A DNA stretch of 64,000 nt from Lacinutrix venerupis. Lineage in GTDB: Bacteria; Bacteroidota; Bacteroidia; Flavobacteriales; Flavobacteriaceae. The position numbers were made by a program, and so were the translations under genes. Each line of letters starts with the position of its first letter. Positions within the stretch are counted from its first letter, which is position 1. The DNA lies in assembly GCF_003663945.1 (NCBI RefSeq), contig NZ_RCCH01000003.1, positions 248,001 to 312,000 of the forward strand. The letters are read 5' to 3'. The notes beneath the pieces were generated by a model. The model was not told the DNA's origin and did not search any database. It saw only the letters and a program-made list of their open reading frames with translations. Of this stretch, positions 1 through 64,000 are shown in pieces.

Positions 1-1
1 A

Positions 2-769
2 GCGGTTGATGGTAATGGTATTAGACCAGCACAATATAGTACAGATTTTGCAGTAAATAATTATACGTATAATGCTACAAACGATAATACTTTTTTAGGT
101 AACGATCAAAATGGAAATCCAGTTTATTGGAATAGAGTTGTCCATAATATTGGTTTTGTTTGGGGAACAGTTTTATGGGATTTAAATTGGGCTTACCAAA
201 ATAAATATGGTTTTGATGCAGATTTTTATAATGGTACTGGAGGTAATAATAAAGTTATGCAACTAGTTATAGACGGATTAAAATTACAAACTTGTAATCC
301 AGGAATGGTAGATGGAAGAGATGCATTACTTGCTGCAGATATGGCTTTAACAGGAGGAGAAGACCAATGTTTAATTTGGGAGGTTTTTGCAGCAAGAGGA
401 TTAGGATTTAATGCATCGCAAGGTACTTCAAGTAATATGGAAGATCAAGTAGAAGATTTTACTATGCCACCTTCTACAGACCCATCTTTACAGAACTGTA
501 CAAGCTTAAGTGTTGATGAATTTAATATGAGTAGTCAATATTCTATATACCCAAATCCTGCAAATAATGTAGTTAATATTAAGGTTAAAAAGAATTTTGG
601 AGAGGTAACAATGACATTAACAGATATTAATGGAAGAGTGGTGTTAACTAAAAACACTAATTTATCTAGTGAATCTCAGTTAAATATTAGTTCATTACAA
701 TCTGGAATGTATATTTTAACTATTAAAGGAGAAGGTATTAATACGAATGATAAGATTCTTAAAAATTAG
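2..769 (+). CDS. M36 (fungalysin-type) metallopeptidase, C-terminal part, with T9SS sorting domain
   Basis: The reading frame is open from the left edge, so only the last 255 codons are present. The first ~150 residues match the C-terminal part of M36 zinc peptidases: an HNIGFVWGTVLWDLNW segment, then LKLQTCNPGMVDGRDALL and a WEVFAARGLG segment. The catalytic HExxH would lie upstream, outside the window. The last ~75 residues form a type A T9SS sorting domain (SIYPNPANN, then TDINGRVV, ending in a basic KILKN). The protein is therefore most likely secreted by the type IX system and either released or anchored at the cell surface. A terminator hairpin follows the stop codon. Family assignment rests on these recognisable C-terminal motifs only. 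Confidence 0.82.
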   Translation, partial: AVDGNGIRPAQYSTDFAVNNYTYNATNDNTFLGNDQNGNPVYWNRVVHNIGFVWGTVLWDLNWAYQNKYGFDADFYNGTGGNNKVMQLVIDGLKLQTCNPGMVDGRDALLAADMALTGGEDQCLIWEVFAARGLGFNASQGTSSNMEDQVEDFTMPPSTDPSLQNCTSLSVDEFNMSSQYSIYPNPANNVVNIKVKKNFGEVTMTLTDINGRVVLTKNTNLSSESQLNISSLQSGMYILTIKGEGINTNDKILKN

Positions 770-793
770 AAATAATTTTTAAATAAATACTCA

Positions 794-830
794 AAAGGCA
801 ATCGTTTTTACGGTTGCCTTTTTTATTTTT
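794..830 (+). terminator. Intrinsic terminator of the M36 peptidase gene
   Basis: An 11-bp stem (AAAGGCAATCG with CGGTTGCCTTT, one G-T pair) with a 5-nt loop is followed by a T-rich tract. The tract ends right before the tadA start codon, so the T-run may also contribute to the tadA promoter (TATTTTTA, one base off TAnnTTTG). Confidence 0.8.
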
Positions 831-835
831 ATAAT

Positions 836-1285
836 ATGATAAAACCATACGACGATAAGTATTTTATGCAAAAAGCATTACAAGAAGCCGAGGAAGCTTT
901 TGCAAAAGGCGAAATTCCTGTTGGTGCTGTAATAGTTATAGATGATAAAATAATTGCCAGAGCGCATAATTTAACCGAGCTTTTAAACGACGTAACTGCT
1001 CATGCCGAAATGCAAGCAATAACTGCAGCGGCTAATTTTTTAGGAGGTAAATATTTACAAAATTGTACATTGTATGTTACTTTAGAGCCTTGCCAAATGT
1101 GTGCAGGAGCTTTATATTGGAGTCAAATATCTAAAATAGTTTATGGCGCTAGAGATGAAGAAAGAGGTTGTATAAATTTACAAACTAAGCTGCACCCTAA
1201 AACAAAGTTAGAAGGTGGAATATTAGCCGAAGAAGCATCTAGCTTAATGAAACGCTTTTTTATAGAAAAACGAAATTTAAATTAA
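836..1285 (+). CDS. tadA: tRNA adenosine(34) deaminase
   Basis: 149 residues, the usual TadA length. The enzyme deaminates A34 to inosine in the wobble position of tRNA-Arg(ACG). The zinc-site motifs of the cytidine/deoxycytidylate deaminase fold are intact: HAE at residues 56-58, with the proton-shuttling Glu58, and PCQMC at 85-89. PVGAV near residue 28 is the usual N-terminal strand. Stand-alone nucleoside deaminases (e.g. guanine deaminase) share the fold, but EPCQMCAGAL and the length favour TadA. The stop codon overlaps the stop of the converging small membrane protein gene by four bases. Confidence 0.9.
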   Translation: MIKPYDDKYFMQKALQEAEEAFAKGEIPVGAVIVIDDKIIARAHNLTELLNDVTAHAEMQAITAAANFLGGKYLQNCTLYVTLEPCQMCAGALYWSQISKIVYGARDEERGCINLQTKLHPKTKLEGGILAEEASSLMKRFFIEKRNLN

Positions 1286-1518
1286 CGTCGTTTGTCGCCT
1301 TCACGCTTACGCATTTTGTCTAAATTCTCTTTGTTAAGCATATAATCTTTAGGATTTTTATCTTTCCACCTATACCAAGAAAATAGCGGTATAACAATAA
1401 AAAAGAAGCCTAAAACACCATAGCCTATAAGTTTTTTAGAGTACGCTAAATCAAAAGCAAAACCACAAATTACACTAATAAGAGTGATGATAAAGAAAAA
1501 CCAAATTATATATTTCAT
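1282..1518 (-). CDS. Small two-pass membrane protein of unknown function
   Basis: 78 residues. Two hydrophobic segments (about 3-27 and 30-51) are followed by a charged, Lys/Arg-rich cytoplasmic-looking tail ending KRKREGDKRR-like. I do not recognise a named family. It is read leftward, tail to tail with tadA, and lies downstream of nothing obvious, so it is probably transcribed alone. The even hydrophobic pattern and plausible start codon make it a likely real gene. Confidence 0.65.
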   Translation of the reverse strand: MKYIIWFFFIITLISVICGFAFDLAYSKKLIGYGVLGFFFIVIPLFSWYRWKDKNPKDYMLNKENLDKMRKREGDKRR

Positions 1519-1541
1519 AAATGCAAAATTACAATTTAATA

Positions 1542-3323
1542 TTAAGAAGAAACATTAATTAATTGTCTTCTGTAGGCAGTTAATAATTTAGATTTTGATA
1601 CAAAACCTATATATTTTTCATCTTTAATAACTGGTAAATTCCATGCGCCAGAGTCTTGAAATTTTTGCATAACAGCCTGCATAGAATCTTTACCATAATC
1701 TATTTTATCTGGCGGATTATGCATTAAAGATTCAACTAAAGTACACTCGTATAAAGTTTGGTCAAACATTATATCGCGAACATCATCCAGTAAAATTATA
1801 CCAGATAAGTTTCCGTTTTCCGAAACAACAGGAAATAAATTTCGTGTTGATTTTGCAACACCTTCGTGCAGCATTTCTCCTAAAGTCATTTTAGGATTTA
1901 ATAGAGCAAAGTCACTCTCAATTATAGAGTCTAAAGTCATTAATGTTAATACATTTTGATCTTTATTATGCGTTAAAAGTTGTCCTTTTTCTGCAAGTTC
2001 TCTTGTGTAAATAGTATAATCTATAGTGCTTTTTTTTATGCTAAAAGATATGCCAACCGCAATCATTAAGGGTATAAATAACTCATATCCACCAGTAATT
2101 TCAGCAATTAAAAATATAGCAGTTAAAGGAGCATGTAAAACACCTGCAATTAAACCAGCCATACCAATTAATGTAAAATTTGTTTCGCTAACATTAAAAC
2201 CTAAACCAATATTGTTTATCACTTTTGCAACAGCATTACCAAGAGCACTACCCATAACCATTGTAGGAATAAATATACCACCAACACCACCAGCAGCAAA
2301 TGTTGTAGTCATGGCAACCGCTTTAAAAATAGTAATACCAATAAGTAGTGCTATTACTACCCATATATTTTGATTAAAAGCATCAAAAGGTGTTTTTCCT
2401 AAAGCTAGAATGTGGTTTCCTGCAAGTAAATTGTTTATAAATCCAAATCCTTCACCGTATAAAGGCGGAATGAAATACAGCATAATACCAATGGCTAAAC
2501 CGCCAATAATTAGTTTTTGAAATGCTGTTTTAAAGCGTTCGAAAAATTTTAAAATTGCAAAATACATTTTTGTAAAATATACAGATGCAAAGCCAGTTCC
2601 AATTCCTAAAACGGCATAAAAAAGGATATCATTTATTTGGAATTTATCTGAAAAATTAAAATTAAAAAGTAAATCGTCTCCTAAAAAAAAGTATGATGTA
2701 ATTACAGAAGAAACCGATGCTATTAGTAATGGTAGTAAAGAAGCAAAAGTTAAATCTAAAGCAAAAACTTCTACCGCAAAAATTATGGCTGCAATTGGCG
2801 ATTTAAAAATAGAAGATATTGCTCCTGCCGCGGCGCAACCAATTAATAAAGTTCTAGTTTTCCTATTAATATGAAATAACCTGCCTAAATTAGAACTTAT
2901 AGCAGATCCTGAGGAAACTGCTGGACCAAGTAATCCTACAGATCCACCAAAACCAACCGTTAAAGGAGCAGCAATTAATGGAAAATATATTTTGGAACGT
3001 TTTAAAAATCCGCTTTTACGTGTAAGTGAAAATAATACCGAAGGAATAGCGTGTTCAATAGGTTTTTTACTAATATATTTTACAAATAAATACACTAATA
3101 ATAAGCCTATAACAGGTAAAATAAAATATAACTGATTTTGAGAAAATACAATGCCTTTTGCTAAAAGAGCTTCAATTGTAAATGTTATGTTTTTAAGAGT
3201 TACTGCTGCTAATCCAGCTAGTAAACCAACTAAAGCACTTAAAATAAAAGTAAAGTTTTTCTCGGAAATATTTTTATATCTCCAAATAAGAAAACGTTTT
3301 AAAAGTGTTTTTTTAGGCATCAA
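1542..3323 (-). CDS. ClC-family chloride channel/transporter with C-terminal CBS pair
   Basis: 593 residues: the multi-helix ClC membrane domain (about 20-440), then two CBS domains (about 460-585) that in this family bind nucleotides and tune gating. GGIFIP and the pore tyrosine in GGYELFIP are present. Two key glutamates are not. The GREGP motif reads GLLGP (residues 130-134), putting Leu132 at the external gating Glu (E. coli Glu148). The proton glutamate (E. coli Glu203) aligns with Val186 in FAVEVFA. The Ser of GSGIP aligns with His91. Exchangers need both glutamates, so this is more likely a passive, weakly gated anion channel. Start: two adjacent ATGs (3323 and 3320); either may be used. 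Confidence 0.88.
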   Translation of the reverse strand: MMPKKTLLKRFLIWRYKNISEKNFTFILSALVGLLAGLAAVTLKNITFTIEALLAKGIVFSQNQLYFILPVIGLLLVYLFVKYISKKPIEHAIPSVLFSLTRKSGFLKRSKIYFPLIAAPLTVGFGGSVGLLGPAVSSGSAISSNLGRLFHINRKTRTLLIGCAAAGAISSIFKSPIAAIIFAVEVFALDLTFASLLPLLIASVSSVITSYFFLGDDLLFNFNFSDKFQINDILFYAVLGIGTGFASVYFTKMYFAILKFFERFKTAFQKLIIGGLAIGIMLYFIPPLYGEGFGFINNLLAGNHILALGKTPFDAFNQNIWVVIALLIGITIFKAVAMTTTFAAGGVGGIFIPTMVMGSALGNAVAKVINNIGLGFNVSETNFTLIGMAGLIAGVLHAPLTAIFLIAEITGGYELFIPLMIAVGISFSIKKSTIDYTIYTRELAEKGQLLTHNKDQNVLTLMTLDSIIESDFALLNPKMTLGEMLHEGVAKSTRNLFPVVSENGNLSGIILLDDVRDIMFDQTLYECTLVESLMHNPPDKIDYGKDSMQAVMQKFQDSGAWNLPVIKDEKYIGFVSKSKLLTAYRRQLINVSS

Positions 3324-3333
3324 TTAAATGTAA

Positions 3334-3366
3334 TAAAAAATCCTGCAATTTGCAGGATTTTTTATT
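3334..3366 (-). terminator. Intrinsic terminator downstream of aspS
   Basis: AAAAATCCTGCA and TGCAGGATTTTT form a perfect 12-bp stem around a 3-nt loop. It lies between the aspS stop and the start of the ClC gene, both read leftward, so the ClC gene probably has its own promoter. Confidence 0.85.
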
Positions 3367-3367
3367 T

Positions 3368-5122
3368 TTATGATTGTAAGTCTAGTTTTAAATTTAATTC
3401 TTTAAGTTGCTCTTCGTCAATAGGAGCAGGAGCATCAATCATGACATCGCGACCAGAATTGTTTTTAGGGAATGCAATAAAATCTCTAATGGTTTCTTGT
3501 CCGCCTAAAATAGCCACCAATCTATCTAAACCAAAGGCTAAACCACCATGTGGAGGTGCTCCATATTCAAAAGCATCCATTAAGAAACCAAATTGTGCTC
3601 TGGCTTCTTCTTCGCTAAAGCCTAAATGTCTAAGCATAATGGCTTGTGTTGCTTTATCGTGTATTCTAATAGAACCACCACCTATTTCGTTACCATTTAA
3701 AACTAAATCGTAAGCATTGGCTTTTACTTCTCCTGGTTTAGTGTCTAATAATTCTATTTGACCCGGTTTTGGAGATGTAAATGGATGGTGCATAGCGTGA
3801 TAATGCCCAGTTTCTTCATCTAACTCTAATAATGGGAAATCTATTACCCAAAGTGGAGCAAATACTTTTGGGTCTCTTAAACCTAAACGTTCTGCTAATT
3901 CCATACGTAAGGCACTAAGTTGTGCTCGAACTTTATTTGTCTCTCCAGAAAGTATACAAACTAAATCACCTGCTTTAGCACCTGTAACTTCTGCCCATTT
4001 AGCTAAATCGTCTTGATCGTAAAATTTATCTACAGAAGATTTAAATGTTCCATCTTCATTACAACGAGAATAAACCATGCCTAAAGCGCCAACTTGTGGA
4101 CGTTTTACCCAGTCTATTAATTTATCTATTTCTTTACGTGTGTAACTATTTCCTCCAGGAACAGCAATACCAACTACTAATTCGGCATTATTAAAAACAC
4201 CAAAATCTTTGTGTTGTGCTACTTCATTAAGCTCGCCAAACTCCATTCCAAATCTAATGTCTGGTTTGTCGTTACCATATAAACGCATTGCATCATCATA
4301 AAGCATACGTGGAAATTTGTCGATTTCAACACCGTTTACTTCTTTTAGTAAATGTCTTGTTAAACCTTCAAAAACATTTAAAATATCTTCTTGCTCTACA
4401 AATGCCATTTCACAATCAATTTGTGTGAATTCTGGTTGTCTGTCTGCACGTAAATCTTCGTCTCTAAAGCATTTAACAATTTGAAAATATTTATCCATAC
4501 CACCAACCATAAGCAATTGCTTAAATGTTTGAGGCGATTGTGGTAAGGCGTAAAATTCTCCTTCATTCATACGAGAAGGTACCACAAAATCACGTGCGCC
4601 TTCTGGTGTAGATTTAATTAAGTAAGGTGTTTCTACTTCTATAAAACCATCGTTAGAAAGATAGTTTCTAACTTCTTGTGTTACTTTAGCTCTAAATATT
4701 AAACTGTTTTTTACAGGATTACGTCTAATATCTAGGTAACGATATTTCATTCTAATATCTTCACCACCATCGGTTTTGTCTTCAATTGTAAAAGGAGGTA
4801 AAAGAGCTTCGTTTAAGATATTTAATTCTGAAACTAAAATCTCTATTTCTCCTGTTGGAATATTTGGGTTTTTAGAAGCACGTTCTATTACTTTTCCTTT
4901 TACTTGTATTACAAACTCACGCCCAAGCTCTTGAGCTTTTTTAAGTAAGTCTTTACTTGTGCGTTCTTCATCAAAAACAAGTTGAGTAATACCGTAACGG
5001 TCGCGTAAGTCTACCCAAACAATAAAACCTTTATCTCTTGACTTTTGCACCCAACCAGATAAGGTAACTTCTGTATTTATATGTTTTGCAGTTAATTCAC
5101 CGCAATTATGACTTCTGTACAT
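3368..5122 (-). CDS. aspS: Aspartate-tRNA ligase
   Basis: 584 residues, matching bacterial-type AspRS (E. coli 590). An N-terminal OB-fold anticodon-binding domain (1-105) is followed by the class II catalytic domain split by the bacterial GAD insertion. Motif 2 is visible as [14 protein letters not shown] and motif 3 as GLAFGLDRL near the C-terminus. It charges tRNA-Asp in the cytoplasm; the window's only tRNA gene (Asp-GTC at 60.9 kb) is its substrate. Whether it also charges tRNA-Asn cannot be judged here. A TATTTTTG box (5142-5149) sits about 20 bp before the start codon, inside the T-tract of the preceding efflux operon's terminator. Confidence 0.97.
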
Positions 5123-5141
5123 AGTGTGTTTTTATAAGGTG

Positions 5142-5149
5142 CAAAAATA
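5142..5149 (-). promoter_or_regulatory. aspS promoter -7 box (TATTTTTG)
   Basis: Read leftward, TATTTTTG matches the Bacteroidota TAnnTTTG element and is followed 19 bp later by the aspS ATG. No clear TTG at -33 is seen, because that region is the hairpin of the upstream terminator. Confidence 0.5.
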
Positions 5150-5181
5150 AAAAATCCGAAGCATTTACTTCGGATTTTTTT
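5149..5181 (-). terminator. Intrinsic terminator of the RND efflux operon
   Basis: AAAATCCGAAG and CTTCGGATTTT pair perfectly (11 bp) around a 6-nt loop, 17 bp after the RND gene stop. The downstream T-tract runs into the aspS -7 box. Confidence 0.85.
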
Positions 5182-5197
5182 TATTTATATATTATAA

Positions 5198-8100
5198 TTA
5201 ATTATCAATTTTAGGTTGTGCAGCTATTTCAATTTCCTTAAAAGCTTCAGCTTCGTTGGCTCTTAAAGGTTGAGAAGTAAATTTAATGCGCATCCACATT
5301 TTAAGTTTTATACTTAAAAAGAATAAAATTGGTACAACTATTAGGGTTAAAAACGTGGCTACAATTAATCCGTAAATAACGGTCCATGCTAGTGGTCCCC
5401 AAAATACTACGTTATCTCCTCCCATATAAATGTTAGGATTAAAGTCTGCAAACAGTGTAAAGAAATTAATGTTTAAACCAATAGCTAATGGAATTAATCC
5501 TAAGATTGTTGTAATAGCTGTAAGTAATACAGGTCTTAAACGTGCTTTTCCAGCTTTAACAATACTATTAAAAAGGTCTTCGTTTTTAAGATAATCTGTT
5601 TCCTCTAGGTTTAGTTTATTTTTCTTTCTATCTATTAATAATTGTGCATAATCTAAGAGTACCACACCATTGTTTACTACAATTCCTGCCAACGATATAA
5701 TTCCTACCATAGTCATCATGATAACGAATGCGCTACCAGAAATTACTATTCCTCCAAATACACCAATAAAACTCAAGAAAATAGCTATCATAATAATAGT
5801 AGGTTTAGAAACTGAGTTAAATTGAAATATTAAGATGAAGAAAATTAAACCAAGACCAGTAAAAAATGCACCCATTAAGAACGCCATTTGTTTATTTTGT
5901 TCTTCAATTTGTCCTGTGTAATCAATATGAATATCTTCAGGTAAACCTTCAAAACTTTTCATTTCATTTTGAATTTGTGTAACAATAGCACCAGCATCTG
6001 TAAAACCTGGAGCTAATGCAGAATATACAGTAACTACACGTTTACCATCTTTGTGTTTAATGGCATTAAATCCAGAGTTGTTTTTTTGTTTTGCAACTGC
6101 AGATAATGGTATTTCTTTTAATTGTCCTGTGTTGTCTCTAAATGTTATGTTTTGATTGAATAAAGCGCTTGTATTGTATCTATTTTCTTCGTTAAAACGA
6201 ACGTAAATATCGAAATCATCACCATCTTCTTTATAAATACCAGCTTTAGATCCAAATATCGAATTTCTAAGTTGATTACCAATTTGGTTAGCGGTAACTC
6301 CTAATTCACCTGCTTTTTGTCTGTCTATTTCAACAAGCATTGTTGGCTTGTCTTTATTAACATCTATCTTTAACTCATCAATACCAGCAACATTTTTAGA
6401 ATTTATAAATTCACGCATTTTTTCTGCTGTAGATATAAGTTCAACATAATCGTCACCTTCAATCTCAATATTAATTGGAGAACCAGCAGGTGGCCCATTT
6501 ACATCTTTCTCTACAGAAATTAATACACCTGGATATATACCAACTAATGCTTCTTGTACTTTTTGACGTAACAACTCACTATCTTCACCACGACGGTATT
6601 TATATTCACGCATAGAAGCAGTAATTTTTGCTTTGTGTGGCATTTCTGCTGAAGAACCCGAATCTGTATTAGGATTTCCTGCTCCTTCACCAACTTGAGA
6701 TACAGCACTTTCTACCATAAAGTTTCTGTTGCCATCCATATATTGGTTTTGGTTAATTACGCTATAAACACGTTTTTCTATTTGCTTGGTAATAGCATTT
6801 GTTTTTTCAATAGCTGTTCCTTCAGGATATTCTATGTATACAATAATTTGATTAGGCTTATTGTCTGGAAAGAATTCTACATTAGTACGTTGTGTAGCTA
6901 ATGAAATGCCGAAAGCTATAAACGCTGCAATAAGTAACAAAAAGGTACCCACACTTAAAAAATAAGGTTTTCTTTTTGATAGAGCCCAACGCAACTGTCT
7001 TTCGTACCAAGACTCAAGTTTTACTAAAGATTTATTTTGAAAGTTATTTGCCCATTTTCTAATAAAGAAGCGGTACACCCAAAGCATTATAGCGGTAAAT
7101 ACCATTATTGTTCCTAAACCTCTGTAAGTACCTCCAAATAGTAGAATAAGTATGCCTATAACGCCAATAATAATTGTTATTTTAATAATTTGACTTAGTG
7201 GCATATCTTTATCTTCAATAGTCATATATCGAGATACTAAAACCGAATTGAAGAATATAGCAACAAATAAAGAGGAACCTAAAACAATGGAAAGTGTTAT
7301 AGGTAAAATTTTCATAAATTCTCCCATTATTCCTGGCCAAAGTCCTAATGGTACAAAGGCAGCTACGGTTGTTGCTGTAGAAATTATAATAGGAAAAGCA
7401 ATTTCTCCAATTCCTTTTTTGGCAGCTTCAATTCTACTCATGCCTTCTTCTTCCATCAATCTGTAGACATTTTCAACAACAACAATACCGTTGTCTACAA
7501 GCATACCGAGTCCCATAATTAGTCCAAAAAGTACCATTGTATTTAAACTGTAACCAATAAGGCCTAATATCATTAGAGACATGAACATAGACATTGGTAT
7601 AGCAAAACCAACAAAAAGTGCATTTTTAAATCCTAGAAAGAACATTAAAACGGTTACAACAAGTATAACACCAAAAATAATATTATTAACTAAATCATCA
7701 ACCTGGCCTATTGTTACAGGAGATTGATCATTAGTAATAGATACTTCTAAATCTTGAGGGAATACATTTTCTTTAGCTTCTTTTACAATAACTTGAATTT
7801 GCTCTGCAGCTGCCACCATATTTTTTCCAGCTCGTTTTTTAACATCTAGCATTACAACTGGCTTTCCAGACTTTCTTGCATAAGTTGTTTTGTCTTCTTC
7901 TTTAAAAGAAACAGTAGCAACGTCTTTTAGGTAAATGGCATCTCCGTTTTCAGATTTTACAACAAAATTTTCTAATTCTGAAGGCTTTTCAATTTCTCCA
8001 ATTATTCTAATAGTTCTTCGCTGGCCACTTGTTTTTAAGTTTCCGGCAGATTGTGTTACATTACCATTGCCAATAGCTCCAAGGATATCGGTAAAAGTTA

Positions 8101-8740
8101 CTTTTGCTGCCATCATTTTATAAATATCAACGGCAACTTCTACTTCTTTTTCTTGAGCACCTCTAATGTCTGCTTTCTTTATTTCTTGTAAATTTTCAAT
8201 TTCATCTTGAAGATACTCGGCAAAATCTTTTAACTTTTCAATGGTGTAATCTCCAGAAATGTTAATGTTAAGAATTGGCATTTCTTCAGATAGACTTAAT
8301 TCAAAAACATCTGGTTCTACTTTTGCGCCGTTAAATGTTGGCCAATCTTCGTTAGATGTTTCTGTGTCTATCTCGTCTTTTACTTTTTGTAAGGCTCTTT
8401 CTACTGTAATGTTTTCATCAAACTCTACAATTAACATCCCATAGTCTTCTTGAGATGTTGAGGTCGTTTCTACAACATTACTTACTGTTTTTAGTTTGTC
8501 TTCTAGAGGATCTATAATTAGTTTTTCTATATCCTCGGCTGTATTTCCTGGGTAAACTGTGCTTACGTAAATTTTTGTTTCATTTACTTCAGGAAAATTT
8601 TCTCTTGGCATACTAAAAAAGGCAGATATCCCTAGGTAGAAAAAAACAGCAATAAGCACATACATTGTGGTTTTGTTGTTTATTGCCCATGATGACCAAC
8701 TAAACTCTTTTTCAGTATTTTTTTTATTTTTATTAGTCAT
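5198..8740 (-). CDS. RND-family efflux pump inner-membrane permease (AcrB-like)
   Basis: 1180 residues, longer than AcrB (~1050). The usual two-fold arrangement is visible: TM1 near 25-45, a periplasmic porter domain, TM2-6, then a second half with TM7 near 615 and a second porter domain. The TM4 motif is GMLVDNGIVVVENV: Asp407 of AcrB is kept, but Asp408 is Asn. In TM10 the AcrB Lys940 position reads Asn (VVNNGVVLLDYA). Two extra hydrophobic segments (about 530-575) are inserted in the central cytoplasmic loop. It works with the adaptor and TolC-like channel encoded just upstream; substrates are unknown. Its ATG overlaps the adaptor gene by 8 bases, suggesting translational coupling. Confidence 0.93.
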   Translation of the reverse strand: MTNKNKKNTEKEFSWSSWAINNKTTMYVLIAVFFYLGISAFFSMPRENFPEVNETKIYVSTVYPGNTAEDIEKLIIDPLEDKLKTVSNVVETTSTSQEDYGMLIVEFDENITVERALQKVKDEIDTETSNEDWPTFNGAKVEPDVFELSLSEEMPILNINISGDYTIEKLKDFAEYLQDEIENLQEIKKADIRGAQEKEVEVAVDIYKMMAAKVTFTDILGAIGNGNVTQSAGNLKTSGQRRTIRIIGEIEKPSELENFVVKSENGDAIYLKDVATVSFKEEDKTTYARKSGKPVVMLDVKKRAGKNMVAAAEQIQVIVKEAKENVFPQDLEVSITNDQSPVTIGQVDDLVNNIIFGVILVVTVLMFFLGFKNALFVGFAIPMSMFMSLMILGLIGYSLNTMVLFGLIMGLGMLVDNGIVVVENVYRLMEEEGMSRIEAAKKGIGEIAFPIIISTATTVAAFVPLGLWPGIMGEFMKILPITLSIVLGSSLFVAIFFNSVLVSRYMTIEDKDMPLSQIIKITIIIGVIGILILLFGGTYRGLGTIMVFTAIMLWVYRFFIRKWANNFQNKSLVKLESWYERQLRWALSKRKPYFLSVGTFLLLIAAFIAFGISLATQRTNVEFFPDNKPNQIIVYIEYPEGTAIEKTNAITKQIEKRVYSVINQNQYMDGNRNFMVESAVSQVGEGAGNPNTDSGSSAEMPHKAKITASMREYKYRRGEDSELLRQKVQEALVGIYPGVLISVEKDVNGPPAGSPINIEIEGDDYVELISTAEKMREFINSKNVAGIDELKIDVNKDKPTMLVEIDRQKAGELGVTANQIGNQLRNSIFGSKAGIYKEDGDDFDIYVRFNEENRYNTSALFNQNITFRDNTGQLKEIPLSAVAKQKNNSGFNAIKHKDGKRVVTVYSALAPGFTDAGAIVTQIQNEMKSFEGLPEDIHIDYTGQIEEQNKQMAFLMGAFFTGLGLIFFILIFQFNSVSKPTIIMIAIFLSFIGVFGGIVISGSAFVIMMTMVGIISLAGIVVNNGVVLLDYAQLLIDRKKNKLNLEETDYLKNEDLFNSIVKAGKARLRPVLLTAITTILGLIPLAIGLNINFFTLFADFNPNIYMGGDNVVFWGPLAWTVIYGLIVATFLTLIVVPILFFLSIKLKMWMRIKFTSQPLRANEAEAFKEIEIAAQPKIDN

Positions 8741-9920
8741 TGTTTTCTTCTTTATAGTTAATTACTTCTACAGATTGCCCATCTTTTACACTACGAGCAC
8801 CTTCTTTAATAATCTCTGTACCTTTTTCAAGATTTTTTAAGACTTCAATAACATCGCCTTGGGTTTTTCCTGTTTCAATAATTACTCTTTTTGCAGTACC
8901 AATTCCTTTTTCATTTTTACTTTCTACAACGTAAACATATTGCTCTCCATCTGCGTTTTCAGAAATTACACTTTGTGGAATTAGTATGGCGTTTTCATTA
9001 GTATAATCATTAATTTTTAAACGTGCAGTTAAGTTTGGTTTAATAGATTTATCTTTATTAGGGATTTCTACTTCAACTTTAAATGTTCGGTTTGCAGGAT
9101 TTATAAAGTCTCCTGCTTGTCTAACTTTTGTTTCTATTGTTTTGTTTAATACAGGAATGTTAACAGTTACATTTTTACCTTTTACAACATCAGAAACGTA
9201 ACGTTCTGGAACCTCAGTTTCAATATACATATTGTTAAGATTTACAATGCGTAATAGAGGTGTTTGTCCTGCGGCAACAACACTGCCTTGTTCTGTAATG
9301 ACATCGTCTATGGTTCCGGAAAAAGGAGCTCTTACAGTGGTTTTAGAAATTTGTTGTTTTAATTGGTTTATTGCTTCTTGTTGAGATTCGTAACTAGATT
9401 TTGCTTGTAGATATTGAATTTCACTTCCTATGTTTTGGTTCCATAGTCGCTTTTGACGTTCGTAAGTGGTTTTTGCTAAATCTGTTTGAATATTTAATTG
9501 AGCTAATTGTTGGCTTAATCCACCATCATCAATTTTTGCTAAAACTTGACCTTTACTTACTTGTTGTCCTTCTTTTACGTACACATTTGTTAAAATACCA
9601 TTGTATTCTGGTGTTACAGTAAGAAGATTTTTTGTAGTAACATTTCCTTGAAGTTCTAATACGTGTTCAAATTTTTCTGTTTGTGCAGAAAAAGTTGTTA
9701 TTAATGGAACGTGTTTAGTTGTGTCTAATTCTTTAATTTTATTGTCTAAAAGTTTAATTTCATCGTTAATAGCTTGTTGCTGGTTTACTAACTCTCCTCT
9801 TTTTGTGCGTATAGTTTCTAGATTGTTGCTTTCTAAAACTTTTTCAGTAGAGTTTTTTTGTCCTTTCCCGCAAGAGACTAAAAGTATAGTGATAATTAAT
9901 ATTGAATATATATTTTTCAT
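8733..9920 (-). CDS. RND efflux periplasmic adaptor lipoprotein (AcrA/HlyD family)
   Basis: 395 residues. A lipoprotein signal (LLVSC, cysteine at about 17) anchors it to a membrane. A predicted coiled-coil stretch follows (about 35-65), then a barrel-sandwich (lipoyl-like) hairpin with NVYVKEGQQVSKGQVLAKID, a second helical hairpin (about 140-195), and beta-barrel and membrane-proximal domains ending ARSVKDGQSVEV. It bridges the RND permease and the TolC-like channel. The gene starts 6 bp after the tolC-like stop and overlaps the permease start, the normal order for a tripartite pump operon. Confidence 0.93.
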   Translation of the reverse strand: MKNIYSILIITILLVSCGKGQKNSTEKVLESNNLETIRTKRGELVNQQQAINDEIKLLDNKIKELDTTKHVPLITTFSAQTEKFEHVLELQGNVTTKNLLTVTPEYNGILTNVYVKEGQQVSKGQVLAKIDDGGLSQQLAQLNIQTDLAKTTYERQKRLWNQNIGSEIQYLQAKSSYESQQEAINQLKQQISKTTVRAPFSGTIDDVITEQGSVVAAGQTPLLRIVNLNNMYIETEVPERYVSDVVKGKNVTVNIPVLNKTIETKVRQAGDFINPANRTFKVEVEIPNKDKSIKPNLTARLKINDYTNENAILIPQSVISENADGEQYVYVVESKNEKGIGTAKRVIIETGKTQGDVIEVLKNLEKGTEIIKEGARSVKDGQSVEVINYKEENND

Positions 9921-9926
9921 GATTGA

Positions 9927-11261
9927 TTAGTTTAGTATAATTGTATTTAATGCTGTTTCTAAAGTTGCTTTGGTATTAATAACATCTAACATTGCTTGAA
10001 GCAATTCTTGTTGTGCAGAATAAAGTTGAGTTTGTGCTTGTCTAAGCTCAAAACTAGAACCAATTCCTTCAAAAAATTTAGTTTGGTTTTTTGTTTCAAT
10101 ACGTTCTGCTAAGGCTAAATTTTCTTTTTTGTTTTGATAATCTTCAATAGCAAATTGATAGTCACTTTTAGCAGATGCTATTTGGAGTTTTATACGTTGT
10201 TCGGTTTCTGTAAGCTCTGTTTCTGCTTTTTCTAAATTAATTTTAGCACGTTGTGTTGCTGCATTTCTCATACCAGAGCTAAAAATTGGAATGTCTAAAC
10301 TTACTCCAAATACCGAAGATCCAATCCATCTTTGAGAACTGTTAGCAAAACTAAATGTGTCGCTATATGCAGCGTAACCTCCATTTATAAATGCGTTTAA
10401 AGTAGGTAAGGCTTTACTTTTTTCTAACTTTACTAATAACTCTTTTGATACTTTATCGTTTTCTGCAATTAAAAAGTCGATAGTGTTTTCAACACTCTCT
10501 TCTACTGTTAGCAGGTTTAAGTTTACATTTTGAGTTGTTAAGTTTTCTAAATCATCAGTTAATACTATTGGTGAATTAAGATCTAGACCAATGGTAATAT
10601 TTAACATTTGATAAGCTAAAGTTTTTAATCTATTTGTGTTGTTTAATTGACTCTCGACACTTGATAATGTAATTTTAAGTTGTTCTACACTTTCTTCTTC
10701 TTCAAGACCGTTTTCGTAAATTTTATTGGTTTCAAACAAGTTTTTTTCTAAAACCTCAATGTTTCTGTTTAAAATTTCAATACTTTCTTCGGCTAGTAAA
10801 ACATTGCCATAAGCATCAATTACAGATTTTCTAACCTCTAAATCTGTTTTTGTTTTTGCATTTTTAGAAATTTCTAAAAAAACTTTTGCAGACTGTAATC
10901 CCACTAGGTATGAGCCGTCAAAAATTTTCTGATTTAATGTAGCAGTTGCAGTAATATTTTGAGGGTCTCCCAAAACAAAATCTTCGTCAATTCCATCTCC
11001 ATTTAAATCTACAGGAGTAACCTGTTGCTTAATAGCATTTTGGTAATTTATTCCTGCGCTTATTTGTGGTAAACCTGATGCTGTTGTTTCCCATTTTTGT
11101 TGTTTTGCGGCTTCAATATCTTTAGTCGCATTAATTGCTGTTCTATTATTTTCTAAAGCAAAGTCAATTGCTTCTTGCAGCGAGAGACTTTTAGGTTGTT
11201 CTTGAGAAAAACCTATTTGGTAAATAAAGAATACGATTAATAATGTTAGTGTATTTTTCAT
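9927..11261 (-). CDS. TolC-like outer membrane efflux protein
   Basis: 444 residues. Signal peptide MKNTLTLLIVFFIYQIGFSQ, then two OEP repeats with long amphipathic helices (about 25-220 and 235-440), as expected for the trimeric channel. A loop near residue 80 carries DLNGDGIDED, which resembles a calcium-binding DxNxDGxxxD loop and sits where TolC has an extracellular strand region. Start and stop are coupled to tetR by a TAATG overlap at 11259-11263. It provides the outer-membrane exit duct for the pump. Confidence 0.92.
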   Translation of the reverse strand: MKNTLTLLIVFFIYQIGFSQEQPKSLSLQEAIDFALENNRTAINATKDIEAAKQQKWETTASGLPQISAGINYQNAIKQQVTPVDLNGDGIDEDFVLGDPQNITATATLNQKIFDGSYLVGLQSAKVFLEISKNAKTKTDLEVRKSVIDAYGNVLLAEESIEILNRNIEVLEKNLFETNKIYENGLEEEESVEQLKITLSSVESQLNNTNRLKTLAYQMLNITIGLDLNSPIVLTDDLENLTTQNVNLNLLTVEESVENTIDFLIAENDKVSKELLVKLEKSKALPTLNAFINGGYAAYSDTFSFANSSQRWIGSSVFGVSLDIPIFSSGMRNAATQRAKINLEKAETELTETEQRIKLQIASAKSDYQFAIEDYQNKKENLALAERIETKNQTKFFEGIGSSFELRQAQTQLYSAQQELLQAMLDVINTKATLETALNTIILN

Positions 11262-11866
11262 TATTTATTTTGATTGATTTTTATTTGATTTAATTTTTCT
11301 AATCCTTTTATAGAGCAAATACCACCTAGGTGATATTCTAAATAATTATCCATTAACATAGATATCGAGAATTTTTCTGCAGGAAAAAGTGTTTGGTCTT
11401 TTAAAGATATCATATTGTTAAAGTAAAGTCTTGCAACAAAATCTGCATTAATTGTGTCTCTATAAATACCTTGAGCTACACCACGTTCTAAATTTTGAGT
11501 AACACAGCTTAGCATTTTCTCGAATTGCTTGTTTTTTAAATTTGCATAAATTTTAGGGTAGTATTTTTGAAGTTGAAATTGAGGAGAAGATTTTTCATCT
11601 TTTAAATGATGCATAATAAATTGTTTAATTTCATATACTTCCTCAATAGGATTTTTGTTTAATTCACAAATACTATCAATGCCACACGAAATCTGTTCAA
11701 AAACACTCATGGCAGTGGCTTCGACTAATTTTGTTTTGTTTTTAAAATGCTGATATATGGTTTTTTTGCTAATACCCATTTCATTAGCAATATCATCCAT
11801 AGTCACACTTTTAAAACCTAAGTTTAAAAATAGATGTGAAGATTTTAATATAATTTTCTCTTTCAT
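11261..11866 (-). CDS. TetR-family transcriptional regulator, first gene of the efflux operon
   Basis: 201 residues. The N-terminal helix-turn-helix is clear (FKSVTMDDIANEMGISKKT, then YQHFKNKTKLV, about 18-48); the C-terminal ligand domain is divergent, as usual. TetR proteins beside pumps generally repress them until a ligand binds. Here the regulator is the first gene of the operon it would control, overlapping the tolC-like gene by TAATG. A promoter (TTG, 21 bp, TATATTTG) and an inverted repeat over its -33 element support autorepression. Confidence 0.9.
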   Translation of the reverse strand: MKEKIILKSSHLFLNLGFKSVTMDDIANEMGISKKTIYQHFKNKTKLVEATAMSVFEQISCGIDSICELNKNPIEEVYEIKQFIMHHLKDEKSSPQFQLQKYYPKIYANLKNKQFEKMLSCVTQNLERGVAQGIYRDTINADFVARLYFNNMISLKDQTLFPAEKFSISMLMDNYLEYHLGGICSIKGLEKLNQIKINQNK

Positions 11867-11909
11867 AAGTTCCTAATCCAAATAGGTAGATGTCATATTT
11901 ATTTTTGTG

Positions 11910-11941
11910 CAAATATAGTTATGGAAACTTTAAAAACCCAA
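11910..11941 (-). promoter_or_regulatory. Promoter of the tetR-tolC-adaptor-RND operon
   Basis: On the minus strand TTG (11941-11939), a 21-bp spacer and TATATTTG (11917-11910) match the Bacteroidota sigma-70 consensus TTG-N17-23-TAnnTTTG. The box is about 43 bp before the tetR ATG. Confidence 0.65.
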
Positions 11942-11949
11942 AAAGTTTC
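11924..11949. promoter_or_regulatory. Candidate TetR operator (inverted repeat)
   Basis: GAAACTTT and AAAGTTTC form perfect 8-bp arms around a 10-bp A/C-rich spacer. The repeat covers the -33 element of the operon promoter, where repressor binding would block RNA polymerase. The assignment is inferred from position and symmetry. Confidence 0.5.
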
Positions 11950-12010
11950 TAGAGTTTTAATCTTTTATTAACATTGACACATTTATTTCTTTAAATAAAC
12001 TCAATTACAT

Positions 12011-12018
12011 TATTTTTG
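12011..12018 (+). promoter_or_regulatory. -7 box just before the polyprenyl synthase ATG
   Basis: TATTTTTG ends only 4 bp before the ATG at 12023. If used, transcription would start at or next to the start codon, giving a leaderless or nearly leaderless mRNA. No well-spaced TTG is present. Confidence 0.45.
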
Positions 12019-12022
12019 TACG

Positions 12023-12997
12023 ATGCAAAATACTCAAGACTACCAAAGTGAATTTTTAAGTTATTTAGAAAATTTTTCTAAAAACAGAGAGCCTAAAAAT
12101 TTATACCAGCCTATTAATTATATCCTTAAATTAGGAGGTAAACGTTTACGTCCTGTTTTAACTTTAATGAGTGCAGATATTTTTAATTGCGATTACAAAA
12201 AAGCATTAGACGCTGCTTTAAGTATAGAGATATTTCATAATTTTTCTTTAGTGCACGACGATATTATGGATGCGGCTCCTTTAAGAAGAGGGCAACTTAC
12301 AGTTCATGAAAAATGGGATGTAAATACAGGAATATTATCTGGAGATGCAATGCTAATTATGGCGTATCAATTGTTTGAGAATTACGATCCACAAGTTTTT
12401 CAAGCATTAGCAAAATTATTTAGTAAAACAGCTTTAGAAGTTTGTGAGGGACAACAGTATGATGTTGATTTTGAAACTAGAGACAATGTTACTATACCAG
12501 AGTATTTAAAAATGATTGAGTACAAAACAGCAGTTCTAGTAGGTGCTGCTATGCAAATGGGAGCTATAATAGCAAAAGCCTCAGAACAAGATCAAGTTGG
12601 TATATACGAGTTTGGTAGGTTGTTAGGTATTGCGTTTCAATTACAAGATGATTATTTAGATGCTTTTGGAAATCCAGAAACTTTTGGAAAACAAGTAGGA
12701 GGAGATATAATTGAAAATAAAAAGACGTTTCTATATTTAAAGGCTTTACAGTTTTTAGATGGTTCGAAAAAAAATCAATTAGAACAATTATTTACAGTTA
12801 ATTTAGAAGATAATTTTGAAAAAATAGAAACTGTAAAACAATTTTTTATTGAAAGTGGATCTGCAGAAGCTACACAGCAAGAAATTGAAAATTATACCAA
12901 AAAATCTTTTTTAGTTTTAGAAACATTAAATATTTCTGATGATAAAAAATTACTTTTAAAAAGTTTTGGTACTAATTTAATGACCCGTAAAGTTTAA
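12023..12997 (+). CDS. Trans-polyprenyl diphosphate synthase (long-chain)
   Basis: 324 residues, the length of IspB/HepT-type prenyl synthases. Both aspartate-rich motifs are present: HDDIMD (first DDxxD, about 78-83) and QDDYLD (second, about 212-217). GGKRLRP near residue 33 and the basic RRGQ after the first motif are also typical. It adds isopentenyl diphosphate units to an allylic primer to make the side chain of menaquinone; the exact chain length cannot be read from sequence. The following small gene starts 25 bp downstream, so the two probably form an operon. Confidence 0.92.
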   Translation: MQNTQDYQSEFLSYLENFSKNREPKNLYQPINYILKLGGKRLRPVLTLMSADIFNCDYKKALDAALSIEIFHNFSLVHDDIMDAAPLRRGQLTVHEKWDVNTGILSGDAMLIMAYQLFENYDPQVFQALAKLFSKTALEVCEGQQYDVDFETRDNVTIPEYLKMIEYKTAVLVGAAMQMGAIIAKASEQDQVGIYEFGRLLGIAFQLQDDYLDAFGNPETFGKQVGGDIIENKKTFLYLKALQFLDGSKKNQLEQLFTVNLEDNFEKIETVKQFFIESGSAEATQQEIENYTKKSFLVLETLNISDDKKLLLKSFGTNLMTRKV

Positions 12998-13022
12998 TTA
13001 ATTTAGCCTTGCTAAAACACTT

Positions 13023-13376
13023 ATGCAACCACCAGCAACATTTCAAGACTTAATAGAGGAAGCTAAACAATTAGACTTATATAGTAAGTTAATTCACCAA
13101 CTAAATAAAGACTTTTTATTTGCTAATATAGATTTAGATTTTGATGAAGAAATTTTACCGTCAAGTTTAAAACTGTTACTTCACGAAACAGTTTATAAGC
13201 TTATTCAAGAAAAATTTGCTGAGTACTTAAATTTGCTTTATATAATAGATGTACCAGAAAAAAACATAAAAGCTTTAAGTGGAGACGATACAGTTGAGTT
13301 GGCTGCGCAAGTGTCTTTTTTAATTTTAAAAAGGGAATGGCAAAAGGTTTGGTTTAAAAATAAATATTCTAAATAG
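13023..13376 (+). CDS. Conserved-looking small cytoplasmic protein of unknown function
   Basis: 117 residues, no signal peptide or membrane segment, acidic N-terminal half (FANIDLDFDEEIL), mostly predicted helix. I do not recognise a named domain. It follows the polyprenyl synthase with a 25-bp gap and is probably co-transcribed. It converges on the cytochrome gene, with only 2 bases between the stop codons. Confidence 0.65.
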   Translation: MQPPATFQDLIEEAKQLDLYSKLIHQLNKDFLFANIDLDFDEEILPSSLKLLLHETVYKLIQEKFAEYLNLLYIIDVPEKNIKALSGDDTVELAAQVSFLILKREWQKVWFKNKYSK

Positions 13377-13378
13377 TT

Positions 13379-13879
13379 TTATTCTAAAGTTCTAAAATAT
13401 TCTAAAATAGCTCTGGCTTCTTTTTCTGTTACACCTTGATTTATCATTGGTGAGCCATTAAATTCCCATAATAATTCTTTTGCTAAAGCATCTTCTTTTA
13501 CCATTTTTTCAGGATCTAAAATCATATTCATAATCCACTCTGGAGTTCGACGTTTTAAAATTCCTTTTGGTGCAGGTCCAATAAATTTTTTATCAACTCT
13601 ATGGCAAGCAGTGCACATTTTTTTATATACTTCTGCGCCACTAGCTGCCATTTTTTTATCTATATTTTCTGTTAAAGTTATAGATTGTATTGGGCCAACA
13701 CCTTTGTTTGTTAAATCTATTTTTTTTGAAGCAGGAATTTTTTCTGTTTTTGTTTTAGATGTTTGTTCTGTAGTCGATTTTTTTTGATAAGAAAATTTTT
13801 CTTTTTTCTTATCGTTTTTATCTCCTCCACAACTCACTAAAAGAGTTAAAAGTAAAACTATAGTAATTTTAAATTTCAT
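13379..13879 (-). CDS. Cytochrome c domain lipoprotein
   Basis: 166 residues. Lipobox LLVSC with Cys17, then a Lys/Thr-rich linker (about 20-70) and one class I cytochrome c domain. Heme attachment is CTACH at 89-93, and SPMINQG (about 144-150) probably supplies the axial methionine. The protein would be a membrane-tethered periplasmic electron carrier. The partner oxidase is not encoded nearby. Confidence 0.87.
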   Translation of the reverse strand: MKFKITIVLLLTLLVSCGGDKNDKKKEKFSYQKKSTTEQTSKTKTEKIPASKKIDLTNKGVGPIQSITLTENIDKKMAASGAEVYKKMCTACHRVDKKFIGPAPKGILKRRTPEWIMNMILDPEKMVKEDALAKELLWEFNGSPMINQGVTEKEARAILEYFRTLE

Positions 13880-13944
13880 TTTTATCTAAACTTTTTTCAA
13901 TTCCAAACAAAAGTATAATAAGTGTTTAAGTGTAACAACAGTAA

Positions 13945-14478
13945 TTAAAAATATACTCTAACAAAAGGAGCCCAGGCGTTTGCATAAATACTTTTATCTT
14001 CATCGTAAAGAACATCGTATCTTACACCTATGGTGATATTGTTTGTTCGGTATCCAGCACCAATAAAGAACGAAGAAACCCAATATTCGTCATCAACAAT
14101 GGCAGGATTATCAAAATTTCTACTCACGTGATTTTGTTCAAATTCACCAGAAAGTTGTATTTCTTGTATTGGATTAAATAATCCAATAATACTACCTCCC
14201 AAAATAGTAGATTTCGCAATATTTTTTCTACTAAAATAAGTGTAGTTTAGTCCAACACCTAAAAAAAATTGAGAATCAAAATCATAAATAGCACTTGGAG
14301 CTATCGTAGCACTAAAAATATTATTACCAGTACTTAAGCCTAAGCCACCTCCAAAACGAACATGCTCCCAAAAATTGTTTTTTGCATTGTTGCTTTGCGC
14401 AATTACAGATGTTGTAAAAAAAATGCTTAGTAATGTAAATACAATAATTTTAAGAGAATTATTCTTAGAAATTTTCAT
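13945..14478 (-). CDS. Small outer-membrane beta-barrel-like protein
   Basis: 177 residues. Signal peptide with SVIAQ cleavage region, then alternating beta-strand pattern rich in Gly and aromatics (GGGLGLSTGNN, GVGLNYTYFS, FIGAGYRT, IGVRYDVLY) and a C-terminal Phe (FVRVYF), typical of an 8-stranded outer-membrane barrel. Function unknown. It is divergent from sucA and shares an 114-bp intergenic region with it; a link to sucA is not shown by the sequence. Confidence 0.72.
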   Translation of the reverse strand: MKISKNNSLKIIVFTLLSIFFTTSVIAQSNNAKNNFWEHVRFGGGLGLSTGNNIFSATIAPSAIYDFDSQFFLGVGLNYTYFSRKNIAKSTILGGSIIGLFNPIQEIQLSGEFEQNHVSRNFDNPAIVDDEYWVSSFFIGAGYRTNNITIGVRYDVLYDEDKSIYANAWAPFVRVYF

Positions 14479-14547
14479 AAAAATTGATTTAGTTAAATTA
14501 GAATGTTATAAATATAATAAAAGCATCTCTATTTTTATAGAAAGTTG

Positions 14548-14555
14548 TATTTTTG
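14548..14555 (+). promoter_or_regulatory. sucA promoter -7 box (TATTTTTG)
   Basis: An exact TAnnTTTG match 37 bp before the chosen sucA ATG. No well-placed TTG at -33. Confidence 0.5.
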
Positions 14556-14592
14556 ATTAAATTTGTTAAAGCGAACACGTCTTATACTTAAT

Positions 14593-17349
14593 ATGGATAA
14601 ATATTCCTTTTTAAACGCAGCACACACAGCATATTTTGCTGATTTATATGAACAATACCAATTAAACCCTGATTCTGTAGAGCCAAGTTGGAGAGCCTTT
14701 TTTCAAGGTTACGACTTTGGTACTGAAAATTATGGTATGGATGGAGAAATTGCCGAAGGCGTTTCTACACAAATTCCAGAACATGTTCAAAAAGAATTTC
14801 AGGTTGTTAAACTTATAGATGGTTACCGTAATAGAGGTCACTTATTTACAAAAACCAATCCTGTAAGAGAGCGTAGAAAATACGCACCTACTTTAGAAAT
14901 TGAAAATTTTGGATTAACTCAAAATGATTTATCTACAGTTTTTAATGCAGGAGAAATTTTAGGTATTGGGTCTCAAACATTGCAAGAAATTATTAAACAC
15001 TTAGAAAGTATTTATTGCGATTCTATAGGTGTTGAATATATGTATATTAGAAAACCTGAAGAAATTCAATGGATTCAAAATAAGCTGAATATTAATGATA
15101 ATCAGCCAAAATTTTCTTCAGATCAAAAAAAGCACATATTAAAAAAACTTAATGAAGCAGTGTCTTTCGAGAGTTTTTTACATACAAAATATGTAGGGCA
15201 AAAGCGTTTTTCTCTAGAAGGAGGAGAAGCTTTAATTCCGGCTTTAGATGCTATGATTGAAAAAGCATCAGACTTAGGTGTAGAAGAATTTGTTATGGGA
15301 ATGGCACATAGAGGTCGTTTAAGTACATTAACAAATATTTTTGGTAAAAGTGCAAAAGACATTTTTAGCGAGTTTGATGGTAAAGATTATGAAGAAGAAG
15401 TTTTTGATGGAGATGTAAAATACCACCTAGGTTGGACTAGTAAAAGACAATCCGATTCAGGAAAGGAAATAAGATTAAGTATTGCTCCAAACCCATCACA
15501 TTTAGAAACTGTTGGTGCGGTTGTAGAAGGAATTGTAAGAGCAAAACAAGATCGTTTTTATAAAGACAACCTTAGTAAAGTATTGCCAATAGTAGTTCAT
15601 GGAGATGCCGCAATAGCAGGACAAGGTTTAGTGTATGAGGTTGTGCAAATGGCACAATTAGATGGTTATAAAACCAATGGCACAATACATATAGTTGTAA
15701 ACAATCAAGTTGGTTTTACAACAAACTATTTAGATGCTAGATCAAGTACGTATTGTACAGATGTTGGTAAAGTTACTTTATCACCAGTATTACATGTTAA
15801 TGCCGATGATGCCGAAGCTGTAGTACACGCCGCTTTATTTGCATTAGATTTTAGAATGCAATTTAAGCGTGATGTATTTATAGATATGTTGGGTTATAGA
15901 AAATATGGTCATAATGAAGGAGATGAACCTCGTTTTACACAACCAAAATTATATAAAGCGATTGCAAAACACGCCAATCCAAGAAATATATATGCAGACA
16001 AATTAATAGCAGAAGGTGTTATTAATAAAGATCATGTAAAAGAATTAGAAAAAGCATATAAAGATAGTTTAGAAGAAAAACTAGACGCATCAAGAAAAGA
16101 AGATAAAACAATTATTACAGAATTCATGGCATCTACTTGGGAGCAATTTGCATCGGTAGATGAGGTGGAAATGATGAAACCTGTAGATACAAAAGTTTCT
16201 AAAGATGAATTAGCTAAAATAACTAAAGTTTTATCTAACTTACCAGAAGATAAAAAGTTCATTCGTAAAATTGAAAGACTAGTGCAATCACGCCAAAAAA
16301 TGTTTGACGACAATCAATTAGATTGGGCAATGGCAGAGCATTTAGCATATGGATCATTATTAACAGAAGGTTATAGTGTTAGAATTTCTGGGCAAGATGT
16401 AGAGCGTGGAACGTTTTCACATAGACACGCTGTTGTTAAGGTAGAAGATAGCGAAGAAGAAATTATTTTACATAATAATATAAGCGACAAACAAGGTAAT
16501 TTTTACATATATAACTCATTATTATCAGAATATGGTGTAGTAGGTTTCGATTATGGTTATGCCATGGCAAGCCCAAAAACATTAACCATTTGGGAAGCAC
16601 AGTTTGGAGACTTTAGTAATGGAGCACAAATAATGTTAGACCAGTATATTTCGGCTGGAGAAGATAAGTGGAAAACACAAAACGGTTTAGTAATGTTACT
16701 GCCGCACGGTTACGAAGGGCAAGGAGCAGAGCATTCTTCTGCAAGAATGGAACGTTATTTACAACTTTGTGCTAAAGACAATATGTATGTAGCAGATTGT
16801 ACAACTCCAGAAAACATGTTTCACTTGTTGAGAAGGCAAATGAAATCTAATTTTAGAAAACCATTGATAGTTTTCACACCAAAAAGTTTATTACGTCATC
16901 CAAAATGTGTATCTACAGTAGATTCTTTTGCAAATGGAAGCTTTAAAATGGTAATTGATGATGAAGCGGTAAACGTAAATAAAGTAAAATCTTTAGTATT
17001 TTTAACAGGAAAATTTTATTACGATTTAGACGAAGAACGTGAAAAACTAGGAAGAGATGATATTGCCTTTGTTAGAATAGAGCAATTATTCCCTCTACCT
17101 GTTGAAGATATTAAAAAGGTAATAGAAAAATACAATGGCGTAGACGAAATTGTTTGGGCGCAAGAAGAACCAAGAAATATGGGAGCTTACAGCCATATGT
17201 TAATGCATTTAGATGCAGCAAAAACATTTAGGTTAGCATCAAGAAGAGCATATGGAGCACCAGCAGCTGGAAGTAGCACAAGATCAAAAAAGCGTCATCA
17301 AGAAGTAATAGATTACGTATTTGATAAAACAAAAAATAATCAGCGCTAA
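14593..17349 (+). CDS. sucA: 2-oxoglutarate dehydrogenase E1 component
   Basis: 918 residues from the ATG at 14593, chosen because MDKYSFLNAAHTAYFADLYE is the normal N-terminus; an in-frame TTG at 14563 would add ten unlikely residues. The thiamine-diphosphate decarboxylase of the TCA-cycle 2-oxoglutarate dehydrogenase complex. Visible motifs: GMAHRGRL, GDAAIAGQG, NNQVGFTT, GYRKYGHNEGDEP and the C-terminal transketolase-like half with LPHGYEGQGAEHSSAR. It pairs with SucB encoded 435 bp downstream, with one small gene between. E. coli SucA is 933 residues. Confidence 0.97.
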   Translation: MDKYSFLNAAHTAYFADLYEQYQLNPDSVEPSWRAFFQGYDFGTENYGMDGEIAEGVSTQIPEHVQKEFQVVKLIDGYRNRGHLFTKTNPVRERRKYAPTLEIENFGLTQNDLSTVFNAGEILGIGSQTLQEIIKHLESIYCDSIGVEYMYIRKPEEIQWIQNKLNINDNQPKFSSDQKKHILKKLNEAVSFESFLHTKYVGQKRFSLEGGEALIPALDAMIEKASDLGVEEFVMGMAHRGRLSTLTNIFGKSAKDIFSEFDGKDYEEEVFDGDVKYHLGWTSKRQSDSGKEIRLSIAPNPSHLETVGAVVEGIVRAKQDRFYKDNLSKVLPIVVHGDAAIAGQGLVYEVVQMAQLDGYKTNGTIHIVVNNQVGFTTNYLDARSSTYCTDVGKVTLSPVLHVNADDAEAVVHAALFALDFRMQFKRDVFIDMLGYRKYGHNEGDEPRFTQPKLYKAIAKHANPRNIYADKLIAEGVINKDHVKELEKAYKDSLEEKLDASRKEDKTIITEFMASTWEQFASVDEVEMMKPVDTKVSKDELAKITKVLSNLPEDKKFIRKIERLVQSRQKMFDDNQLDWAMAEHLAYGSLLTEGYSVRISGQDVERGTFSHRHAVVKVEDSEEEIILHNNISDKQGNFYIYNSLLSEYGVVGFDYGYAMASPKTLTIWEAQFGDFSNGAQIMLDQYISAGEDKWKTQNGLVMLLPHGYEGQGAEHSSARMERYLQLCAKDNMYVADCTTPENMFHLLRRQMKSNFRKPLIVFTPKSLLRHPKCVSTVDSFANGSFKMVIDDEAVNVNKVKSLVFLTGKFYYDLDEEREKLGRDDIAFVRIEQLFPLPVEDIKKVIEKYNGVDEIVWAQEEPRNMGAYSHMLMHLDAAKTFRLASRRAYGAPAAGSSTRSKKRHQEVIDYVFDKTKNNQR

Positions 17350-17368
17350 GCGCATAAACTAAATAATT

Positions 17369-17740
17369 ATGAAAAAGCTATTATTAATAGTGGCAATACT
17401 AACCTTTTCTTTAGGTTTTGCTCAAACAGAAAAAGCAAACTATAAAACTGTAGTTTCAGAATTCCAAACCAATTATAATGAAGGTAATTACCAGGAAATT
17501 TATAATATGTTTAATGCTAACCTTCAGAAAACATTAACTTTAGAAAAAACAAAATCATTTTTTAAAACTAATGTTAAAGCAGAAGCTTTAGGTAATATAA
17601 CTGCAGTAGATTTAAAAGAGATTATAAGAACAGGACATAATTATAAATTCACTTTCGAAAATGGAGCAGGAGAAGCTTATTTTCTTTTAGACGATAATAA
17701 TAAAATAAGTGGATTACAAATGTATCCAATACAAGAATAA
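17369..17740 (+). CDS. Small secreted protein, DUF3887-like
   Basis: 123 residues. Signal peptide MKKLLLIVAILTFSLGFAQ, then a ~100-residue alpha+beta domain with FQTNYNEGNYQEIYNMFN and a final FLLDDNNKISGLQ, the pattern of DUF3887/NTF2-like periplasmic domains. It sits between sucA (19-bp gap) and sucB (44-bp gap) on the same strand and is probably co-transcribed with them. Its role in relation to the dehydrogenase is unknown. Confidence 0.75.
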   Translation: MKKLLLIVAILTFSLGFAQTEKANYKTVVSEFQTNYNEGNYQEIYNMFNANLQKTLTLEKTKSFFKTNVKAEALGNITAVDLKEIIRTGHNYKFTFENGAGEAYFLLDDNNKISGLQMYPIQE

Positions 17741-17784
17741 CATAACAAAAGTCAAAACAAGACACTAAAACAAAATACAGTACA

Positions 17785-19038
17785 ATGATTTTAGAAATGA
17801 AAGTACCTTCGCCAGGCGAATCTATTACAGAAGTTGAAATAGCAGAATGGTTAGTAGAAGATGGTGATTATGTAGAAAAAGATCAAGCTATCGCAGAAGT
17901 AGATAGTGACAAAGCCACTTTAGAGCTTCCTGCCGAAGCAAGTGGAACTATTACTTTAAAAGCCGAGGAAGGAGACGCCGTTGCTGTTGGGCAAGTGGTA
18001 TGTTTAATTGATACTGAAGCAAAAGCACCAGAATCTTCAACTTATGAAGGTGGTGATGAAGGAGGCAACTCTAATGCCGAAAAAGATGTTGCAAAAGATC
18101 AAAAGGCCGAACCAAATAAAGAGAACCACGATAAAGCACCAAATCCAGCTAAAGAAACCTATGCATCAGGAGTTGCAAGTCCTGCTGCAAAAAAGATTTT
18201 AGCCGAAAAAGGTATGGATGCTAAAACAATTTCGGGTACAGGAAAGGATGGACGTGTAACTAAAGACGATGCTGTAAAAGCAGTGCCATCTATGGGAACA
18301 CCAACCGGTGGAAACCGTAGCTCATCAAACACTAAAATGTCTATGTTACGTCGTAAAGTAGCAGAGCGTTTAGTTGAGGCTAAAAATACAACAGCGATGT
18401 TAACTACTTTTAACGAAGTAGATATGGCTCCAATTTTTGCACTTAGAAAAGAATATAAAGAAAGCTTTAAGGCTAAACATGGTGTTAGCTTAGGTTTTAT
18501 GTCGTTCTTTTCTTTAGCAGTTGTACGTGCTTTACAAATGTATCCAGCAGTTAATTCTATGATTGATGGAAAAGAAATGAAAAGTTTTGATTTTGTAGAT
18601 ATTAGTATCGCCGTTTCTGGACCTAAAGGATTAATGGTTCCTGTAATTAGAAATGCAGAAAACTTAACTTTTAGAGGTATAGAATCTGAAGTAAAACGTT
18701 TGGCTTTAAGAGCTCGAGATGGACAAATTACTGTAGATGAAATGACAGGAGGTACATTTACCATTACTAATGGAGGTGTATTTGGAAGTATGTTATCTAC
18801 ACCTATTATTAATCCACCACAAAGTGGAATTTTAGGAATGCATAACATTATCGAGCGACCAATTGCAGTAGATGGTCAGGTGGTTATACATCCAATGATG
18901 TATGTTGCATTATCTTACGATCATAGAATTATTGATGGTAAAGAGAGTGTAGGTTTCTTAGTCGCTGTTAAAGAGGCTTTAGAGAACCCAGTAGAAATAT
19001 TAATGAATAATGATGTTAAAAAAGCATTAGAGCTTTAA
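17785..19038 (+). CDS. sucB: Dihydrolipoyllysine succinyltransferase, E2 of 2-oxoglutarate dehydrogenase
   Basis: 417 residues with one lipoyl domain (1-75; lipoylated Lys43 in DSDKAT), a charged Ala/Lys/Glu linker (about 78-130), a peripheral subunit-binding domain (about 132-168, [12 protein letters not shown]) and the catalytic acyltransferase core. The active-site SYDHRIIDG is near residue 376. It takes the succinyl group from SucA and forms the core of the complex. The E3 gene is not in the window. A terminator follows. Confidence 0.96.
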
Positions 19039-19056
19039 TAACAAGTTAATATAATG

Positions 19057-19090
19057 TAAAAAGCTCCTTAATTAAGGAGCTTTTTTGTTT
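19057..19090. terminator. Bidirectional terminator between sucB and the response regulator
   Basis: AAAAGCTCCTTA and TAAGGAGCTTTT form a palindromic stem with A-tract on the left and T-tract on the right. It can serve both converging genes. Confidence 0.85.
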
Positions 19091-19091
19091 T

Positions 19092-19769
19092 TTAAAACAA
19101 ATCATTTTCTAAAGAAATTATTTTGTTTTTCAATGCATATATAACTAATCCGGCAACATTTTTTACTTCTGTTTTTGCAAGTAAATTATTGCGATGTCCT
19201 TCAACAGTTCTTGGGCTTATAAAAAGTTTTTCAGAAATATCATTAGTTGTGTATTGTTTACAAATTAACTCTAAAACTTCAATTTCTCGCTTAGTAAAAT
19301 AATTAGAATCAAATGTAGATTTTATCTTTTGGTCTTTTGGATTTGTAATACTTTCATGAATGTATTTTAGAACTTGTTCATCGTAATAAAAGCCTTTTTT
19401 GTAAACTTCTTTAATTGTTTTAATCATTAATTTTGGAGTACTATTTTTGGCTAAATAAGCAACAGCTCCAATAGAAATCATGTTTAAAATAAAAGGCTTG
19501 CTAAAATAGCTTGTTAGCGCTATTACTTTTATTTCAGGAAATTCCTTTTTAATAATTTTTGTAACCTCAATACCATTAATTCCTGGCATTTTTAAATCTG
19601 TAACAATTATTTCTGGATGTGTTTTAGATGTTCTTAACTTTTTGATTAATTGGTCTCCACTTTCTGCATCAAACAAAATATTTATATCTTCTTCGTTTGA
19701 AATAATAGCTTTTAAGCCTTGCAGAAATAGCAATTCATCATCTGCTAATGCTATGTTAATTTTGCTCAT
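19092..19769 (-). CDS. NarL/LuxR-family response regulator
   Basis: 225 residues from the ATG at 19769 (MSKINIALADDE); an upstream in-frame start adding 17 residues lies inside the kinase gene and is less likely. Receiver domain with the acidic pair in ADDE and phospho-acceptor Asp58 in VTDLKMPG, then a LuxR-type HTH (YFTKREIEVLELI, DISEKLFISPRTVEGHR). It overlaps the histidine kinase gene by 14 bp, so the pair is translationally coupled. Target genes unknown. Confidence 0.92.
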   Translation of the reverse strand: MSKINIALADDELLFLQGLKAIISNEEDINILFDAESGDQLIKKLRTSKTHPEIIVTDLKMPGINGIEVTKIIKKEFPEIKVIALTSYFSKPFILNMISIGAVAYLAKNSTPKLMIKTIKEVYKKGFYYDEQVLKYIHESITNPKDQKIKSTFDSNYFTKREIEVLELICKQYTTNDISEKLFISPRTVEGHRNNLLAKTEVKNVAGLVIYALKNKIISLENDLF

Positions 19770-20550
19770 GATATTTACATTGTACTTTAAAAAGACTTCC
19801 CTTGTTTTTTGTGCTTTCAATTTTAAGTGTTCCGTTTAAAATTTTAACTCGGCTATTTATATTTTGCAACCCAATACCATTTTTTTTGCAAATACTTTTA
19901 ACGTTAAAACCAATACCATTATCTTGAAAATGAATTATAAAACCTTTTTGGTTATCTTCTATAAAAATAGCAAGCTCATTAGCCTTACCGTGTCTAATAG
20001 AATTATTAATAAGTTCTTGAACAATTCTAAATACATGAAGATGATTTGTTTCTGAAAGCCTTGTTAACTCATCTATATTATGTTCAATATCAATAGTAGT
20101 ATGTGTCGAAACATTCTCAAAAAGTTCTTCTAAAGCTACTTTAAGTCCAAATTTATCTAAAATTGGAGGCATTAAATCGTGTGCAATTTTACGTGAACTT
20201 TCTAATGTTGTTGAGGTGATTTCTAGTATTTGATTTAACGATGCTCTTTGCTTATCGGTAATAGAAGAATCGTCTAAAAGCATATTGGTAGAGAGGCTAA
20301 CAATATTAAGTTTAGAGCTTATTGCATCATGTAGATCTTGCGAAATTCTTTTACGTTCGGTTTCTTGAATAGCAATAGATGTTTGTAATATTTTTTGTTG
20401 GTTTTCAAGTTTTAAGTCTACTTTTTCTAGCTCTTTTTGTAATATTTTTCGTCTTGAGTAATGAAAAAATATAATTAGTCCAGTAGTTATTAAAACTAAA
20501 AATATAATGCTATACACTAGCGCCTGTATAATTAATTTTTCGTTTTCCAT
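19756..20550 (-). CDS. Sensor histidine kinase, NarX/DegS (HisKA_3) type
   Basis: 264 residues. One N-terminal membrane helix (about 9-30), coiled linker (34-62), then the HisKA_3 dimerisation box RKRISQDLHDAISSK with His74, and an HATPase_c domain (ELINNSIRHG, FQDNGIGFN, NGIGLQNI). It has no extracytoplasmic sensor domain of its own, so input probably comes from the multi-pass membrane protein encoded just upstream, whose stop overlaps this start by 19 bp. Cognate regulator: the downstream NarL-type protein. Confidence 0.92.
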   Translation of the reverse strand: MENEKLIIQALVYSIIFLVLITTGLIIFFHYSRRKILQKELEKVDLKLENQQKILQTSIAIQETERKRISQDLHDAISSKLNIVSLSTNMLLDDSSITDKQRASLNQILEITSTTLESSRKIAHDLMPPILDKFGLKVALEELFENVSTHTTIDIEHNIDELTRLSETNHLHVFRIVQELINNSIRHGKANELAIFIEDNQKGFIIHFQDNGIGFNVKSICKKNGIGLQNINSRVKILNGTLKIESTKNKGSLFKVQCKYHEQN

Positions 20551-21179
20551 AAACTAATTCTCCACTCAAATAATATTAATAAAAGATAACCAATATAAAA
20601 TACCTTGTTTAAAACCCATACATTATTTGCTAAAGACCTATCTATAGAATTAATTAAATTTCCTAAGATAAATATAAGTGTGCTTACAGATAAGTAAATT
20701 AATATTGCTGAATTTATATACATGTATTTTCCAGGTTTTCCTAAAGAATTATATAAATGAATGATTGAATAAATTACTAAAGGTAGTGACGTTATTAAAA
20801 TTTCTAATAAGTTAAACTTATAAAATAATGATACGTTAGAGTAATATTGAATAACTAAAATTACGGTTATTATAACAAAATTAATGTTAACCCAATTTTT
20901 TTGTGTTTTAGTAAAAAACTTTTTGTAAAAAAGGGATAAAAAGATAAACTGAAAAATAAAATAAAAATGAGATAAAAATAAATTATTAGTCTTATTGAAA
21001 TATTCAATTATTACTATACTTAAACTTAACACTAAAAAAGTAAGGTTTAAGTATATTGAAAAATATCTAAGAGCTTTATCTTTTTTATTTTTTAAATAAC
21101 TATAGGAGTATAGTAATGCATTTATAAATAGCAGAATAACACCTAAATTTTCAAATACGTCATCAAATATTTTTTTCAA
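20532..21179 (-). CDS. Multi-pass membrane protein, possible sensory partner of the kinase
   Basis: 215 residues from a TTG at 21179 (LKKIFDDVFENLG). A longer version beginning at 21251 would run into the upstream gene's coding end, and no ATG lies nearby, so the TTG is preferred. Six to seven hydrophobic helices with short loops span nearly the whole length; no soluble domain. Not a recognised family. The gene overlaps the kinase start and is 4 bp from the upstream 147-residue protein gene, so a four-gene unit is likely. A role as the signal-receiving membrane module of the kinase is inferred from architecture. Confidence 0.65.
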   Translation of the reverse strand: MKKIFDDVFENLGVILLFINALLYSYSYLKNKKDKALRYFSIYLNLTFLVLSLSIVIIEYFNKTNNLFLSHFYFIFQFIFLSLFYKKFFTKTQKNWVNINFVIITVILVIQYYSNVSLFYKFNLLEILITSLPLVIYSIIHLYNSLGKPGKYMYINSAILIYLSVSTLIFILGNLINSIDRSLANNVWVLNKVFYIGYLLLILFEWRISLWKTKN

Positions 21180-21183
21180 ATTT

Positions 21184-21627
21184 TTATGGGTTGTATAAAG
21201 GACTATTAGGGTCACACTCACTTGGACATGGAGCAGTAAAATCGTAAACACCGCTTCCTTTTAGTGCAGAAACAGCTGTTTCTACAGCCTTATCTTTACA
21301 CCCTGATGGCCTTTCACCTTCTATTATATCTCTGTGTTTACCAGTGCAATCTACCTTTGTGCCTACAATTAGTAATTTTTCAGTTTCTGGACTTGCTGGT
21401 GTTCCTTCTGGTCTTTTAATAGCCATATAAGCGCGTACTCCAGAATTCTCTACATTATTAAGTGTATAATTTCCATCTCCATCATTTACAAATACTTCCA
21501 TTTCTTCTAAACAAGCAATAAGATCGCCTGCTGGAATTAAAAAGGCTTTGGCATGCGTTGTATTTTCGTGTTGCCATTTTCTAGCATATATTATTGCTTT
21601 ATCAATATCAACTGGTCTTGTACTCAT
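21184..21627 (-). CDS. Hypothetical soluble protein, 147 residues
   Basis: No signal peptide or membrane segment. Starts MSTRPVDIDKAIIYARKWQ; contains five cysteines, four in the C-terminal half (VDCTGKH, SGCKDK, APCPSECDP). I do not recognise the family. It is the first gene of a leftward unit leading into the membrane protein, kinase and response regulator, and is divergent from the tail-collar protein gene. A structural or regulatory link to that system is suggested only by position. Confidence 0.7.
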   Translation of the reverse strand: MSTRPVDIDKAIIYARKWQHENTTHAKAFLIPAGDLIACLEEMEVFVNDGDGNYTLNNVENSGVRAYMAIKRPEGTPASPETEKLLIVGTKVDCTGKHRDIIEGERPSGCKDKAVETAVSALKGSGVYDFTAPCPSECDPNSPLYNP

Positions 21628-21807
21628 AATATTAGGTTTTTTTCGATTAATAGAATTTAAAGTTACTGAAATAAAGTTTAAATAAATAGAACGATATAAA
21701 AATCAGGTATTTATACTTGCTTTATGCTTCGAGTGTTTTCTCTCTGTTTTAAAGTATTGATAGTCAGTATATTTGAAAGTGTTATTAATCAACAAAAACT
21801 TAATATT

Positions 21808-22335
21808 ATGGAACAGTACATCGCACAAATTATTATGTTTGCAGGTAATTTTGCACCAAGAGGTTGGGCATTATGTGACGGCCAATTATTACCAATAGCA
21901 CAAAACCAAGCACTATTTTCTCTTTTAGGTACAACATATGGAGGTGATGGTAGGACAACTTTTGGATTGCCAGATCTTAGAGGTAGAGTGCCTATTCATG
22001 CAGGTACTGGTCCAGGTTTAACTACTGTTAGATTGGGTCAAAAAGGTGGTTCTGAAACTAATCAACTATCGGTAAATCAATTACCAGAACATAATCATAC
22101 AGGAGCAGTGCAAGCTGTAAGCCCAATTCCTAGAGGAGAGAATACTGGACCTAATCCTGAAAATGCATATATAGCTGAAGGTGGTGTATTTGCTATGGGA
22201 AATAATGCAACAATGGCTGCAGATAGTGTTACAATTGGAAAAACAGGAGGGAACCTACCTGTAAATAATATCCAGCCTTATCAATCTGTAAACTATATTA
22301 TTGCTTTGGTGGGTATTTTTCCACCTCGAAATTAA
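21808..22335 (+). CDS. Phage tail collar domain protein (microcystin-dependent protein family)
   Basis: 175 residues from the ATG at 21808 (MEQYIAQIIMFAGNF); upstream in-frame codons read as non-coding. The N-terminal tail-collar domain is clear: FAPRGWALCDGQLLPI, then LFSLLGTTYGGDGRTTFGLPD and LRGRVPIH, followed by a repeat-like C-terminal part ending NYIIALVGIFP. Members occur as bacterial genes as well as in phage tails; no other phage gene is nearby, so this is probably a chromosomal copy. Exact function unknown. Confidence 0.88.
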   Translation: MEQYIAQIIMFAGNFAPRGWALCDGQLLPIAQNQALFSLLGTTYGGDGRTTFGLPDLRGRVPIHAGTGPGLTTVRLGQKGGSETNQLSVNQLPEHNHTGAVQAVSPIPRGENTGPNPENAYIAEGGVFAMGNNATMAADSVTIGKTGGNLPVNNIQPYQSVNYIIALVGIFPPRN

Positions 22336-22342
22336 CATTAAT

Positions 22343-22378
22343 TAAGGGCAAGTAATGTATTTTCTTGCCTTTATTTTT
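22343..22378 (+). terminator. Terminator of the tail-collar gene
   Basis: AAGGGCAAG pairs with CTTGCCTTT (one G-T) around an 11-nt loop, followed by TTATTTTT. Confidence 0.65.
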
Positions 22379-22411
22379 CCTGAATTTCAATTTAATTTTA
22401 AATAAATATAT

Positions 22412-23230
22412 ATGATGAAAAATTACTCTTTTACAACAAAAACCTTATTCAAATTAACATTTAGCTGCTTTTTGCTATTGTTTTATTTTAATGGTAATGC
22501 TCAAACTTTAAATTTCACTATCGATAATGCTGTTGATAATAATACTTCTATTACCGAAACATTAACAGATGGTACAGACACTTATATATTAACAGCCGAT
22601 GTTCCTGGTTCTGGTGCTGAAACTTTAGATAATTTGGGTGGAAATGATTTAATATTTTACTTTGGTAGTGGCGCATCTATTAATACTTTTTTTATAACAA
22701 TAACTAAAAACGGTAGCCCAGTAGCTTTTACATTAAATGGTATTGATTACGATACTTTAGAGGATGGTTTTATATCTATTGTTAATCAAGATGATGCAGA
22801 AATTTCAGCAAATCAAGAGTATTTATTTGGTGGTGGAGCAATTAATATAACTAACACAACCAATGCAATGAATATTTCTGAATTTAAAATTATACAACCA
22901 GATATAAGTGATAATACCGATTTTGGTTTTCATAATATTAATGTAACAATTGGAGAAACTTTAAATATAGAAGCGTTTGCAATGTTAGAAAATACCATTT
23001 CTATTTTTCCAAATCCATCTAACGGAAACATTACAATTAAAAACTCTAGTATATCTTTAAAAAATGTAACTGTTACAGATATTAACGGTCGTATTATTAC
23101 TTCTCAAAATTTAAATGGAATAACTACAGATAAAAATTTAGATTTAAGTTCTAAGCTATCTTCTGGTTTATATTTAATTAATATTTCTACAGAAAGTGCG
23201 TCAATAGTAAAAAAACTTATTATTCAGTAG
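22412..23230 (+). CDS. Secreted protein of unknown function with T9SS sorting domain
   Basis: 272 residues. Signal peptide to about residue 30 (FNGNAQ). The middle ~165 residues are beta-rich with no family I recognise (FTIDNAVDNN, TADVPGSGAETLDNLGG). The last ~75 residues are a type A sorting domain: ISIFPNPSNGN, TDINGRII, LSSGLYLINI and final KKLIIQ. Likely exported by T9SS. Two adjacent ATGs (22412, 22415). Confidence 0.82.
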   Translation: MMKNYSFTTKTLFKLTFSCFLLLFYFNGNAQTLNFTIDNAVDNNTSITETLTDGTDTYILTADVPGSGAETLDNLGGNDLIFYFGSGASINTFFITITKNGSPVAFTLNGIDYDTLEDGFISIVNQDDAEISANQEYLFGGGAINITNTTNAMNISEFKIIQPDISDNTDFGFHNINVTIGETLNIEAFAMLENTISIFPNPSNGNITIKNSSISLKNVTVTDINGRIITSQNLNGITTDKNLDLSSKLSSGLYLINISTESASIVKKLIIQ

Positions 23231-23241
23231 TATAATGAATA

Positions 23242-23275
23242 TAAAAAAGCTCCTTTAAAAGGAGCTTTTTTTATA
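23242..23275. terminator. Bidirectional terminator between the T9SS protein gene and lrp
   Basis: AAAAAGCTCCTTT and AAAGGAGCTTTTT pair around a short loop; its 3-prime flank reaches the lrp stop codon. Confidence 0.82.
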
Positions 23276-23741
23276 TTTTAATTTGTCTTTCAATTTGCTG
23301 GTCTAATGAGATAAATGTTTCTGTTCTCGAAACACCAGAGATAGATTGAATATCGCTATTTAATAAATGCATTAAATGCTCATTATCTTTACAAAGTATT
23401 TTAATAAAAATACTCCAATTTCCCGTAGTGTAATGGCATTCTAAAACTTCTGGTATTTTTTTTAATTGTTTCACAGCATCTGGATTGCTAACAGCTTTAT
23501 CTAAGTATACGCCAACAAAAGCCATTGTAGTGTAACCTAAAACTTTAGGGTTTATTATAAATTTTGATCCAGCTATTAAGCCAGATTTTTCAAGTTTTCT
23601 TAAGCGTTGATGTATTGCCGCACCAGAAATACCAACCTGTCTAGCAATTTCTAAAACAGAAGTTCTTGCATCTGTCATTAAAGCACGAAGTATCTTCTTA
23701 TCGATACCATCTATGTGTATGTTTTGATTTATAACTTTCAA
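23271..23741 (-). CDS. Lrp/AsnC-family transcriptional regulator
   Basis: 156 residues, standard Lrp length. N-terminal HTH (SVLEIARQVGISGAAIHQRL, about 29-48) and C-terminal RAM ligand/oligomerisation domain (VGVYLDKAV, LECHYTTGNWSIFIKI). The frame begins with TTG at 23741; no ATG lies close. Lrp proteins respond to amino acids. Its position 118 bp downstream of a saccharopine dehydrogenase family gene on the same strand fits amino-acid control. A pair of AGTACT palindromes upstream may be its own operator. Confidence 0.9.
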   Translation of the reverse strand: MKVINQNIHIDGIDKKILRALMTDARTSVLEIARQVGISGAAIHQRLRKLEKSGLIAGSKFIINPKVLGYTTMAFVGVYLDKAVSNPDAVKQLKKIPEVLECHYTTGNWSIFIKILCKDNEHLMHLLNSDIQSISGVSRTETFISLDQQIERQIKI

Positions 23742-23773
23742 AGCTTGTTTGTGTTTTCAAATTAAAACATAAA

Positions 23774-23790
23774 AGTACTAAAATAGTACT
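23774..23790. promoter_or_regulatory. Candidate Lrp operator: two AGTACT palindromes
   Basis: AGTACT occurs at 23774-23779 and 23785-23790, spaced 11 bp centre to centre, so both face the same side of the helix. They lie 33 bp upstream of the lrp start codon. Assignment to Lrp is by position. Confidence 0.45.
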
Positions 23791-23859
23791 AAACTAAAAT
23801 TGTTATTTAATTTTATGTAAATATATATAATAGAACTTTTCTAAGTGTGAATTAATTTA

Positions 23860-25224
23860 TTAAACATGTAAAGGATTATATCCTAAATATGGCACTTTTT
23901 TTTCATTAAAAATTATGCCGTATTCTTCAAGTTCTTTTAAGATAGGTTCGTAAACTTCTTTGTTTATTGGTCTTAAAACTCCAGGAGTAGTTATTTTATT
24001 ATTTAGTATTGCCAATGTTGCAATGGCAACTGGTAAGCCAACTGTTTTAGACATAGCCGTATAGGTTTGGTCTTCGCCAAGAGCTACCATTGTTGCATCA
24101 ATTTGGTGTTTTTTACCGTTTAATTCGTACCCAAATTTATGGTACATCACAATCATGTCTTTATCTGTAGGCTCAAGTGTCCAACTATCCATTAGTATTT
24201 TTTGTAAAATTTGAGCAGGAGTAGCCTTATCTAGTTCAACCATTTTTTTTGCGCTGAAAATATCCAACTCAACAAATTTATCCCATATAATATCGTCTTG
24301 ATCAATTTTTAATGCATGTCTAAATTTTAACTCTACAGAGTCTGTTGGGCTATAAGGTAAAAACGAATTTACAAAATCTCGGTAAGTCATATTCTTACTG
24401 TCATCTATAGTATAACTATCATCAGTCATGCCTAAAGCAGCAAATACATTCCAAGCACGACTAAAGCCTACTCGTCTTATTGTTCCTCTATATAATGTTT
24501 TAACATCTTCAAGACCATAAATATCTTGATACTTTAAAGAGTCTCTATTTGCATAAGCTTCAAAACGACCAAAACCATCAACATCTAAAAATTCTGTTCT
24601 TCTAAACAATCTATTGTAAGGAATATATTTGTAAGTTCCTTCTTGTAAAAATTTAGCAGCACTTCCTTGTCCTGCAAGTACCACATTTCTTGGATTCCAA
24701 GTAAATTTATAATTCCATAAATTATTATCACTTTCTGGAGCAACTAATCCACCTGTAAAAGATTCAAATAAAATTAATTTTCCACCTTGCTCTTCTATAC
24801 GATCTATAACATGCATAGCGCTCATGTGGTCAATACCAGGATCTACTCCAATTTCGTTCATAAATATCAAGCCTTTATTTATTGCTTGTGTATTTAATGC
24901 TTGCATCTCATCACTAACATAAGATGCAGTAACCATGTTTTTATTATAAGTAATACAATCTTTAGCTACTTCAATATGGTAACGAGCTGGTAGCATAGAA
25001 ATAACAATATCTGCAGCTTTAACGGCTTCTACTCTAGATTTTTGGTTAAAAACATCCAAGGCAATAGCAGTTGTATTTTTATGATTTCTTGTAAGTTTGG
25101 AAGCATTTCCAATATTTAAATCTCCAACTGTAATATAAAGATTCTCGGTTTCAGATTTATCTAAAAGGTATTTTATTAAATAGGAAGCAGATTTTCCAGA
25201 ACCAATAACTAAAATATTTCTCAT
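23860..25224 (-). CDS. Saccharopine dehydrogenase family protein (Lys9-like)
   Basis: 454 residues. N-terminal Rossmann nucleotide-binding fold (VIGSGKSASYLIKYLL, about 5-20) and a saccharopine dehydrogenase C-terminal domain (FMNEIGVDPGIDHMSAMHVID, then FTGGL). In eukaryotes and some bacteria this family interconverts saccharopine and glutamate plus 2-aminoadipate semialdehyde; the catabolic direction is likely here given a glutaryl-CoA dehydrogenase gene elsewhere in the window. Related sequences include carboxynorspermidine synthase, so substrate is not certain. An Lrp gene follows. Confidence 0.85.
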   Translation of the reverse strand: MRNILVIGSGKSASYLIKYLLDKSETENLYITVGDLNIGNASKLTRNHKNTTAIALDVFNQKSRVEAVKAADIVISMLPARYHIEVAKDCITYNKNMVTASYVSDEMQALNTQAINKGLIFMNEIGVDPGIDHMSAMHVIDRIEEQGGKLILFESFTGGLVAPESDNNLWNYKFTWNPRNVVLAGQGSAAKFLQEGTYKYIPYNRLFRRTEFLDVDGFGRFEAYANRDSLKYQDIYGLEDVKTLYRGTIRRVGFSRAWNVFAALGMTDDSYTIDDSKNMTYRDFVNSFLPYSPTDSVELKFRHALKIDQDDIIWDKFVELDIFSAKKMVELDKATPAQILQKILMDSWTLEPTDKDMIVMYHKFGYELNGKKHQIDATMVALGEDQTYTAMSKTVGLPVAIATLAILNNKITTPGVLRPINKEVYEPILKELEEYGIIFNEKKVPYLGYNPLHV

Positions 25225-25306
25225 ATTATGGATTGTTAAGTATTTTTGAGTTTTAATGCGAATGTAATAAATTGAAGTGTTATTTAATCTTAAAATATAA
25301 ATATAT

Positions 25307-25696
25307 ATGAATAAAAAGGTGTTAATTCTTGGTTCTGTTTTTGGTCTTTTAGCAGTTATAATTGGAGCTTTTGCAGCTCATGGTTTAAAACCTAAAATAT
25401 CGCCTTCATCCTTTCAATCTTTTGAAACTGGAGTGCGTTATCAAATGTATCATGCTCTTTTTTTGTTATTTATAGGAGGATTCAATAATATTTCAGAAAA
25501 AACAAAAAAATATATTTTTTACTTAATAGGCTTTGGTGTTTTATTTTTTTCTGGATCAATTTATTGTTTAGCAACAAATGGGTTAACTGCAATTAATTTT
25601 AGCTCAATAGGTTTTATTACGCCAATTGGCGGGTTATTACTTATCTTGTCTTGGCTGTTTTTATTTATTGAATTTGTAAAAAAGACTGATAAATAA
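25307..25696 (+). CDS. DUF423 (YgdD-like) inner-membrane protein
   Basis: 129 residues, four hydrophobic helices. The family signature is visible: a first helix ending GAFAAHGLK, then FETGVRYQMYHALFLL and GSIYCLA. The family is widespread; function unknown. It lies between the divergent saccharopine dehydrogenase gene and pckA. A TATTTTTG box is at 25241-25248. Confidence 0.88.
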   Translation: MNKKVLILGSVFGLLAVIIGAFAAHGLKPKISPSSFQSFETGVRYQMYHALFLLFIGGFNNISEKTKKYIFYLIGFGVLFFSGSIYCLATNGLTAINFSSIGFITPIGGLLLILSWLFLFIEFVKKTDK

Positions 25697-25729
25697 TATG
25701 TAATTTTATCAAAATCTCATATTTATGTG

Positions 25730-25737
25730 TAATTTTG
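25730..25737 (+). promoter_or_regulatory. pckA promoter -7 box (TAATTTTG)
   Basis: Exact TAnnTTTG match 22 bp before the pckA ATG, which leaves a short untranslated leader. Confidence 0.5.
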
Positions 25738-25759
25738 CATATAAATTATAATATAAACT

Positions 25760-27376
25760 ATGGTAACGCATACACAATCTATGAAAACGATTTCGTTAGA
25801 AAAGTACGGTATTAAGAATGCTACTGTTCGATATCAATTAAGTCCTAAAGAATTACAAGGAATTACAATCGAGAAAGATCAAGGTGTAGAAACAGCCAAT
25901 GGAACACTTGCTGTAAATACAGGTGAATTTACTGGGCGATCTCCAATGGATCGTTTTATTGTAAAAGACAATATTACAAAAGACCGCGTTTGGTGGGGAG
26001 ATATTAATATCCCTTTTGATGCTGATAAGTTTGATAAACTTTACAAGAAGGTTGTAGATTATTTATCTGAAAAAGAGGTGTTTGTAAGAGATAGTTATGC
26101 TTGTGCAGACGAAGATTATAAACTAAATATTCGTGTTATAAACGAGTTTCCTTGGAGCAACATGTTTGCGTATAATATGTTTTTACGTCCTACAGAAGCA
26201 GAGTTAGAAAACTTTAGTCCAGAGTGGACCATAGTAAATGCTCCAGGATTTATGGCAGTTGCAGAAGAAGATGGTACAAGACAACATAATTTTGCAATTT
26301 TAAATTTTGAAAAGAAAATAGCTTTAATTGGTGGTACTGGTTATACAGGAGAGATTAAAAAAGGAATATTTTCTGCTTTAAATTTTATACTTCCAGTATT
26401 TAAAAACACTTTACCAATGCACTGTAGTGCTAATGTAGGTAAAGATGGAGATACAGCAATTTTCTTTGGATTATCGGGTACAGGAAAAACTACATTATCT
26501 ACAGATCCAGAAAGAAGTTTAATAGGTGATGATGAGCATGGTTGGACAGCAGAAAACACTGTGTTTAACTTTGAAGGCGGTTGTTATGCTAAAGTAATTA
26601 ACCTTTCTCAAGAACAAGAACCAGAAATATTCGCAGCAATAAAAGAAGGTGCTATTCTTGAAAATGTAAAAATGAATGCAGAAGGAGAAGTAGATTTTGA
26701 AGATACTTCTATTACACAAAATACGCGTGTAAGTTACCCAATATATCATATCGAAAACATAAAAAAACCATCTATAGGTAAAAACCCAAAAAACATTTTC
26801 TTTTTAACAGCAGATGCTTTTGGTGTATTGCCTCCAATATCTAAATTAACACCAGCTCAAGCAGCATACCATTTTATTTCTGGATATACTGCAAAAGTAG
26901 CAGGAACAGAAGCAGGAGTAAAAGAACCACAACCTTCTTTTTCTGCTTGTTTTGGAGCACCGTTTATGCCATTACATCCAACTAAATATGCCGAGATGTT
27001 AAGTAAAAAAATGCTTGAGGCAAATGTAAATGTTTGGTTAGTTAATACAGGATGGTCTGGTGGTGCATATGGTGTTGGAAAACGTATGAAATTAAAATAC
27101 ACTCGCGCCATGATTAATGCTGTTTTAAATGGTGATTTAGGTTTATATAACTACGACGATTACCATATTCATTCTGTATTTGGTGTGGCACAACCAAGAA
27201 CATGTCCTGGAGTACCAACCGAAGTATTGAGCCCGAGAGCAACTTGGAATGACGATAAAGCTTATTATGATACAGCATTTAAATTAGCCAATGCATTTAG
27301 AAAAAACTTTAAACAGTTTGAAGATAATGCAAGCGAAGAAATAAGACGTGGTGGACCGCAACGCTACGGTTACTAA
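25760..27376 (+). CDS. pckA: Phosphoenolpyruvate carboxykinase (ATP)
   Basis: 538 residues (E. coli PckA 540). The enzyme converts oxaloacetate and ATP to phosphoenolpyruvate, the first step of gluconeogenesis. Kinase-1a P-loop GLSGTGKTTLS near residue 237, substrate-binding GRSPMDRF near 58, metal-binding GDDEHGW near 256 and adenine-site GWSGGAYGVGKR near 433 are all present. An in-frame ATG seven codons later could also start the protein. A strong terminator follows. Confidence 0.97.
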   Translation: MVTHTQSMKTISLEKYGIKNATVRYQLSPKELQGITIEKDQGVETANGTLAVNTGEFTGRSPMDRFIVKDNITKDRVWWGDINIPFDADKFDKLYKKVVDYLSEKEVFVRDSYACADEDYKLNIRVINEFPWSNMFAYNMFLRPTEAELENFSPEWTIVNAPGFMAVAEEDGTRQHNFAILNFEKKIALIGGTGYTGEIKKGIFSALNFILPVFKNTLPMHCSANVGKDGDTAIFFGLSGTGKTTLSTDPERSLIGDDEHGWTAENTVFNFEGGCYAKVINLSQEQEPEIFAAIKEGAILENVKMNAEGEVDFEDTSITQNTRVSYPIYHIENIKKPSIGKNPKNIFFLTADAFGVLPPISKLTPAQAAYHFISGYTAKVAGTEAGVKEPQPSFSACFGAPFMPLHPTKYAEMLSKKMLEANVNVWLVNTGWSGGAYGVGKRMKLKYTRAMINAVLNGDLGLYNYDDYHIHSVFGVAQPRTCPGVPTEVLSPRATWNDDKAYYDTAFKLANAFRKNFKQFEDNASEEIRRGGPQRYGY

Positions 27377-27399
27377 AATAAATAATTATCTGCTAAACT

Positions 27400-27436
27400 A
27401 AAAAAGGCTTCTCTATTAATAGAGAAGCCTTTTTTA
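27400..27436. terminator. Bidirectional terminator between pckA and hemD
   Basis: A long perfect palindrome: AAAAAGGCTTCTCTATT and AATAGAGAAGCCTTTTT, flanked by A- and T-tracts. Confidence 0.9.
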
Positions 27437-27458
27437 ATCTATTTATTATTATAGAATA

Positions 27459-28205
27459 TTATTTTTTATTAGCAGCAGTTATATATTTTTTTAGAGCCAT
27501 TGTCATAGAAGGTGTTTCTGGAGTTGGAGCAGCAATATCTACTCTTAATCCTTTTGCTTCTACAGCTTTAACTGTTGTGTTACCAAATACTGCTATACGT
27601 GTGTCGTTTTGTTTAAAATCTGGGAAGTTATGAAATAATGAATCTATACCACTTGGGCTAAAGAACACTAATATATCATAAGTTACATTTTCTAAATCAG
27701 ATAAGTCACTAATTACCGTTCTATAAAAAACAGCTTCTTTCCAGTTTACACCTAACTTGTTTAAAACTTCAGGTACTTCTGCTTTTAATTTATCTGCTGC
27801 AGGTAATAAAAATGATTCGTCTTTATACTTTTTAATTAATGGCGAAAGCTCTGTAAATGTACGTTTACCAACATATATTTTACGCTTTCTATATACCACA
27901 TATTTTTGTAGATAGTATGCGACAGCTTCAGATTGACAAAAGTATTTCATACTATCTGGAACTTTAAAACGCATTTCTTCGGCCACTCTAAAAAAGTGAT
28001 CCACGGCATTTCTACTTGTTAAAATAATAGCAGTAAACTTACTAAGATCAATTTTTTGTTGTCTTATTTCTTTAGATGGGACACCTTCAACATGAATAAA
28101 CGGACGAAAATCTATTTTAACTTTCTGTCTTTCAGACAAGTCGAAATATGGCGAATTTTCAATTTTAGGTTCCGGTTGCGATACTAAAATGGTTTTCACT
28201 TTCAT
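27459..28205 (-). CDS. hemD: Uroporphyrinogen-III synthase
   Basis: 248 residues. The family is poorly conserved, but the order of elements fits HemD: N-terminal ILVSQPEPK, a central AIILTSRNAVDHFF, then VFFSPSGIDSL and a late FGNTTVKAVEAKGLRVDIAA. It closes hydroxymethylbilane with ring-D inversion in heme synthesis. It lies 23 bp downstream of the DUF4271 gene on the same strand, a pairing I know from other Flavobacteriia. Confidence 0.88.
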   Translation of the reverse strand: MKVKTILVSQPEPKIENSPYFDLSERQKVKIDFRPFIHVEGVPSKEIRQQKIDLSKFTAIILTSRNAVDHFFRVAEEMRFKVPDSMKYFCQSEAVAYYLQKYVVYRKRKIYVGKRTFTELSPLIKKYKDESFLLPAADKLKAEVPEVLNKLGVNWKEAVFYRTVISDLSDLENVTYDILVFFSPSGIDSLFHNFPDFKQNDTRIAVFGNTTVKAVEAKGLRVDIAAPTPETPSMTMALKKYITAANKK

Positions 28206-28228
28206 ATTTTTAATAGCTTTTTTAGGCC

Positions 28229-28876
28229 TTATTGTAGCGTATATAACTTATACAAAACTAGATAAGGTGAAATTTCGAGTGCGCAAAGGTACAAAATAAA
28301 ATAGAACCAATTCCTTTTTATTTTTTTTAGATTATTTTTTATAAATAATAATATGCCATAGCTGTTTATTATTAATAAAATTATAACAAATAAAGTGGTG
28401 TTAAAATACGTTGGTTGCCACGAATAAATTAAAATAGCATTTATAGCAATTAATAGTAATCCTATAAAATTTTTATAACTTACTTTTTGAAAAATATAGC
28501 TTTCTATTATAGTATCTATACTAAGAATACTGCCTATTAAACGCTCTAATAAAATTTTAATAAGTAATAAAGCGCCAATACCAAAAGCTAATTTTGGAGG
28601 TAATAAATAATTAGATTCTACTATGTTTACGTTTAAGTTAAAACATAGTAAACAAAATATAGACAGGCCAAGTATAAGATTAATAAAAAGGAGTCCCTCA
28701 AATAAATCAAAAAACTTTTGTTCTCTAGAATACACTTTTATATAGCGAAAGTTTACTAATAACGATAAAAAATCGTAAAATCTTTTAGGAAACAAAAATT
28801 TAGCTATAGCAACTATAATTAAGCAAATTACTAATAGTATTGTATATAATTCAGTAGAAAGGACTTCTCTTAACAT
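28229..28876 (-). CDS. DUF4271 membrane protein
   Basis: 215 residues with about six hydrophobic helices and the REQKFFDLFEGLLFIN segment before the second helix. DUF4271 proteins are Bacteroidota-specific inner-membrane proteins of unknown function, often next to hemD, as here. Start at 28876 is divergent from the glycosyltransferase gene. Confidence 0.82.
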   Translation of the reverse strand: MLREVLSTELYTILLVICLIIVAIAKFLFPKRFYDFLSLLVNFRYIKVYSREQKFFDLFEGLLFINLILGLSIFCLLCFNLNVNIVESNYLLPPKLAFGIGALLLIKILLERLIGSILSIDTIIESYIFQKVSYKNFIGLLLIAINAILIYSWQPTYFNTTLFVIILLIINSYGILLFIKNNLKKIKRNWFYFILYLCALEISPYLVLYKLYTLQ

Positions 28877-28956
28877 GCTGTAAAATTATTATAAAATTCT
28901 TAAGGAGTCACATCATTTATTAAGAAATATTTATAAAAAACTAACTCCCAAATATG

Positions 28957-28964
28957 TACATTTG
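28957..28964 (+). promoter_or_regulatory. -7 box (TACATTTG) upstream of the dolichol-phosphate mannosyltransferase-like gene
   Basis: Exact TAnnTTTG match 20 bp before the ATG at 28985; no clear TTG partner. Confidence 0.45.
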
Positions 28965-28984
28965 TCTCAAATTAAAAGCAGGAA

Positions 28985-29707
28985 ATGCAAGACGCTGTTG
29001 TAATTATACCAACTTATAATGAAATTGAAAATATAGAATCTATTATAGAGGCTGTGTTTAAGCAAGAAAAAGCATTTCATGTTTTGGTTGTAGACGATAA
29101 TTCTCCAGATGGCACAGCTAAAAAAGTAAAGGAACTCCAGCAAAAATATTCTAATTCTTTATTCTTAGAGGTTAGAAATAAAAAATCTGGTTTAGGTACT
29201 GCATATATTCATGGTTTTAAATGGTGTTTACAAAGAGACTATCAATACATTTTTGAAATGGATGCCGATTTCTCTCATAACCCAAAGGATTTAATAAGGT
29301 TGTACAACGCTTGTTATATTAACGGAGCAGATATAAGCATTGGTTCACGATATGTAAAAGGAGTTAATGTTGTAAACTGGCCTTTAAGTAGAATTATCTT
29401 ATCTTATGGAGCATCAATGTATGTTAGACTAATTACAGGAATGCGAATTAAAGATAGCACCGCTGGATTTATATGTTACCAAAGAGAAGTGTTAAAAAAT
29501 ATAAATTTAGACGATATTAAATTTATAGGTTATGCATTTCAAATTGAAATGAAATTTAAAGCCTATTTAAAGCATTTTAAAATTGTTGAAGTACCAGTTA
29601 TTTTTACAGATAGAACAAAAGGGCAGTCTAAATTAAGTACCGGTATTATTTCAGAGGCCATATTTGGAGTAATATCAATGAAGTTAAAAAGTTTATTCAA
29701 TAAATAA
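28985..29707 (+). CDS. Polyprenol monophosphomannose synthase-like glycosyltransferase (GT2)
   Basis: 240 residues of GT2 fold: [13 protein letters not shown] at the N-terminus, [19 protein letters not shown] and the metal-binding EMDADFSH near residue 93. It lacks the C-terminal membrane segment of longer family members, like the human DPM1 catalytic subunit. Likely transfers mannose from GDP-mannose to polyprenyl phosphate for protein or glycan mannosylation outside the cytoplasm. Donor and acceptor are inferred from family. pyrC follows after 4 bp. Confidence 0.87.
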
Positions 29708-29711
29708 TAAA

Positions 29712-31058
29712 ATGAGCAATAAAATAACACTTATTAAAAACGCCAAGATTGTAAACGAAGGCACCATTTTTAATGGAGATATACTAATAGAAGGTGAGTT
29801 TATTACCCAAATAGATACCTCTATAAGTGCTAAGTCGGCAGATGTGAATGTGTTTGATGCAGAAGGTAAATATGTACTTCCAGGAATGATAGACGATCAA
29901 GTTCATTTTAGAGAACCAGGTTTAACACATAAAGCAAATATAGAAACAGAGTCTCGTGCAGCCATTGCAGGTGGTATTACTTCGTTTATAGAAATGCCAA
30001 ATACCAATCCGCAAACCACAACTATAGAGAAACTTAACGATAAATTCGCTATAGCAAAAGAAACAGCTTATGCTAACTATTCTTTTATGTTTGGTGGCAC
30101 AAATGATAATTTAGACGAAATTCTAAAAGTAGACCCTAAGCAAGTTGCAGGACTAAAATTATTTTTAGGTTCTTCTACAGGAAATATGTTAGTAGATAAT
30201 CCAGAAGTAATAGAAAAAATATTTTCTAGCACAGATTTGTTAATCTCTGTACACTGTGAAGACGAAGCAACAATTAAAGCTAATACCGAGATTTATAAAG
30301 AACGTTACGGTGACGATATACCAGTAAATTTGCATCCAATTATTAGGAGCGAAGAAGCTTGTTATTTATCATCTTCTAAAGCTATCGAACTGGCTAAAAA
30401 AACAGGAGCAAGATTACACGTTTTTCATCTTTCAACAGGAAAAGAAACGGCTCTTTTTACAAATAAAATACCTTTAAAAGATAAAAAAATTACTGCCGAA
30501 GTTTGTATCCACCATTTATGGTTTAGCGATAAAGATTACGATGAAAAAGGCACTTTAATAAAATGGAATCCAGCGGTAAAAACAGAAAAAGATAAAGAAC
30601 AATTATTAAAAGCATTGTTAGACGACAGAATAGATGTAATAGCAACAGACCATGCACCACACACTATTGAAGAAAAAAATAATGTGTACACAAAAGCACC
30701 TTCTGGAGGACCATTAGTACAACACGCTTTACCTGCTTTGTTAGAAATGCACCATCGTGGTCAAATTTCTATAGAAAAGATTGTAGAAAAAACGGCTCAT
30801 AATCCTGCTATTTTATTTGAAGTTGAAAAACGTGGCTATGTAAAAGAAGGCTATTATGCAGATTTAGTAGTAGTAGATTTAAACAATCCTTGGACAGTTA
30901 AAAAAGACAATATTTTATATAAATGTGGTTGGTCTCCTTTTGAAGGTACAACATTTAAATCTCGTATAACACATACCTTTGTAAATGGAGGTTTAGCATA
31001 TAAAAATTTTAAGTTTTACGATGCTAAATATGCAAAACAACTAACTTTTAATAGGTAA
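29712..31058 (+). CDS. pyrC: Dihydroorotase
   Basis: 448 residues, amidohydrolase fold, CAD-like (type I). Carboxylated-lysine segment [11 protein letters not shown], metal ligands in HCEDE, FHLST and the catalytic Asp in ATDHAPH are present, as is the substrate arginine in FREPG. The first metal-site motif reads [10 protein letters not shown]: Gln replaces the first His of the usual HxH. Forms the pyrimidine ring (carbamoyl-aspartate to dihydroorotate). Gene overlaps no neighbour: 4 bp after the glycosyltransferase and 10 bp before a DUF4296 lipoprotein, probably one transcript. Confidence 0.9.
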
Positions 31059-31068
31059 AATAACGGTT

Positions 31069-31554
31069 ATGAAAATAAATCACTTGTTATTTTTGCTAGT
31101 ATTTTTAACATTGAGCTCTTGTTTTAATGTTGAAAAACCCGAAAAACCAAAAAACCTTATCACAGAAGATAATATGGTTAATATCTTGGTAGATATGGCA
31201 ATTATGTCTTCAGCAAAAGGAGTAAATAAGAGTAAAATTGAAAAAAATGGCATTGTTCCAGACCAATATATTTATGATAAAAATAATACCGATAGTCTAA
31301 CATTTGCAGAGAGCAATGCCTATTATGCATACGATATAAAGAAATACGATATTATTTATAATCGTGTAAAAGATAGTTTAACAACAATAAGAGAAGGCTA
31401 TAAAGAAATTCTTGAAAAAGAAAAAGCAGAAAAAAAGATTAAAGATTCTATTAAAAATGCTAAAGCTAAAATAGAAAAAGGAAAGAACTTAAATAATAAG
31501 CAATTAAAGTCTTTAAACGATACTAAATTAATACCTAAAAAAATTACAGATTAA
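31069..31554 (+). CDS. DUF4296 lipoprotein
   Basis: 161 residues. Lipobox TLSSC with Cys at about 18. The ~85-residue DUF4296 domain follows (NLITEDNMVNILVDMAIM, then FAESNAYYAYDIKKYDIIY), and the C-terminal third is Lys/Glu-rich coiled coil. Bacteroidota-specific family of unknown function. Probably co-transcribed with pyrC. Confidence 0.85.
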   Translation: MKINHLLFLLVFLTLSSCFNVEKPEKPKNLITEDNMVNILVDMAIMSSAKGVNKSKIEKNGIVPDQYIYDKNNTDSLTFAESNAYYAYDIKKYDIIYNRVKDSLTTIREGYKEILEKEKAEKKIKDSIKNAKAKIEKGKNLNNKQLKSLNDTKLIPKKITD

Positions 31555-31632
31555 TTTTTATTTAAATAAACTTCACATGTTTTTTCTATCTAATTATAGC
31601 TGTTGTCAATATGTAAATTAAACACAAATTAA

Positions 31633-32097
31633 ATGAAAATTAAATCTCTTTTTATATTTATAACTTTTTGGTTTGCATTTTCTTGCGTAACACATCTGCC
31701 CTTTTCTAGTGCAAAAAGTAAAAGAGAGTCTATTAAAAACATTAAGGATTATATTCATTTTAATAAGAATGAATTTAATAGTATTAAAAATAACGACTCT
31801 ATTCTCTATGAAATGTCCTTATCTATAGAAAAAGAAATGGATTCAAAATTAATAAAAAGACGTTTAGATTCTTTTCTATTAAATAGTTATAGTAAAAAAG
31901 AATTTTTACATATGTTAAAACTGGATAGGGTAAGTAATGGTTGGGTTTTTGAACTTGATCGCAATGCAGATGAAAGTAAACTTTTAAAAATTGATTCTTT
32001 TGAAGAATTAGAAGTGTTTATGAAAAAAATGGATAGTAGTTTTAGTGGAAAAAACAGAATAAAGATTAAATCTGATACTTTAAGCCCAAAAGATTAG
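31633..32097 (+). CDS. Hypothetical lipoprotein, 154 residues
   Basis: Hydrophobic signal with a lipobox-like FAFSC (cysteine 18). The rest is polar and helical (Lys/Glu/Ser-rich, e.g. EKEMDSKLIKRRLDSF) with no recognised domain. Same strand as the DUF4296 gene, 78 bp later; a terminator follows. Confidence 0.65.
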   Translation: MKIKSLFIFITFWFAFSCVTHLPFSSAKSKRESIKNIKDYIHFNKNEFNSIKNNDSILYEMSLSIEKEMDSKLIKRRLDSFLLNSYSKKEFLHMLKLDRVSNGWVFELDRNADESKLLKIDSFEELEVFMKKMDSSFSGKNRIKIKSDTLSPKD

Positions 32098-32112
32098 AAA
32101 CTTGATAACCAA

Positions 32113-32152
32113 TTTAGCCTCAAAACTTAATTTAAGTTTTTGAGGCTTTTAT
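32113..32152. terminator. Terminator between the hypothetical lipoprotein and the epimerase gene
   Basis: AGCCTCAAAACTTA pairs with TAAGTTTTTGAGGCT (one bulged T), followed by a T-run. The left arm contains the epimerase stop codon, so on the minus strand the last codons of that gene lie inside the stem. Confidence 0.75.
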
Positions 32153-33152
32153 CTTTCAAATACAACTCACAAGTCCTTTCTATTTCAGCTTCCAAATTAG
32201 AATACTCAAAGTCCACAACTTCTTTAATTTTATTACCATTAAACTTGGAGTCCGAAAGTAAAGAATCTGCCAGTTGTTTAGTGAGCACTCTTCGTTTGCC
32301 AGTAAGTTTATGTTTTAACCAATCTAATCTCCAACCCATTTGTAGCAGCCACTTTTTAGCTTCCTTTTTAGGAGGTTTAACATTTAAAGCATTAGCACAA
32401 ATAGTCAAGAATTTTTTATAACTCCAGTTGTTAGAGACTAAAATAAAACGTTCATTTTTAACTTTGCTTTGCATTAATAAAAAAATAGCATTTACCACAT
32501 CGTTTACAGCAACATAACCTACACTGCCTTTTGTGTAATATTTTAAATCTTTATGTATAGTTTTAATAATAGAGCCACTGCCATATTTCCAAATTCCAGG
32601 ACCAATAATAACACCAGGATTTACAATTACAGCATCTACACCTTCTTGTGTACCACGCCAAACTTCTAGTTCTGCGCCATATTTTGTTATAGCATAAACA
32701 CTATTGTCTGCTTCTGGATTCCATTCTGTATCTTCGTTAATAATCTCATTAGGTTTAGCTTCACCAATAGCAGCAATAGAACTTATATAACATAATTTTT
32801 TTATACTATTTGCTATGCATAAGTTTACAACATTTGCGGTACCTTCAATATTTGTTTTTTTAAGTAAATTAAATTTATCTGGCTCAAACGATACAAAGGC
32901 TGCGCAATGGTAAACATGTGTAATATCTTTAAACGCATCGGTTAATAAAGGAATGTCGTTTAAATCTGCCTTTACCCAATCTATACTATTAAAAAGAGCT
33001 TCAACATTATTAGAATAATAAGAAAAAATACGTTTTACAGTTTCAAACTTTTTTTCATTTCTATAAATAGCACGAACACTATGCTTTTCATTTAACAATT
33101 TAAAAAGCAAATGTGCGCCTACAAAACCAGTTCCTCCAGTAACTAAAATCAT
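32127..33152 (-). CDS. NAD-dependent epimerase/dehydratase family protein (extended SDR)
   Basis: 341 residues from the ATG at 33152 (MILVTGGTGFVGAHLL), which places the Rossmann glycine motif TGGTGFVG at the N-terminus as in family members; an upstream ATG adds eight residues. YxxxK catalytic pair in YAITKYGAE, with a Ser in YISSIAAIGEA. Extended SDRs act on nucleotide sugars, dihydroflavonols or sterols; substrate not inferable here. Divergent from tyrS. Confidence 0.88.
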   Translation of the reverse strand: MILVTGGTGFVGAHLLFKLLNEKHSVRAIYRNEKKFETVKRIFSYYSNNVEALFNSIDWVKADLNDIPLLTDAFKDITHVYHCAAFVSFEPDKFNLLKKTNIEGTANVVNLCIANSIKKLCYISSIAAIGEAKPNEIINEDTEWNPEADNSVYAITKYGAELEVWRGTQEGVDAVIVNPGVIIGPGIWKYGSGSIIKTIHKDLKYYTKGSVGYVAVNDVVNAIFLLMQSKVKNERFILVSNNWSYKKFLTICANALNVKPPKKEAKKWLLQMGWRLDWLKHKLTGKRRVLTKQLADSLLSDSKFNGNKIKEVVDFEYSNLEAEIERTCELYLKDKSLKNLN

Positions 33153-33178
33153 ACTTCGAAGGTAATAAATATTCAATA

Positions 33179-33212
33179 TTGTAAGTTAATTATATAGCTA
33201 TTTTTATCTTTG
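33179..33212 (+). promoter_or_regulatory. tyrS promoter
   Basis: TTG (33179-33181), 23-bp spacer, TATCTTTG (33205-33212): both elements of the Bacteroidota consensus at the upper spacer limit, 28 bp before the ATG. Confidence 0.55.
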
Positions 33213-33240
33213 CGACTTAATATTTATAATTAAATAAAAA

Positions 33241-34551
33241 ATGGCTAATACATTTGTAGAAGAATTACGTTGGAGAGGTATGTTGCACGACATCATGCCA
33301 GGAACAGAAGAGCAATTAAATAAGGAAATGACCACTGCATATATTGGTTTCGATCCTACAAGCGACTCTCTACATATTGGTAGTTTAGTGCCAATTATTT
33401 TATTAGTACACTTAGAAAAAGCAGGACATAAGCCTGTGGCTTTAGTAGGAGGTGCAACTGGAATGATTGGAGATCCTTCTGGAAAAAGTGACGAACGTAA
33501 CTTATTAGATGAAGTTGCATTAGCTCACAATGTTGCAGGAATAAAAAGTGTTTTATCTCGTTTTTTAGACTTTGAATCTTCTAATAAAAATGCACCAGTT
33601 TTAGTTAATAACTACGACTGGATGAAAGATTTTAGTTTTATAGATTTTGCACGTGATGTTGGAAAACGTATTACAGTAAATTATATGATGGCTAAAGACT
33701 CAGTTAAAAAACGTTTTTCTGGAGAAGAAGGAAGTGTTGGTATGAGCTTTACAGAGTTTACATACCAGTTAATTCAAGGTTACGATTTTCACCATTTATA
33801 CAAAACCATGGATTGTAAATTACAAATGGGAGGTAGCGACCAATGGGGAAACATTACTACAGGAACAGAACTTGTAAGACGTATGCATGAAGGTGAAGAC
33901 CAAGCAAAAGCATATGCAATGACGTGTCCATTAATAACTAAAGCAGATGGCTCTAAATTTGGAAAAAGTGAAGGAGGAAACATTTGGTTAGATAAAGACA
34001 AAACATCGGTTTATAAATTTTACCAATTTTGGTTAAACACTACAGATGTTGATGCCGAAAAGTATATAAAAATCTTTACTTTTTTATCAAAAAATGAAAT
34101 TGAAGAATTAATAAAAGAACATAAAGAAACACCACACTTACGTTTATTGCAAAAACGTTTAGCAAAAGAGGTAACTATATTTGTACACTCTGAAAACGAT
34201 TTTTTAAATGCTGAAAAAGCTTCTGGAATATTATTTAGTAAAACTTTTAACGAAGATATTAGAACATTAAACGAAAACCTGTTTTTAGATGTTTTTGAAG
34301 GTGTCTCTCAAGCCGAAGTATCTAAAGCAGATTTAGAAGAAGGATTAGATATGATTGCTGCATTAGCAGCTAAAACTAATTTTTTAGCAAGTAATGGTGA
34401 AGCAAGACGTGCACTAAAAGAAAATTCAATTTCTGTAAATAAAGAAAAAGTAAAAGATGATTATTTAATTACTAGTAAAGATTTAATTAATGGCAAGTAT
34501 GTAGTGTTAAATAAAGGAAAGAAAAACACTTATATTATTAAAGTAGTATAG
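33241..34551 (+). CDS. tyrS: Tyrosine-tRNA ligase
   Basis: 436 residues. Class I synthetase: HIGH box as [10 protein letters not shown] near residue 40, tyrosine site [12 protein letters not shown] near 198, and KMSKS box as KFGKSEGG near 240. A C-terminal S4 RNA-binding domain follows (about 370-436, [14 protein letters not shown]). Charges tRNA-Tyr. Terminator downstream. Confidence 0.96.
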
Positions 34552-34574
34552 TTGCAATTATTTAATTAAAAAGT

Positions 34575-34613
34575 TAAAACCTCATTACCTATCTAGTAAT
34601 GAGGTTTTTTTAT
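34575..34613 (+). terminator. Terminator of tyrS
   Basis: AAAACCTCATTAC and GTAATGAGGTTTT form a 13-bp stem with a 7-nt loop and a 3-prime T-tract. Confidence 0.87.
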
Positions 34614-34625
34614 AACACTTAAAAT

Positions 34626-34695
34626 AAAAGAAGCCCGATTGCAAAGCTGCAAACGGACTCCTAAAAATTAGTCAACCAACTAAAACTAATTTCTC
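34626..34695 (-). terminator. Double-hairpin 3-prime region of the YHS gene, probable terminator
   Basis: Read leftward from the YHS stop: first a 7-bp hairpin (AATTAGT with ACTAATT, 34667-34691), then a GC-richer 9-bp hairpin with one mismatch and a 4-nt loop (34635-34656), then GGGCTTCTTTTATTTT. The GC-rich part stands out from the flanking AT-rich DNA. It may be more than a terminator. Confidence 0.5.
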
Positions 34696-34708
34696 TTTTT
34701 CATAACTA

Positions 34709-35155
34709 TTAATCTTTTTTATAACCAATAGTTCTCCAACTTTGGTCGGCTTTTTTTATTAAACCTTTCACATCTTTTTTTTGCCACTTTTTTAAGGTGT
34801 TAATTAATGCCGAATTGTAGAATAAATAAAGTTTACCATCCCTAATTTCAAAGGTTTCTGGATCTATTGATACTTTCTCTCCTTTTTCTGCAATAGCATA
34901 AGCACAGTAACCACCATATTGCGGAATGTATTTATCTGGGTTTGCTTTAAAAGCGTCTAAATGGGTTTGAGATTCAAATTTAAATTGTGCGCCGTCGTAG
35001 TTAATAGTATAACTATTGCTACCTTCTTTTGGATTGTTATTAAAATAAGAAACAACGTCGTAACCTTCAGCAACAAAACCGTTTTTAGTATTGTAATCGG
35101 TTTGAGCCTGTGCTGTTATTATTCCAAATAAAAAAAGGTAAAGCATATATTTCAT
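34709..35155 (-). CDS. YHS domain protein, exported
   Basis: 148 residues. Signal peptide to about residue 17 (IITAQAQ). A YHS domain follows: VAEGYDVVSYF, then FKFESQTHLDAFKANPDKYIPQYGGYCAYA, with the family's Cys near 80. YHS domains are small metal- or heme-associated modules. The C-terminal ~35 residues are Lys/Trp-rich. Partner unknown. Transcribed leftward, 61 bp downstream of the LuxE-family gene. Confidence 0.87.
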   Translation of the reverse strand: MKYMLYLFLFGIITAQAQTDYNTKNGFVAEGYDVVSYFNNNPKEGSNSYTINYDGAQFKFESQTHLDAFKANPDKYIPQYGGYCAYAIAEKGEKVSIDPETFEIRDGKLYLFYNSALINTLKKWQKKDVKGLIKKADQSWRTIGYKKD

Positions 35156-35215
35156 AATCTGTTTGTCGAAATATATACGAGAACTTTACAAGTGTGGTTT
35201 TGTTAAAGTTATCTA

Positions 35216-36196
35216 TTATAAAACCATAAGGTTACAGCCTCTAATATCGCTAGAATCAAATCGTCCAATAATTTCAAAACTACCATTAGTATTTACACGT
35301 CCTAAATCTTGAGTAGCAATAAAAGAACAAGAATTAATATTTGCTAAATCTATAACATTAACACCTCCTGTCTTTCCAGTTTTTTGTATGGTTAATGCAT
35401 CTTCTGTATCGCGAGTAATAATTCGCATCCAATTAGGACAATTAAAAACACCATGCCCTTTAGAATAAGCTTGGCTTAAAAGCTCGGTCATACCGTATTC
35501 ACTATGTATTGCGTTTACACCAAAGCCTTGTTTTAAAATGCTATGCAACTCCTCTCTAATAAGTTCTTTTCTTCTGCCCTTCATACCTCCGGTTTCCATA
35601 ATTATGGTATTGTTGAGGTTAAATGTATTGCTTTCAATTAAATCTAATAAAGCAAACGATACACCAATAAGTAGTACCTTTTTGCCTGCTGCATCTAAGC
35701 GTTTTAAGGTTGTACTTAAAGCAGAAAGATTATCTAAGTAAAAACCACTTTCGGTATGTTTAGAGTCTTTAATTAAGCTGTCTACCATGTAAATTAAAGA
35801 AGAACCTTCGCGCTCTAAATAACTAGGTAGTAATGCTAGTACAACATAGTTTTCTATAGGACCATAAAAGGTTTCAAATGCTTTGTTAAAACTATCCTCG
35901 TAAACCTTTAAATCTGTAATGTAATGCTTACTAGTTACGCTTCCAGTGGTTCCGCTACTGCTAAATGTTTTTTTTATAGTTTTTTGGGAACTTATTACTT
36001 GATGCGATTTAAAAAATTGAATAGGAAGAAACGGAATCTCTTCAACTGTTTTTATATCGCTTGGGTTTTTGTATAATAAATCACAAAACGAACGATAAAC
36101 AGGATTATTTTCAAACTGAAATTTAAACACTTGCAAAGCTAAAGTGTTAAACTGAGCTTTGGTTTTAATATTAAAAATTTGGTTTGCGTCTATCAT
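35216..36196 (-). CDS. LuxE-family acyl-protein synthetase/acyl transferase
   Basis: 326 residues; LuxE domain (PF04443 type) of the adenylate-forming superfamily. Visible: nucleotide-binding FSSSGTTGSVTSKHY near 82, METGGMKGRRKEL near 200 and SEYGMTELLSQAY near 233. LuxE activates fatty acids and passes them as acyl groups; no luxCDAB genes are nearby, so a bioluminescence role is not supported. More likely acyl activation for another pathway. Confidence 0.82.
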   Translation of the reverse strand: MIDANQIFNIKTKAQFNTLALQVFKFQFENNPVYRSFCDLLYKNPSDIKTVEEIPFLPIQFFKSHQVISSQKTIKKTFSSSGTTGSVTSKHYITDLKVYEDSFNKAFETFYGPIENYVVLALLPSYLEREGSSLIYMVDSLIKDSKHTESGFYLDNLSALSTTLKRLDAAGKKVLLIGVSFALLDLIESNTFNLNNTIIMETGGMKGRRKELIREELHSILKQGFGVNAIHSEYGMTELLSQAYSKGHGVFNCPNWMRIITRDTEDALTIQKTGKTGGVNVIDLANINSCSFIATQDLGRVNTNGSFEIIGRFDSSDIRGCNLMVL

Positions 36197-36221
36197 TATT
36201 CAAATTGAAAAACAAAAGTAA

Positions 36222-36257
36222 ATAAAAAGAGCGTTACCATTGGTAACGCTCTTTTAA
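36222..36257 (-). terminator. Terminator of the lamin-tail-like T9SS gene
   Basis: AAAAGAGCGTTACCA and TGGTAACGCTCTTTT form a perfect 15-bp palindrome between the T9SS protein gene stop and the LuxE-family start. Confidence 0.87.
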
Positions 36258-36275
36258 AAAGTATAAAAACTGTAA

Positions 36276-37106
36276 TTATTTAATTACTAATTTTTTTGTT
36301 GTTATTGTGTTACCTTGAGATAATCTTACAGCGTAAACACCAGCTTTAAGAGAAGATACGTTTAAACGCTCTGCAGATAAAGTAGTATTAATAACTTGCT
36401 TTCCTAAAATATCGTAAACAGCAACTTGTGTTGTTTCGTTGTTACTTGTTTTAATGTTTACAAAACCATTAGTTGTTGGGTTTGGAAACATAGAAAAAGT
36501 TGCTTTTTCAACGTCTTGAGTTGAAAGAGTGTTGTTAGTATAAGTTCCAATTGGCATTGCAGGAGTTGCTGAAGCATTTGTTGAAGTACCATCAAATACA
36601 TTTATGCCACTATATGTCCAGCTAGAGGTAGAAAAAGTTGTTCCATCAGGTCCAGTGTTGTTATCTCTGTAAGCCCAACCATCTAAATAATCCCAAGCTT
36701 CTCCACTACCATCAGTATTAATATCACCAAAAGTATCGATCACAGATCCATTTGCAAATAATTCTACAGCATCATCTCCGTTAATTCCCATAGCGCTAGA
36801 TGTATAATTAGGTGCAAAACCAAAAAAGTTAGTGAATTGTGTGCTTTCAGAAGCAACATAAATGTATGTTCCAGCGGCAATTACATCATTTGGAAAAGTA
36901 AACTCTTCACCATCTGTTCCGCCACCATTATTAGCGCTACCTATACCATAGATACTTAAATCAGGAATGTCTGCTATAGCATAAAGTTCTACTCCTTTTG
37001 GTGTGCCTCCTGATAATGGGCCATCATAAATACCTGTAAGAACAAGGTCTTGTCCGTAAGAAAGACTTAGTGAAATTGTAAATAATAAAAAGTAAATTTT
37101 TTTCAT
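36276..37106 (-). CDS. Secreted lamin-tail-domain-like protein with T9SS sorting domain
   Basis: 276 residues. Signal peptide to about 18 (LSLSYGQ). The central region (about 20-185) resembles bacterial lamin-tail (LTD) modules: LTGIYDGPLSGGTPKGVELYA, AAGTYIYVAS, INGDDAVELF. The last ~75 residues are a type A sorting domain (SMFPNPTTNG, YDILGKQVINT, KAGVYAVRLS, final KKLVIK). Likely surface or secreted. Shares signal-peptide and sorting-domain style with the next gene. Confidence 0.83.
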   Translation of the reverse strand: MKKIYFLLFTISLSLSYGQDLVLTGIYDGPLSGGTPKGVELYAIADIPDLSIYGIGSANNGGGTDGEEFTFPNDVIAAGTYIYVASESTQFTNFFGFAPNYTSSAMGINGDDAVELFANGSVIDTFGDINTDGSGEAWDYLDGWAYRDNNTGPDGTTFSTSSWTYSGINVFDGTSTNASATPAMPIGTYTNNTLSTQDVEKATFSMFPNPTTNGFVNIKTSNNETTQVAVYDILGKQVINTTLSAERLNVSSLKAGVYAVRLSQGNTITTKKLVIK

Positions 37107-37147
37107 ATTGTGTTGTTTTAAATTTGAGGGATAAAAGTAATTAAAAA

Positions 37148-37182
37148 AAAAAAGGCCAATAAATAATTATCAGCCTTTTAAC
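37148..37182 (-). terminator. Terminator downstream of the 765-residue T9SS gene
   Basis: AAAGGC and GCCTTT close a hairpin with inner ATAA/TTAT pairing, flanked by a long A-run, between the two T9SS genes read leftward. Confidence 0.6.
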
Positions 37183-37201
37183 AATAAGTTAATATTGAGT
37201 G

Positions 37202-39499
37202 TTATTTAATAACTAATTTCTTAGTCATTGTTGCACCATTTTGGTTTAATTTTAAAATGTAAACTCCAGTGTTTAAACTAGAAACGTTTAAAGTACTATT
37301 GTTTACGTTTTGAGATAATACTTGTTTACCTAAAATATCGAAAACAGTTACAGTAATAGCTTCGTTAGAAGTTGTTGTAATGTTTACAAATCCTGTGTTT
37401 GTAGGATTTGGATAGATTGAGAAGTTGGCATTATTAAAAGTATCTACAGATAAAGTACCGTCGTTATTTACACCAGGTGAAAATAAAACAGGATTAGCAG
37501 AAATTGTACTATGGTCTATAAAAGCACCAGTAAAGTCTGGACTTCTACCAATAGATTGGTTGTTTCCTGCTGCAGTATAAACTTCTACTAATACATCAAC
37601 ACCGTTATTATTAGTAATTGTAATAGTATCTCCACCATTGTTAAGTCCTAAACCACCTGTAGAAGCTACTTGAGCAGTAGATTGGATTCCTGTTGGTGTT
37701 CCACCTCCAAATACAACTATAAAGCTGCTTGGTGCTAAAATTGTACCTGTAGGGAATACGTGTCTGTCTGATGCTCCATCGGCAATAGTATAATCGCTTA
37801 AATCTATAGGTGTTACTCCTGTATTATAAATTTCAATAAATTCATCATCAGATGTGTCTACTACACCGTCTCCATTTGCATCTCCTGCAGTTGCGTCTGG
37901 ATCTGCATTTATTTCGTTAATTACTAAAAATACTGGATCACAGTTTGAAGCAGCAATTGTACCAGAAACAGTTGTAGCATCGCAATCGCCACCGTTAATA
38001 GTTAAGTCCCAAGCATCACCTTCATTTAATCCAGTAATTGTAATAACACCATCTGCAACAGTTGCAGGATCATCTCCAGCTATAGTTCCTGTAGATGTTG
38101 TAGATAAAGAAGTAATTGTAGCATCTGTTCCAGTATAGGGAATTTCAACAGTAACACCATCGTTATTATCTCCAGCAGTGTTAGTTGCACATGTATAAGT
38201 TTCAGTTTGTAAAATAACATCGCAAACTGCACAGTTAGATGTTGGTCTAGTTCCTAATGTTGGGCATGCTCCAAAAGCGTTTAAAGCTACATTGCTTAAA
38301 TCCCATCCAGAGTAACCGTCTGCACCATCGTCATTATATTCTATACTTACAAACACGTCTGTACCAGTGGCAGCAGATAAGTCTATATTATATGTTCCTG
38401 CATCTGTAATAGTTTGTGCAGTTGTCCATGTTGTAGAAGAAGGACATCCAGTGTAATTGCTTGTATATTTAATATTTAAATCTGTAACTCCAAAAGCTTC
38501 AGTAGCATCAAATGCTAAAGCTAGGTCTGTAACACCAGTCATGTCTAAAGGACCAAATACCATCCAAGCTTCAATTGCTTCTGCACATCCGCTACCGCAA
38601 TATGCATTTAAACTGTAAGTTCCAGCGTTAAGTTCCCATTGGTCTCCAGCTGTATTTGGTACAACAGTAACAATTTCAAAAGTTTCAGCACCATTGCTTA
38701 TATCAAAACAAGTAGTTGGTACTGGGTCACATAATGCAGCATCAACAGTTCCAGATGTAGAAATTGCACCACAATCACCTCCAACTAAAGCAACATCCCA
38801 AGCATCACCTTCAGATAAACCAGTTATTGTAATAACTCCATTAGCAACAGTTGCAGGATTATCTCCTCCAATAGTTCCTGTAGAGGTTGTAGTTACACTA
38901 GTTATTGCTGCATCAGATCCTGTATAAGGAATTTCAATAGTTACAGAGTCGTTATTATCGCCACCAGTATTAGTATTACAAGTGTATGTTGCTGCATTTA
39001 ATGCTACACCACAAGCTGTAGAGAATCCAGTCCAAGTAATATCATCAATAGTAACTTGACCATCACTATTATTTACACTAATAAATTTTATAACAGCATT
39101 ATTAGGTTCGTTTACTGTAATGCTTCCAGAGTTATATACGTTTGCATCTGAAGAAGTTACGTTACCAACAACAACATCATTAACAAGAATATTAAGGTTT
39201 ACTGCTGTACTAAATGCTCGTTGATAGTTAAAGCTAATTGTTCCAATACCACCAGTGATTACTCCAGAAGTAAGTTCTGCTTGAGGTGTTCTGTTTCTAC
39301 CTAACATTAAAGATTTTCCTGTAATACTTTGGTCTCCTCTAGATTGTACGTAAGTCCATGTAGAGCCATCATCTCCAGTAAAAGTTCCATCTGCATAAGA
39401 ACTTCCTGTTTCGGCAAAGTTGTCAAATGTTTCGGTTCCTTGTGCAAAAGAAACAGAAGACATTAAAATAGTTAATAATAAAAAGTAAATTTTTTTCAT
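37202..39499 (-). CDS. Large secreted multidomain protein: duplicated domains, lamin-tail module, T9SS sorting domain
   Basis: 765 residues from the ATG at 39499, which begins a good signal peptide (MKKIYFLLLTILMSSVSFAQ); an upstream ATG adds 17 unlikely residues. A jelly-roll-like region (25-160) is followed by two ~85-residue repeats of one module (about 165-260 and 430-520; each with NNDxVTxEIPYTG and GVITITGL and paired cysteines), separated by a discoidin-like region. Then an LTD (about 525-665) interrupted by GDANGDGVVDTSDDEF, a calcium-type loop. The end is a type A sorting domain. Probably a surface or secreted adhesin-like protein. Confidence 0.82.
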   Translation of the reverse strand: MKKIYFLLLTILMSSVSFAQGTETFDNFAETGSSYADGTFTGDDGSTWTYVQSRGDQSITGKSLMLGRNRTPQAELTSGVITGGIGTISFNYQRAFSTAVNLNILVNDVVVGNVTSSDANVYNSGSITVNEPNNAVIKFISVNNSDGQVTIDDITWTGFSTACGVALNAATYTCNTNTGGDNNDSVTIEIPYTGSDAAITSVTTTSTGTIGGDNPATVANGVITITGLSEGDAWDVALVGGDCGAISTSGTVDAALCDPVPTTCFDISNGAETFEIVTVVPNTAGDQWELNAGTYSLNAYCGSGCAEAIEAWMVFGPLDMTGVTDLALAFDATEAFGVTDLNIKYTSNYTGCPSSTTWTTAQTITDAGTYNIDLSAATGTDVFVSIEYNDDGADGYSGWDLSNVALNAFGACPTLGTRPTSNCAVCDVILQTETYTCATNTAGDNNDGVTVEIPYTGTDATITSLSTTSTGTIAGDDPATVADGVITITGLNEGDAWDLTINGGDCDATTVSGTIAASNCDPVFLVINEINADPDATAGDANGDGVVDTSDDEFIEIYNTGVTPIDLSDYTIADGASDRHVFPTGTILAPSSFIVVFGGGTPTGIQSTAQVASTGGLGLNNGGDTITITNNNGVDVLVEVYTAAGNNQSIGRSPDFTGAFIDHSTISANPVLFSPGVNNDGTLSVDTFNNANFSIYPNPTNTGFVNITTTSNEAITVTVFDILGKQVLSQNVNNSTLNVSSLNTGVYILKLNQNGATMTKKLVIK

Positions 39500-39581
39500 A
39501 ATTGTTTTATTAAATTTAGAAAACAAATATACTAATTTTAAAGCATCCATTTCTAATTTCTATTTACCTTTAAAAGGTTAT

Positions 39582-39696
39582 TTAACTATAAGATAACATT
39601 TTAACTTATTATATGGTGTTGTTTTGTTTGGGTAACAAGTGTTTAAATTTTTAATATTAACTTATCGTTATTATTTTTGTTTTAAAGTTAACTTAT
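39582..39696. promoter_or_regulatory. Four TTAACTTAT-like repeats upstream of the response regulator gene
   Basis: TTAACTTAT occurs exactly at 39601, 39657 and 39688, with a variant TTAACTATA at 39582. A TATTTTTG box lies at 39672-39679, between the last two copies. OmpR-family regulators bind direct repeats, so these are candidate sites for autoregulation. Confidence 0.35.
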
Positions 39697-39738
39697 TTGA
39701 TTAATCTTATCTTTACCACATAGAAATGTAAAATTAAA

Positions 39739-40422
39739 ATGAATAAAAAAGACATTAAAATACTTCTAGTAGACGATGAGCCAGATATTTTAGAAATTGT
39801 TGGTTATAATTTATCTCAAGAAGGTTATCAGGTAACTACGGCAAGTAATGGAATAGAAGGTGTAGCTTTAGCAAAAAGCGAAAAACCACAACTTATTATT
39901 CTGGATGTAATGATGCCAAAAATGGATGGGATTGAAACTTGCGAACAAATAAGGAAGTTGCCAGAATTAAAAAATTCATTAATTACTTTTTTAACTGCTA
40001 GAGGAGAGGATTATTCTCAAGTAGCCGGTTTCGATGCTGGTGCAGACGATTATATTACAAAACCTATTAAGCCAAAAGTGCTAGTAAGTAAAGTAAAAGC
40101 ATTACTTAGACGTTTAAAAACTGAAGAGGAAAGTGCGCCTGTTGTTACCATTGGAGATATTGTAATTAATAGAGAAGAATATAAAATTTTTGTAAAAGGA
40201 AAAGAGGTAATTTTGCCTAGAAAAGAATTTGAATTATTATCTTTATTGGCATCAAAACCAGGTAAAGTTTTTAAAAGAGAAGATATTCTTGATGAAGTTT
40301 GGGGAAATGAAGTTGTTGTTGGAGGTAGAACAATAGATGTTCATATTAGAAAACTGAGAGAGAAAATTGGAAACAAATCTTTTAAAACTGTAAAAGGTGT
40401 TGGTTATAAATTTGTAGAGTAA
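39739..40422 (+). CDS. OmpR/PhoB-family response regulator
   Basis: 227 residues. Receiver domain with acidic LVDDEPD (11-16) and phospho-acceptor Asp56 in LDVMMPKMDG, conserved Lys in TKPIKP, then a winged-helix DNA-binding domain (FELLSLLASKPGKVF, GRTIDVHIRKLR, GVGYKF). Cognate kinase gene follows after 16 bp. This pair resembles PhoB/PhoR in order, but the signal cannot be read from sequence. Confidence 0.94.
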   Translation: MNKKDIKILLVDDEPDILEIVGYNLSQEGYQVTTASNGIEGVALAKSEKPQLIILDVMMPKMDGIETCEQIRKLPELKNSLITFLTARGEDYSQVAGFDAGADDYITKPIKPKVLVSKVKALLRRLKTEEESAPVVTIGDIVINREEYKIFVKGKEVILPRKEFELLSLLASKPGKVFKREDILDEVWGNEVVVGGRTIDVHIRKLREKIGNKSFKTVKGVGYKFVE

Positions 40423-40438
40423 CCATTAGATAAAATAT

Positions 40439-41476
40439 ATGGAGATTAGGAAAACTTATAAGTTTGCTTTTAAAACAGCACTATATATAACTATCGTATT
40501 AACGCTCGCAATGAGCGTTTTTTTATACGTTTTTTATACTATTAGTTGGGTAAATATGCTTTTGTTTACTTTGTTTTGTTATGGTTTGTCTTTTGGAGTT
40601 ATTCAATATCGTGTACAAAATTTTATATATAAACGTGTTAAAAAAATATATGCAGACCTTACTCTTTTAGAGTCTACAACTTTTAGAAAAAAAAGAATTA
40701 CTACAGATATGGCTACTTTAACTCAAGAAATAGATAAGTATGCTAGAGATAAAAAAATAGAAATAGAAACCTTAAAAGTTAGAGAAGAATATAGAAAAGA
40801 ATTTTTAGGTAATGTTTCTCACGAATTAAAAACACCTTTATTTACTGTTCAAGGCTATATTGAAACGTTAATAGATGGTGCAGCAAACGATAAAAAAATA
40901 CGAGAAAAATATTTAGACCGTGCAAATAAAGGAGTAGAAAGGCTTATTTATATTGTAAGAGATTTAGATATGATTACAAAATTAGAAGCTGGAGATGTTA
41001 GAATAGAAATAGAAACCTTTAATATTTTAGAGCTTATAGAAAGTGTGTTCGATTTACTAGAAATGAAGGCTGCTAAAAAAAGGATAACACTTACATTAGA
41101 TAAAAGATATTCTCAGCCTATTTTAGTAAAAGCTGAAAAAGAAAAAATACAGCAAGTACTTACCAATTTAGTTGTAAACTCAATTAAATATGGAACAGAA
41201 AAAGGAACAACAGAAATTAGTGTAGAAAACCTTATAAAAAATAAGGTTATTGTAAGAGTGACAGATAATGGAGAAGGTATTGAAAAAGAAAATATACCAA
41301 GATTGTTTGAGCGTTTTTATAGAGTAGATAAAACAGGATCTAGAAAAGTTGGAGGATCTGGTTTAGGTTTGTCTATTGTTAAACATATAATTGAAGCACA
41401 CGACGAGAATATTTATGTTGAAAGCGAATTTGGAGTTGGTAGTGAGTTTTCTTTTACCTTAGAAAAGTCTAAATAA
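40439..41476 (+). CDS. Sensor histidine kinase, PhoR-like
   Basis: 345 residues. Two N-terminal membrane helices (about 12-33 and 38-58) with almost no periplasmic loop, a short coiled linker, HisKA with FLGNVSHELKTP and phospho-acceptor His128, then HATPase_c (LVVNSIKYG, VTDNGEGI, GGSGLGLSIVKH). Without an external domain it probably senses the membrane or a partner. Its last 18 bases overlap the convergent glycosyltransferase gene. Confidence 0.93.
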   Translation: MEIRKTYKFAFKTALYITIVLTLAMSVFLYVFYTISWVNMLLFTLFCYGLSFGVIQYRVQNFIYKRVKKIYADLTLLESTTFRKKRITTDMATLTQEIDKYARDKKIEIETLKVREEYRKEFLGNVSHELKTPLFTVQGYIETLIDGAANDKKIREKYLDRANKGVERLIYIVRDLDMITKLEAGDVRIEIETFNILELIESVFDLLEMKAAKKRITLTLDKRYSQPILVKAEKEKIQQVLTNLVVNSIKYGTEKGTTEISVENLIKNKVIVRVTDNGEGIEKENIPRLFERFYRVDKTGSRKVGGSGLGLSIVKHIIEAHDENIYVESEFGVGSEFSFTLEKSK

Positions 41477-42508
41477 ATTTGATGTATTAGGTGTTTTATA
41501 TTCCATATTTAAACCCTTATAATTCATAACTCTTTTTAATTCATCAATATTAAAATTTTCTTGCCTACATGATGGAACAATTTTTAAAGTATTAAAACGC
41601 TCTGCAAGATATTCTTGTTCAAACTGTCCAGGTGTTGGAATAAAAAAAGCATTTTTACTCAATTTAGCTAAATCCATAACTGTAGTATAACCAGAACGAC
41701 AAATTACAATTTTACTACCATTAATAGCTTTTTCAAGCTCTTGAGAAGTCATGTAATTATATATAGTAAATTGTTTAATTTGTGTACATGTTTGTTTACC
41801 TTTTATCTTTCCTTTTACAAAAAGTATTTTACCAGTAAAGTTTGTTAAATCTTCAATAAGTTTCTTTTCTAAAATACTTCGTTGTGGTTCTGGTCCAGAT
41901 AATAAAACCATAACATCGTATAAAACTTCAGTTTTAATTTTGTTAAGTCTGCTTAAAGGCCCTAAATAATTAACTTTTAAATTGTTTTTATTTGTTAAGT
42001 GTCCAAGTTTGCCACTTAAACTAGGTTCGTCTTTAAAGTCTGGAACCCAAATGGCATCAAATTTATTCATGATTATTTCATGAATTTTAGTACTAATTTT
42101 AGAAGTGTTGCCACTTAAAACATTAAGTTGATGGGTAATAAACACAGAAGGAATTTTAGCACTTCTAACTCCTAATCTATTATCCGAAATTATTCCTGAT
42201 AAATTATATTTGTCAACTAAAATATCTGTAATTTTTTTTTCGGCTTTTTTAGCCTTAAGCATTTTGGGTGTTTGTGCTATTAACTTCCATTTAAGATCTT
42301 TTCTTTTTTTTGAATATTCAATATTGTAAGAAGGAAGTGTTTCAAAAGTTAAATCTTTAAACTCTTTTTTTAAAAGTTGTAAAGCATCACCATCACTTGC
42401 TATAATTGGTTCAAAATGGCAGTCTAAAAGCCAATGTATAATAGGGATGCATCTAGTAGCATGGCCGATTCCCCAATTTAATGGTGCAACAAGAATTTTT
42501 TTCTTCAT
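41459..42508 (-). CDS. MurG-like glycosyltransferase of unknown specificity
   Basis: 349 residues from the ATG at 42508 (MKKKILVAPLNWGIGHATR), the usual N-terminus of this flavobacterial family; the upstream ATG adds four residues. GT-B fold with an N-terminal GIGHATR glycine loop and a C-terminal nucleotide-sugar region (VICRSGYTTVMDLAKL, FFIPTPGQFEQEYLA), as in MurG/GT28. Not MurG itself: too divergent and not in a cell-wall cluster. Overlaps the kinase stop by 18 bp. Confidence 0.8.
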   Translation of the reverse strand: MKKKILVAPLNWGIGHATRCIPIIHWLLDCHFEPIIASDGDALQLLKKEFKDLTFETLPSYNIEYSKKRKDLKWKLIAQTPKMLKAKKAEKKITDILVDKYNLSGIISDNRLGVRSAKIPSVFITHQLNVLSGNTSKISTKIHEIIMNKFDAIWVPDFKDEPSLSGKLGHLTNKNNLKVNYLGPLSRLNKIKTEVLYDVMVLLSGPEPQRSILEKKLIEDLTNFTGKILFVKGKIKGKQTCTQIKQFTIYNYMTSQELEKAINGSKIVICRSGYTTVMDLAKLSKNAFFIPTPGQFEQEYLAERFNTLKIVPSCRQENFNIDELKRVMNYKGLNMEYKTPNTSNLFRLF

Positions 42509-42582
42509 AATAAATAACAAAGATAATCATTATCACACTCGCTTATATTTCCTTAATTTTACCAAAAATTTAAATTAAAGTA

Positions 42583-43257
42583 GTGGGAAGTAAGAATAAG
42601 CTTAAAAGATTTAACGAAAACGAAACGTTTGCTAACGTATATCAGCCAAAACGAGAAGATTTGGTAGATTCAGATTACGAAATGAAAGGCCATTGGAATG
42701 CAAAACATTTTAAAAATAATAATCCTTTAGTCTTAGAATTAGGATGCGGAAAAGGAGAATACTCTGTAAATCTTGCAAAAAAATATCCGAATAAAAATTT
42801 TATAGGTATTGATATTAAAGGAGCTCGTTTTTGGAGAGGAGCAAAAACTGGGATTGAAGAAAATATACCTAATGTAGCTTTTTTAAGAACCCAAATAGAG
42901 CTTTTAGATAAAGCTTTTGCAGAAAATGAAGTGGATGAAATATGGATTACTTTCCCAGATCCACAAATAAAATATAAGAGAACTAAACATAGAATGACAA
43001 ATTCTGAGTTTTTAAAACGTTACAAGAAAGTATTAAAACCAGATGGTGTAATGAATTTGAAAACGGACAGCGAATTCATGCATGGTTATACTTTAGGCTT
43101 ACTCCATGGAGAAGGGCACGAAGTTCTTTATGCCAACCATAATGTTTATAAGCAAGAAGGAAGTCCTGAAGAGGTTACAAGTATACAAACACACTACGAA
43201 AATATATATTTGGAGCAAAACAAACCAATTACGTATATTAGGTTCAAAATTAAATAA
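42583..43257 (+). CDS. trmB: tRNA (guanine(46)-N7)-methyltransferase
   Basis: 224 residues, starting at GTG 42583. SAM-binding LELGCGKGEY near residue 48, IGIDIKGAR, and the family signature WITFPDPQIKYK near 128. Makes m7G46 in the variable loop of many tRNAs. The LysE-family gene follows after 3 bp. Confidence 0.94.
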   Translation: MGSKNKLKRFNENETFANVYQPKREDLVDSDYEMKGHWNAKHFKNNNPLVLELGCGKGEYSVNLAKKYPNKNFIGIDIKGARFWRGAKTGIEENIPNVAFLRTQIELLDKAFAENEVDEIWITFPDPQIKYKRTKHRMTNSEFLKRYKKVLKPDGVMNLKTDSEFMHGYTLGLLHGEGHEVLYANHNVYKQEGSPEEVTSIQTHYENIYLEQNKPITYIRFKIK

Positions 43258-43260
43258 TAC

Positions 43261-43890
43261 TTGGAAATAACACTAACATTTGGTATTGCGTTAATAGTAG
43301 CTTTGGTAGGTGTAATTCCTCCAGGATTATTAAACATGACTGCAGCTAAAATAAGTATTAAAGATGGACACACAAGAGGTTTAGTGTTCTCTCTTGGTGT
43401 TTGTATTGTTGTTATTGTACAAACTTTAATAGCTTTAGTGTTTGCAAGATATTTAAGTAGCCATCCAAATGTTGTAGATATTTTACAACGTGTAGCTTTT
43501 GTATTGTTCGTTTTAATAACAATTTATTTTTTAGTAATTGCTAAAAAGACAGATAAACCTAACGTAGACTCTAATGTAACAAGTAAAAAGAGCCGTTTTT
43601 TTCAAGGTTTATTATTGTCTGCATTAAATGTTTTTCCAATACCATATCAGGCATATATGGCTATAACTTTTACATCTTTTAAATGGATAAAATTAAATCC
43701 AACAGGAATAGCAGCCTATGTTGCAGGAGCTGCTACTGGGACTTTTGTTATGCTTTATATATACGTTTTCTTTTTTGAAAGAATAAACAGTAAAAAAATA
43801 AAATCACAAAAAGGGATGAATTTTATTATTGGAATTATAACAGGAATAATTTCAATAATCACTTTTATTAATATTGTTAAAGAATGGTAA
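43261..43890 (+). CDS. LysE/RhtB-family amino-acid exporter
   Basis: 209 residues, starting at TTG 43261. Six hydrophobic helices and the N-terminal LysE signature: VALVGVIPPGLLNMTAAKISIK. Exports amino acids or small metabolites; substrate unknown. Co-oriented with trmB (3-bp gap); its stop at 43890 is 4 bp before the next start. Confidence 0.85.
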   Translation: MEITLTFGIALIVALVGVIPPGLLNMTAAKISIKDGHTRGLVFSLGVCIVVIVQTLIALVFARYLSSHPNVVDILQRVAFVLFVLITIYFLVIAKKTDKPNVDSNVTSKKSRFFQGLLLSALNVFPIPYQAYMAITFTSFKWIKLNPTGIAAYVAGAATGTFVMLYIYVFFFERINSKKIKSQKGMNFIIGIITGIISIITFINIVKEW

Positions 43891-43894
43891 TATA

Positions 43895-44224
43895 ATGAAA
43901 CCAGAAACACTTAATTTTTTTGAAAAAGTGTATCAAGTGGCAAAACAAATTCCTTATGGAAGAGTTACAAGTTATGGAGCTATTGGTAATTATTTGGGAG
44001 CACCAAGAAGTGCAAGAATGGTTGGTTATGCCATGAACGGATCGGTTTCTAAAAACGTTCCGGCTCACCGTGTAGTTAACAAAAAAGGTCTTTTAACAGG
44101 AAAACAGCATTTTAAAGGTACAAACTTAATGCAGCAATTGCTAGAAAGTGAAGGTATTACAGTTATAGATAATCAAATTCAACATTTAGATAAGGTTTAT
44201 TGGGACCCTACAAAGGAACTATAA
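43895..44224 (+). CDS. Alkyltransferase-like protein (MGMT family, no active-site cysteine)
   Basis: 109 residues from the ATG at 43895. The DNA-binding part of the O6-methylguanine-DNA methyltransferase fold is recognisable: IPYGRVTSYGAIGNYLG, SARMVGYAMN and VPAHRVVNKKG. The catalytic PCHRV motif reads PAHRV, so alkyl transfer to Cys is impossible. Such ATL proteins bind alkylated guanines and hand them to nucleotide excision repair. The start at 43874 would overlap lysE by 17 bp and is less likely. Confidence 0.9.
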   Translation: MKPETLNFFEKVYQVAKQIPYGRVTSYGAIGNYLGAPRSARMVGYAMNGSVSKNVPAHRVVNKKGLLTGKQHFKGTNLMQQLLESEGITVIDNQIQHLDKVYWDPTKEL

Positions 44225-44288
44225 AATTTATAGATGCAGTAATAGAAAATCTTCAAACTAACTGCTTTATTCTTCAAGCTTTAAATAG

Positions 44289-44296
44289 TATATTTG
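44289..44296 (+). promoter_or_regulatory. -7 box (TATATTTG) upstream of mrp
   Basis: Exact TAnnTTTG match, 27 bp before the ATG of the Mrp-family gene; no clear TTG partner. Confidence 0.5.
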
Positions 44297-44323
44297 TGCT
44301 TAGAATGATTCTGAATTAGATTT

Positions 44324-45460
44324 ATGAAAATTACAAAACAAGACATATTAAATGCGCTTAAAACCATAACTGTACCTGGAGAGGGACAAAACATGGTAGA
44401 TAGTGGAGCAGTTAAAAACGTAGTCACTTTTGCAGATGAGGTTATTGTAGATATAACAATTGCAAATCCTGCATTACAAGCACGTAAAAAAACCGAAGTA
44501 GAAATACTTAAGGCAATCCACGAGCAAGTTTACAATAAGGCACAAGTAAAAGTAAATATTAAAGTAGAGGCGCCAACTAAGGCAAGCTCAAACGAAATTA
44601 AAGGTAAAAACATACCAGGAATTCAAAATATAGTTGCCGTAGCTTCAGGAAAAGGAGGAGTAGGGAAATCTACAGTTACAGCAAATTTAGCGGTAACATT
44701 AGCAAAAATGGGTTTTAAAGTAGGAGTTTTAGATGCCGATATTTACGGGCCATCAATGCCAATTATGTTTGATGTTGAGGCCGAAAGACCACTCTCAGTT
44801 ACTGTAGATGGTAAATCTAAAATGAAACCTGTAGAAAATTACGGTGTAAAAATATTATCAATAGGTTTCTTTACAAAACCAGATCAAGCCGTAGTATGGC
44901 GAGGACCAATGGCAGCAAAAGCATTAAATCAAATGATTTTTGATGCTGCTTGGGGAGAACTAGATTTTCTTTTAATCGATTTACCACCAGGAACAGGAGA
45001 TATTCATTTAAGTATTATGCAATCGCTTCCAATTACTGGAGCAGTTGTAGTAAGTACACCACAAAATGTTGCATTAGCAGATGCTAAAAAAGGTGTAGCA
45101 ATGTTTCAACAAGATAGTATAAACGTTCCTGTTTTAGGAATTATTGAAAATATGGCATATTTTACACCAGAAGAGTTGCCAGATAATAAATACTATATCT
45201 TTGGAAAAGAAGGAGCTAAACATTTAGCTGAAGATTTAAAGGTTCCACTTTTAGGCGAAATACCTTTAGTACAAAGTATTCGTGAAGCAGGAGATGTTGG
45301 TAGACCGGCAGCTTTACAAACAGCGACGCCTTTAGAAAAAGCGTTCGAGTTTTTAACACAAAATGTTGTGCAAGAAGTGGTAAATAGAAACGAAAATTTA
45401 CCTGAAACTGAAGCAATAAAAATAACAACTATGGCAGGTTGTTCAGCAGTAAAAAAATAA
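44324..45460 (+). CDS. Mrp/ApbC-family Fe-S cluster carrier P-loop ATPase
   Basis: 378 residues. N-terminal DUF59/MIP18-like domain (1-85), then a Mrp/NBP35 ATPase with deviant Walker A GKGGVGKSTVTANLA (about 108-122), DADIYGPSMP and the VWRGPMAAKAL segment. These proteins bind and hand over Fe-S clusters. The CxxC usually found after ENM reads TPEELP (ENMAYFTPEELP), so the classical bridging cluster ligands are missing; a lone Cys remains near the end (AGCSAVKK). An Nfu-domain gene follows after 3 bp. Confidence 0.9.
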   Translation: MKITKQDILNALKTITVPGEGQNMVDSGAVKNVVTFADEVIVDITIANPALQARKKTEVEILKAIHEQVYNKAQVKVNIKVEAPTKASSNEIKGKNIPGIQNIVAVASGKGGVGKSTVTANLAVTLAKMGFKVGVLDADIYGPSMPIMFDVEAERPLSVTVDGKSKMKPVENYGVKILSIGFFTKPDQAVVWRGPMAAKALNQMIFDAAWGELDFLLIDLPPGTGDIHLSIMQSLPITGAVVVSTPQNVALADAKKGVAMFQQDSINVPVLGIIENMAYFTPEELPDNKYYIFGKEGAKHLAEDLKVPLLGEIPLVQSIREAGDVGRPAALQTATPLEKAFEFLTQNVVQEVVNRNENLPETEAIKITTMAGCSAVKK

Positions 45461-45463
45461 CAA

Positions 45464-45706
45464 ATGACTACAGAAGAACTAAGATTAAATGTAGAAAAAG
45501 CGCTTGATGAAATTCGTCCTTTCTTACAGAGCGATGGTGGCGATATTTCTTTATTATCTATTGAAGATAATAAGTTAGTAAAAGTACAATTACTAGGTGC
45601 TTGTGTTGGCTGTAGTGTTAACCAGATGACTTTAAAATCTGGTGTAGAAATGACTATAAAAAAATACGCGCCTCAAATAGAGCAAGTTATTAATATTGAA
45701 GTATAG
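45464..45706 (+). CDS. NifU-like C-terminal (Nfu) domain protein
   Basis: 80 residues, a stand-alone Nfu domain. The cluster-binding motif CVGC is at 47-50 within LLGACVGCSVNQMT, preceded by FLQSDGGDISL. It carries 4Fe-4S clusters to targets and is encoded 3 bp after the Mrp gene, so the two probably work together. Confidence 0.92.
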   Translation: MTTEELRLNVEKALDEIRPFLQSDGGDISLLSIEDNKLVKVQLLGACVGCSVNQMTLKSGVEMTIKKYAPQIEQVINIEV

Positions 45707-45722
45707 TGTGACTTTTGTCACA
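45707..45722. promoter_or_regulatory. CRP/FNR-type palindrome TGTGA-N6-TCACA
   Basis: TGTGACTTTTGTCACA is a perfect match to the CRP core consensus (both half-sites exact). It starts directly after the nfu stop codon and is 50 bp before the ferredoxin reductase ATG, the right place for control of that gene. No poly-T follows, so it is not a terminator. Confidence 0.5.
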
Positions 45723-45771
45723 TTAATTTAATAGAAGAAGCTATAACTTAGTTACCTGAAATTTACAATTC

Positions 45772-46833
45772 ATGATTAAAACAGATATCCTAATTATTGG
45801 AGCAGGTCCAACTGGATTATTTACAGTTTTCGAAGCAGGTTTATTAAAATTAAAATGCCATTTAATAGATGCATTACCTCAAGCTGGTGGACAATGTTCA
45901 GAAATATACCCAAAAAAACCTATTTACGATATTCCTGCTTATCCCGAAATTCTTGCTGGCGATTTAACGCACAAGTTAATGGAGCAATGTAAGCAGTTCG
46001 AACCAGGTTTTACCTTAGGAGAACGAGCAGATACTATAGAAAAACAAGAAGACGGTAGCTTTATAGTAACAACAAATAAAGGAACAAAACACCAAGCGCC
46101 AGTTGTGGCAATTGCAGGAGGTTTAGGAAGCTTTGAACCTAGAAAACCATTAATTCATAACATTACGAGTTTCGAAGATAAAGGTGTAGAATACATTATA
46201 AAAGACCCAGAAGTATATAGAAACAAAAAAGTAGTAATAGCTGGTGGAGGAGACTCTGCTCTGGACTGGAGTATATTTTTAAGTGATGTTGCAAAAGAAG
46301 TAACTTTAATTCACAGACGTAACGAATTTAGAGGTCATTTAGATTCTGTAGAAAAAGTTCAAGAACTTAAAAACGCAGGAAAAATAAACTTGGTAACACC
46401 AGCCGAAGTTGTTGGTATACTTGGTGATAAAGAAGTTTCTGGAGTTGTTGTAAAACAAGCCGAACATATAGAAAAAGAATTTGAAATAGAGTGCGATCAC
46501 TTTATACCACTATTTGGTTTATCTCCAAAACTAGGTCCAATAGCTAATTGGGGATTAGAAATAGAAAAAAATGCAATTAAAGTAGATAATAGTTTAGATT
46601 ACCAAACCAATATTCCAGGAGTATTTGCTATTGGAGATGTAAATACATATCCAGGAAAACTAAAATTAATACTTTGTGGTTTTCACGAAGCTACATTAAT
46701 GTGTCAATCTGCTTATAAAATTATAAATCCAGGAAAGCGCTACGTAATGAAATATACAACAGTAGCAGGAGTAGATGGTTTTGATGGTACACGAAAAGAA
46801 GCACCAAAGGCAGTTGTAAAAAAAATAGAGTAA
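45772..46833 (+). CDS. Ferredoxin-NADP reductase, thioredoxin-reductase-like type
   Basis: 353 residues. FAD site GAGPTGLFTVFEAG near 10, AGGQCSEIYP near 39, NADP-binding IAGGGDSALDW near 160 and ENN-like LSPKLGPI with FAIGDVNTYPG near the C-terminus. The CxxC of thioredoxin reductase is absent, as expected for this FNR type. Transfers electrons between NADPH and ferredoxin; the ferredoxin gene is 22 bp downstream. Confidence 0.9.
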   Translation: MIKTDILIIGAGPTGLFTVFEAGLLKLKCHLIDALPQAGGQCSEIYPKKPIYDIPAYPEILAGDLTHKLMEQCKQFEPGFTLGERADTIEKQEDGSFIVTTNKGTKHQAPVVAIAGGLGSFEPRKPLIHNITSFEDKGVEYIIKDPEVYRNKKVVIAGGGDSALDWSIFLSDVAKEVTLIHRRNEFRGHLDSVEKVQELKNAGKINLVTPAEVVGILGDKEVSGVVVKQAEHIEKEFEIECDHFIPLFGLSPKLGPIANWGLEIEKNAIKVDNSLDYQTNIPGVFAIGDVNTYPGKLKLILCGFHEATLMCQSAYKIINPGKRYVMKYTTVAGVDGFDGTRKEAPKAVVKKIE

Positions 46834-46855
46834 TTAGCCACATAAAAAAATAAGG

Positions 46856-47188
46856 TTGGAACAAGATATAAACATAAAAATTACAGACCGAGAAGGCAAT
46901 ACCCATAGCATTCAAGCGCCAACAGATATGGCAATGAATTTAATGGAAGTTGTACGATCTTTCGAGCTTGCCGAAGAAGGTACCATTGGTGTGTGCGGAG
47001 GTATGGCTATGTGTGCATCATGCCAATGTTACGTGTTAAGTGATACCCAACTTCCAGAAATGCAAGACGATGAAGAAGCGATGCTATCTGAAGCATTTTA
47101 TGTTAAAGATAATTCTCGACTAGGTTGTCAAATTCATATTACTCCAGAATTAGAAGGACTAGAAGTAGAATTAGCTCCAGAAAGTTAA
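46856..47188 (+). CDS. 2Fe-2S ferredoxin, adrenodoxin-like
   Basis: 110 residues, starting with TTG at 46856 (no in-frame ATG upstream before a stop). Cluster ligands: Cys47, Cys53, Cys56 in GVCGGMAMCASC and Cys91 in LGCQIHI, the adrenodoxin-type spacing. Likely electron partner of the reductase encoded just upstream, and probably used in Fe-S assembly or hydroxylation. Confidence 0.92.
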   Translation: MEQDINIKITDREGNTHSIQAPTDMAMNLMEVVRSFELAEEGTIGVCGGMAMCASCQCYVLSDTQLPEMQDDEEAMLSEAFYVKDNSRLGCQIHITPELEGLEVELAPES

Positions 47189-47249
47189 AAACTAAAAAAC
47201 CAAAACACTTTTTTGTACGTAAATACTCTCGTAAGAGATTTAGTTATTT

Positions 47250-47591
47250 ATGGCAGTTTATGAAATTTATATACCTAAACGTGGAGAGTTTAGAGTATTA
47301 CTAAAAATTAATAATGAAATTATATTTGTAAGTCGAGCATACGCTTCTAAAGTGCAAAGTCTCCAGGCTATAAGAGATCTTAGAAATTATAGTAACTGTT
47401 TGTCTTCTTATAGAAAAATTAGATTAGAATGTGGAAGTTGGTGTTTTGAGCTTTTAGAACCATATAATAAAACAAGCTTAGGACGAAGTTCTACTTATTT
47501 AGAAGAATCTATTGTCTCAAAAAACATTTTAGAAATGAAAGCTTTAGCACCCAAGGCAAAGTTAAAAAGTGAAGCGTTGGCTATTAATTAG
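47250..47591 (+). CDS. DUF1508/YegP-like small protein
   Basis: 113 residues. The N-terminal half matches the YegP fold pattern: YEIYIPKRGEFRVLLKINNE, then a SRAYASKVQSLQAI segment. The C-terminal half (CGSWCFELLEP onward) is variable. Function unknown. Tail-to-tail with the metallophosphoesterase, stop codons overlapping by 8 bases. Confidence 0.65.
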   Translation: MAVYEIYIPKRGEFRVLLKINNEIIFVSRAYASKVQSLQAIRDLRNYSNCLSSYRKIRLECGSWCFELLEPYNKTSLGRSSTYLEESIVSKNILEMKALAPKAKLKSEALAIN

Positions 47592-48483
47592 TTTTATATT
47601 TATCTAAAGCAATTGGTCCTTCTAAAAGTACTCTAACAATTTGTAAATTTCCATTATCACTAGTAGAAATTTGCCATTTAATTAAAGAGATAGCGCCATT
47701 TTCAATTTCTAAACCAGTAATACTTCTTGGGTGTACACAACTACCATCGTTAAAATAAGCAATGTCTCCAGGTTCTGGAAAGCGCGGTCTGTGTGTATGG
47801 CCAACAATAGTAATTAAGTTATTATTTTCTATTATCCATCTCTTTGTTCGCTTTTCAATTTTTATAAGCTCTGTATAATTTTTTGCAGGACTAGTTGGGT
47901 CTGCAATGCCCATAACATTTAAAGGTTTCCAAAGCACTCTAACCATAAAGCGACTCCATTTCCAAAATAGAAAATTCCACCAATCGGCTTGATGACCATG
48001 TGTTAAAAATAATTCTTGCCCGGTTTGGCAGTGTTTTAAAACAATACCTTCTTCGTATTTAATGTCTCCAAATAACTCAACATCTTGTCCTGTTACCTTA
48101 TCAAAATAAGAAGATAAATGTTTTTTAACATATTTAGGATCTCTATAAACCATATCGTGGTTTCCCCAAATCATATGTAAACGATTGCGCTTATGGAATT
48201 CTTTTAATAAAAGAAAAACATTTTTATGAGCATGTAATATAGAGTCGAAAGAAAGGTTTTCCCATAGTTCGTCACCATCACCTAATTCGCAATAGGTGAA
48301 ACCTTCTGCGTAATAATGTTTTAAGGCATGAAAATAAATGTTTCTGTTATTTGCAAAATCATCTGCAAAACTATTGTCACCACGATGGCAATCGCTAAAA
48401 AGCACAATTTTACTAGAGTTATCAAAGTCTACAATTTTAGCATCTTTGTAAGCACGGTCTAATCTCTTTTTAGCTGAAAACAT
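47584..48483 (-). CDS. Calcineurin-like metallophosphoesterase
   Basis: 299 residues. Metal-binding motifs in order: SDCHRGDN (about 28), GDGDELWE (about 67), GNHDMVYRDP (about 105), LTHGHQADWW (about 158) and GHTHRPRF (about 228). Cytoplasmic, no signal peptide. Family members hydrolyse phosphodiesters, including UDP-diacylglucosamine (LpxH-like); the particular substrate cannot be inferred. Confidence 0.9.
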   Translation of the reverse strand: MFSAKKRLDRAYKDAKIVDFDNSSKIVLFSDCHRGDNSFADDFANNRNIYFHALKHYYAEGFTYCELGDGDELWENLSFDSILHAHKNVFLLLKEFHKRNRLHMIWGNHDMVYRDPKYVKKHLSSYFDKVTGQDVELFGDIKYEEGIVLKHCQTGQELFLTHGHQADWWNFLFWKWSRFMVRVLWKPLNVMGIADPTSPAKNYTELIKIEKRTKRWIIENNNLITIVGHTHRPRFPEPGDIAYFNDGSCVHPRSITGLEIENGAISLIKWQISTSDNGNLQIVRVLLEGPIALDKYKTN

Positions 48484-48532
48484 AAAATAGGTAGTTTAAA
48501 CGAAAATAAATAAAATTCTTTACTTACAGTGT

Positions 48533-49315
48533 TTATGCTGTAACCTTTGTTGAGGCTATTTCCGTCTCAATACTATTCCATAAATTTATTCGTACAGTTA
48601 AAGCTTCTTTAGCTGTTGCAATAACTTCCTCCCATTTTTTAGAATCTTCACCACAAAGCTCTTCTATCATTTTCATAGCCATTGGTCCGTGCTCATCTTC
48701 ATCTAATTCAATATGTCTTTTAAAGTAGTAAATAAGCTCGTTTAATTTTGTTTCAGGAAAATTAGCTTGCAACTTGTTTAAAATTTCTGTAAACATATTA
48801 GGTATTAATTCTTCTCTTCCAAAGGTAAAAGCAGCAGCAATTTCATGAGCTTCTTTTTGGTTTATTGTTTTAAATGTAAAATTTAAAAATGCTTTTAAGG
48901 CAGTATTTAAATTACTGTTTTTAATTGCAATAATTACATTTTTAGATTCTATTACATCTAACAAAAAAGTATCTATATCTTTTGTAGATGTATTACTTTC
49001 TTTCATGGCGTCTAAGTACATTTCAAAATGACTTTTACGTTCGCCTTTTAAAGTAATATCAGTCTCTTCAGCCAAAACAATTTCGTTTATTAAATAGCGA
49101 GTTTCTGGATTTCCAGTTGGCATCCAAGGTGTTGTAGTACAGGTTAGTTTTTGCTGTAAAGCTTTTAATAAGGACATAAAATCCCAAACGGCAAAGACGT
49201 GTGATTTTAAAAAAACCGATAAATCTTCAGTACTTTCAATGGTATTATATAGTTTGTGGTTTATTAACTGTTCTCTTAATCTAGAAAGTTGGTTTTTTAC
49301 GTTTTCAATTCTCAT
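48533..49315 (-). CDS. DUF3050 protein, likely heme-oxygenase-like helical fold
   Basis: 260 residues, all-helical. Conserved acidic/His positions occur in blocks: LAEETDI (82-87), His96, EAHEIAAAF (His157, Glu158) and HIELDEDEHG (His201, Asp205, His209). The spacing resembles heme-oxygenase-like diiron oxidases, so it may bind two metals. DUF3050 has no assigned function that I know. Start at 49315 follows a TATTTTTG box (49330-49337). Fold and metal site are inference. Confidence 0.75.
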   Translation of the reverse strand: MRIENVKNQLSRLREQLINHKLYNTIESTEDLSVFLKSHVFAVWDFMSLLKALQQKLTCTTTPWMPTGNPETRYLINEIVLAEETDITLKGERKSHFEMYLDAMKESNTSTKDIDTFLLDVIESKNVIIAIKNSNLNTALKAFLNFTFKTINQKEAHEIAAAFTFGREELIPNMFTEILNKLQANFPETKLNELIYYFKRHIELDEDEHGPMAMKMIEELCGEDSKKWEEVIATAKEALTVRINLWNSIETEIASTKVTA

Positions 49316-49329
49316 AGTCTTCTTTTTTG

Positions 49330-49337
49330 CAAAAATA
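49330..49337 (-). promoter_or_regulatory. -7 box of the DUF3050 gene (TATTTTTG)
   Basis: Read leftward, TATTTTTG is 14 bp before the ATG and overlaps the T-tract of the upstream terminator, the same arrangement as at aspS. Confidence 0.5.
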
Positions 49338-49374
49338 AAAAATGCGTTTCTATATAGAAACGCATTTTTTATTT
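49334..49374. terminator. Terminator of the glutaryl-CoA dehydrogenase gene
   Basis: AAAAATGCGTTTCTAT and ATAGAAACGCATTTTT form a perfect palindrome between the acyl-CoA dehydrogenase stop and the DUF3050 start. Confidence 0.85.
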
Positions 49375-49402
49375 TTGGTTTTATTAATATAGCTATTATT
49401 AA

Positions 49403-50581
49403 TTATTTAAAGGCATTTAATCCTGTAACATCTAAACCAGTAATTAGTAAATGTATATCGTGTGTGCCTTCATAAGTAATTACACTTTCAAGGTTCATAG
49501 AGTGTCGCATAATTGAGTATTCGCCACTAATTCCCATACCACCAAGCATTTGCCTAGCTTCTCTAGCAATATTTATAGCCATTTCTACATTATTACGTTT
49601 TGCCATAGAAATTTGGGCAGAGGTTGCCGTACCGTTTTCGCGCATAACACCTAAGCGCCATGCTAACAATTGTGCTTTAGTGATTTCTGTAATCATCTCG
49701 GCCAACTTTTTTTGTTGTAGTTGGAATTGGCCAATAGGTTTTCCAAATTGCATACGCTCTTTACTGTAACGTAAAGCAGTATCGTAACAATCCATTGCGG
49801 CACCTATTGCTCCCCAAGCAATACCAAAACGAGCAGAGTCTAAACAACCTAATGGTGCACCTAAACCAGACTTGTTTGGTAATAAATTTTCCTTAGGCAC
49901 TTTTACATTATCAAAAATAAGCTCACCAGTAGCACTTGCTCTTAACGACCATTTATTGTGAGTTTCTGGCGTTGTAAAACCTTCCATACCACGCTCTACA
50001 ATAAGACCATGAATTCTACCTTCTTCATTTTTTGCCCAAACAACAGCTACGTTACAAAATGGTGCATTACTAATCCACATTTTTGCACCATTTAAAAGAT
50101 AATGATCTCCCATATCTTTAAAATTAGTAACCATGGCACCAGGATTAGAACCGTGATCTGGCTCTGTTAAACCAAAACTACCAATCCATTCGCCACTAGC
50201 TAATTTGGGTAAGTATTTATTACGTTGCTCCTCATTACCATATTTCCAAATAGGATACATTACTAACGAACTTTGTACAGAAGCAGTACTACGCACACCA
50301 GAGTCGCCACGCTCAATTTCTTGCATAATTAAACCGTAAGAAATCTGGTCTAAACCAGCACCGCCATATTCTTCTGGAATGTAAGGTCCAAAGGCACCAA
50401 TTTCTGCTAATCCATTAATAATAGACTTTGGAAATTCAGCTTTTTGCGCAGCTTCTTCAATAATAGGCGAAACATCACGCTTAACCCATTCTCTGGCAGC
50501 ATCACGTACTAGTTTATGTTCATCTGTTAAAAGTTCATCAAGATTGTAATAATCTGGAGCTTCAAATAAATCTGGTTTCAT
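49403..50581 (-). CDS. gcdH: Glutaryl-CoA dehydrogenase
   Basis: 392 residues. Acyl-CoA dehydrogenase fold with FAD-binding FGLTEPDHGSNPG and catalytic Glu in VITYEGTHDIH near 370. The GCDH-specific EIERGDSGVRSTASVQSSLVM segment (near 91) identifies it. It oxidises and decarboxylates glutaryl-CoA to crotonyl-CoA in lysine and tryptophan breakdown. Pairs functionally with the saccharopine dehydrogenase family gene at 23.9 kb, though the two are not adjacent. Confidence 0.93.
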   Translation of the reverse strand: MKPDLFEAPDYYNLDELLTDEHKLVRDAAREWVKRDVSPIIEEAAQKAEFPKSIINGLAEIGAFGPYIPEEYGGAGLDQISYGLIMQEIERGDSGVRSTASVQSSLVMYPIWKYGNEEQRNKYLPKLASGEWIGSFGLTEPDHGSNPGAMVTNFKDMGDHYLLNGAKMWISNAPFCNVAVVWAKNEEGRIHGLIVERGMEGFTTPETHNKWSLRASATGELIFDNVKVPKENLLPNKSGLGAPLGCLDSARFGIAWGAIGAAMDCYDTALRYSKERMQFGKPIGQFQLQQKKLAEMITEITKAQLLAWRLGVMRENGTATSAQISMAKRNNVEMAINIAREARQMLGGMGISGEYSIMRHSMNLESVITYEGTHDIHLLITGLDVTGLNAFK

Positions 50582-50686
50582 ATATAAGTTTTATTGCTCT
50601 AAATGTGAGGAATTCTCAAAATAGAAGGCGTTATTTTATTAGTTTATCAAAAATAACTAAAAAGCTTGCATTGCCCAATTTAAATT

Positions 50687-51400
50687 TCACATTTTAAGAT
50701 AAAATTCTTTTGTTAAATCTATATACTCTTTAGTGTAGTCATGTCGAGCATTTTCTATAATTAGTTCGTTAATTTTTATATCGCTTTCGCGGAAAGACAT
50801 TTCTATTAAAGAACGTTTGATTTCAGAATTTAATGTGCCTCGAACATGAGTAATTTTGTTAGGCTTTAAGTTTACAGCTGAAGCTAAAGTAATAAGTTTA
50901 TCTTCCTCTTTAAAAGGAATAATGGTACAAAATGTTCCGTCTTCTATAAGTAATTTTGATACACTATCTATTAAATGATTAAAAGGCATGGCGTCTTGAA
51001 AGCGTGCTAAGTCGCGTTGTGTGTTTTCGGTTTTATAATTTTCACTATAAAAAGGCGGATTACAAATAATTAAATCGTATTTATCTTCAATCTCCTCGGT
51101 AAACTCGGCTAAATCTGCATGATAACAAAATAGTCTGTCACGCCATGGTGAGGCTTCAAAATTTTCAACACATTGTTCGTATGCATTTTCATCAATTTCT
51201 AAGGCATCAATAACTTCGGCGTTGCTGCGTTGTGCAAGCATGAGAGATAAAATACCTGTGCCAGCACCAATATCTAACGTTGCAAAAGGTTGTTTTGTAA
51301 TATTTGCCCAAGCACCAAGTATAACACTATCGGTTCCAATTTTCATGGCGCATTGATCTTGTTTTACTGTAAACTGCTTAAAATTAAAAGGCTTGCTCAT
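50687..51400 (-). CDS. trmN6: tRNA1(Val) (adenine(37)-N6)-methyltransferase
   Basis: 237 residues. SAM-binding LDIGAGTGILSLMLAQRS near 43 and the N6-adenine MTase motif NPPFYSE near 115. Modifies A37 of tRNA1-Val. Its ATG overlaps the rimM stop by one base (TAATG), so the two are translationally coupled. Confidence 0.9.
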   Translation of the reverse strand: MSKPFNFKQFTVKQDQCAMKIGTDSVILGAWANITKQPFATLDIGAGTGILSLMLAQRSNAEVIDALEIDENAYEQCVENFEASPWRDRLFCYHADLAEFTEEIEDKYDLIICNPPFYSENYKTENTQRDLARFQDAMPFNHLIDSVSKLLIEDGTFCTIIPFKEEDKLITLASAVNLKPNKITHVRGTLNSEIKRSLIEMSFRESDIKINELIIENARHDYTKEYIDLTKEFYLKM

Positions 51401-51930
51401 TATTCTTCAAGATACAAATCAATTAAACCTTCGGGAGTGTTAACAAAAATAGTTTTGTTTTGTTTGTCTACTTTAGCAATAAATTCATCATTCATTGGTA
51501 TTAGTATTTCAATGCCATTTTTATCTATTTCAAATAAAGATTGAGCTGTACTATCATTAACACCTTTAATTGTACCAACAGTTCCAAAGTTTTTATCTTC
51601 TACTGTAAAGCCTATAATTTCATGAAAGTAAAACTTATCGTCGTCTAATTCTGGTAATGCAGTAAGTGGTAAATAACATTCGCTTTTAATTAAAGCATCG
51701 GCATCTGCTTCTGTATCTACATCTTCAAATTTTACACGAAGCAATTCGCTTTTGTGTAATTGAGAGCTTTCTGTAAAAAAGGGAATTAAGTTACCGCGAA
51801 CATCTATAAATACGGCATCTAAATTTTCGTATAAATCTGGTTCGTCTGTATCTAACTTTATTAGTAACTCACCTTTAAAACTGTATTTTTTTACAATTTT
51901 ACCAAGAAAAAAGCATTCGTCTTTAGTCAT
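51400..51930 (-). CDS. rimM: Ribosome maturation factor RimM
   Basis: 176 residues. N-terminal RimM domain (CFFLGKIVKKYSFKGELLIKLDTD) and C-terminal PRC-barrel (YFHEIIGFTVEDK, ILIPMNDEFIAKVD). Needed for 30S head maturation, acting near S19. It lies downstream of rpsP as in many bacteria, but a terminator separates the two here. Confidence 0.93.
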   Translation of the reverse strand: MTKDECFFLGKIVKKYSFKGELLIKLDTDEPDLYENLDAVFIDVRGNLIPFFTESSQLHKSELLRVKFEDVDTEADADALIKSECYLPLTALPELDDDKFYFHEIIGFTVEDKNFGTVGTIKGVNDSTAQSLFEIDKNGIEILIPMNDEFIAKVDKQNKTIFVNTPEGLIDLYLEE

Positions 51931-52032
51931 CTAAAAATTTATGTTTCGTTTTCGCTGTTGCGAAAATATATTAATAATTACATAAGTGCTGTTTGCGCTT
52001 AACTAAATAATAGATTTTAGTTTTTTGTAATA

Positions 52033-52067
52033 AAAAACTCCGATAAAAATTTATCGGAGTTTAAAAG
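52033..52067 (-). terminator. Terminator between rpsP and rimM
   Basis: AAACTCCGATAAA and TTTATCGGAGTTT pair perfectly (13 bp) around a 3-nt loop, 18 bp after the rpsP stop. Confidence 0.85.
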
Positions 52068-52084
52068 TATAAAAAATTAATTTT

Positions 52085-52588
52085 CTATTCTTCTTCGTTT
52101 GTTGCTTCTGCTTCTTCAGCAGGAGCTTCTTCTTCAACAACTGGAGCATTAGCTGCAATTCTTGCTTCATTAGCTGCTTTTTCAGCTTCAAACGCTTTAG
52201 CTTTAGCTTCAGCTTCCGCTTTAGATAAGCCTTCTTTTTTAGCATCAACTTTACCAGCTTTTTCTTCTAACCAAGCAGCGAATTTCTTCTCAGCTTGCTC
52301 TTCAGTTAAAGCACCTTTACGAACTCCACCAGCAAGGTGATTTTTCAATAAAGCTCCTTTGTAAGATAATAATGCTTTGGCAGTATCAGTTGGTTGTGCA
52401 CCATTCTGTAGCCATTTTACTGCTCCATCAACATCTAAGTCAATAGTTGCAGGATTAGTGTTTGGATTGTAAGAGCCTATTTTTTCTAGGTATTTACCAT
52501 CTCTTTTCGCGCGAGCATCTGCTGCTACGATCCAGTAATAAGGTTTTCCTTTTTTACCGTGTCTTTGTAATCTGATTTTTACAGGCAT
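52085..52588 (-). CDS. rpsP: 30S ribosomal protein S16 with long acidic tail
   Basis: 167 residues from the ATG at 52588 ([20 protein letters not shown], the universal S16 N-terminus); an upstream in-frame ATG adds 19 residues. The S16 core takes about the first 80 residues. The rest is an Ala/Glu/Lys-rich helical extension with an acidic end ([16 protein letters not shown]); E. coli S16 has only 82 residues. S16 is an early 30S assembly protein. Confidence 0.96.
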
Positions 52589-52677
52589 AAAAATTAATTT
52601 GTGAGGTACGCGACCTCGATTATTAATAAGTGTGCAAAGATACAATATTTATTTAAATACCAAGTTTTTAATGTAAT

Positions 52678-52710
52678 TGTATCACATTGTTATTTTTTAT
52701 TTTATTTTTG
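52678..52710 (+). promoter_or_regulatory. Promoter of the DUF6252-like gene
   Basis: TTG (52678-52680), 22-bp spacer, TATTTTTG (52703-52710): complete Bacteroidota-type promoter 21 bp before the ATG at 52732. Confidence 0.6.
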
Positions 52711-52731
52711 AGTCTTCGAAATATAAAAATT

Positions 52732-53418
52732 ATGAAAAAAATTATTGTTTTATTCTTGTCAATCTTTACATTATTTGGATGTGGAGAAGAATTAGAATAT
52801 AATACACCAGCTTTTTTAGGAGAAAAAGATGGTAATTTATGGGAAGCTACATCATATCGAGCTAATATTAGTAATTCTGGAGTATTAACTATTGTTGGTT
52901 CGGACAATTTTGAAACAATTACTTTGGAGGTTAACTCTACGGAATTAGGAATTCATGATGTGGTGGAAACTACTTCATTTGGTTCTTTAAGAGATATTGA
53001 GGATGTTTTATATTCTTCAAATAACACACCAGATCCTAGTGTACAAGTGTATCCTGCTTCGGGTCAAATAGATTTAAAAGAAGTTAATGTTTTAGAAGGT
53101 TATGTTTCTGGAGAATTTTACTTCAATGCTTTTAATAGTTCTGGATTAACATCTATAAATGTTAATAAAGGATTCTTTTTTAAAGTACCATTATTAAGTG
53201 TTGCAGTAGGAAGTACTGGAGGAGCAGATGTAAATTGTGCTACAGCTTCTGCAGTAGTAGCAGCAACATTAATCAATTTTAATGCTGCATCACCTGGAGA
53301 TGTAAATTATGCTAATGTTTGTAATGCTTATAAAACTGCATTAACAACACAGCAAGTTGCTTGTGGTGATGATGATGGATTAATACAAGATATTATAGAT
53401 GGTTTAAGTTGTATATAA
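52732..53418 (+). CDS. DUF6252-like lipoprotein
   Basis: 228 residues from the ATG at 52732 (MKKIIVLFLSIFTLFGC); the longer frame start lies inside the promoter. Lipobox LFGC with Cys17. The domain begins with the family signature NTPAFLGEKDGNLWEA and is beta-rich to about 165. The C-terminal ~65 residues are a separate Ala/Cys-containing module (DVNCATASAVVAATLINFN, CGDDDGLIQDIIDGL) with paired cysteines. Surface lipoprotein of unknown function. Confidence 0.77.
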   Translation: MKKIIVLFLSIFTLFGCGEELEYNTPAFLGEKDGNLWEATSYRANISNSGVLTIVGSDNFETITLEVNSTELGIHDVVETTSFGSLRDIEDVLYSSNNTPDPSVQVYPASGQIDLKEVNVLEGYVSGEFYFNAFNSSGLTSINVNKGFFFKVPLLSVAVGSTGGADVNCATASAVVAATLINFNAASPGDVNYANVCNAYKTALTTQQVACGDDDGLIQDIIDGLSCI

Positions 53419-53435
53419 TAAAAGATAAAAAATAT

Positions 53436-53475
53436 TAAAAAAGAGCGCAGTCGTAAGGTTGCGCTCTTTTTTTTG
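53436..53475 (+). terminator. Terminator of the DUF6252-like gene
   Basis: AAAAGAGCGCA and TGCGCTCTTTT pair around a 9-10 nt loop, followed by a long T-run. Confidence 0.85.
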
Positions 53476-53624
53476 TTAATTACTCTTAAAAAAGCCTGTA
53501 AATACTCATAAAGTCTGTTAAATCGCTTGACATCGCCTTACGTTTCTATTATATTGAGAATGTTGATGTGAAACAATACGCATCATTAAAAAAAGTATTG
53601 GAATTTAAAATGATAAAAGATATT

Positions 53625-54074
53625 ATGAAGTATACAGAAGAAATTTCAAACAAATTAAATGAATTATTGGTAAAAAACTATGATGCCGAAAAAGGGTATA
53701 TAGATGCTTATCAAAACGTTGAAAGTAACGACTTAAAAATGTTCTTTAAACGCAGAGCTTCAGAAAGAAGTGCGTTTGCAAAAGAGTTAAGAACAGAAAT
53801 CTTACAATATGGGCAAATACCTGAAGATTCTGGAACATTTAAAGGCGCAATGCACAGAAACTGGATGAATTTAAAAAATACATTTTCATCTAACAATGAA
53901 GAAGCTATTTTAGAAGAAGCTATTAGAGGTGAGGAATCAAGTCTTGAAGAATATAATACAATGATAACCGAAAAAAATTTACCGCCAACAATAGATAAAT
54001 TAATAGCTAAGCATAGAGATGCAATACAGTCTGCAATTAATACAGAAAAAGCCAAATTAGAATTGGTTTCATAG
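53625..54074 (+). CDS. DUF2383 (PA2169-family) four-helix-bundle protein
   Basis: 149 residues from the ATG at 53625 (MKYTEEISNKLNELLVKNYDAEKGY), the typical N-terminus; GTG 53568 and ATG 53610 in the same frame are less likely. Four amphipathic helices, ferritin-like, with conserved KNYDAEKGY, FFKRRASERSAFA and GAMHRNWMNL, as in the PA2169 family. Often associated with stress; biochemical role unknown. Confidence 0.85.
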   Translation: MKYTEEISNKLNELLVKNYDAEKGYIDAYQNVESNDLKMFFKRRASERSAFAKELRTEILQYGQIPEDSGTFKGAMHRNWMNLKNTFSSNNEEAILEEAIRGEESSLEEYNTMITEKNLPPTIDKLIAKHRDAIQSAINTEKAKLELVS

Positions 54075-54094
54075 ATAAAAACAAAAAATTGCTA

Positions 54095-54130
54095 TAAAAA
54101 AATCAGCCTAAAAGGCTGATTTTTTTTGTT
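54095..54130 (+). terminator. Terminator of the DUF2383 gene
   Basis: AAAAAATCAGCCT and AGGCTGATTTTTT form a 13-bp stem with a 3-nt loop and a T-run. Confidence 0.87.
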
Positions 54131-54273
54131 CTAAAAAGGTGTAAATATTTTAAATAATAGAGTCTTTATAACTCTTAATAACTTTAACTTTTTAAACTAT
54201 CTTTTTTATGTATTTTTATAGGCCTATATTTTCTCACAGCTTTTTTAGCAAAACACCTTAATAATAGCTATTT

Positions 54274-57200
54274 ATGTATTTAATTTTCGATACAGAAACA
54301 ACCGGTTTACCAAAACGTTGGGATGCACCAATTACAGATACAGATAATTGGCCGAGATGTATCCAGATTGCATGGCAATTGCATGACGCTATGGGAAACT
54401 GTATTGAGAGTGAAGATTATTTAGTAAAACCAGAAGGTTTTAATATACCTTATGATGCCGAAAAAATTCACGGCATTTCTACAGAATTAGCCCAAGAACA
54501 AGGTGTTGAGTTATTAGAGGTTTTAGAGAAATTTAATATAGCTTTAAATAAAACAAAGTTTGTTGTTGGTCAAAACGTAAAGTTCGACCTTAACATAATG
54601 GGAGCAGAGTTTGTACGTGAAGACATTGCAAACCAATTACAAGAATTACCTGTTTTAGATACCTGTACAGAGCATACAGCAAGTTTGTGCCAAATTCCTG
54701 GTGGTCGTGGAGGTAAATTTAAATTACCAACCTTAACAGAGCTACATCAATATCTATTTAATCAGCCATTTGCAGAAGCACACAATGCCACTGCCGATGT
54801 TGAAGCTACAACACGTTGTTTTTTAGAGTTAATAAGAAGACAACAATATACCAAAGAAGAACTTGATGTTCAACCAGATTATTTCGAGAGGTTTTCAGAA
54901 GCTAATCCGCAGCCAATACAATTAATTGGTTTAAAGCACATAAACTTAAAAAAGGAAAGTGCTAAAGTTAATGCAAGGCTACAAAAGGAACAATCAAGCG
55001 GTATTTCTTCCGAAGAAATAAAAGAAAATATTGCCGATTTACAAGCTGTAGATTTTGTGCATTTACATAATCACTCTCAGTTTTCGGTATTACAATCAAC
55101 CATGAGTGTAGCAGATATTGTAGCTGTCGCAGCAGAATATAATATGCCGGCAGTTGCATTAACCGATCATGCTAACATGATGGGAGCATTTCACTTTGTA
55201 AATGCAGTAAATAAACATAACAAGTTTGCAGAAGATAAAATAAAAGAGGCAGAGGCGGAAGGTAAAACAACACAGATAAAAAAAATAAAACCAATTGTAG
55301 GTTGCGAGTTTTTTGTGTGTGAAAACCATTTAGATAAATCCAGAAAGGATAATGGTTATCAAATTGTATTAATTGCAAAAAATAAAAATGGTTACCATAA
55401 TCTTGCTAAACTTTCATCTCATGCTTTTACAGATGGTTTTTATTATGTGCCAAGAATTGATAAAAAACTTATTGAGCAATATAAAGAAGACTTAATTTGT
55501 TTAACAGGAAACTTGTATGGCGAGGTGCCAAGTAAAGTTTTAAATGTAGGTGAAAATCAAGCCGAAGAAGCATTAATTTGGTGGAAAGAAACGTTTCAAG
55601 ATGACTTGTATGTGGAGCTTATGCGTCACAATCAAGAAGACGAAAATCGTGTAAATCCCACTTTAATAAGTTTAGCAAAAAAGCATGGTGTAAAAGTTGT
55701 TGCTACAAATAACACTTATTATGCAAAGCAAGAAGATGCTAACGCACACGATATTTTACTGTGTGTAAAAGATGGTGAAAAACAAGCAACGCCGATAGGT
55801 CGTGGTCGTGGCTATCGATACGGTTTACCTAACCAAGAATACTACTTCAAGTCGGCAGAAGCCATGAAAAACATCTTTAAAGATGTGCCAGATGCTATTA
55901 CTAACATACAAGAAGTTGTAGATAAAATTGAAGGTTTTCAATTAGCTCGTGATGTATTATTACCAGCGTTCGATATACCAGAGGAATTTCAGCATAAAGA
56001 AGATTTAGAAGATGGCGGAAAACGTGGTGAAAATGCATTTTTAAGGCATTTAACTTACGAAGGAGCCAAAAAAAGATATGGCGAAGAACTATCAGAAGAA
56101 GTAATAGAACGTTTAGATTTCGAGCTAAGCGTTATTGAAAAAACAGGATATCCTGGTTATTTCTTAATTGTAGAAGATTTTATTCGCGAAGCGAGAAAAA
56201 TGGATGTTTCTGTTGGTCCTGGACGTGGTTCTGCTGCAGGATCTGTAGTAGCATATTGTCTTTGGATTACCAACATAGACCCAATGAAGTACAACCTACT
56301 TTTTGAGCGTTTTTTAAATCCAGACCGTGTAAGTATGCCCGATATTGATATCGATTTTGATGACGAAGGTCGAAGTCGCGTTATGGATTACGTAATAGAA
56401 AAATATGGAAGTAATCAAGTAGCACAAATTATTACCTATGGTACAATGGCAGCAAAGTCATCAATTAGAGATACTGCCAGAGTTTTAGATTTACCATTAT
56501 TTGATGCCGATAGAATTGCGAAGCTAATACCAACAATGTCTAAATTAGGTAAGATATTTGGACTATCGGAAAAAGAATTAGGAAGTAAATTTAGAGCCGA
56601 AGATTTAGAAAAAATAAACGAACTTTTAAATATTTCTGAAGGTGAAGATTTGCAAGCCGAAACCGTAAACATTGCAAGATCACTTGAAGGTTCTGTAAGA
56701 AACACAGGTATTCACGCCTGTGGAGTAATTATTACACCAGACGATATTACTAAATTCGTTCCTGTTTCAGTAGCTAAAGATTCAGATTTATATGTCACCC
56801 AATTTGATAACTCTGTTGTAGAAGATGCCGGTTTATTAAAAATGGATTTTTTAGGGTTAAAAACCTTAACCTTAATAAAAGATACGGTTAAAATTGTAAA
56901 GGCAAAGCATGGTATTACGTTAGATCCAGAAAACTTTCCTTTAGATGATGAAGAAACCTATGCTTTATTCCAGCGAGGTGAAACGGTTGGTGTATTCCAG
57001 TACGAATCTCCAGGAATGCAAAAACACCTTAAAGACTTAAAACCTACGGTTTTTGACGATTTAATTGCCATGAATGCATTGTATCGTCCAGGACCAATGG
57101 AATACATACCAAGTTTTGTTAGAAGAAAACATGGTGATGAAGATATTGAGTACGATTTACCAGCAATGGAAGAGTACTTAAAAGAAACATACGGTATTAC

Positions 57201-58665
57201 AGTATACCAAGAGCAAGTAATGCTACTATCGCAAAAACTAGCAGATTTCACCAAAGGTGAAGCCGATGTTTTACGTAAAGCAATGGGTAAAAAACAAATT
57301 GCGGTACTAGATAAAATGAAACCAAAATTTATCGAGCAAGCAAGTGCAAAAGGTCACGATGCTAAAAAGCTTGAGAAAATTTGGAAAGATTGGGAAGCCT
57401 TTGCAAGTTACGCCTTTAATAAATCGCACTCTACGTGTTATGCTTGGATTGCCTACCAAACTGCTTATTTAAAAGCACATTATCCTGCAGAATATATGGC
57501 AGCGGTTTTGTCTAATAACATGAATGATATCAAGCAGGTTACATTTTTTATGGAAGAATGTAAACGTATGAAACTACCTGTACTTGGCCCAGATGTTAAC
57601 GAAAGTTATTATAAATTCTCTGTAAATAAAGATAATGCGGTACGATTTGGAATGGGAGCCATTAAAGGAGTTGGTCATGGAGCAGTAATGACTATTGTAG
57701 AAAACCGTAAAAAAGACGGTCCATACAAATCTATATTTGATATTGCTAAACGAATAGATTTGCGTGCAGCCAATAAAAAAGCTTTCGAAAACTTAGCTCT
57801 TGCAGGTGGTTTTGATTGTTTTACAGATACGCATCGAGCGCAGTATTTCCATAAAGAAGGTGGTGATTTAACTTTTTTAGAAAAGGCAATTAAATATGGT
57901 GCAAAACATCAAGAAAATGAAAACTCTGCTCAAGTAAGTTTATTTGGAGGAGGAAGCGAAGTGCAAATAGCCGAGCCACAAGTACCACCATGTGAAACTT
58001 GGGGAACTATGGAGAAATTAGCACAAGAGCGTGAAGTAGTTGGTGTTTATATTTCGGGTCATCCATTAGATGATTTTAGAACCGAAATGAAAAATTTCTG
58101 TACAGGAACCATAGCTTATTTTAATGATTTGGCACCACACGTTAATAAAGAAATTACTTTTGGAGGTGTTGTTACAGATGTGCAACATCGTGTAAGTAAG
58201 CAAGGGAAAGGTTGGGCATTATTTACAATTGAAGATTATACAGATTCTTTTGAGTTTAGAATTTTTGGAGAAGATTACTTAAAACATCGACCATTTTTAT
58301 TAAAAAACACGTTTGTACATGTAAAGACCTTTGTTCGAGAAGGTTGGGTAAATAGAGATACAGGTAAAAAGAGTGATCCAAGGTTACAGTTTAACAGCTT
58401 TCAATTGTTACATGATGTTATGGATAAATATGTTAGAAAATTATCCATTCAATTAAATATTAAAGAATTAGAGCCGGATAGGATTAATAATTTAAAATCA
58501 TTAATTGCTATGCATCCTGGTAGCCATTTGCTCGATTTTGTAATTTACGATAATAGAGAGCAAATTAAATTAGAAATGCCAAGTCGTAGACAAAAAGTAA
58601 AAGTAACACAAGAGCTATTGAGTGCGCTAGATGAAGATCAAATTTATTATAAATTAAACTCTTAG
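54274..58665 (+). CDS. dnaE: DNA polymerase III alpha subunit with fused N-terminal 3-prime-5-prime exonuclease
   Basis: 1463 residues (E. coli DnaE 1160). The first ~185 residues are a DnaQ-like DEDDh exonuclease (FDTETTG with Asp6 and Glu8; HNATADVEAT near the end). Then a PHP domain (HLHNHSQFSVLQS near 264), the C-family polymerase core with GRGSAAGS (about 650) and catalytic PDIDIDFDDEGR (about 690), an HhH region and a C-terminal OB domain (VTDVQHRVSKQGKGWALFTI near 1295). Thus polymerase and proofreading activities are in one chain. Replicative polymerase of the chromosome. Confidence 0.96.
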   Translation: MYLIFDTETTGLPKRWDAPITDTDNWPRCIQIAWQLHDAMGNCIESEDYLVKPEGFNIPYDAEKIHGISTELAQEQGVELLEVLEKFNIALNKTKFVVGQNVKFDLNIMGAEFVREDIANQLQELPVLDTCTEHTASLCQIPGGRGGKFKLPTLTELHQYLFNQPFAEAHNATADVEATTRCFLELIRRQQYTKEELDVQPDYFERFSEANPQPIQLIGLKHINLKKESAKVNARLQKEQSSGISSEEIKENIADLQAVDFVHLHNHSQFSVLQSTMSVADIVAVAAEYNMPAVALTDHANMMGAFHFVNAVNKHNKFAEDKIKEAEAEGKTTQIKKIKPIVGCEFFVCENHLDKSRKDNGYQIVLIAKNKNGYHNLAKLSSHAFTDGFYYVPRIDKKLIEQYKEDLICLTGNLYGEVPSKVLNVGENQAEEALIWWKETFQDDLYVELMRHNQEDENRVNPTLISLAKKHGVKVVATNNTYYAKQEDANAHDILLCVKDGEKQATPIGRGRGYRYGLPNQEYYFKSAEAMKNIFKDVPDAITNIQEVVDKIEGFQLARDVLLPAFDIPEEFQHKEDLEDGGKRGENAFLRHLTYEGAKKRYGEELSEEVIERLDFELSVIEKTGYPGYFLIVEDFIREARKMDVSVGPGRGSAAGSVVAYCLWITNIDPMKYNLLFERFLNPDRVSMPDIDIDFDDEGRSRVMDYVIEKYGSNQVAQIITYGTMAAKSSIRDTARVLDLPLFDADRIAKLIPTMSKLGKIFGLSEKELGSKFRAEDLEKINELLNISEGEDLQAETVNIARSLEGSVRNTGIHACGVIITPDDITKFVPVSVAKDSDLYVTQFDNSVVEDAGLLKMDFLGLKTLTLIKDTVKIVKAKHGITLDPENFPLDDEETYALFQRGETVGVFQYESPGMQKHLKDLKPTVFDDLIAMNALYRPGPMEYIPSFVRRKHGDEDIEYDLPAMEEYLKETYGITVYQEQVMLLSQKLADFTKGEADVLRKAMGKKQIAVLDKMKPKFIEQASAKGHDAKKLEKIWKDWEAFASYAFNKSHSTCYAWIAYQTAYLKAHYPAEYMAAVLSNNMNDIKQVTFFMEECKRMKLPVLGPDVNESYYKFSVNKDNAVRFGMGAIKGVGHGAVMTIVENRKKDGPYKSIFDIAKRIDLRAANKKAFENLALAGGFDCFTDTHRAQYFHKEGGDLTFLEKAIKYGAKHQENENSAQVSLFGGGSEVQIAEPQVPPCETWGTMEKLAQEREVVGVYISGHPLDDFRTEMKNFCTGTIAYFNDLAPHVNKEITFGGVVTDVQHRVSKQGKGWALFTIEDYTDSFEFRIFGEDYLKHRPFLLKNTFVHVKTFVREGWVNRDTGKKSDPRLQFNSFQLLHDVMDKYVRKLSIQLNIKELEPDRINNLKSLIAMHPGSHLLDFVIYDNREQIKLEMPSRRQKVKVTQELLSALDEDQIYYKLNS

Positions 58666-58746
58666 TAAAAATATAATATAAATTTAAGTGTATTGTTAAA
58701 TAAATAAGCCTAATCAATGCAGCTATAAGTTAAACAAATTATAAGT

Positions 58747-58780
58747 TTGTAAGCTTTAGAGAAAATTTTGACTAAGTTTG
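58747..58780 (+). promoter_or_regulatory. trxA promoter
   Basis: TTG (58747-58749), 23-bp spacer, TAAGTTTG (58773-58780), 43 bp before the thioredoxin ATG. The 158-bp gap between dnaE and trxA holds nothing else I can name. Confidence 0.6.
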
Positions 58781-58823
58781 TATATTAACAAGAAGTAAAA
58801 TTCAATTTTAAAAAATAAATATC

Positions 58824-59141
58824 ATGGCATTAGAAATCACAGATGCAAATTTTGAAGAAACAGTATTAAACAGCGATAAGCCAGTAATGGTAGATTTTTG
58901 GGCTGCTTGGTGTGGACCTTGTAGAATGGTTGGACCAATTATAGACCAAATTAGTGAGGAGTATGATGGGAAAGCTGTTGTTGGTAAATTAGACGTAGAT
59001 GCAAATCAAGAATTTGCAGCAAAATACGGAGTAAGAAACATACCTACAGTTTTGGTTTTTCAAAATGGAAAAGTAGTAGGAAGACAAGTTGGAGTAGCTC
59101 CTAAAACAGCATATGCTGAAGCTATCGACGCTTTATTATAG
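58824..59141 (+). CDS. trxA: Thioredoxin
   Basis: 105 residues, canonical thioredoxin fold with active-site WCGPC (Cys30, Cys33) and the cis-proline region RNIPTVLVF near 73. Cytoplasmic disulfide reductase. Own promoter and terminator. Confidence 0.96.
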   Translation: MALEITDANFEETVLNSDKPVMVDFWAAWCGPCRMVGPIIDQISEEYDGKAVVGKLDVDANQEFAAKYGVRNIPTVLVFQNGKVVGRQVGVAPKTAYAEAIDALL

Positions 59142-59164
59142 AAATATATTTCATAAAGAATTGA

Positions 59165-59200
59165 TAAAGGTTTGCTATAATGGCAAACCTTTTTTTATTT
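59165..59200 (+). terminator. Terminator of trxA
   Basis: AAAGGTTTGC pairs with GCAAACCTTT around a 7-nt loop, then a T-run. Confidence 0.83.
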
Positions 59201-59220
59201 TAGTAAAAAAGTAAATTATA

Positions 59221-59766
59221 ATGAGCAAAATAACAAAAGCGCAAGACGCAATAGATAGTAAGTTATTAGACGAAAGAAAGGTGTTTCTTTGGGGAATGGT
59301 AGACGATAAAAGCGCTAAGCATGTTATCGATAGGCTTCTTTATTTAGATAGCTTAGAAACTAAGGATATTACATTGTATATAAATAGTCCAGGAGGTTAT
59401 GTTACTTCTGGTTTTGCAATGTACGACACAATTAAATCTTTAAAAAGTGACGTGTCTACAGTATGTACTGGTTTAGCAGCTTCTATGGGATCTATTTTAT
59501 TATCTGTAGGAGCAAAAGGAAAACGTTTTATACAACCTCACGCACGTGTAATGATTCATCAACCTAGTGGTGGTGCTCGTGGGCAAGCAAGTGATATAGA
59601 AATTACAGCACAAGAAATTTTAAAAACTAAAGAGTTAAGTGCTAAAATATTAGCAGAAAACTGTGGGCAGGATTTCGAAAAGGTAATGAAAGACTTTAAT
59701 CGTGACCATTGGATGGGAGCTGAAGAGTCTAAAGATTATGGAATTGTTGACGGAATTTTAGAATAA
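59221..59766 (+). CDS. ClpP-family serine peptidase
   Basis: 181 residues, ClpP fold with a complete triad: Ser88 in GLAASMGS, His113 in VMIHQP and Asp162 in FNRDHWMGAEE. NSPGGYVTSG marks the oxyanion region. Shorter than typical ClpP (~200) and not beside clpX, so it is probably a second ClpP paralogue rather than the main one. May form mixed tetradecamers or work with a Clp ATPase. Confidence 0.88.
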   Translation: MSKITKAQDAIDSKLLDERKVFLWGMVDDKSAKHVIDRLLYLDSLETKDITLYINSPGGYVTSGFAMYDTIKSLKSDVSTVCTGLAASMGSILLSVGAKGKRFIQPHARVMIHQPSGGARGQASDIEITAQEILKTKELSAKILAENCGQDFEKVMKDFNRDHWMGAEESKDYGIVDGILE

Positions 59767-59776
59767 AATATAGATT

Positions 59777-59820
59777 ATAAAAAGAGAATAGAGTTTTAAT
59801 TCTATTCTCTTTTTTTTTAT
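59777..59820 (+). terminator. Terminator of the ClpP-like gene
   Basis: AAAGAGAATAGA and TCTATTCTCTTT form a 12-bp stem with an 8-9 nt loop and long T-run. Confidence 0.85.
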
Positions 59821-59859
59821 TAAATAATTTAAATAGAGTTCTGCTTTTACAGAAACAAA

Positions 59860-60789
59860 ATGAATTTACAAGACGAATTAAATAAAGCAGGTGGATTTAA
59901 AAACTTAGAGCACTTGGCAAAACAAGTAGTTGAAGGTTTTATTTCCGGTATGCATAAAAGTCCGTTTCATGGTTTCTCTGCAGAATTTGCAGAGCATAAA
60001 ATTTATAATCAAGGAGAAAGTACACGCCATATAGATTGGAAGCTTTTTGCAAAAACCGATAAGCTTTATACAAAACGTTATGATGATGAAACTAATTTAC
60101 GTTGTCATATTATTTTAGACAATAGTAGTTCTATGCATTATCCCGAAAAAACAAATTTTGACATAGATAATCTAAATAAAATTGCATTTTCGGCATTAGC
60201 ATCAGCATCATTAATGCATATTCTTAAAAAGCAACGTGATGCGGTAGGATTAAGTATTTATAGTGATGCTTACGATTTTTACGCTAACGAAAAAGGAAGT
60301 GAGCGCCATCATCAAATGCTTTTAGCGCAATTAAGTAATGCGGTTTTAAGTAAACCTAAAAATAAGCAAACCGAAACATACCAATATTTGCATCAAATAG
60401 CAGAGAAAATTCATAGACGTTCACTAATATTTGTATTTACAGATATGTTTCAAACTTCTACAGATGAAGTTAAGCTTTTTGAAGCACTACGTCACTTAAA
60501 ACATAATAAGCATGAAGTAGTATTGTTTCATGTATTCGATAGAAGTAAAGAGCTTATTTTTAATTTTGATAATAAGCCAAAACGGTTTATTGATGTAGAA
60601 ACTGGAGAACACATTAATTTATATAGTGATCAAGTAAAAGATAATTACGAAAAATTGGTAGGTGATTATTTTAAAGATTTGCGTGTAAAATGTGGTCAAA
60701 ACCGAATAAAGTACGTTGAAGCAGATATAAATAAAAATTTTGATGTTATCCTAACTAGCTATATGTTAGAGCGTCAGAAATTTATTTAA
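59860..60789 (+). CDS. DUF58 domain protein (VWA-like)
   Basis: 309 residues. DUF58 core GDxRxIDW pattern as GESTRHIDWKLFAKTDKLYTK near 50, followed by a VWA-like MIDAS ILDNSSSMHY near 85 and VFTDMFQTS near 195. These proteins normally work with MoxR-type AAA ATPases, but no such gene is next to it in the window. Cytoplasmic, no signal peptide. Confidence 0.9.
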   Translation: MNLQDELNKAGGFKNLEHLAKQVVEGFISGMHKSPFHGFSAEFAEHKIYNQGESTRHIDWKLFAKTDKLYTKRYDDETNLRCHIILDNSSSMHYPEKTNFDIDNLNKIAFSALASASLMHILKKQRDAVGLSIYSDAYDFYANEKGSERHHQMLLAQLSNAVLSKPKNKQTETYQYLHQIAEKIHRRSLIFVFTDMFQTSTDEVKLFEALRHLKHNKHEVVLFHVFDRSKELIFNFDNKPKRFIDVETGEHINLYSDQVKDNYEKLVGDYFKDLRVKCGQNRIKYVEADINKNFDVILTSYMLERQKFI

Positions 60790-60819
60790 ACTTTTTTTTA
60801 AAAAAAATCGAAAAAATGT

Positions 60820-60849
60820 TTGCAGTATTAAAATAGCGGTGTATATTTG
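60820..60849 (+). promoter_or_regulatory. tRNA-Asp promoter
   Basis: TTG (60820-60822), 19-bp spacer, TATATTTG (60842-60849), 17 bp before the mature tRNA. The clearest Bacteroidota promoter in the window. Confidence 0.8.
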
Positions 60850-60866
60850 CCCTCGCAATATGCAAC

Positions 60867-60940
60867 GGTCTGGTAGTTCAGTTGGTTAGAATGTCGCCCT
60901 GTCACGGCGAAGGTCGCGGGTTCGAGTCCCGTCCAGACCG
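60867..60940 (+). tRNA. tRNA-Asp (anticodon GTC)
   Basis: 74-nt cloverleaf: acceptor GGTCTGG with CCAGACC, discriminator G (as tRNA-Asp), D arm with AGTTGGTTA, anticodon stem TCGCC/GGCGA with loop CTGTCAC (anticodon GTC at 60901-60903), and T arm GCGGGTTCGAGTCCCGT. CCA is not encoded. Confidence 0.98.
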
Positions 60941-60950
60941 CAAAATTGCT

Positions 60951-60982
60951 AAAAGCTTCAACTTTGTTGAAGCTTTTTTTGG
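60951..60982 (+). terminator. Terminator of tRNA-Asp
   Basis: AAAAGCTTCAA and TTGAAGCTTTT, 5-nt loop, then TTTT. Begins 10 bp after the tRNA. Confidence 0.85.
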
Positions 60983-61244
60983 CAAAAAATTTAGTTGTGT
61001 TGTTTTGATGGGTGTAGTAGTCCATCAAACTGGTAGAAAGCTAGTTAAATAGCTTAAACCAATGAGAAGCTTTCCTTTTTTCTTTATTGAAAATTGTGAA
61101 GCTTTTTTGTTTTTATAGAATTTTTATTGCTCTTTAACGTTTTTTTAATAAAAAAATAGCTACAATTCACGTTTGAGCAGTAATTTGAATCTCTTTATCG
61201 ATTTTTTTAAAAATTAACATTATATATTTTTTATATTAGCCGTA
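60983..61244. other. Gene-free AT-rich stretch between tRNA-Asp and the peptide array leader
   Basis: No credible coding region on either strand; the open frame on the minus strand from 61028 covers the tRNA and is spurious. One 8-bp inverted repeat is present (TTTGATGG 61004-61011 with CCATCAAA 61022-61029, 10-nt spacer). A TATATTAG at 61232-61239 is a two-base-imperfect -7 box and could mark the array promoter. Confidence 0.5.
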
Positions 61245-61360
61245 CATTATTGATTCCCTTAGCATTAACATGCTTCAATAATGACTCCATTGTATAGACT
61301 TTCTGTCTATAGTTTACTATTTATTTGTTTTTAAGTACTATTCAAAGTGGTAGCAATACC
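61245..61360 (+). promoter_or_regulatory. Structured leader region upstream of the peptide array
   Basis: Three hairpin-capable elements follow each other. (1) CATTATTGA (61245-61253) with TCAATAATG (61275-61283), enclosing a nested AGCAT-TAAC-ATGCT (61261-61274), giving 14 bp broken by one 7-nt bulge. (2) TATAGAC-TTTCT-GTCTATA (61293-61311), perfect 7-bp arms. (3) GGTA-GCAA-TACC (61349-61360), a GNRA-type tetraloop. They precede the first peptide start codon by 47 bp. The pairing is seen directly; a role as RNA leader or binding sites is inference. Confidence 0.45.
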
Positions 61361-61407
61361 TCTACATTAATATTAAATTAATAGCAACATTAAATAAATA
61401 AATAATT

Positions 61408-61590
61408 ATGAAATTCCTTAAATTAACTTTAGTAGCACTTTTTTCAATTGGATTATTAACAGCTGTTTTACCTTCAAACAAAGTAGAACCAACAGTTGAA
61501 ACCACTAACCATGACCTTTCTAAGCCAGATTTAGACTTAACTGCATTTATAGAGCTTAAGAATAAAAGAAAAGTACCAACTCAAGGATAG
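61408..61590 (+). CDS. Small exported-looking peptide precursor, copy 1 of 7
   Basis: 60 residues. Basic start MKFLK, a 17-residue hydrophobic stretch (TLVALFSIGLLTAVL, about 6-21), then a charged ~37-residue tail. This looks like a Sec signal or an N-terminal anchor; a cleavage site after LTA (19) or near LPSN (21-24) is possible, with no lipobox and no cysteine. Tail variant: NKVEPTVETTNHD, then the conserved SKPDLDLTAFIELKNKRK and end VPTQG. Only this copy has Phe3 and a different upstream spacer, being next to the leader. Family not recognised. Confidence 0.8.
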   Translation: MKFLKLTLVALFSIGLLTAVLPSNKVEPTVETTNHDLSKPDLDLTAFIELKNKRKVPTQG

Positions 61591-61644
61591 ACTTTTCTAA
61601 TAAAACAATTTTCAATACAAATAATAACAATAAAAAATACACTT

Positions 61645-61827
61645 ATGAAATCCCTTAAATTAACTTTAGTAGCACTTTTTTCAATTGGATTATTAACAGC
61701 TGTTTTACCTTCAAACAAAGTAGAACCAACAGTTGAAACCACTAACCATGACCTTTCTAAACCAGATTTAGACTTAACTGCATTTATAGAGCTTAAGAAT
61801 AAAAGAAAAGTACCAACTCAAGGATAG
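61645..61827 (+). CDS. Small exported-looking peptide precursor, copy 2 of 7
   Basis: 60 residues, identical to copy 1 except Ser3 for Phe3. Same NKVEPTVETTNHD variable segment and VPTQG end. The near identity in DNA marks copies 1 and 2 as the most recent duplicate pair or as gene-converted. Preceded by a 54-bp spacer. Confidence 0.8.
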   Translation: MKSLKLTLVALFSIGLLTAVLPSNKVEPTVETTNHDLSKPDLDLTAFIELKNKRKVPTQG

Positions 61828-61879
61828 AATTTTAAAAGAACACATATAACTAGTAATAGCAACAATAAAAAATACACTT

Positions 61880-62062
61880 ATGAAATCCCTTAAATTAATT
61901 TTAGTAGCACTTTTTTCAATAGGATTATTAACGGCTGTTTTACCATCAAACGAAGTAGAGGTAACAGTTAAAACTACTAACCAAGACCTTTCTAAACCAG
62001 ATTTAGACTTAACTGCATTTATAGAGCTTAAGAACAAAAGAAAAGTACCAACTCAAGGATAG
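61880..62062 (+). CDS. Small exported-looking peptide precursor, copy 3 of 7
   Basis: 60 residues. Differs from copy 2 in Ile7 and in the variable segment (NEVEVTVKTTNQD): acidic Glu25, Val28, Lys31, Gln35. End VPTQG. The substitution pattern is concentrated between residues 25 and 37; the C-terminal block is unchanged. Confidence 0.8.
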   Translation: MKSLKLILVALFSIGLLTAVLPSNEVEVTVKTTNQDLSKPDLDLTAFIELKNKRKVPTQG

Positions 62063-62113
62063 ACTTTTAAAAAACACATATAAATAGTAATAGCAACAAT
62101 AAAAAATACACTT

Positions 62114-62296
62114 ATGAAATCCCTTAAATTAACTTTAGTAGCACTTTTTTCAATAGGATTATTAACAGCCGTTTTACCATCAAACGAAGTAGAACTAACA
62201 GTTAAAACCACTAAGCAAGACCTTTCTAAACCAGATTTAGACTTAACTGCATTTATAGAGCTTAAGAATAAAAGAAAAGTACCAACAGAAGGATAG
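62114..62296 (+). CDS. Small exported-looking peptide precursor, copy 4 of 7
   Basis: 60 residues. Variable segment NEVELTVKTTKQD (Leu28, Lys34). First copy with the alternative end VPTEG. Signal-like region identical to copy 2. Confidence 0.8.
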   Translation: MKSLKLTLVALFSIGLLTAVLPSNEVELTVKTTKQDLSKPDLDLTAFIELKNKRKVPTEG

Positions 62297-62349
62297 ACTT
62301 TTTAAAAGAATACATATAAATAGAAATAGCAACAATAAAAAATACACTT

Positions 62350-62532
62350 ATGAAATCCCTTAAATTAACTTTAGTAGCACTTTTTTCAATAGGATTATTA
62401 ACAGCCGTTTTACCATCAAACGAAGTAGAAGTAACAGTTAAAACTACTAAGCAAGATATTTCTAAACCAAATTTAGATTTAACTGCATTTATAGAGCTTA
62501 AGAATAAAAGAAAAGTACCAACAGAAGGATAG
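62350..62532 (+). CDS. Small exported-looking peptide precursor, copy 5 of 7
   Basis: 60 residues. Variable segment NEVEVTVKTTKQD followed by ISKPN (Ile37, Asn41 in place of Leu and Asp). End VPTEG. Most divergent copy in the 34-41 region. Confidence 0.8.
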   Translation: MKSLKLTLVALFSIGLLTAVLPSNEVEVTVKTTKQDISKPNLDLTAFIELKNKRKVPTEG

Positions 62533-62585
62533 ACTTTTTAAAAGAATACATATAAATAGAAATAGCAACAATAAAAAATACACTT

Positions 62586-62768
62586 ATGAAATCCCTTAAA
62601 TTAACTTTAATAGCACTTTTTTCAATTGGATTATTAACGGCTGTTTTACCATCAAACGAAGTAGAGGTAACAGTTAAAACTACTAACCAAGACCTTTCTA
62701 AACCAAATTTAGATTTAACTGCATTTATAGAGCTTAAGAACAAAAGAAAAGTACCAACAGAAGGATAG
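62586..62768 (+). CDS. Small exported-looking peptide precursor, copy 6 of 7
   Basis: 60 residues. Ile9 in the hydrophobic stretch; NEVEVTVKTTNQD; Asn41 as in copy 5; end VPTEG. Combines features of copies 3 and 5, which fits recombination between units. Confidence 0.8.
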   Translation: MKSLKLTLIALFSIGLLTAVLPSNEVEVTVKTTNQDLSKPNLDLTAFIELKNKRKVPTEG

Positions 62769-62820
62769 ACTTTTAAAAGAATACATATAAATAGAAATAG
62801 CAACAATAAAAAATACACTT

Positions 62821-63003
62821 ATGAAATCCCTTAAATTAACTTTAATAGTACTTTTTTCCATAGGATTATTAACAGCCGTTTTACCTTCAAACGAAGTAGA
62901 GGTAACAGTTAAAACTACTAACCAAGACCTTTCTAAACCAGATTTAGACTTAACTGCATTTATAGAGCTTAAGAACAAAAGAAAAGTACCAACTCAAGGA
63001 TAG
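62821..63003 (+). CDS. Small exported-looking peptide precursor, copy 7 of 7
   Basis: 60 residues. Ile9 and Val10; NEVEVTVKTTNQD; Asp41; end VPTQG. Last copy, 74 bp upstream of the TPR protein gene on the same strand with no terminator that I can see between them, so read-through into the TPR gene is plausible. Confidence 0.8.
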   Translation: MKSLKLTLIVLFSIGLLTAVLPSNEVEVTVKTTNQDLSKPDLDLTAFIELKNKRKVPTQG

Positions 63004-63077
63004 ATAAAAATTTGAGTTTTTATTCAACTAAATTTTTATTTTATTTAGTTTAAATTTGATAAAATTCAAAATTTATA

Positions 63078-64000
63078 TTGAGGGCTTTTTTATTATTATT
63101 TTGTAGTTTTTTTGTCTTTTTTTCTTTTGCACAAAAAGAGAGAATTAACTCTACTTTAGATTCAATTATACTATATAGAGAATATTCTAAAAATAGTAAT
63201 CTAACATTTAAGCAACGCATATTATACGCAAATAGAGCAATAACTTTATCCTCCAGTTATAGTGAAGACTCTACATTAATTAAAAGCTATAAAGCTTTAT
63301 CTTCAATTTATTTAAATCAATTAAATACTTCAAAACTAAAATCTGTAAATTTTAAAATTGTCGACTTAGCTAATAAAGCAAAAGATACAGCGGCATTAGC
63401 AAATGCAAACTATATACTAGGTTATACTTACGATGTAGAGTCGAAACCAGATAGTGCTTATTTTTATTACTCAAGAGCTGTAAAACAATACGATGTAATA
63501 GGAGATAAAAAGGATTACATAAATGTTCTCTCTAATATGAGTGATATACAATATTATGAACGTGATTATGTAGGAGCAGAAATTAATATAATTAGAGCAT
63601 TAAAAATTTTAGAAACCTTACCTGAAACCGAAGATAATATTATTGTTAAATGGGAAAGATATAATGTTTTAGGCATTATTTCCGGTGAACTTAAAAATTT
63701 TGATAAAGCTCTTGAATATTATAACCTAACAAAAAAAACAGTAAAAAATTACTCGCAAGCTTATTATTATAATGTGTTTTCAAATAATAATATAGGATCC
63801 ATTTATAGAAGAAAAGGAGATTATAAAAAAGCTATTGAAATTTTTAACGAAATACTCGAAGACAAAACCTTATTAGATAACGACTCTTTATCTTATGCTG
63901 CTGTTAAAGCCAATTTAGCTTATTCAAAATATTTAAATAAAGATTTTGAAACACAAGAGGTTAATTCTCTATTTAAGGAATCTATTAAAATTTCTAAAGC
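63078..64000 (+). CDS. Exported tetratricopeptide-repeat protein, N-terminal part (continues beyond window)
   Basis: Open frame of 307 codons from TTG 63078 to the window end; no in-frame ATG precedes it. Signal peptide MRAFLLLFCSFFVFFSFAQ, then TPR-like helical repeats: ALANANYILGYTYD, YINVLSNMSDIQYYERDYVGAE, KWERYNVLGIISGELKNFDKAL, FSNNNIGSIYRRKGDYKKAIE, AAVKANLAYSKYL. In Flavobacteria such exported TPR domains commonly precede a membrane helix and a cytoplasmic LuxR-type HTH or histidine kinase; that part would be outside the window. It directly follows the seven-copy peptide array and may be the receptor. Confidence 0.8.
   Translation, partial: MRAFLLLFCSFFVFFSFAQKERINSTLDSIILYREYSKNSNLTFKQRILYANRAITLSSSYSEDSTLIKSYKALSSIYLNQLNTSKLKSVNFKIVDLANKAKDTAALANANYILGYTYDVESKPDSAYFYYSRAVKQYDVIGDKKDYINVLSNMSDIQYYERDYVGAEINIIRALKILETLPETEDNIIVKWERYNVLGIISGELKNFDKALEYYNLTKKTVKNYSQAYYYNVFSNNNIGSIYRRKGDYKKAIEIFNEILEDKTLLDNDSLSYAAVKANLAYSKYLNKDFETQEVNSLFKESIKISK

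Follow-up and report, generated by a model that had tools for sequence, protein, structure and literature searches.

Seven nearly identical small genes in a row raise two questions, namely what their product is and what in the cell would read it. The row lies near the end of a 64,000-nucleotide stretch of the Lacinutrix venerupis genome (G000:C3:248001-312000, from here on the window), beyond which reading was continued on the same contig.

The peptide genes and their C-terminal core

Between positions 61408 and 63003, seven intact open reading frames (ORFs) of 60 codons each lie head to tail on the forward strand, and no further copies were seen in the genome. These peptide precursor genes, copies 1 to 7, occupy 61408-61590, 61645-61827, 61880-62062, 62114-62296, 62350-62532, 62586-62768 and 62821-63003, with start-to-start distances of 237, 235, 234, 236, 236 and 235 bp and spacers of 51-54 bp. 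Tandem Repeats Finder (TRF) describes the same array with a period of 235, 6.9 copies, 94% matches and a score of 2689, and thus both the ORF calls and TRF bear out the original prediction, which had described seven intact 60-residue genes with a period of 234-237 bp. The count of copies per genome that it had proposed gives seven, since a genome-wide protein search (E up to 10) returned seven peptide matches, every one inside the array. Also as predicted, cysteine is absent from all seven peptides and residues 42-58 are invariant in all seven copies; position 41 is D or N and position 59 is Q or E, and the functional core in the window is taken to be about LDLTAFIELKNKRKVPT, then Q/E, then G. 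Within this core only position 59 varies, most of the copy-to-copy variation being confined to the linker. The multiplicity of genes had been ascribed to selection either on dosage, which is judged sensible, or on slightly different peptides, a reason that was dropped because the core differs only by the Q/E exchange at position 59. No match was found when Pfam was searched with the array peptides, and NCBIfam gave only chance-level matches (E 0.05 and above, far below cut-off), which agrees with the earlier statement that no named family was known.

Selection acts very unevenly along the precursor, with a dN/dS in the window array of 0.17 for the signal part (residues 1-22), 0.62 for the linker (23-41) and 0.09 for the core (42-60), the last resting on 34 synonymous versus 12 non-synonymous differences summed over 21 pairs. 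The C-terminal part had been called protected, with a ratio near 1 over residues 42-60 named as contrary evidence; the measured 0.09, against 0.62 in the linker, upholds the claim. In the arrays of three relatives (L016, L017 and L019) the core shows 0 non-synonymous versus 10, 16 and 38 synonymous differences, respectively. Between species the core does change, with a pN of 0.16-0.22 between the window and L016, L017, L018 and L019; the between-species core ratios, which are rough as synonymous sites are near saturation, gave no hint of positive selection. What selection maintains is the C-terminal unit of ~18 residues.

Relatives of the peptide are encoded at seven loci in Lacinutrix and Bizionia records, and the precursors collected over all loci (see below) were sorted into classes A to D, by eye; both these classes and the cutting of the core as the last 18 residues are our own choice. 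Class A is the window type (...SIGLLTAVLPS ... VPTQG), with tandem genes wherever the contig shows the array; class B is a lipobox type (LTSCTKQDLNEDDVL ... TGGGVDD) found mostly as single genes; class C reads LLLTVSGQSSD ... PTNG and class D ... RHVRKG..VPSNG. The core is multiplied by two routes, either as tandem genes or as repeats inside one precursor. Tandem copy numbers are seven in the window and L019, six in L029, five each in L016, L017, L023 and L025, four each in L014, L024, L027 and L021, two each in L026 and L056, and at least four in L109. Within single precursors, the core is repeated four times in L108, six times in L110, three times in L044 and twice in L103 and L104, with imperfect repeats in L105-L107. 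The precursor of L110 (1030-1401, oriented), which adjoins a TPR kinase, is Cys-rich and built of six near-identical CDDCAHDSDDRETLA units.

Regarding export, the 60-residue precursors of the array, which adjoin the kinase gene, carry a putative N-terminal signal sequence, predicted from hydropathy. In 59 of 94 precursors a Cys falls at residues 12-30, and what comes after it is mostly acidic, by a crude rule that counts at least L030-L034 and L067, which have no plausible lipobox, and misses L101 and L111; spurious ORFs of L109 and L112, recognised from their first residues, were kept out of this count as of the coevolution test below. More than half of the precursors have a lipobox-like Cys, and their peptides would be membrane-anchored unless released. 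In the part of the source available to us, lipoprotein surface export signals are given as K-(D/E)2 or Q-A-(D/E)2 for Capnocytophaga canimorsus and as SDDFE for F. johnsoniae (PMC5080379). Some precursors resemble these Bacteroidetes signals, for instance L115 (C-SNDDFENEE), and most of class B (C-TKQDLNEDD) fit them only loosely; precursors with such signals would allow surface display. Class A peptides, having no Cys, would be soluble after cleavage.

A sensor kinase, a regulator and a leader RNA beside the array

The original prediction, sound as to an exported-looking peptide with a protected C-terminus, overlooked that the array belongs to a cassette, in which it is joined by a kinase with TPR sensor, a response regulator and a structured leader RNA. 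The kinase frame opens ~60 bp after the last peptide gene. From frame, probable TTG start (63078) and Pfam matches, positions 63078-64000 of the forward strand hold the 5' part of the gene, coding for the signal sequence and the greater part of the TPR sensor; the gene continues past the window until its stop codon, whose last base is L008:4109 (65108 in window numbering), for a product of 676 residues. Its end is overlapped by the gene of a NarL-like response regulator (L008:4096-4794, beyond the window), which has 232 residues counted from the first ATG. On the kinase, TPR_12, TPR_2, TPR_1, TPR_8 and HATPase_c score above the Pfam cut-off; HisKA_3 (20.4 vs 24) and, in the regulator, the receiver (27.3 vs 30.2) and GerE (15.6 vs 23.5) fall below it but in the right order. 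Together with an N-terminal hydrophobic signal and a hydrophobic segment near residues 415-440, the only one besides the signal by inspection, this gives the succession of TPR, transmembrane segment, HisKA_3 and HATPase_c, then receiver and LuxR-type HTH, that marks a TPR-sensor kinase with a NarL-type regulator. H486, N596 and several glycines are invariant across 17 diverse kinases.

A model of the L009 sensor, made from four sequences (mean pLDDT 85.2, pTM 0.78), is an all-helical TPR superhelix followed by a long low-confidence helix. Its best PDB matches are LGN with partners and designed TPRs; other entries in the list are KLC1 in complex with a cargo peptide, RapF (3ulq) and the pheromone-bound Rap of phage phi3T (8rsv). 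The TM-scores of 0.4-0.6 show a common type of fold, which is no sign of kinship. In sequence-profile searches the sensor pairs with kinesin light chains and RapF and the kinase half with DesK and VraS chains; the NCBIfam models MctS, UhpB and LiaS also match the kinase half, all below their cut-offs.

The kinase genes of all five loci read for their start (L008, L009, L010, L013 and L014) have a TTG at the beginning of the signal sequence and no ATG in the first 30 codons. A missing ATG near the N-terminus is common in this kinase group, as the drop of the first-ATG count given below suggests, and a TTG start may hold the kinase level low.

Where the contig continues, class A loci share one gene order, namely a DUF58-type gene, tRNA-Asp, the tandem peptide genes, kinase, regulator, DUF456, penicillinase-repressor and, three genes downstream of the regulator, M56-peptidase, with the Pfam names of the neighbours tested in the window's own genome. 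The tRNA-Asp lies upstream of the array at 60867-60941 in the window and is present at all five loci scanned. Class B cassettes stand elsewhere, most often with a LacI-type regulator as upstream neighbour (e.g. L037, L039 and L047; Pfam LacI in L037), so that one cassette occupies different neighbourhoods. By inspection, the interval from array to regulator showed neither an exporter nor an immunity-like gene. A frameshift breaks the kinase of L012, and in both Lacinutrix neustonica loci (L012 and L023) the kinase, dnaE-like and BlaI-like frames are all interrupted, more likely by assembly errors than by decay.

The pairing of peptide and kinase extends well beyond the genus. The regulator is matched (E up to 1e-30) in all but one of the 13 genus genomes and in 235 of the 397 family genomes, and 60 loci were taken from the listed matches, from best to weaker, plus 20 mostly paralogous ones. 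The small-ORF filter asked for 40-90 amino acids, a hydrophobic N-terminus with a basic residue and no second hydrophobic stretch, on the same strand and ending no more than 400 bp upstream of the gene. An exported-looking small ORF passed it upstream of the kinase at 56/58 main and 16/18 paralogous loci, compared with 3/112 other genes of the same loci and 0/46 window genes under equal rules; the counts omit L009, L010 and L013, second copies of L019, L018 and L027, as well as L020 and L028 (contig edge) and L023, L075, L086 and L090, which have no intact kinase frame at the expected place. Taking the first ATG as start instead of the frame opening lowers the counts to 25/60 and 10/18 for the kinases (3/113 and 0/46 for the controls), because many of these kinases lack an ATG near the N-terminus. 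The filter misses L024 and L087, where a plausible shorter precursor begins inside a longer ORF, and L074, at a contig edge with a repeat-rich ORF; at L082 the kinase is present and no exported-looking small ORF was found upstream. Among 20 further family loci, of which a single genus (g127) contributes 12, 17 pass the filter at 500 bp and the remaining three carry longer precursors. In a phylum sample of 247 genomes, all 26 that the kinase profile found (E up to 1e-90) belong to the own family. Weaker TPR kinases pass in 2/16 cases in other families of the class, both with implausible ORFs, and in 0/4 cases in the own family, where L120 has a lipoprotein-like ORF of 63 residues. As far as these samples reach, the association belongs to one kinase group within Flavobacteriaceae.

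A structured leader RNA, 5' of the first peptide gene, occupies 61242-61312 of the forward strand and consists of a helix P1 with an inner hairpin, a conserved UCCAUUG and a hairpin P2. In an alignment of eight class A sequences it has 71 nt and 20 pairs, with 93.8% of cells paired. Eleven of the 20 pairs changed on both sides (shuffled mean 4.7, slid controls 0-4), the structure having been derived from the same eight sequences, some of them closely related. Folded alone, three of four leaders are more stable than their shuffles (z -4.1, -2.3 and -2.5), and the L026 leader, cut inside P1, shows no stability above shuffles (z 0.1). The model finds a single strong match per genome in 9 of the 13 genus genomes, plus one weak match (E 0.23). 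By coordinates, seven of the nine strong matches lie at this locus (G000, G001, G003, G005, G007, G008 and G012); that of G011 very probably does too and fits the L015 record, and no position was assigned to the ninth (G009). G002, which carries a swapped module, gave no match to the class A model.

Searched over the loci, the class A model gives seven strong matches (the window, L016, L017, L019, L025, L026 and L029). As its other nine matches reach only E 0.04-0.9, we do not claim one RNA family for all leaders. Most class B, C and D leaders carry TTAATWATCCATT...CCCTC, a pattern with 38 matches in 37 of 199 family genomes, compared with two occurrences of a reversed control pattern. With one exception (G111:C1:1578325), these matches stand roughly 2.2-2.5 kb upstream of the regulator gene, and the motif is therefore locus-specific and not a general riboswitch. 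Rfam returned one chance-level match, on the opposite strand, for the window leader, and tRNA only for ten further loci (E up to 1). An inverted repeat at 61293-61311 was considered as a DNA binding site for a regulator and rejected, since relatives show it to be hairpin P2 of the covarying leader.

Coevolution and exchange of core and sensor

Whether the core diverges together with its neighbour was examined over 93 loci with kinase frame and peptide, 89 of them also with an adjacent regulator, L021 and L109 being represented by one chosen copy. Core and sensor distances correlate with a partial r, given kinase and regulator, of 0.59 over the 89 loci, and of 0.84 in class A (13 loci), 0.61 in class B (22) and 0.60 in the main set (57). 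The observed value was reached in 0/300 permutations in each set, in a type of test (partial Mantel) that may exceed its nominal error rate and among adjacent genes that may share recombination. Given sensor and regulator, core and kinase show -0.12 over all loci, 0.14 in class A, 0.02 in class B and -0.02 in the main set. A point against coevolution of the core with the sensor is that the signal part of the peptide, too, correlates with the sensor, at 0.49 over all loci and 0.65 in class A, though at -0.01 in class B.

Sliding windows place the class B signal at sensor residues ~97-349 (0.27-0.55), with 0.16 and below beyond ~350; it thus falls in the TPR part (~120-350) and outside the kinase. 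Residues 1-109, which diverge fastest and lie nearest to the peptide gene, give only -0.06 to 0.14, and therefore neither rate nor mere linkage explains the core-sensor signal. In class A, values of 0.59-0.88 extend over ~49-421, with 0.49-0.50 ahead of that stretch, and N-terminal sensor windows also correlate (0.49-0.67), so that the correlation localises less than in class B. Windows over the kinase range from -0.17 to 0.13 in class B and from -0.34 to 0.29 in class A.

Nature has also exchanged the sensor. At L021, within the window's genus, the kinase domain is 84% identical to that of L016 and the sensor only 32%, the latter being 50-58% identical to class B sensors, and the identity switches near residues 430-450, at the membrane segment. 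IQ-TREE places this sensor in the class B clade (100/99) and its kinase with L016 (100/97), within a clade of six (99/97). L058 likewise has a class B sensor (100/99) on a kinase that groups with class C (99/91). Peptide type follows the sensor in both cases, three of the four L021 peptides being of lipobox type with a TGGEIDHTSTPED end. These two natural swaps suggest that peptide specificity could be movable between kinases. L029 is placed differently in the two trees, with a kinase branch that is long and weakly placed, and was not counted as a third swap.

Proposed function of the cassette and comparison with peptide-sensing systems

That peptide and TPR sensor are functional partners is strongly supported. 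Since the C-terminal unit changes between species along with the sensor, it is better understood as a ligand than as a free-standing exported peptide, and the reading we favour, at a probability of about 0.72, is that the seven genes supply the adjacent kinase with its cognate peptide ligand, their number raising the dose. Each precursor would be exported by its N-terminal signal sequence, predicted from hydropathy, and its C-terminal ~18 residues would serve as the functional core. Linkage, coevolution and the two swaps suggest that this core is read by the TPR superhelix of the kinase, a sensor domain that would be situated outside the cytoplasm; domain types suggest that the kinase then signals to the NarL-like regulator, and the structured leader at the array head may add control in cis. 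To the observed array, linkage, core selection and leader covariation, we thus add by inference binding, a direction of effect, processing, release and targets. The likeliest use would be autoinduction or cell-to-cell communication, with release from the cell as a putative pheromone; the outer membrane, which stands between periplasm and medium, counts against the pheromone. Against the favoured reading also weigh the dependence of the linkage count on the assumed kinase start, the lipobox-like Cys of many precursors, the TPR kinases of other families in the class that lack such peptides, and L082.

Linkage, coevolution and sensor swaps would be explained equally well if the peptide never passed between cells and acted either as a cell-autonomous periplasmic partner or sentinel, reporting on export, lipoprotein trafficking or envelope state, or as an inhibitor of the kinase. 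The Cys found near the N-terminus of so many precursors, mostly before acidic residues, and the unseen exporter gene both suit this alternative, which has no evident need for a core that turns over between species or is multiplied by two routes; we regard it as rather unlikely, and as the most serious competitor. Small, exported, amplified peptides that diverge between species and sit beside a regulator could also be what the system puts out, an antimicrobial or another effector secreted in amounts that the adjoining two-component system controls. Core divergence, however, follows the TPR sensor and neither the kinase nor the regulator, the peptide type goes with the sensor in both swaps, and inspection revealed no immunity-like gene between array and regulator, so that an effector role appears quite improbable. 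Synteny alone can hold neighbours together in close relatives, and the array could in principle be a chance neighbour of the kinase whose copies do no more than increase the amount of some unrelated small protein; this was dropped as hardly credible, because the association persists in different chromosomal neighbourhoods and in paralogous two-component copies, and because the coevolution is restricted to the sensor.

There is perhaps an even chance that the cassette represents a family-wide mode of peptide communication in the Gram-negative Flavobacteriaceae, in which exported peptides or lipopeptides would meet TPR sensor kinases outside the cytoplasm, with exchangeable types of peptide-plus-sensor specificity, dose set by arrays or multi-core precursors, and leader RNAs dedicated to the system. 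The RRNPP group of Gram-positive peptide signalling includes Rap-Phr, PlcR, NprR, AimR and others, and peptide-sensing two-component systems of Gram-positive bacteria include ComC-ComD-ComE and Agr. RRNPP systems encode a Sec-type propeptide of 10-100 amino acids beside a TPR receptor; here a precursor of 60 residues, predicted from hydropathy to be of that type, adjoins one, and the sensor model matches RapF and phi3T Rap by fold type, RapF also by profile; the TPR fold of the receptor is evident from the Pfam matches and the all-helical L009 model. Unlike there, the part of receptor falls to a sensor domain within a membrane histidine kinase that has a signal sequence and a transmembrane segment, and the host is Gram-negative. 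RRNPP peptides are imported and bind in the cytoplasm, and reimport would be unneeded here if the sensor faces outward. A survey of RRNPP systems, in the part of its text available, covers Firmicutes and viruses and receptors of 250-500 amino acids (PMC10075063). The present kinase, with 676 residues, a signal sequence and HATPase_c, is not such a non-kinase cytoplasmic receptor of 250-500 residues.

The cassette shares with ComC-ComD-ComE and Agr a peptide gene beside a histidine kinase and response regulator, and a ligand and sensor that co-diverge. Its sensor is a soluble TPR superhelix and theirs a polytopic membrane domain; moreover, no dedicated exporter gene was seen, the kinase is of DesK/NarX type with a NarL-like regulator, and by inspection neither a double-glycine leader nor, between array and regulator, an AgrB-like gene for the corresponding processing was found. 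Kinases of the DesK/VraS/UhpB type with NarL-type regulators are matched by the kinase half, and differ from the present case in the TPR sensor domain and the linked peptide genes. The cassette resembles Gram-positive peptide signalling in its logic without belonging to those families.

TPR sensor kinases are common in Bacteroidota, and to our knowledge their ligands are mostly unknown. As one large group of them carries a likely ligand next door, the question of what they sense becomes directly testable by means of a synthetic peptide. A literature search, which did not extend to bioRxiv preprints and most subscription papers, turned up no work on this cassette or on peptides as ligands of TPR kinases, and no description of a peptide communication system in Bacteroidota; if the peptide leaves the cell, this would be peptide communication in a phylum where none was found described. 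Directly upstream of two more distant TPR kinases of the same family (L116:1395-1541 and L117:1368-1475, kinase on the forward strand) there are short ORFs with no clear signal sequence, ending for example in MKKDVYLKNEILKLQPLGDEAVSSGDGDESNGSGEGG, which resemble RiPP precursors composed of leader plus core.
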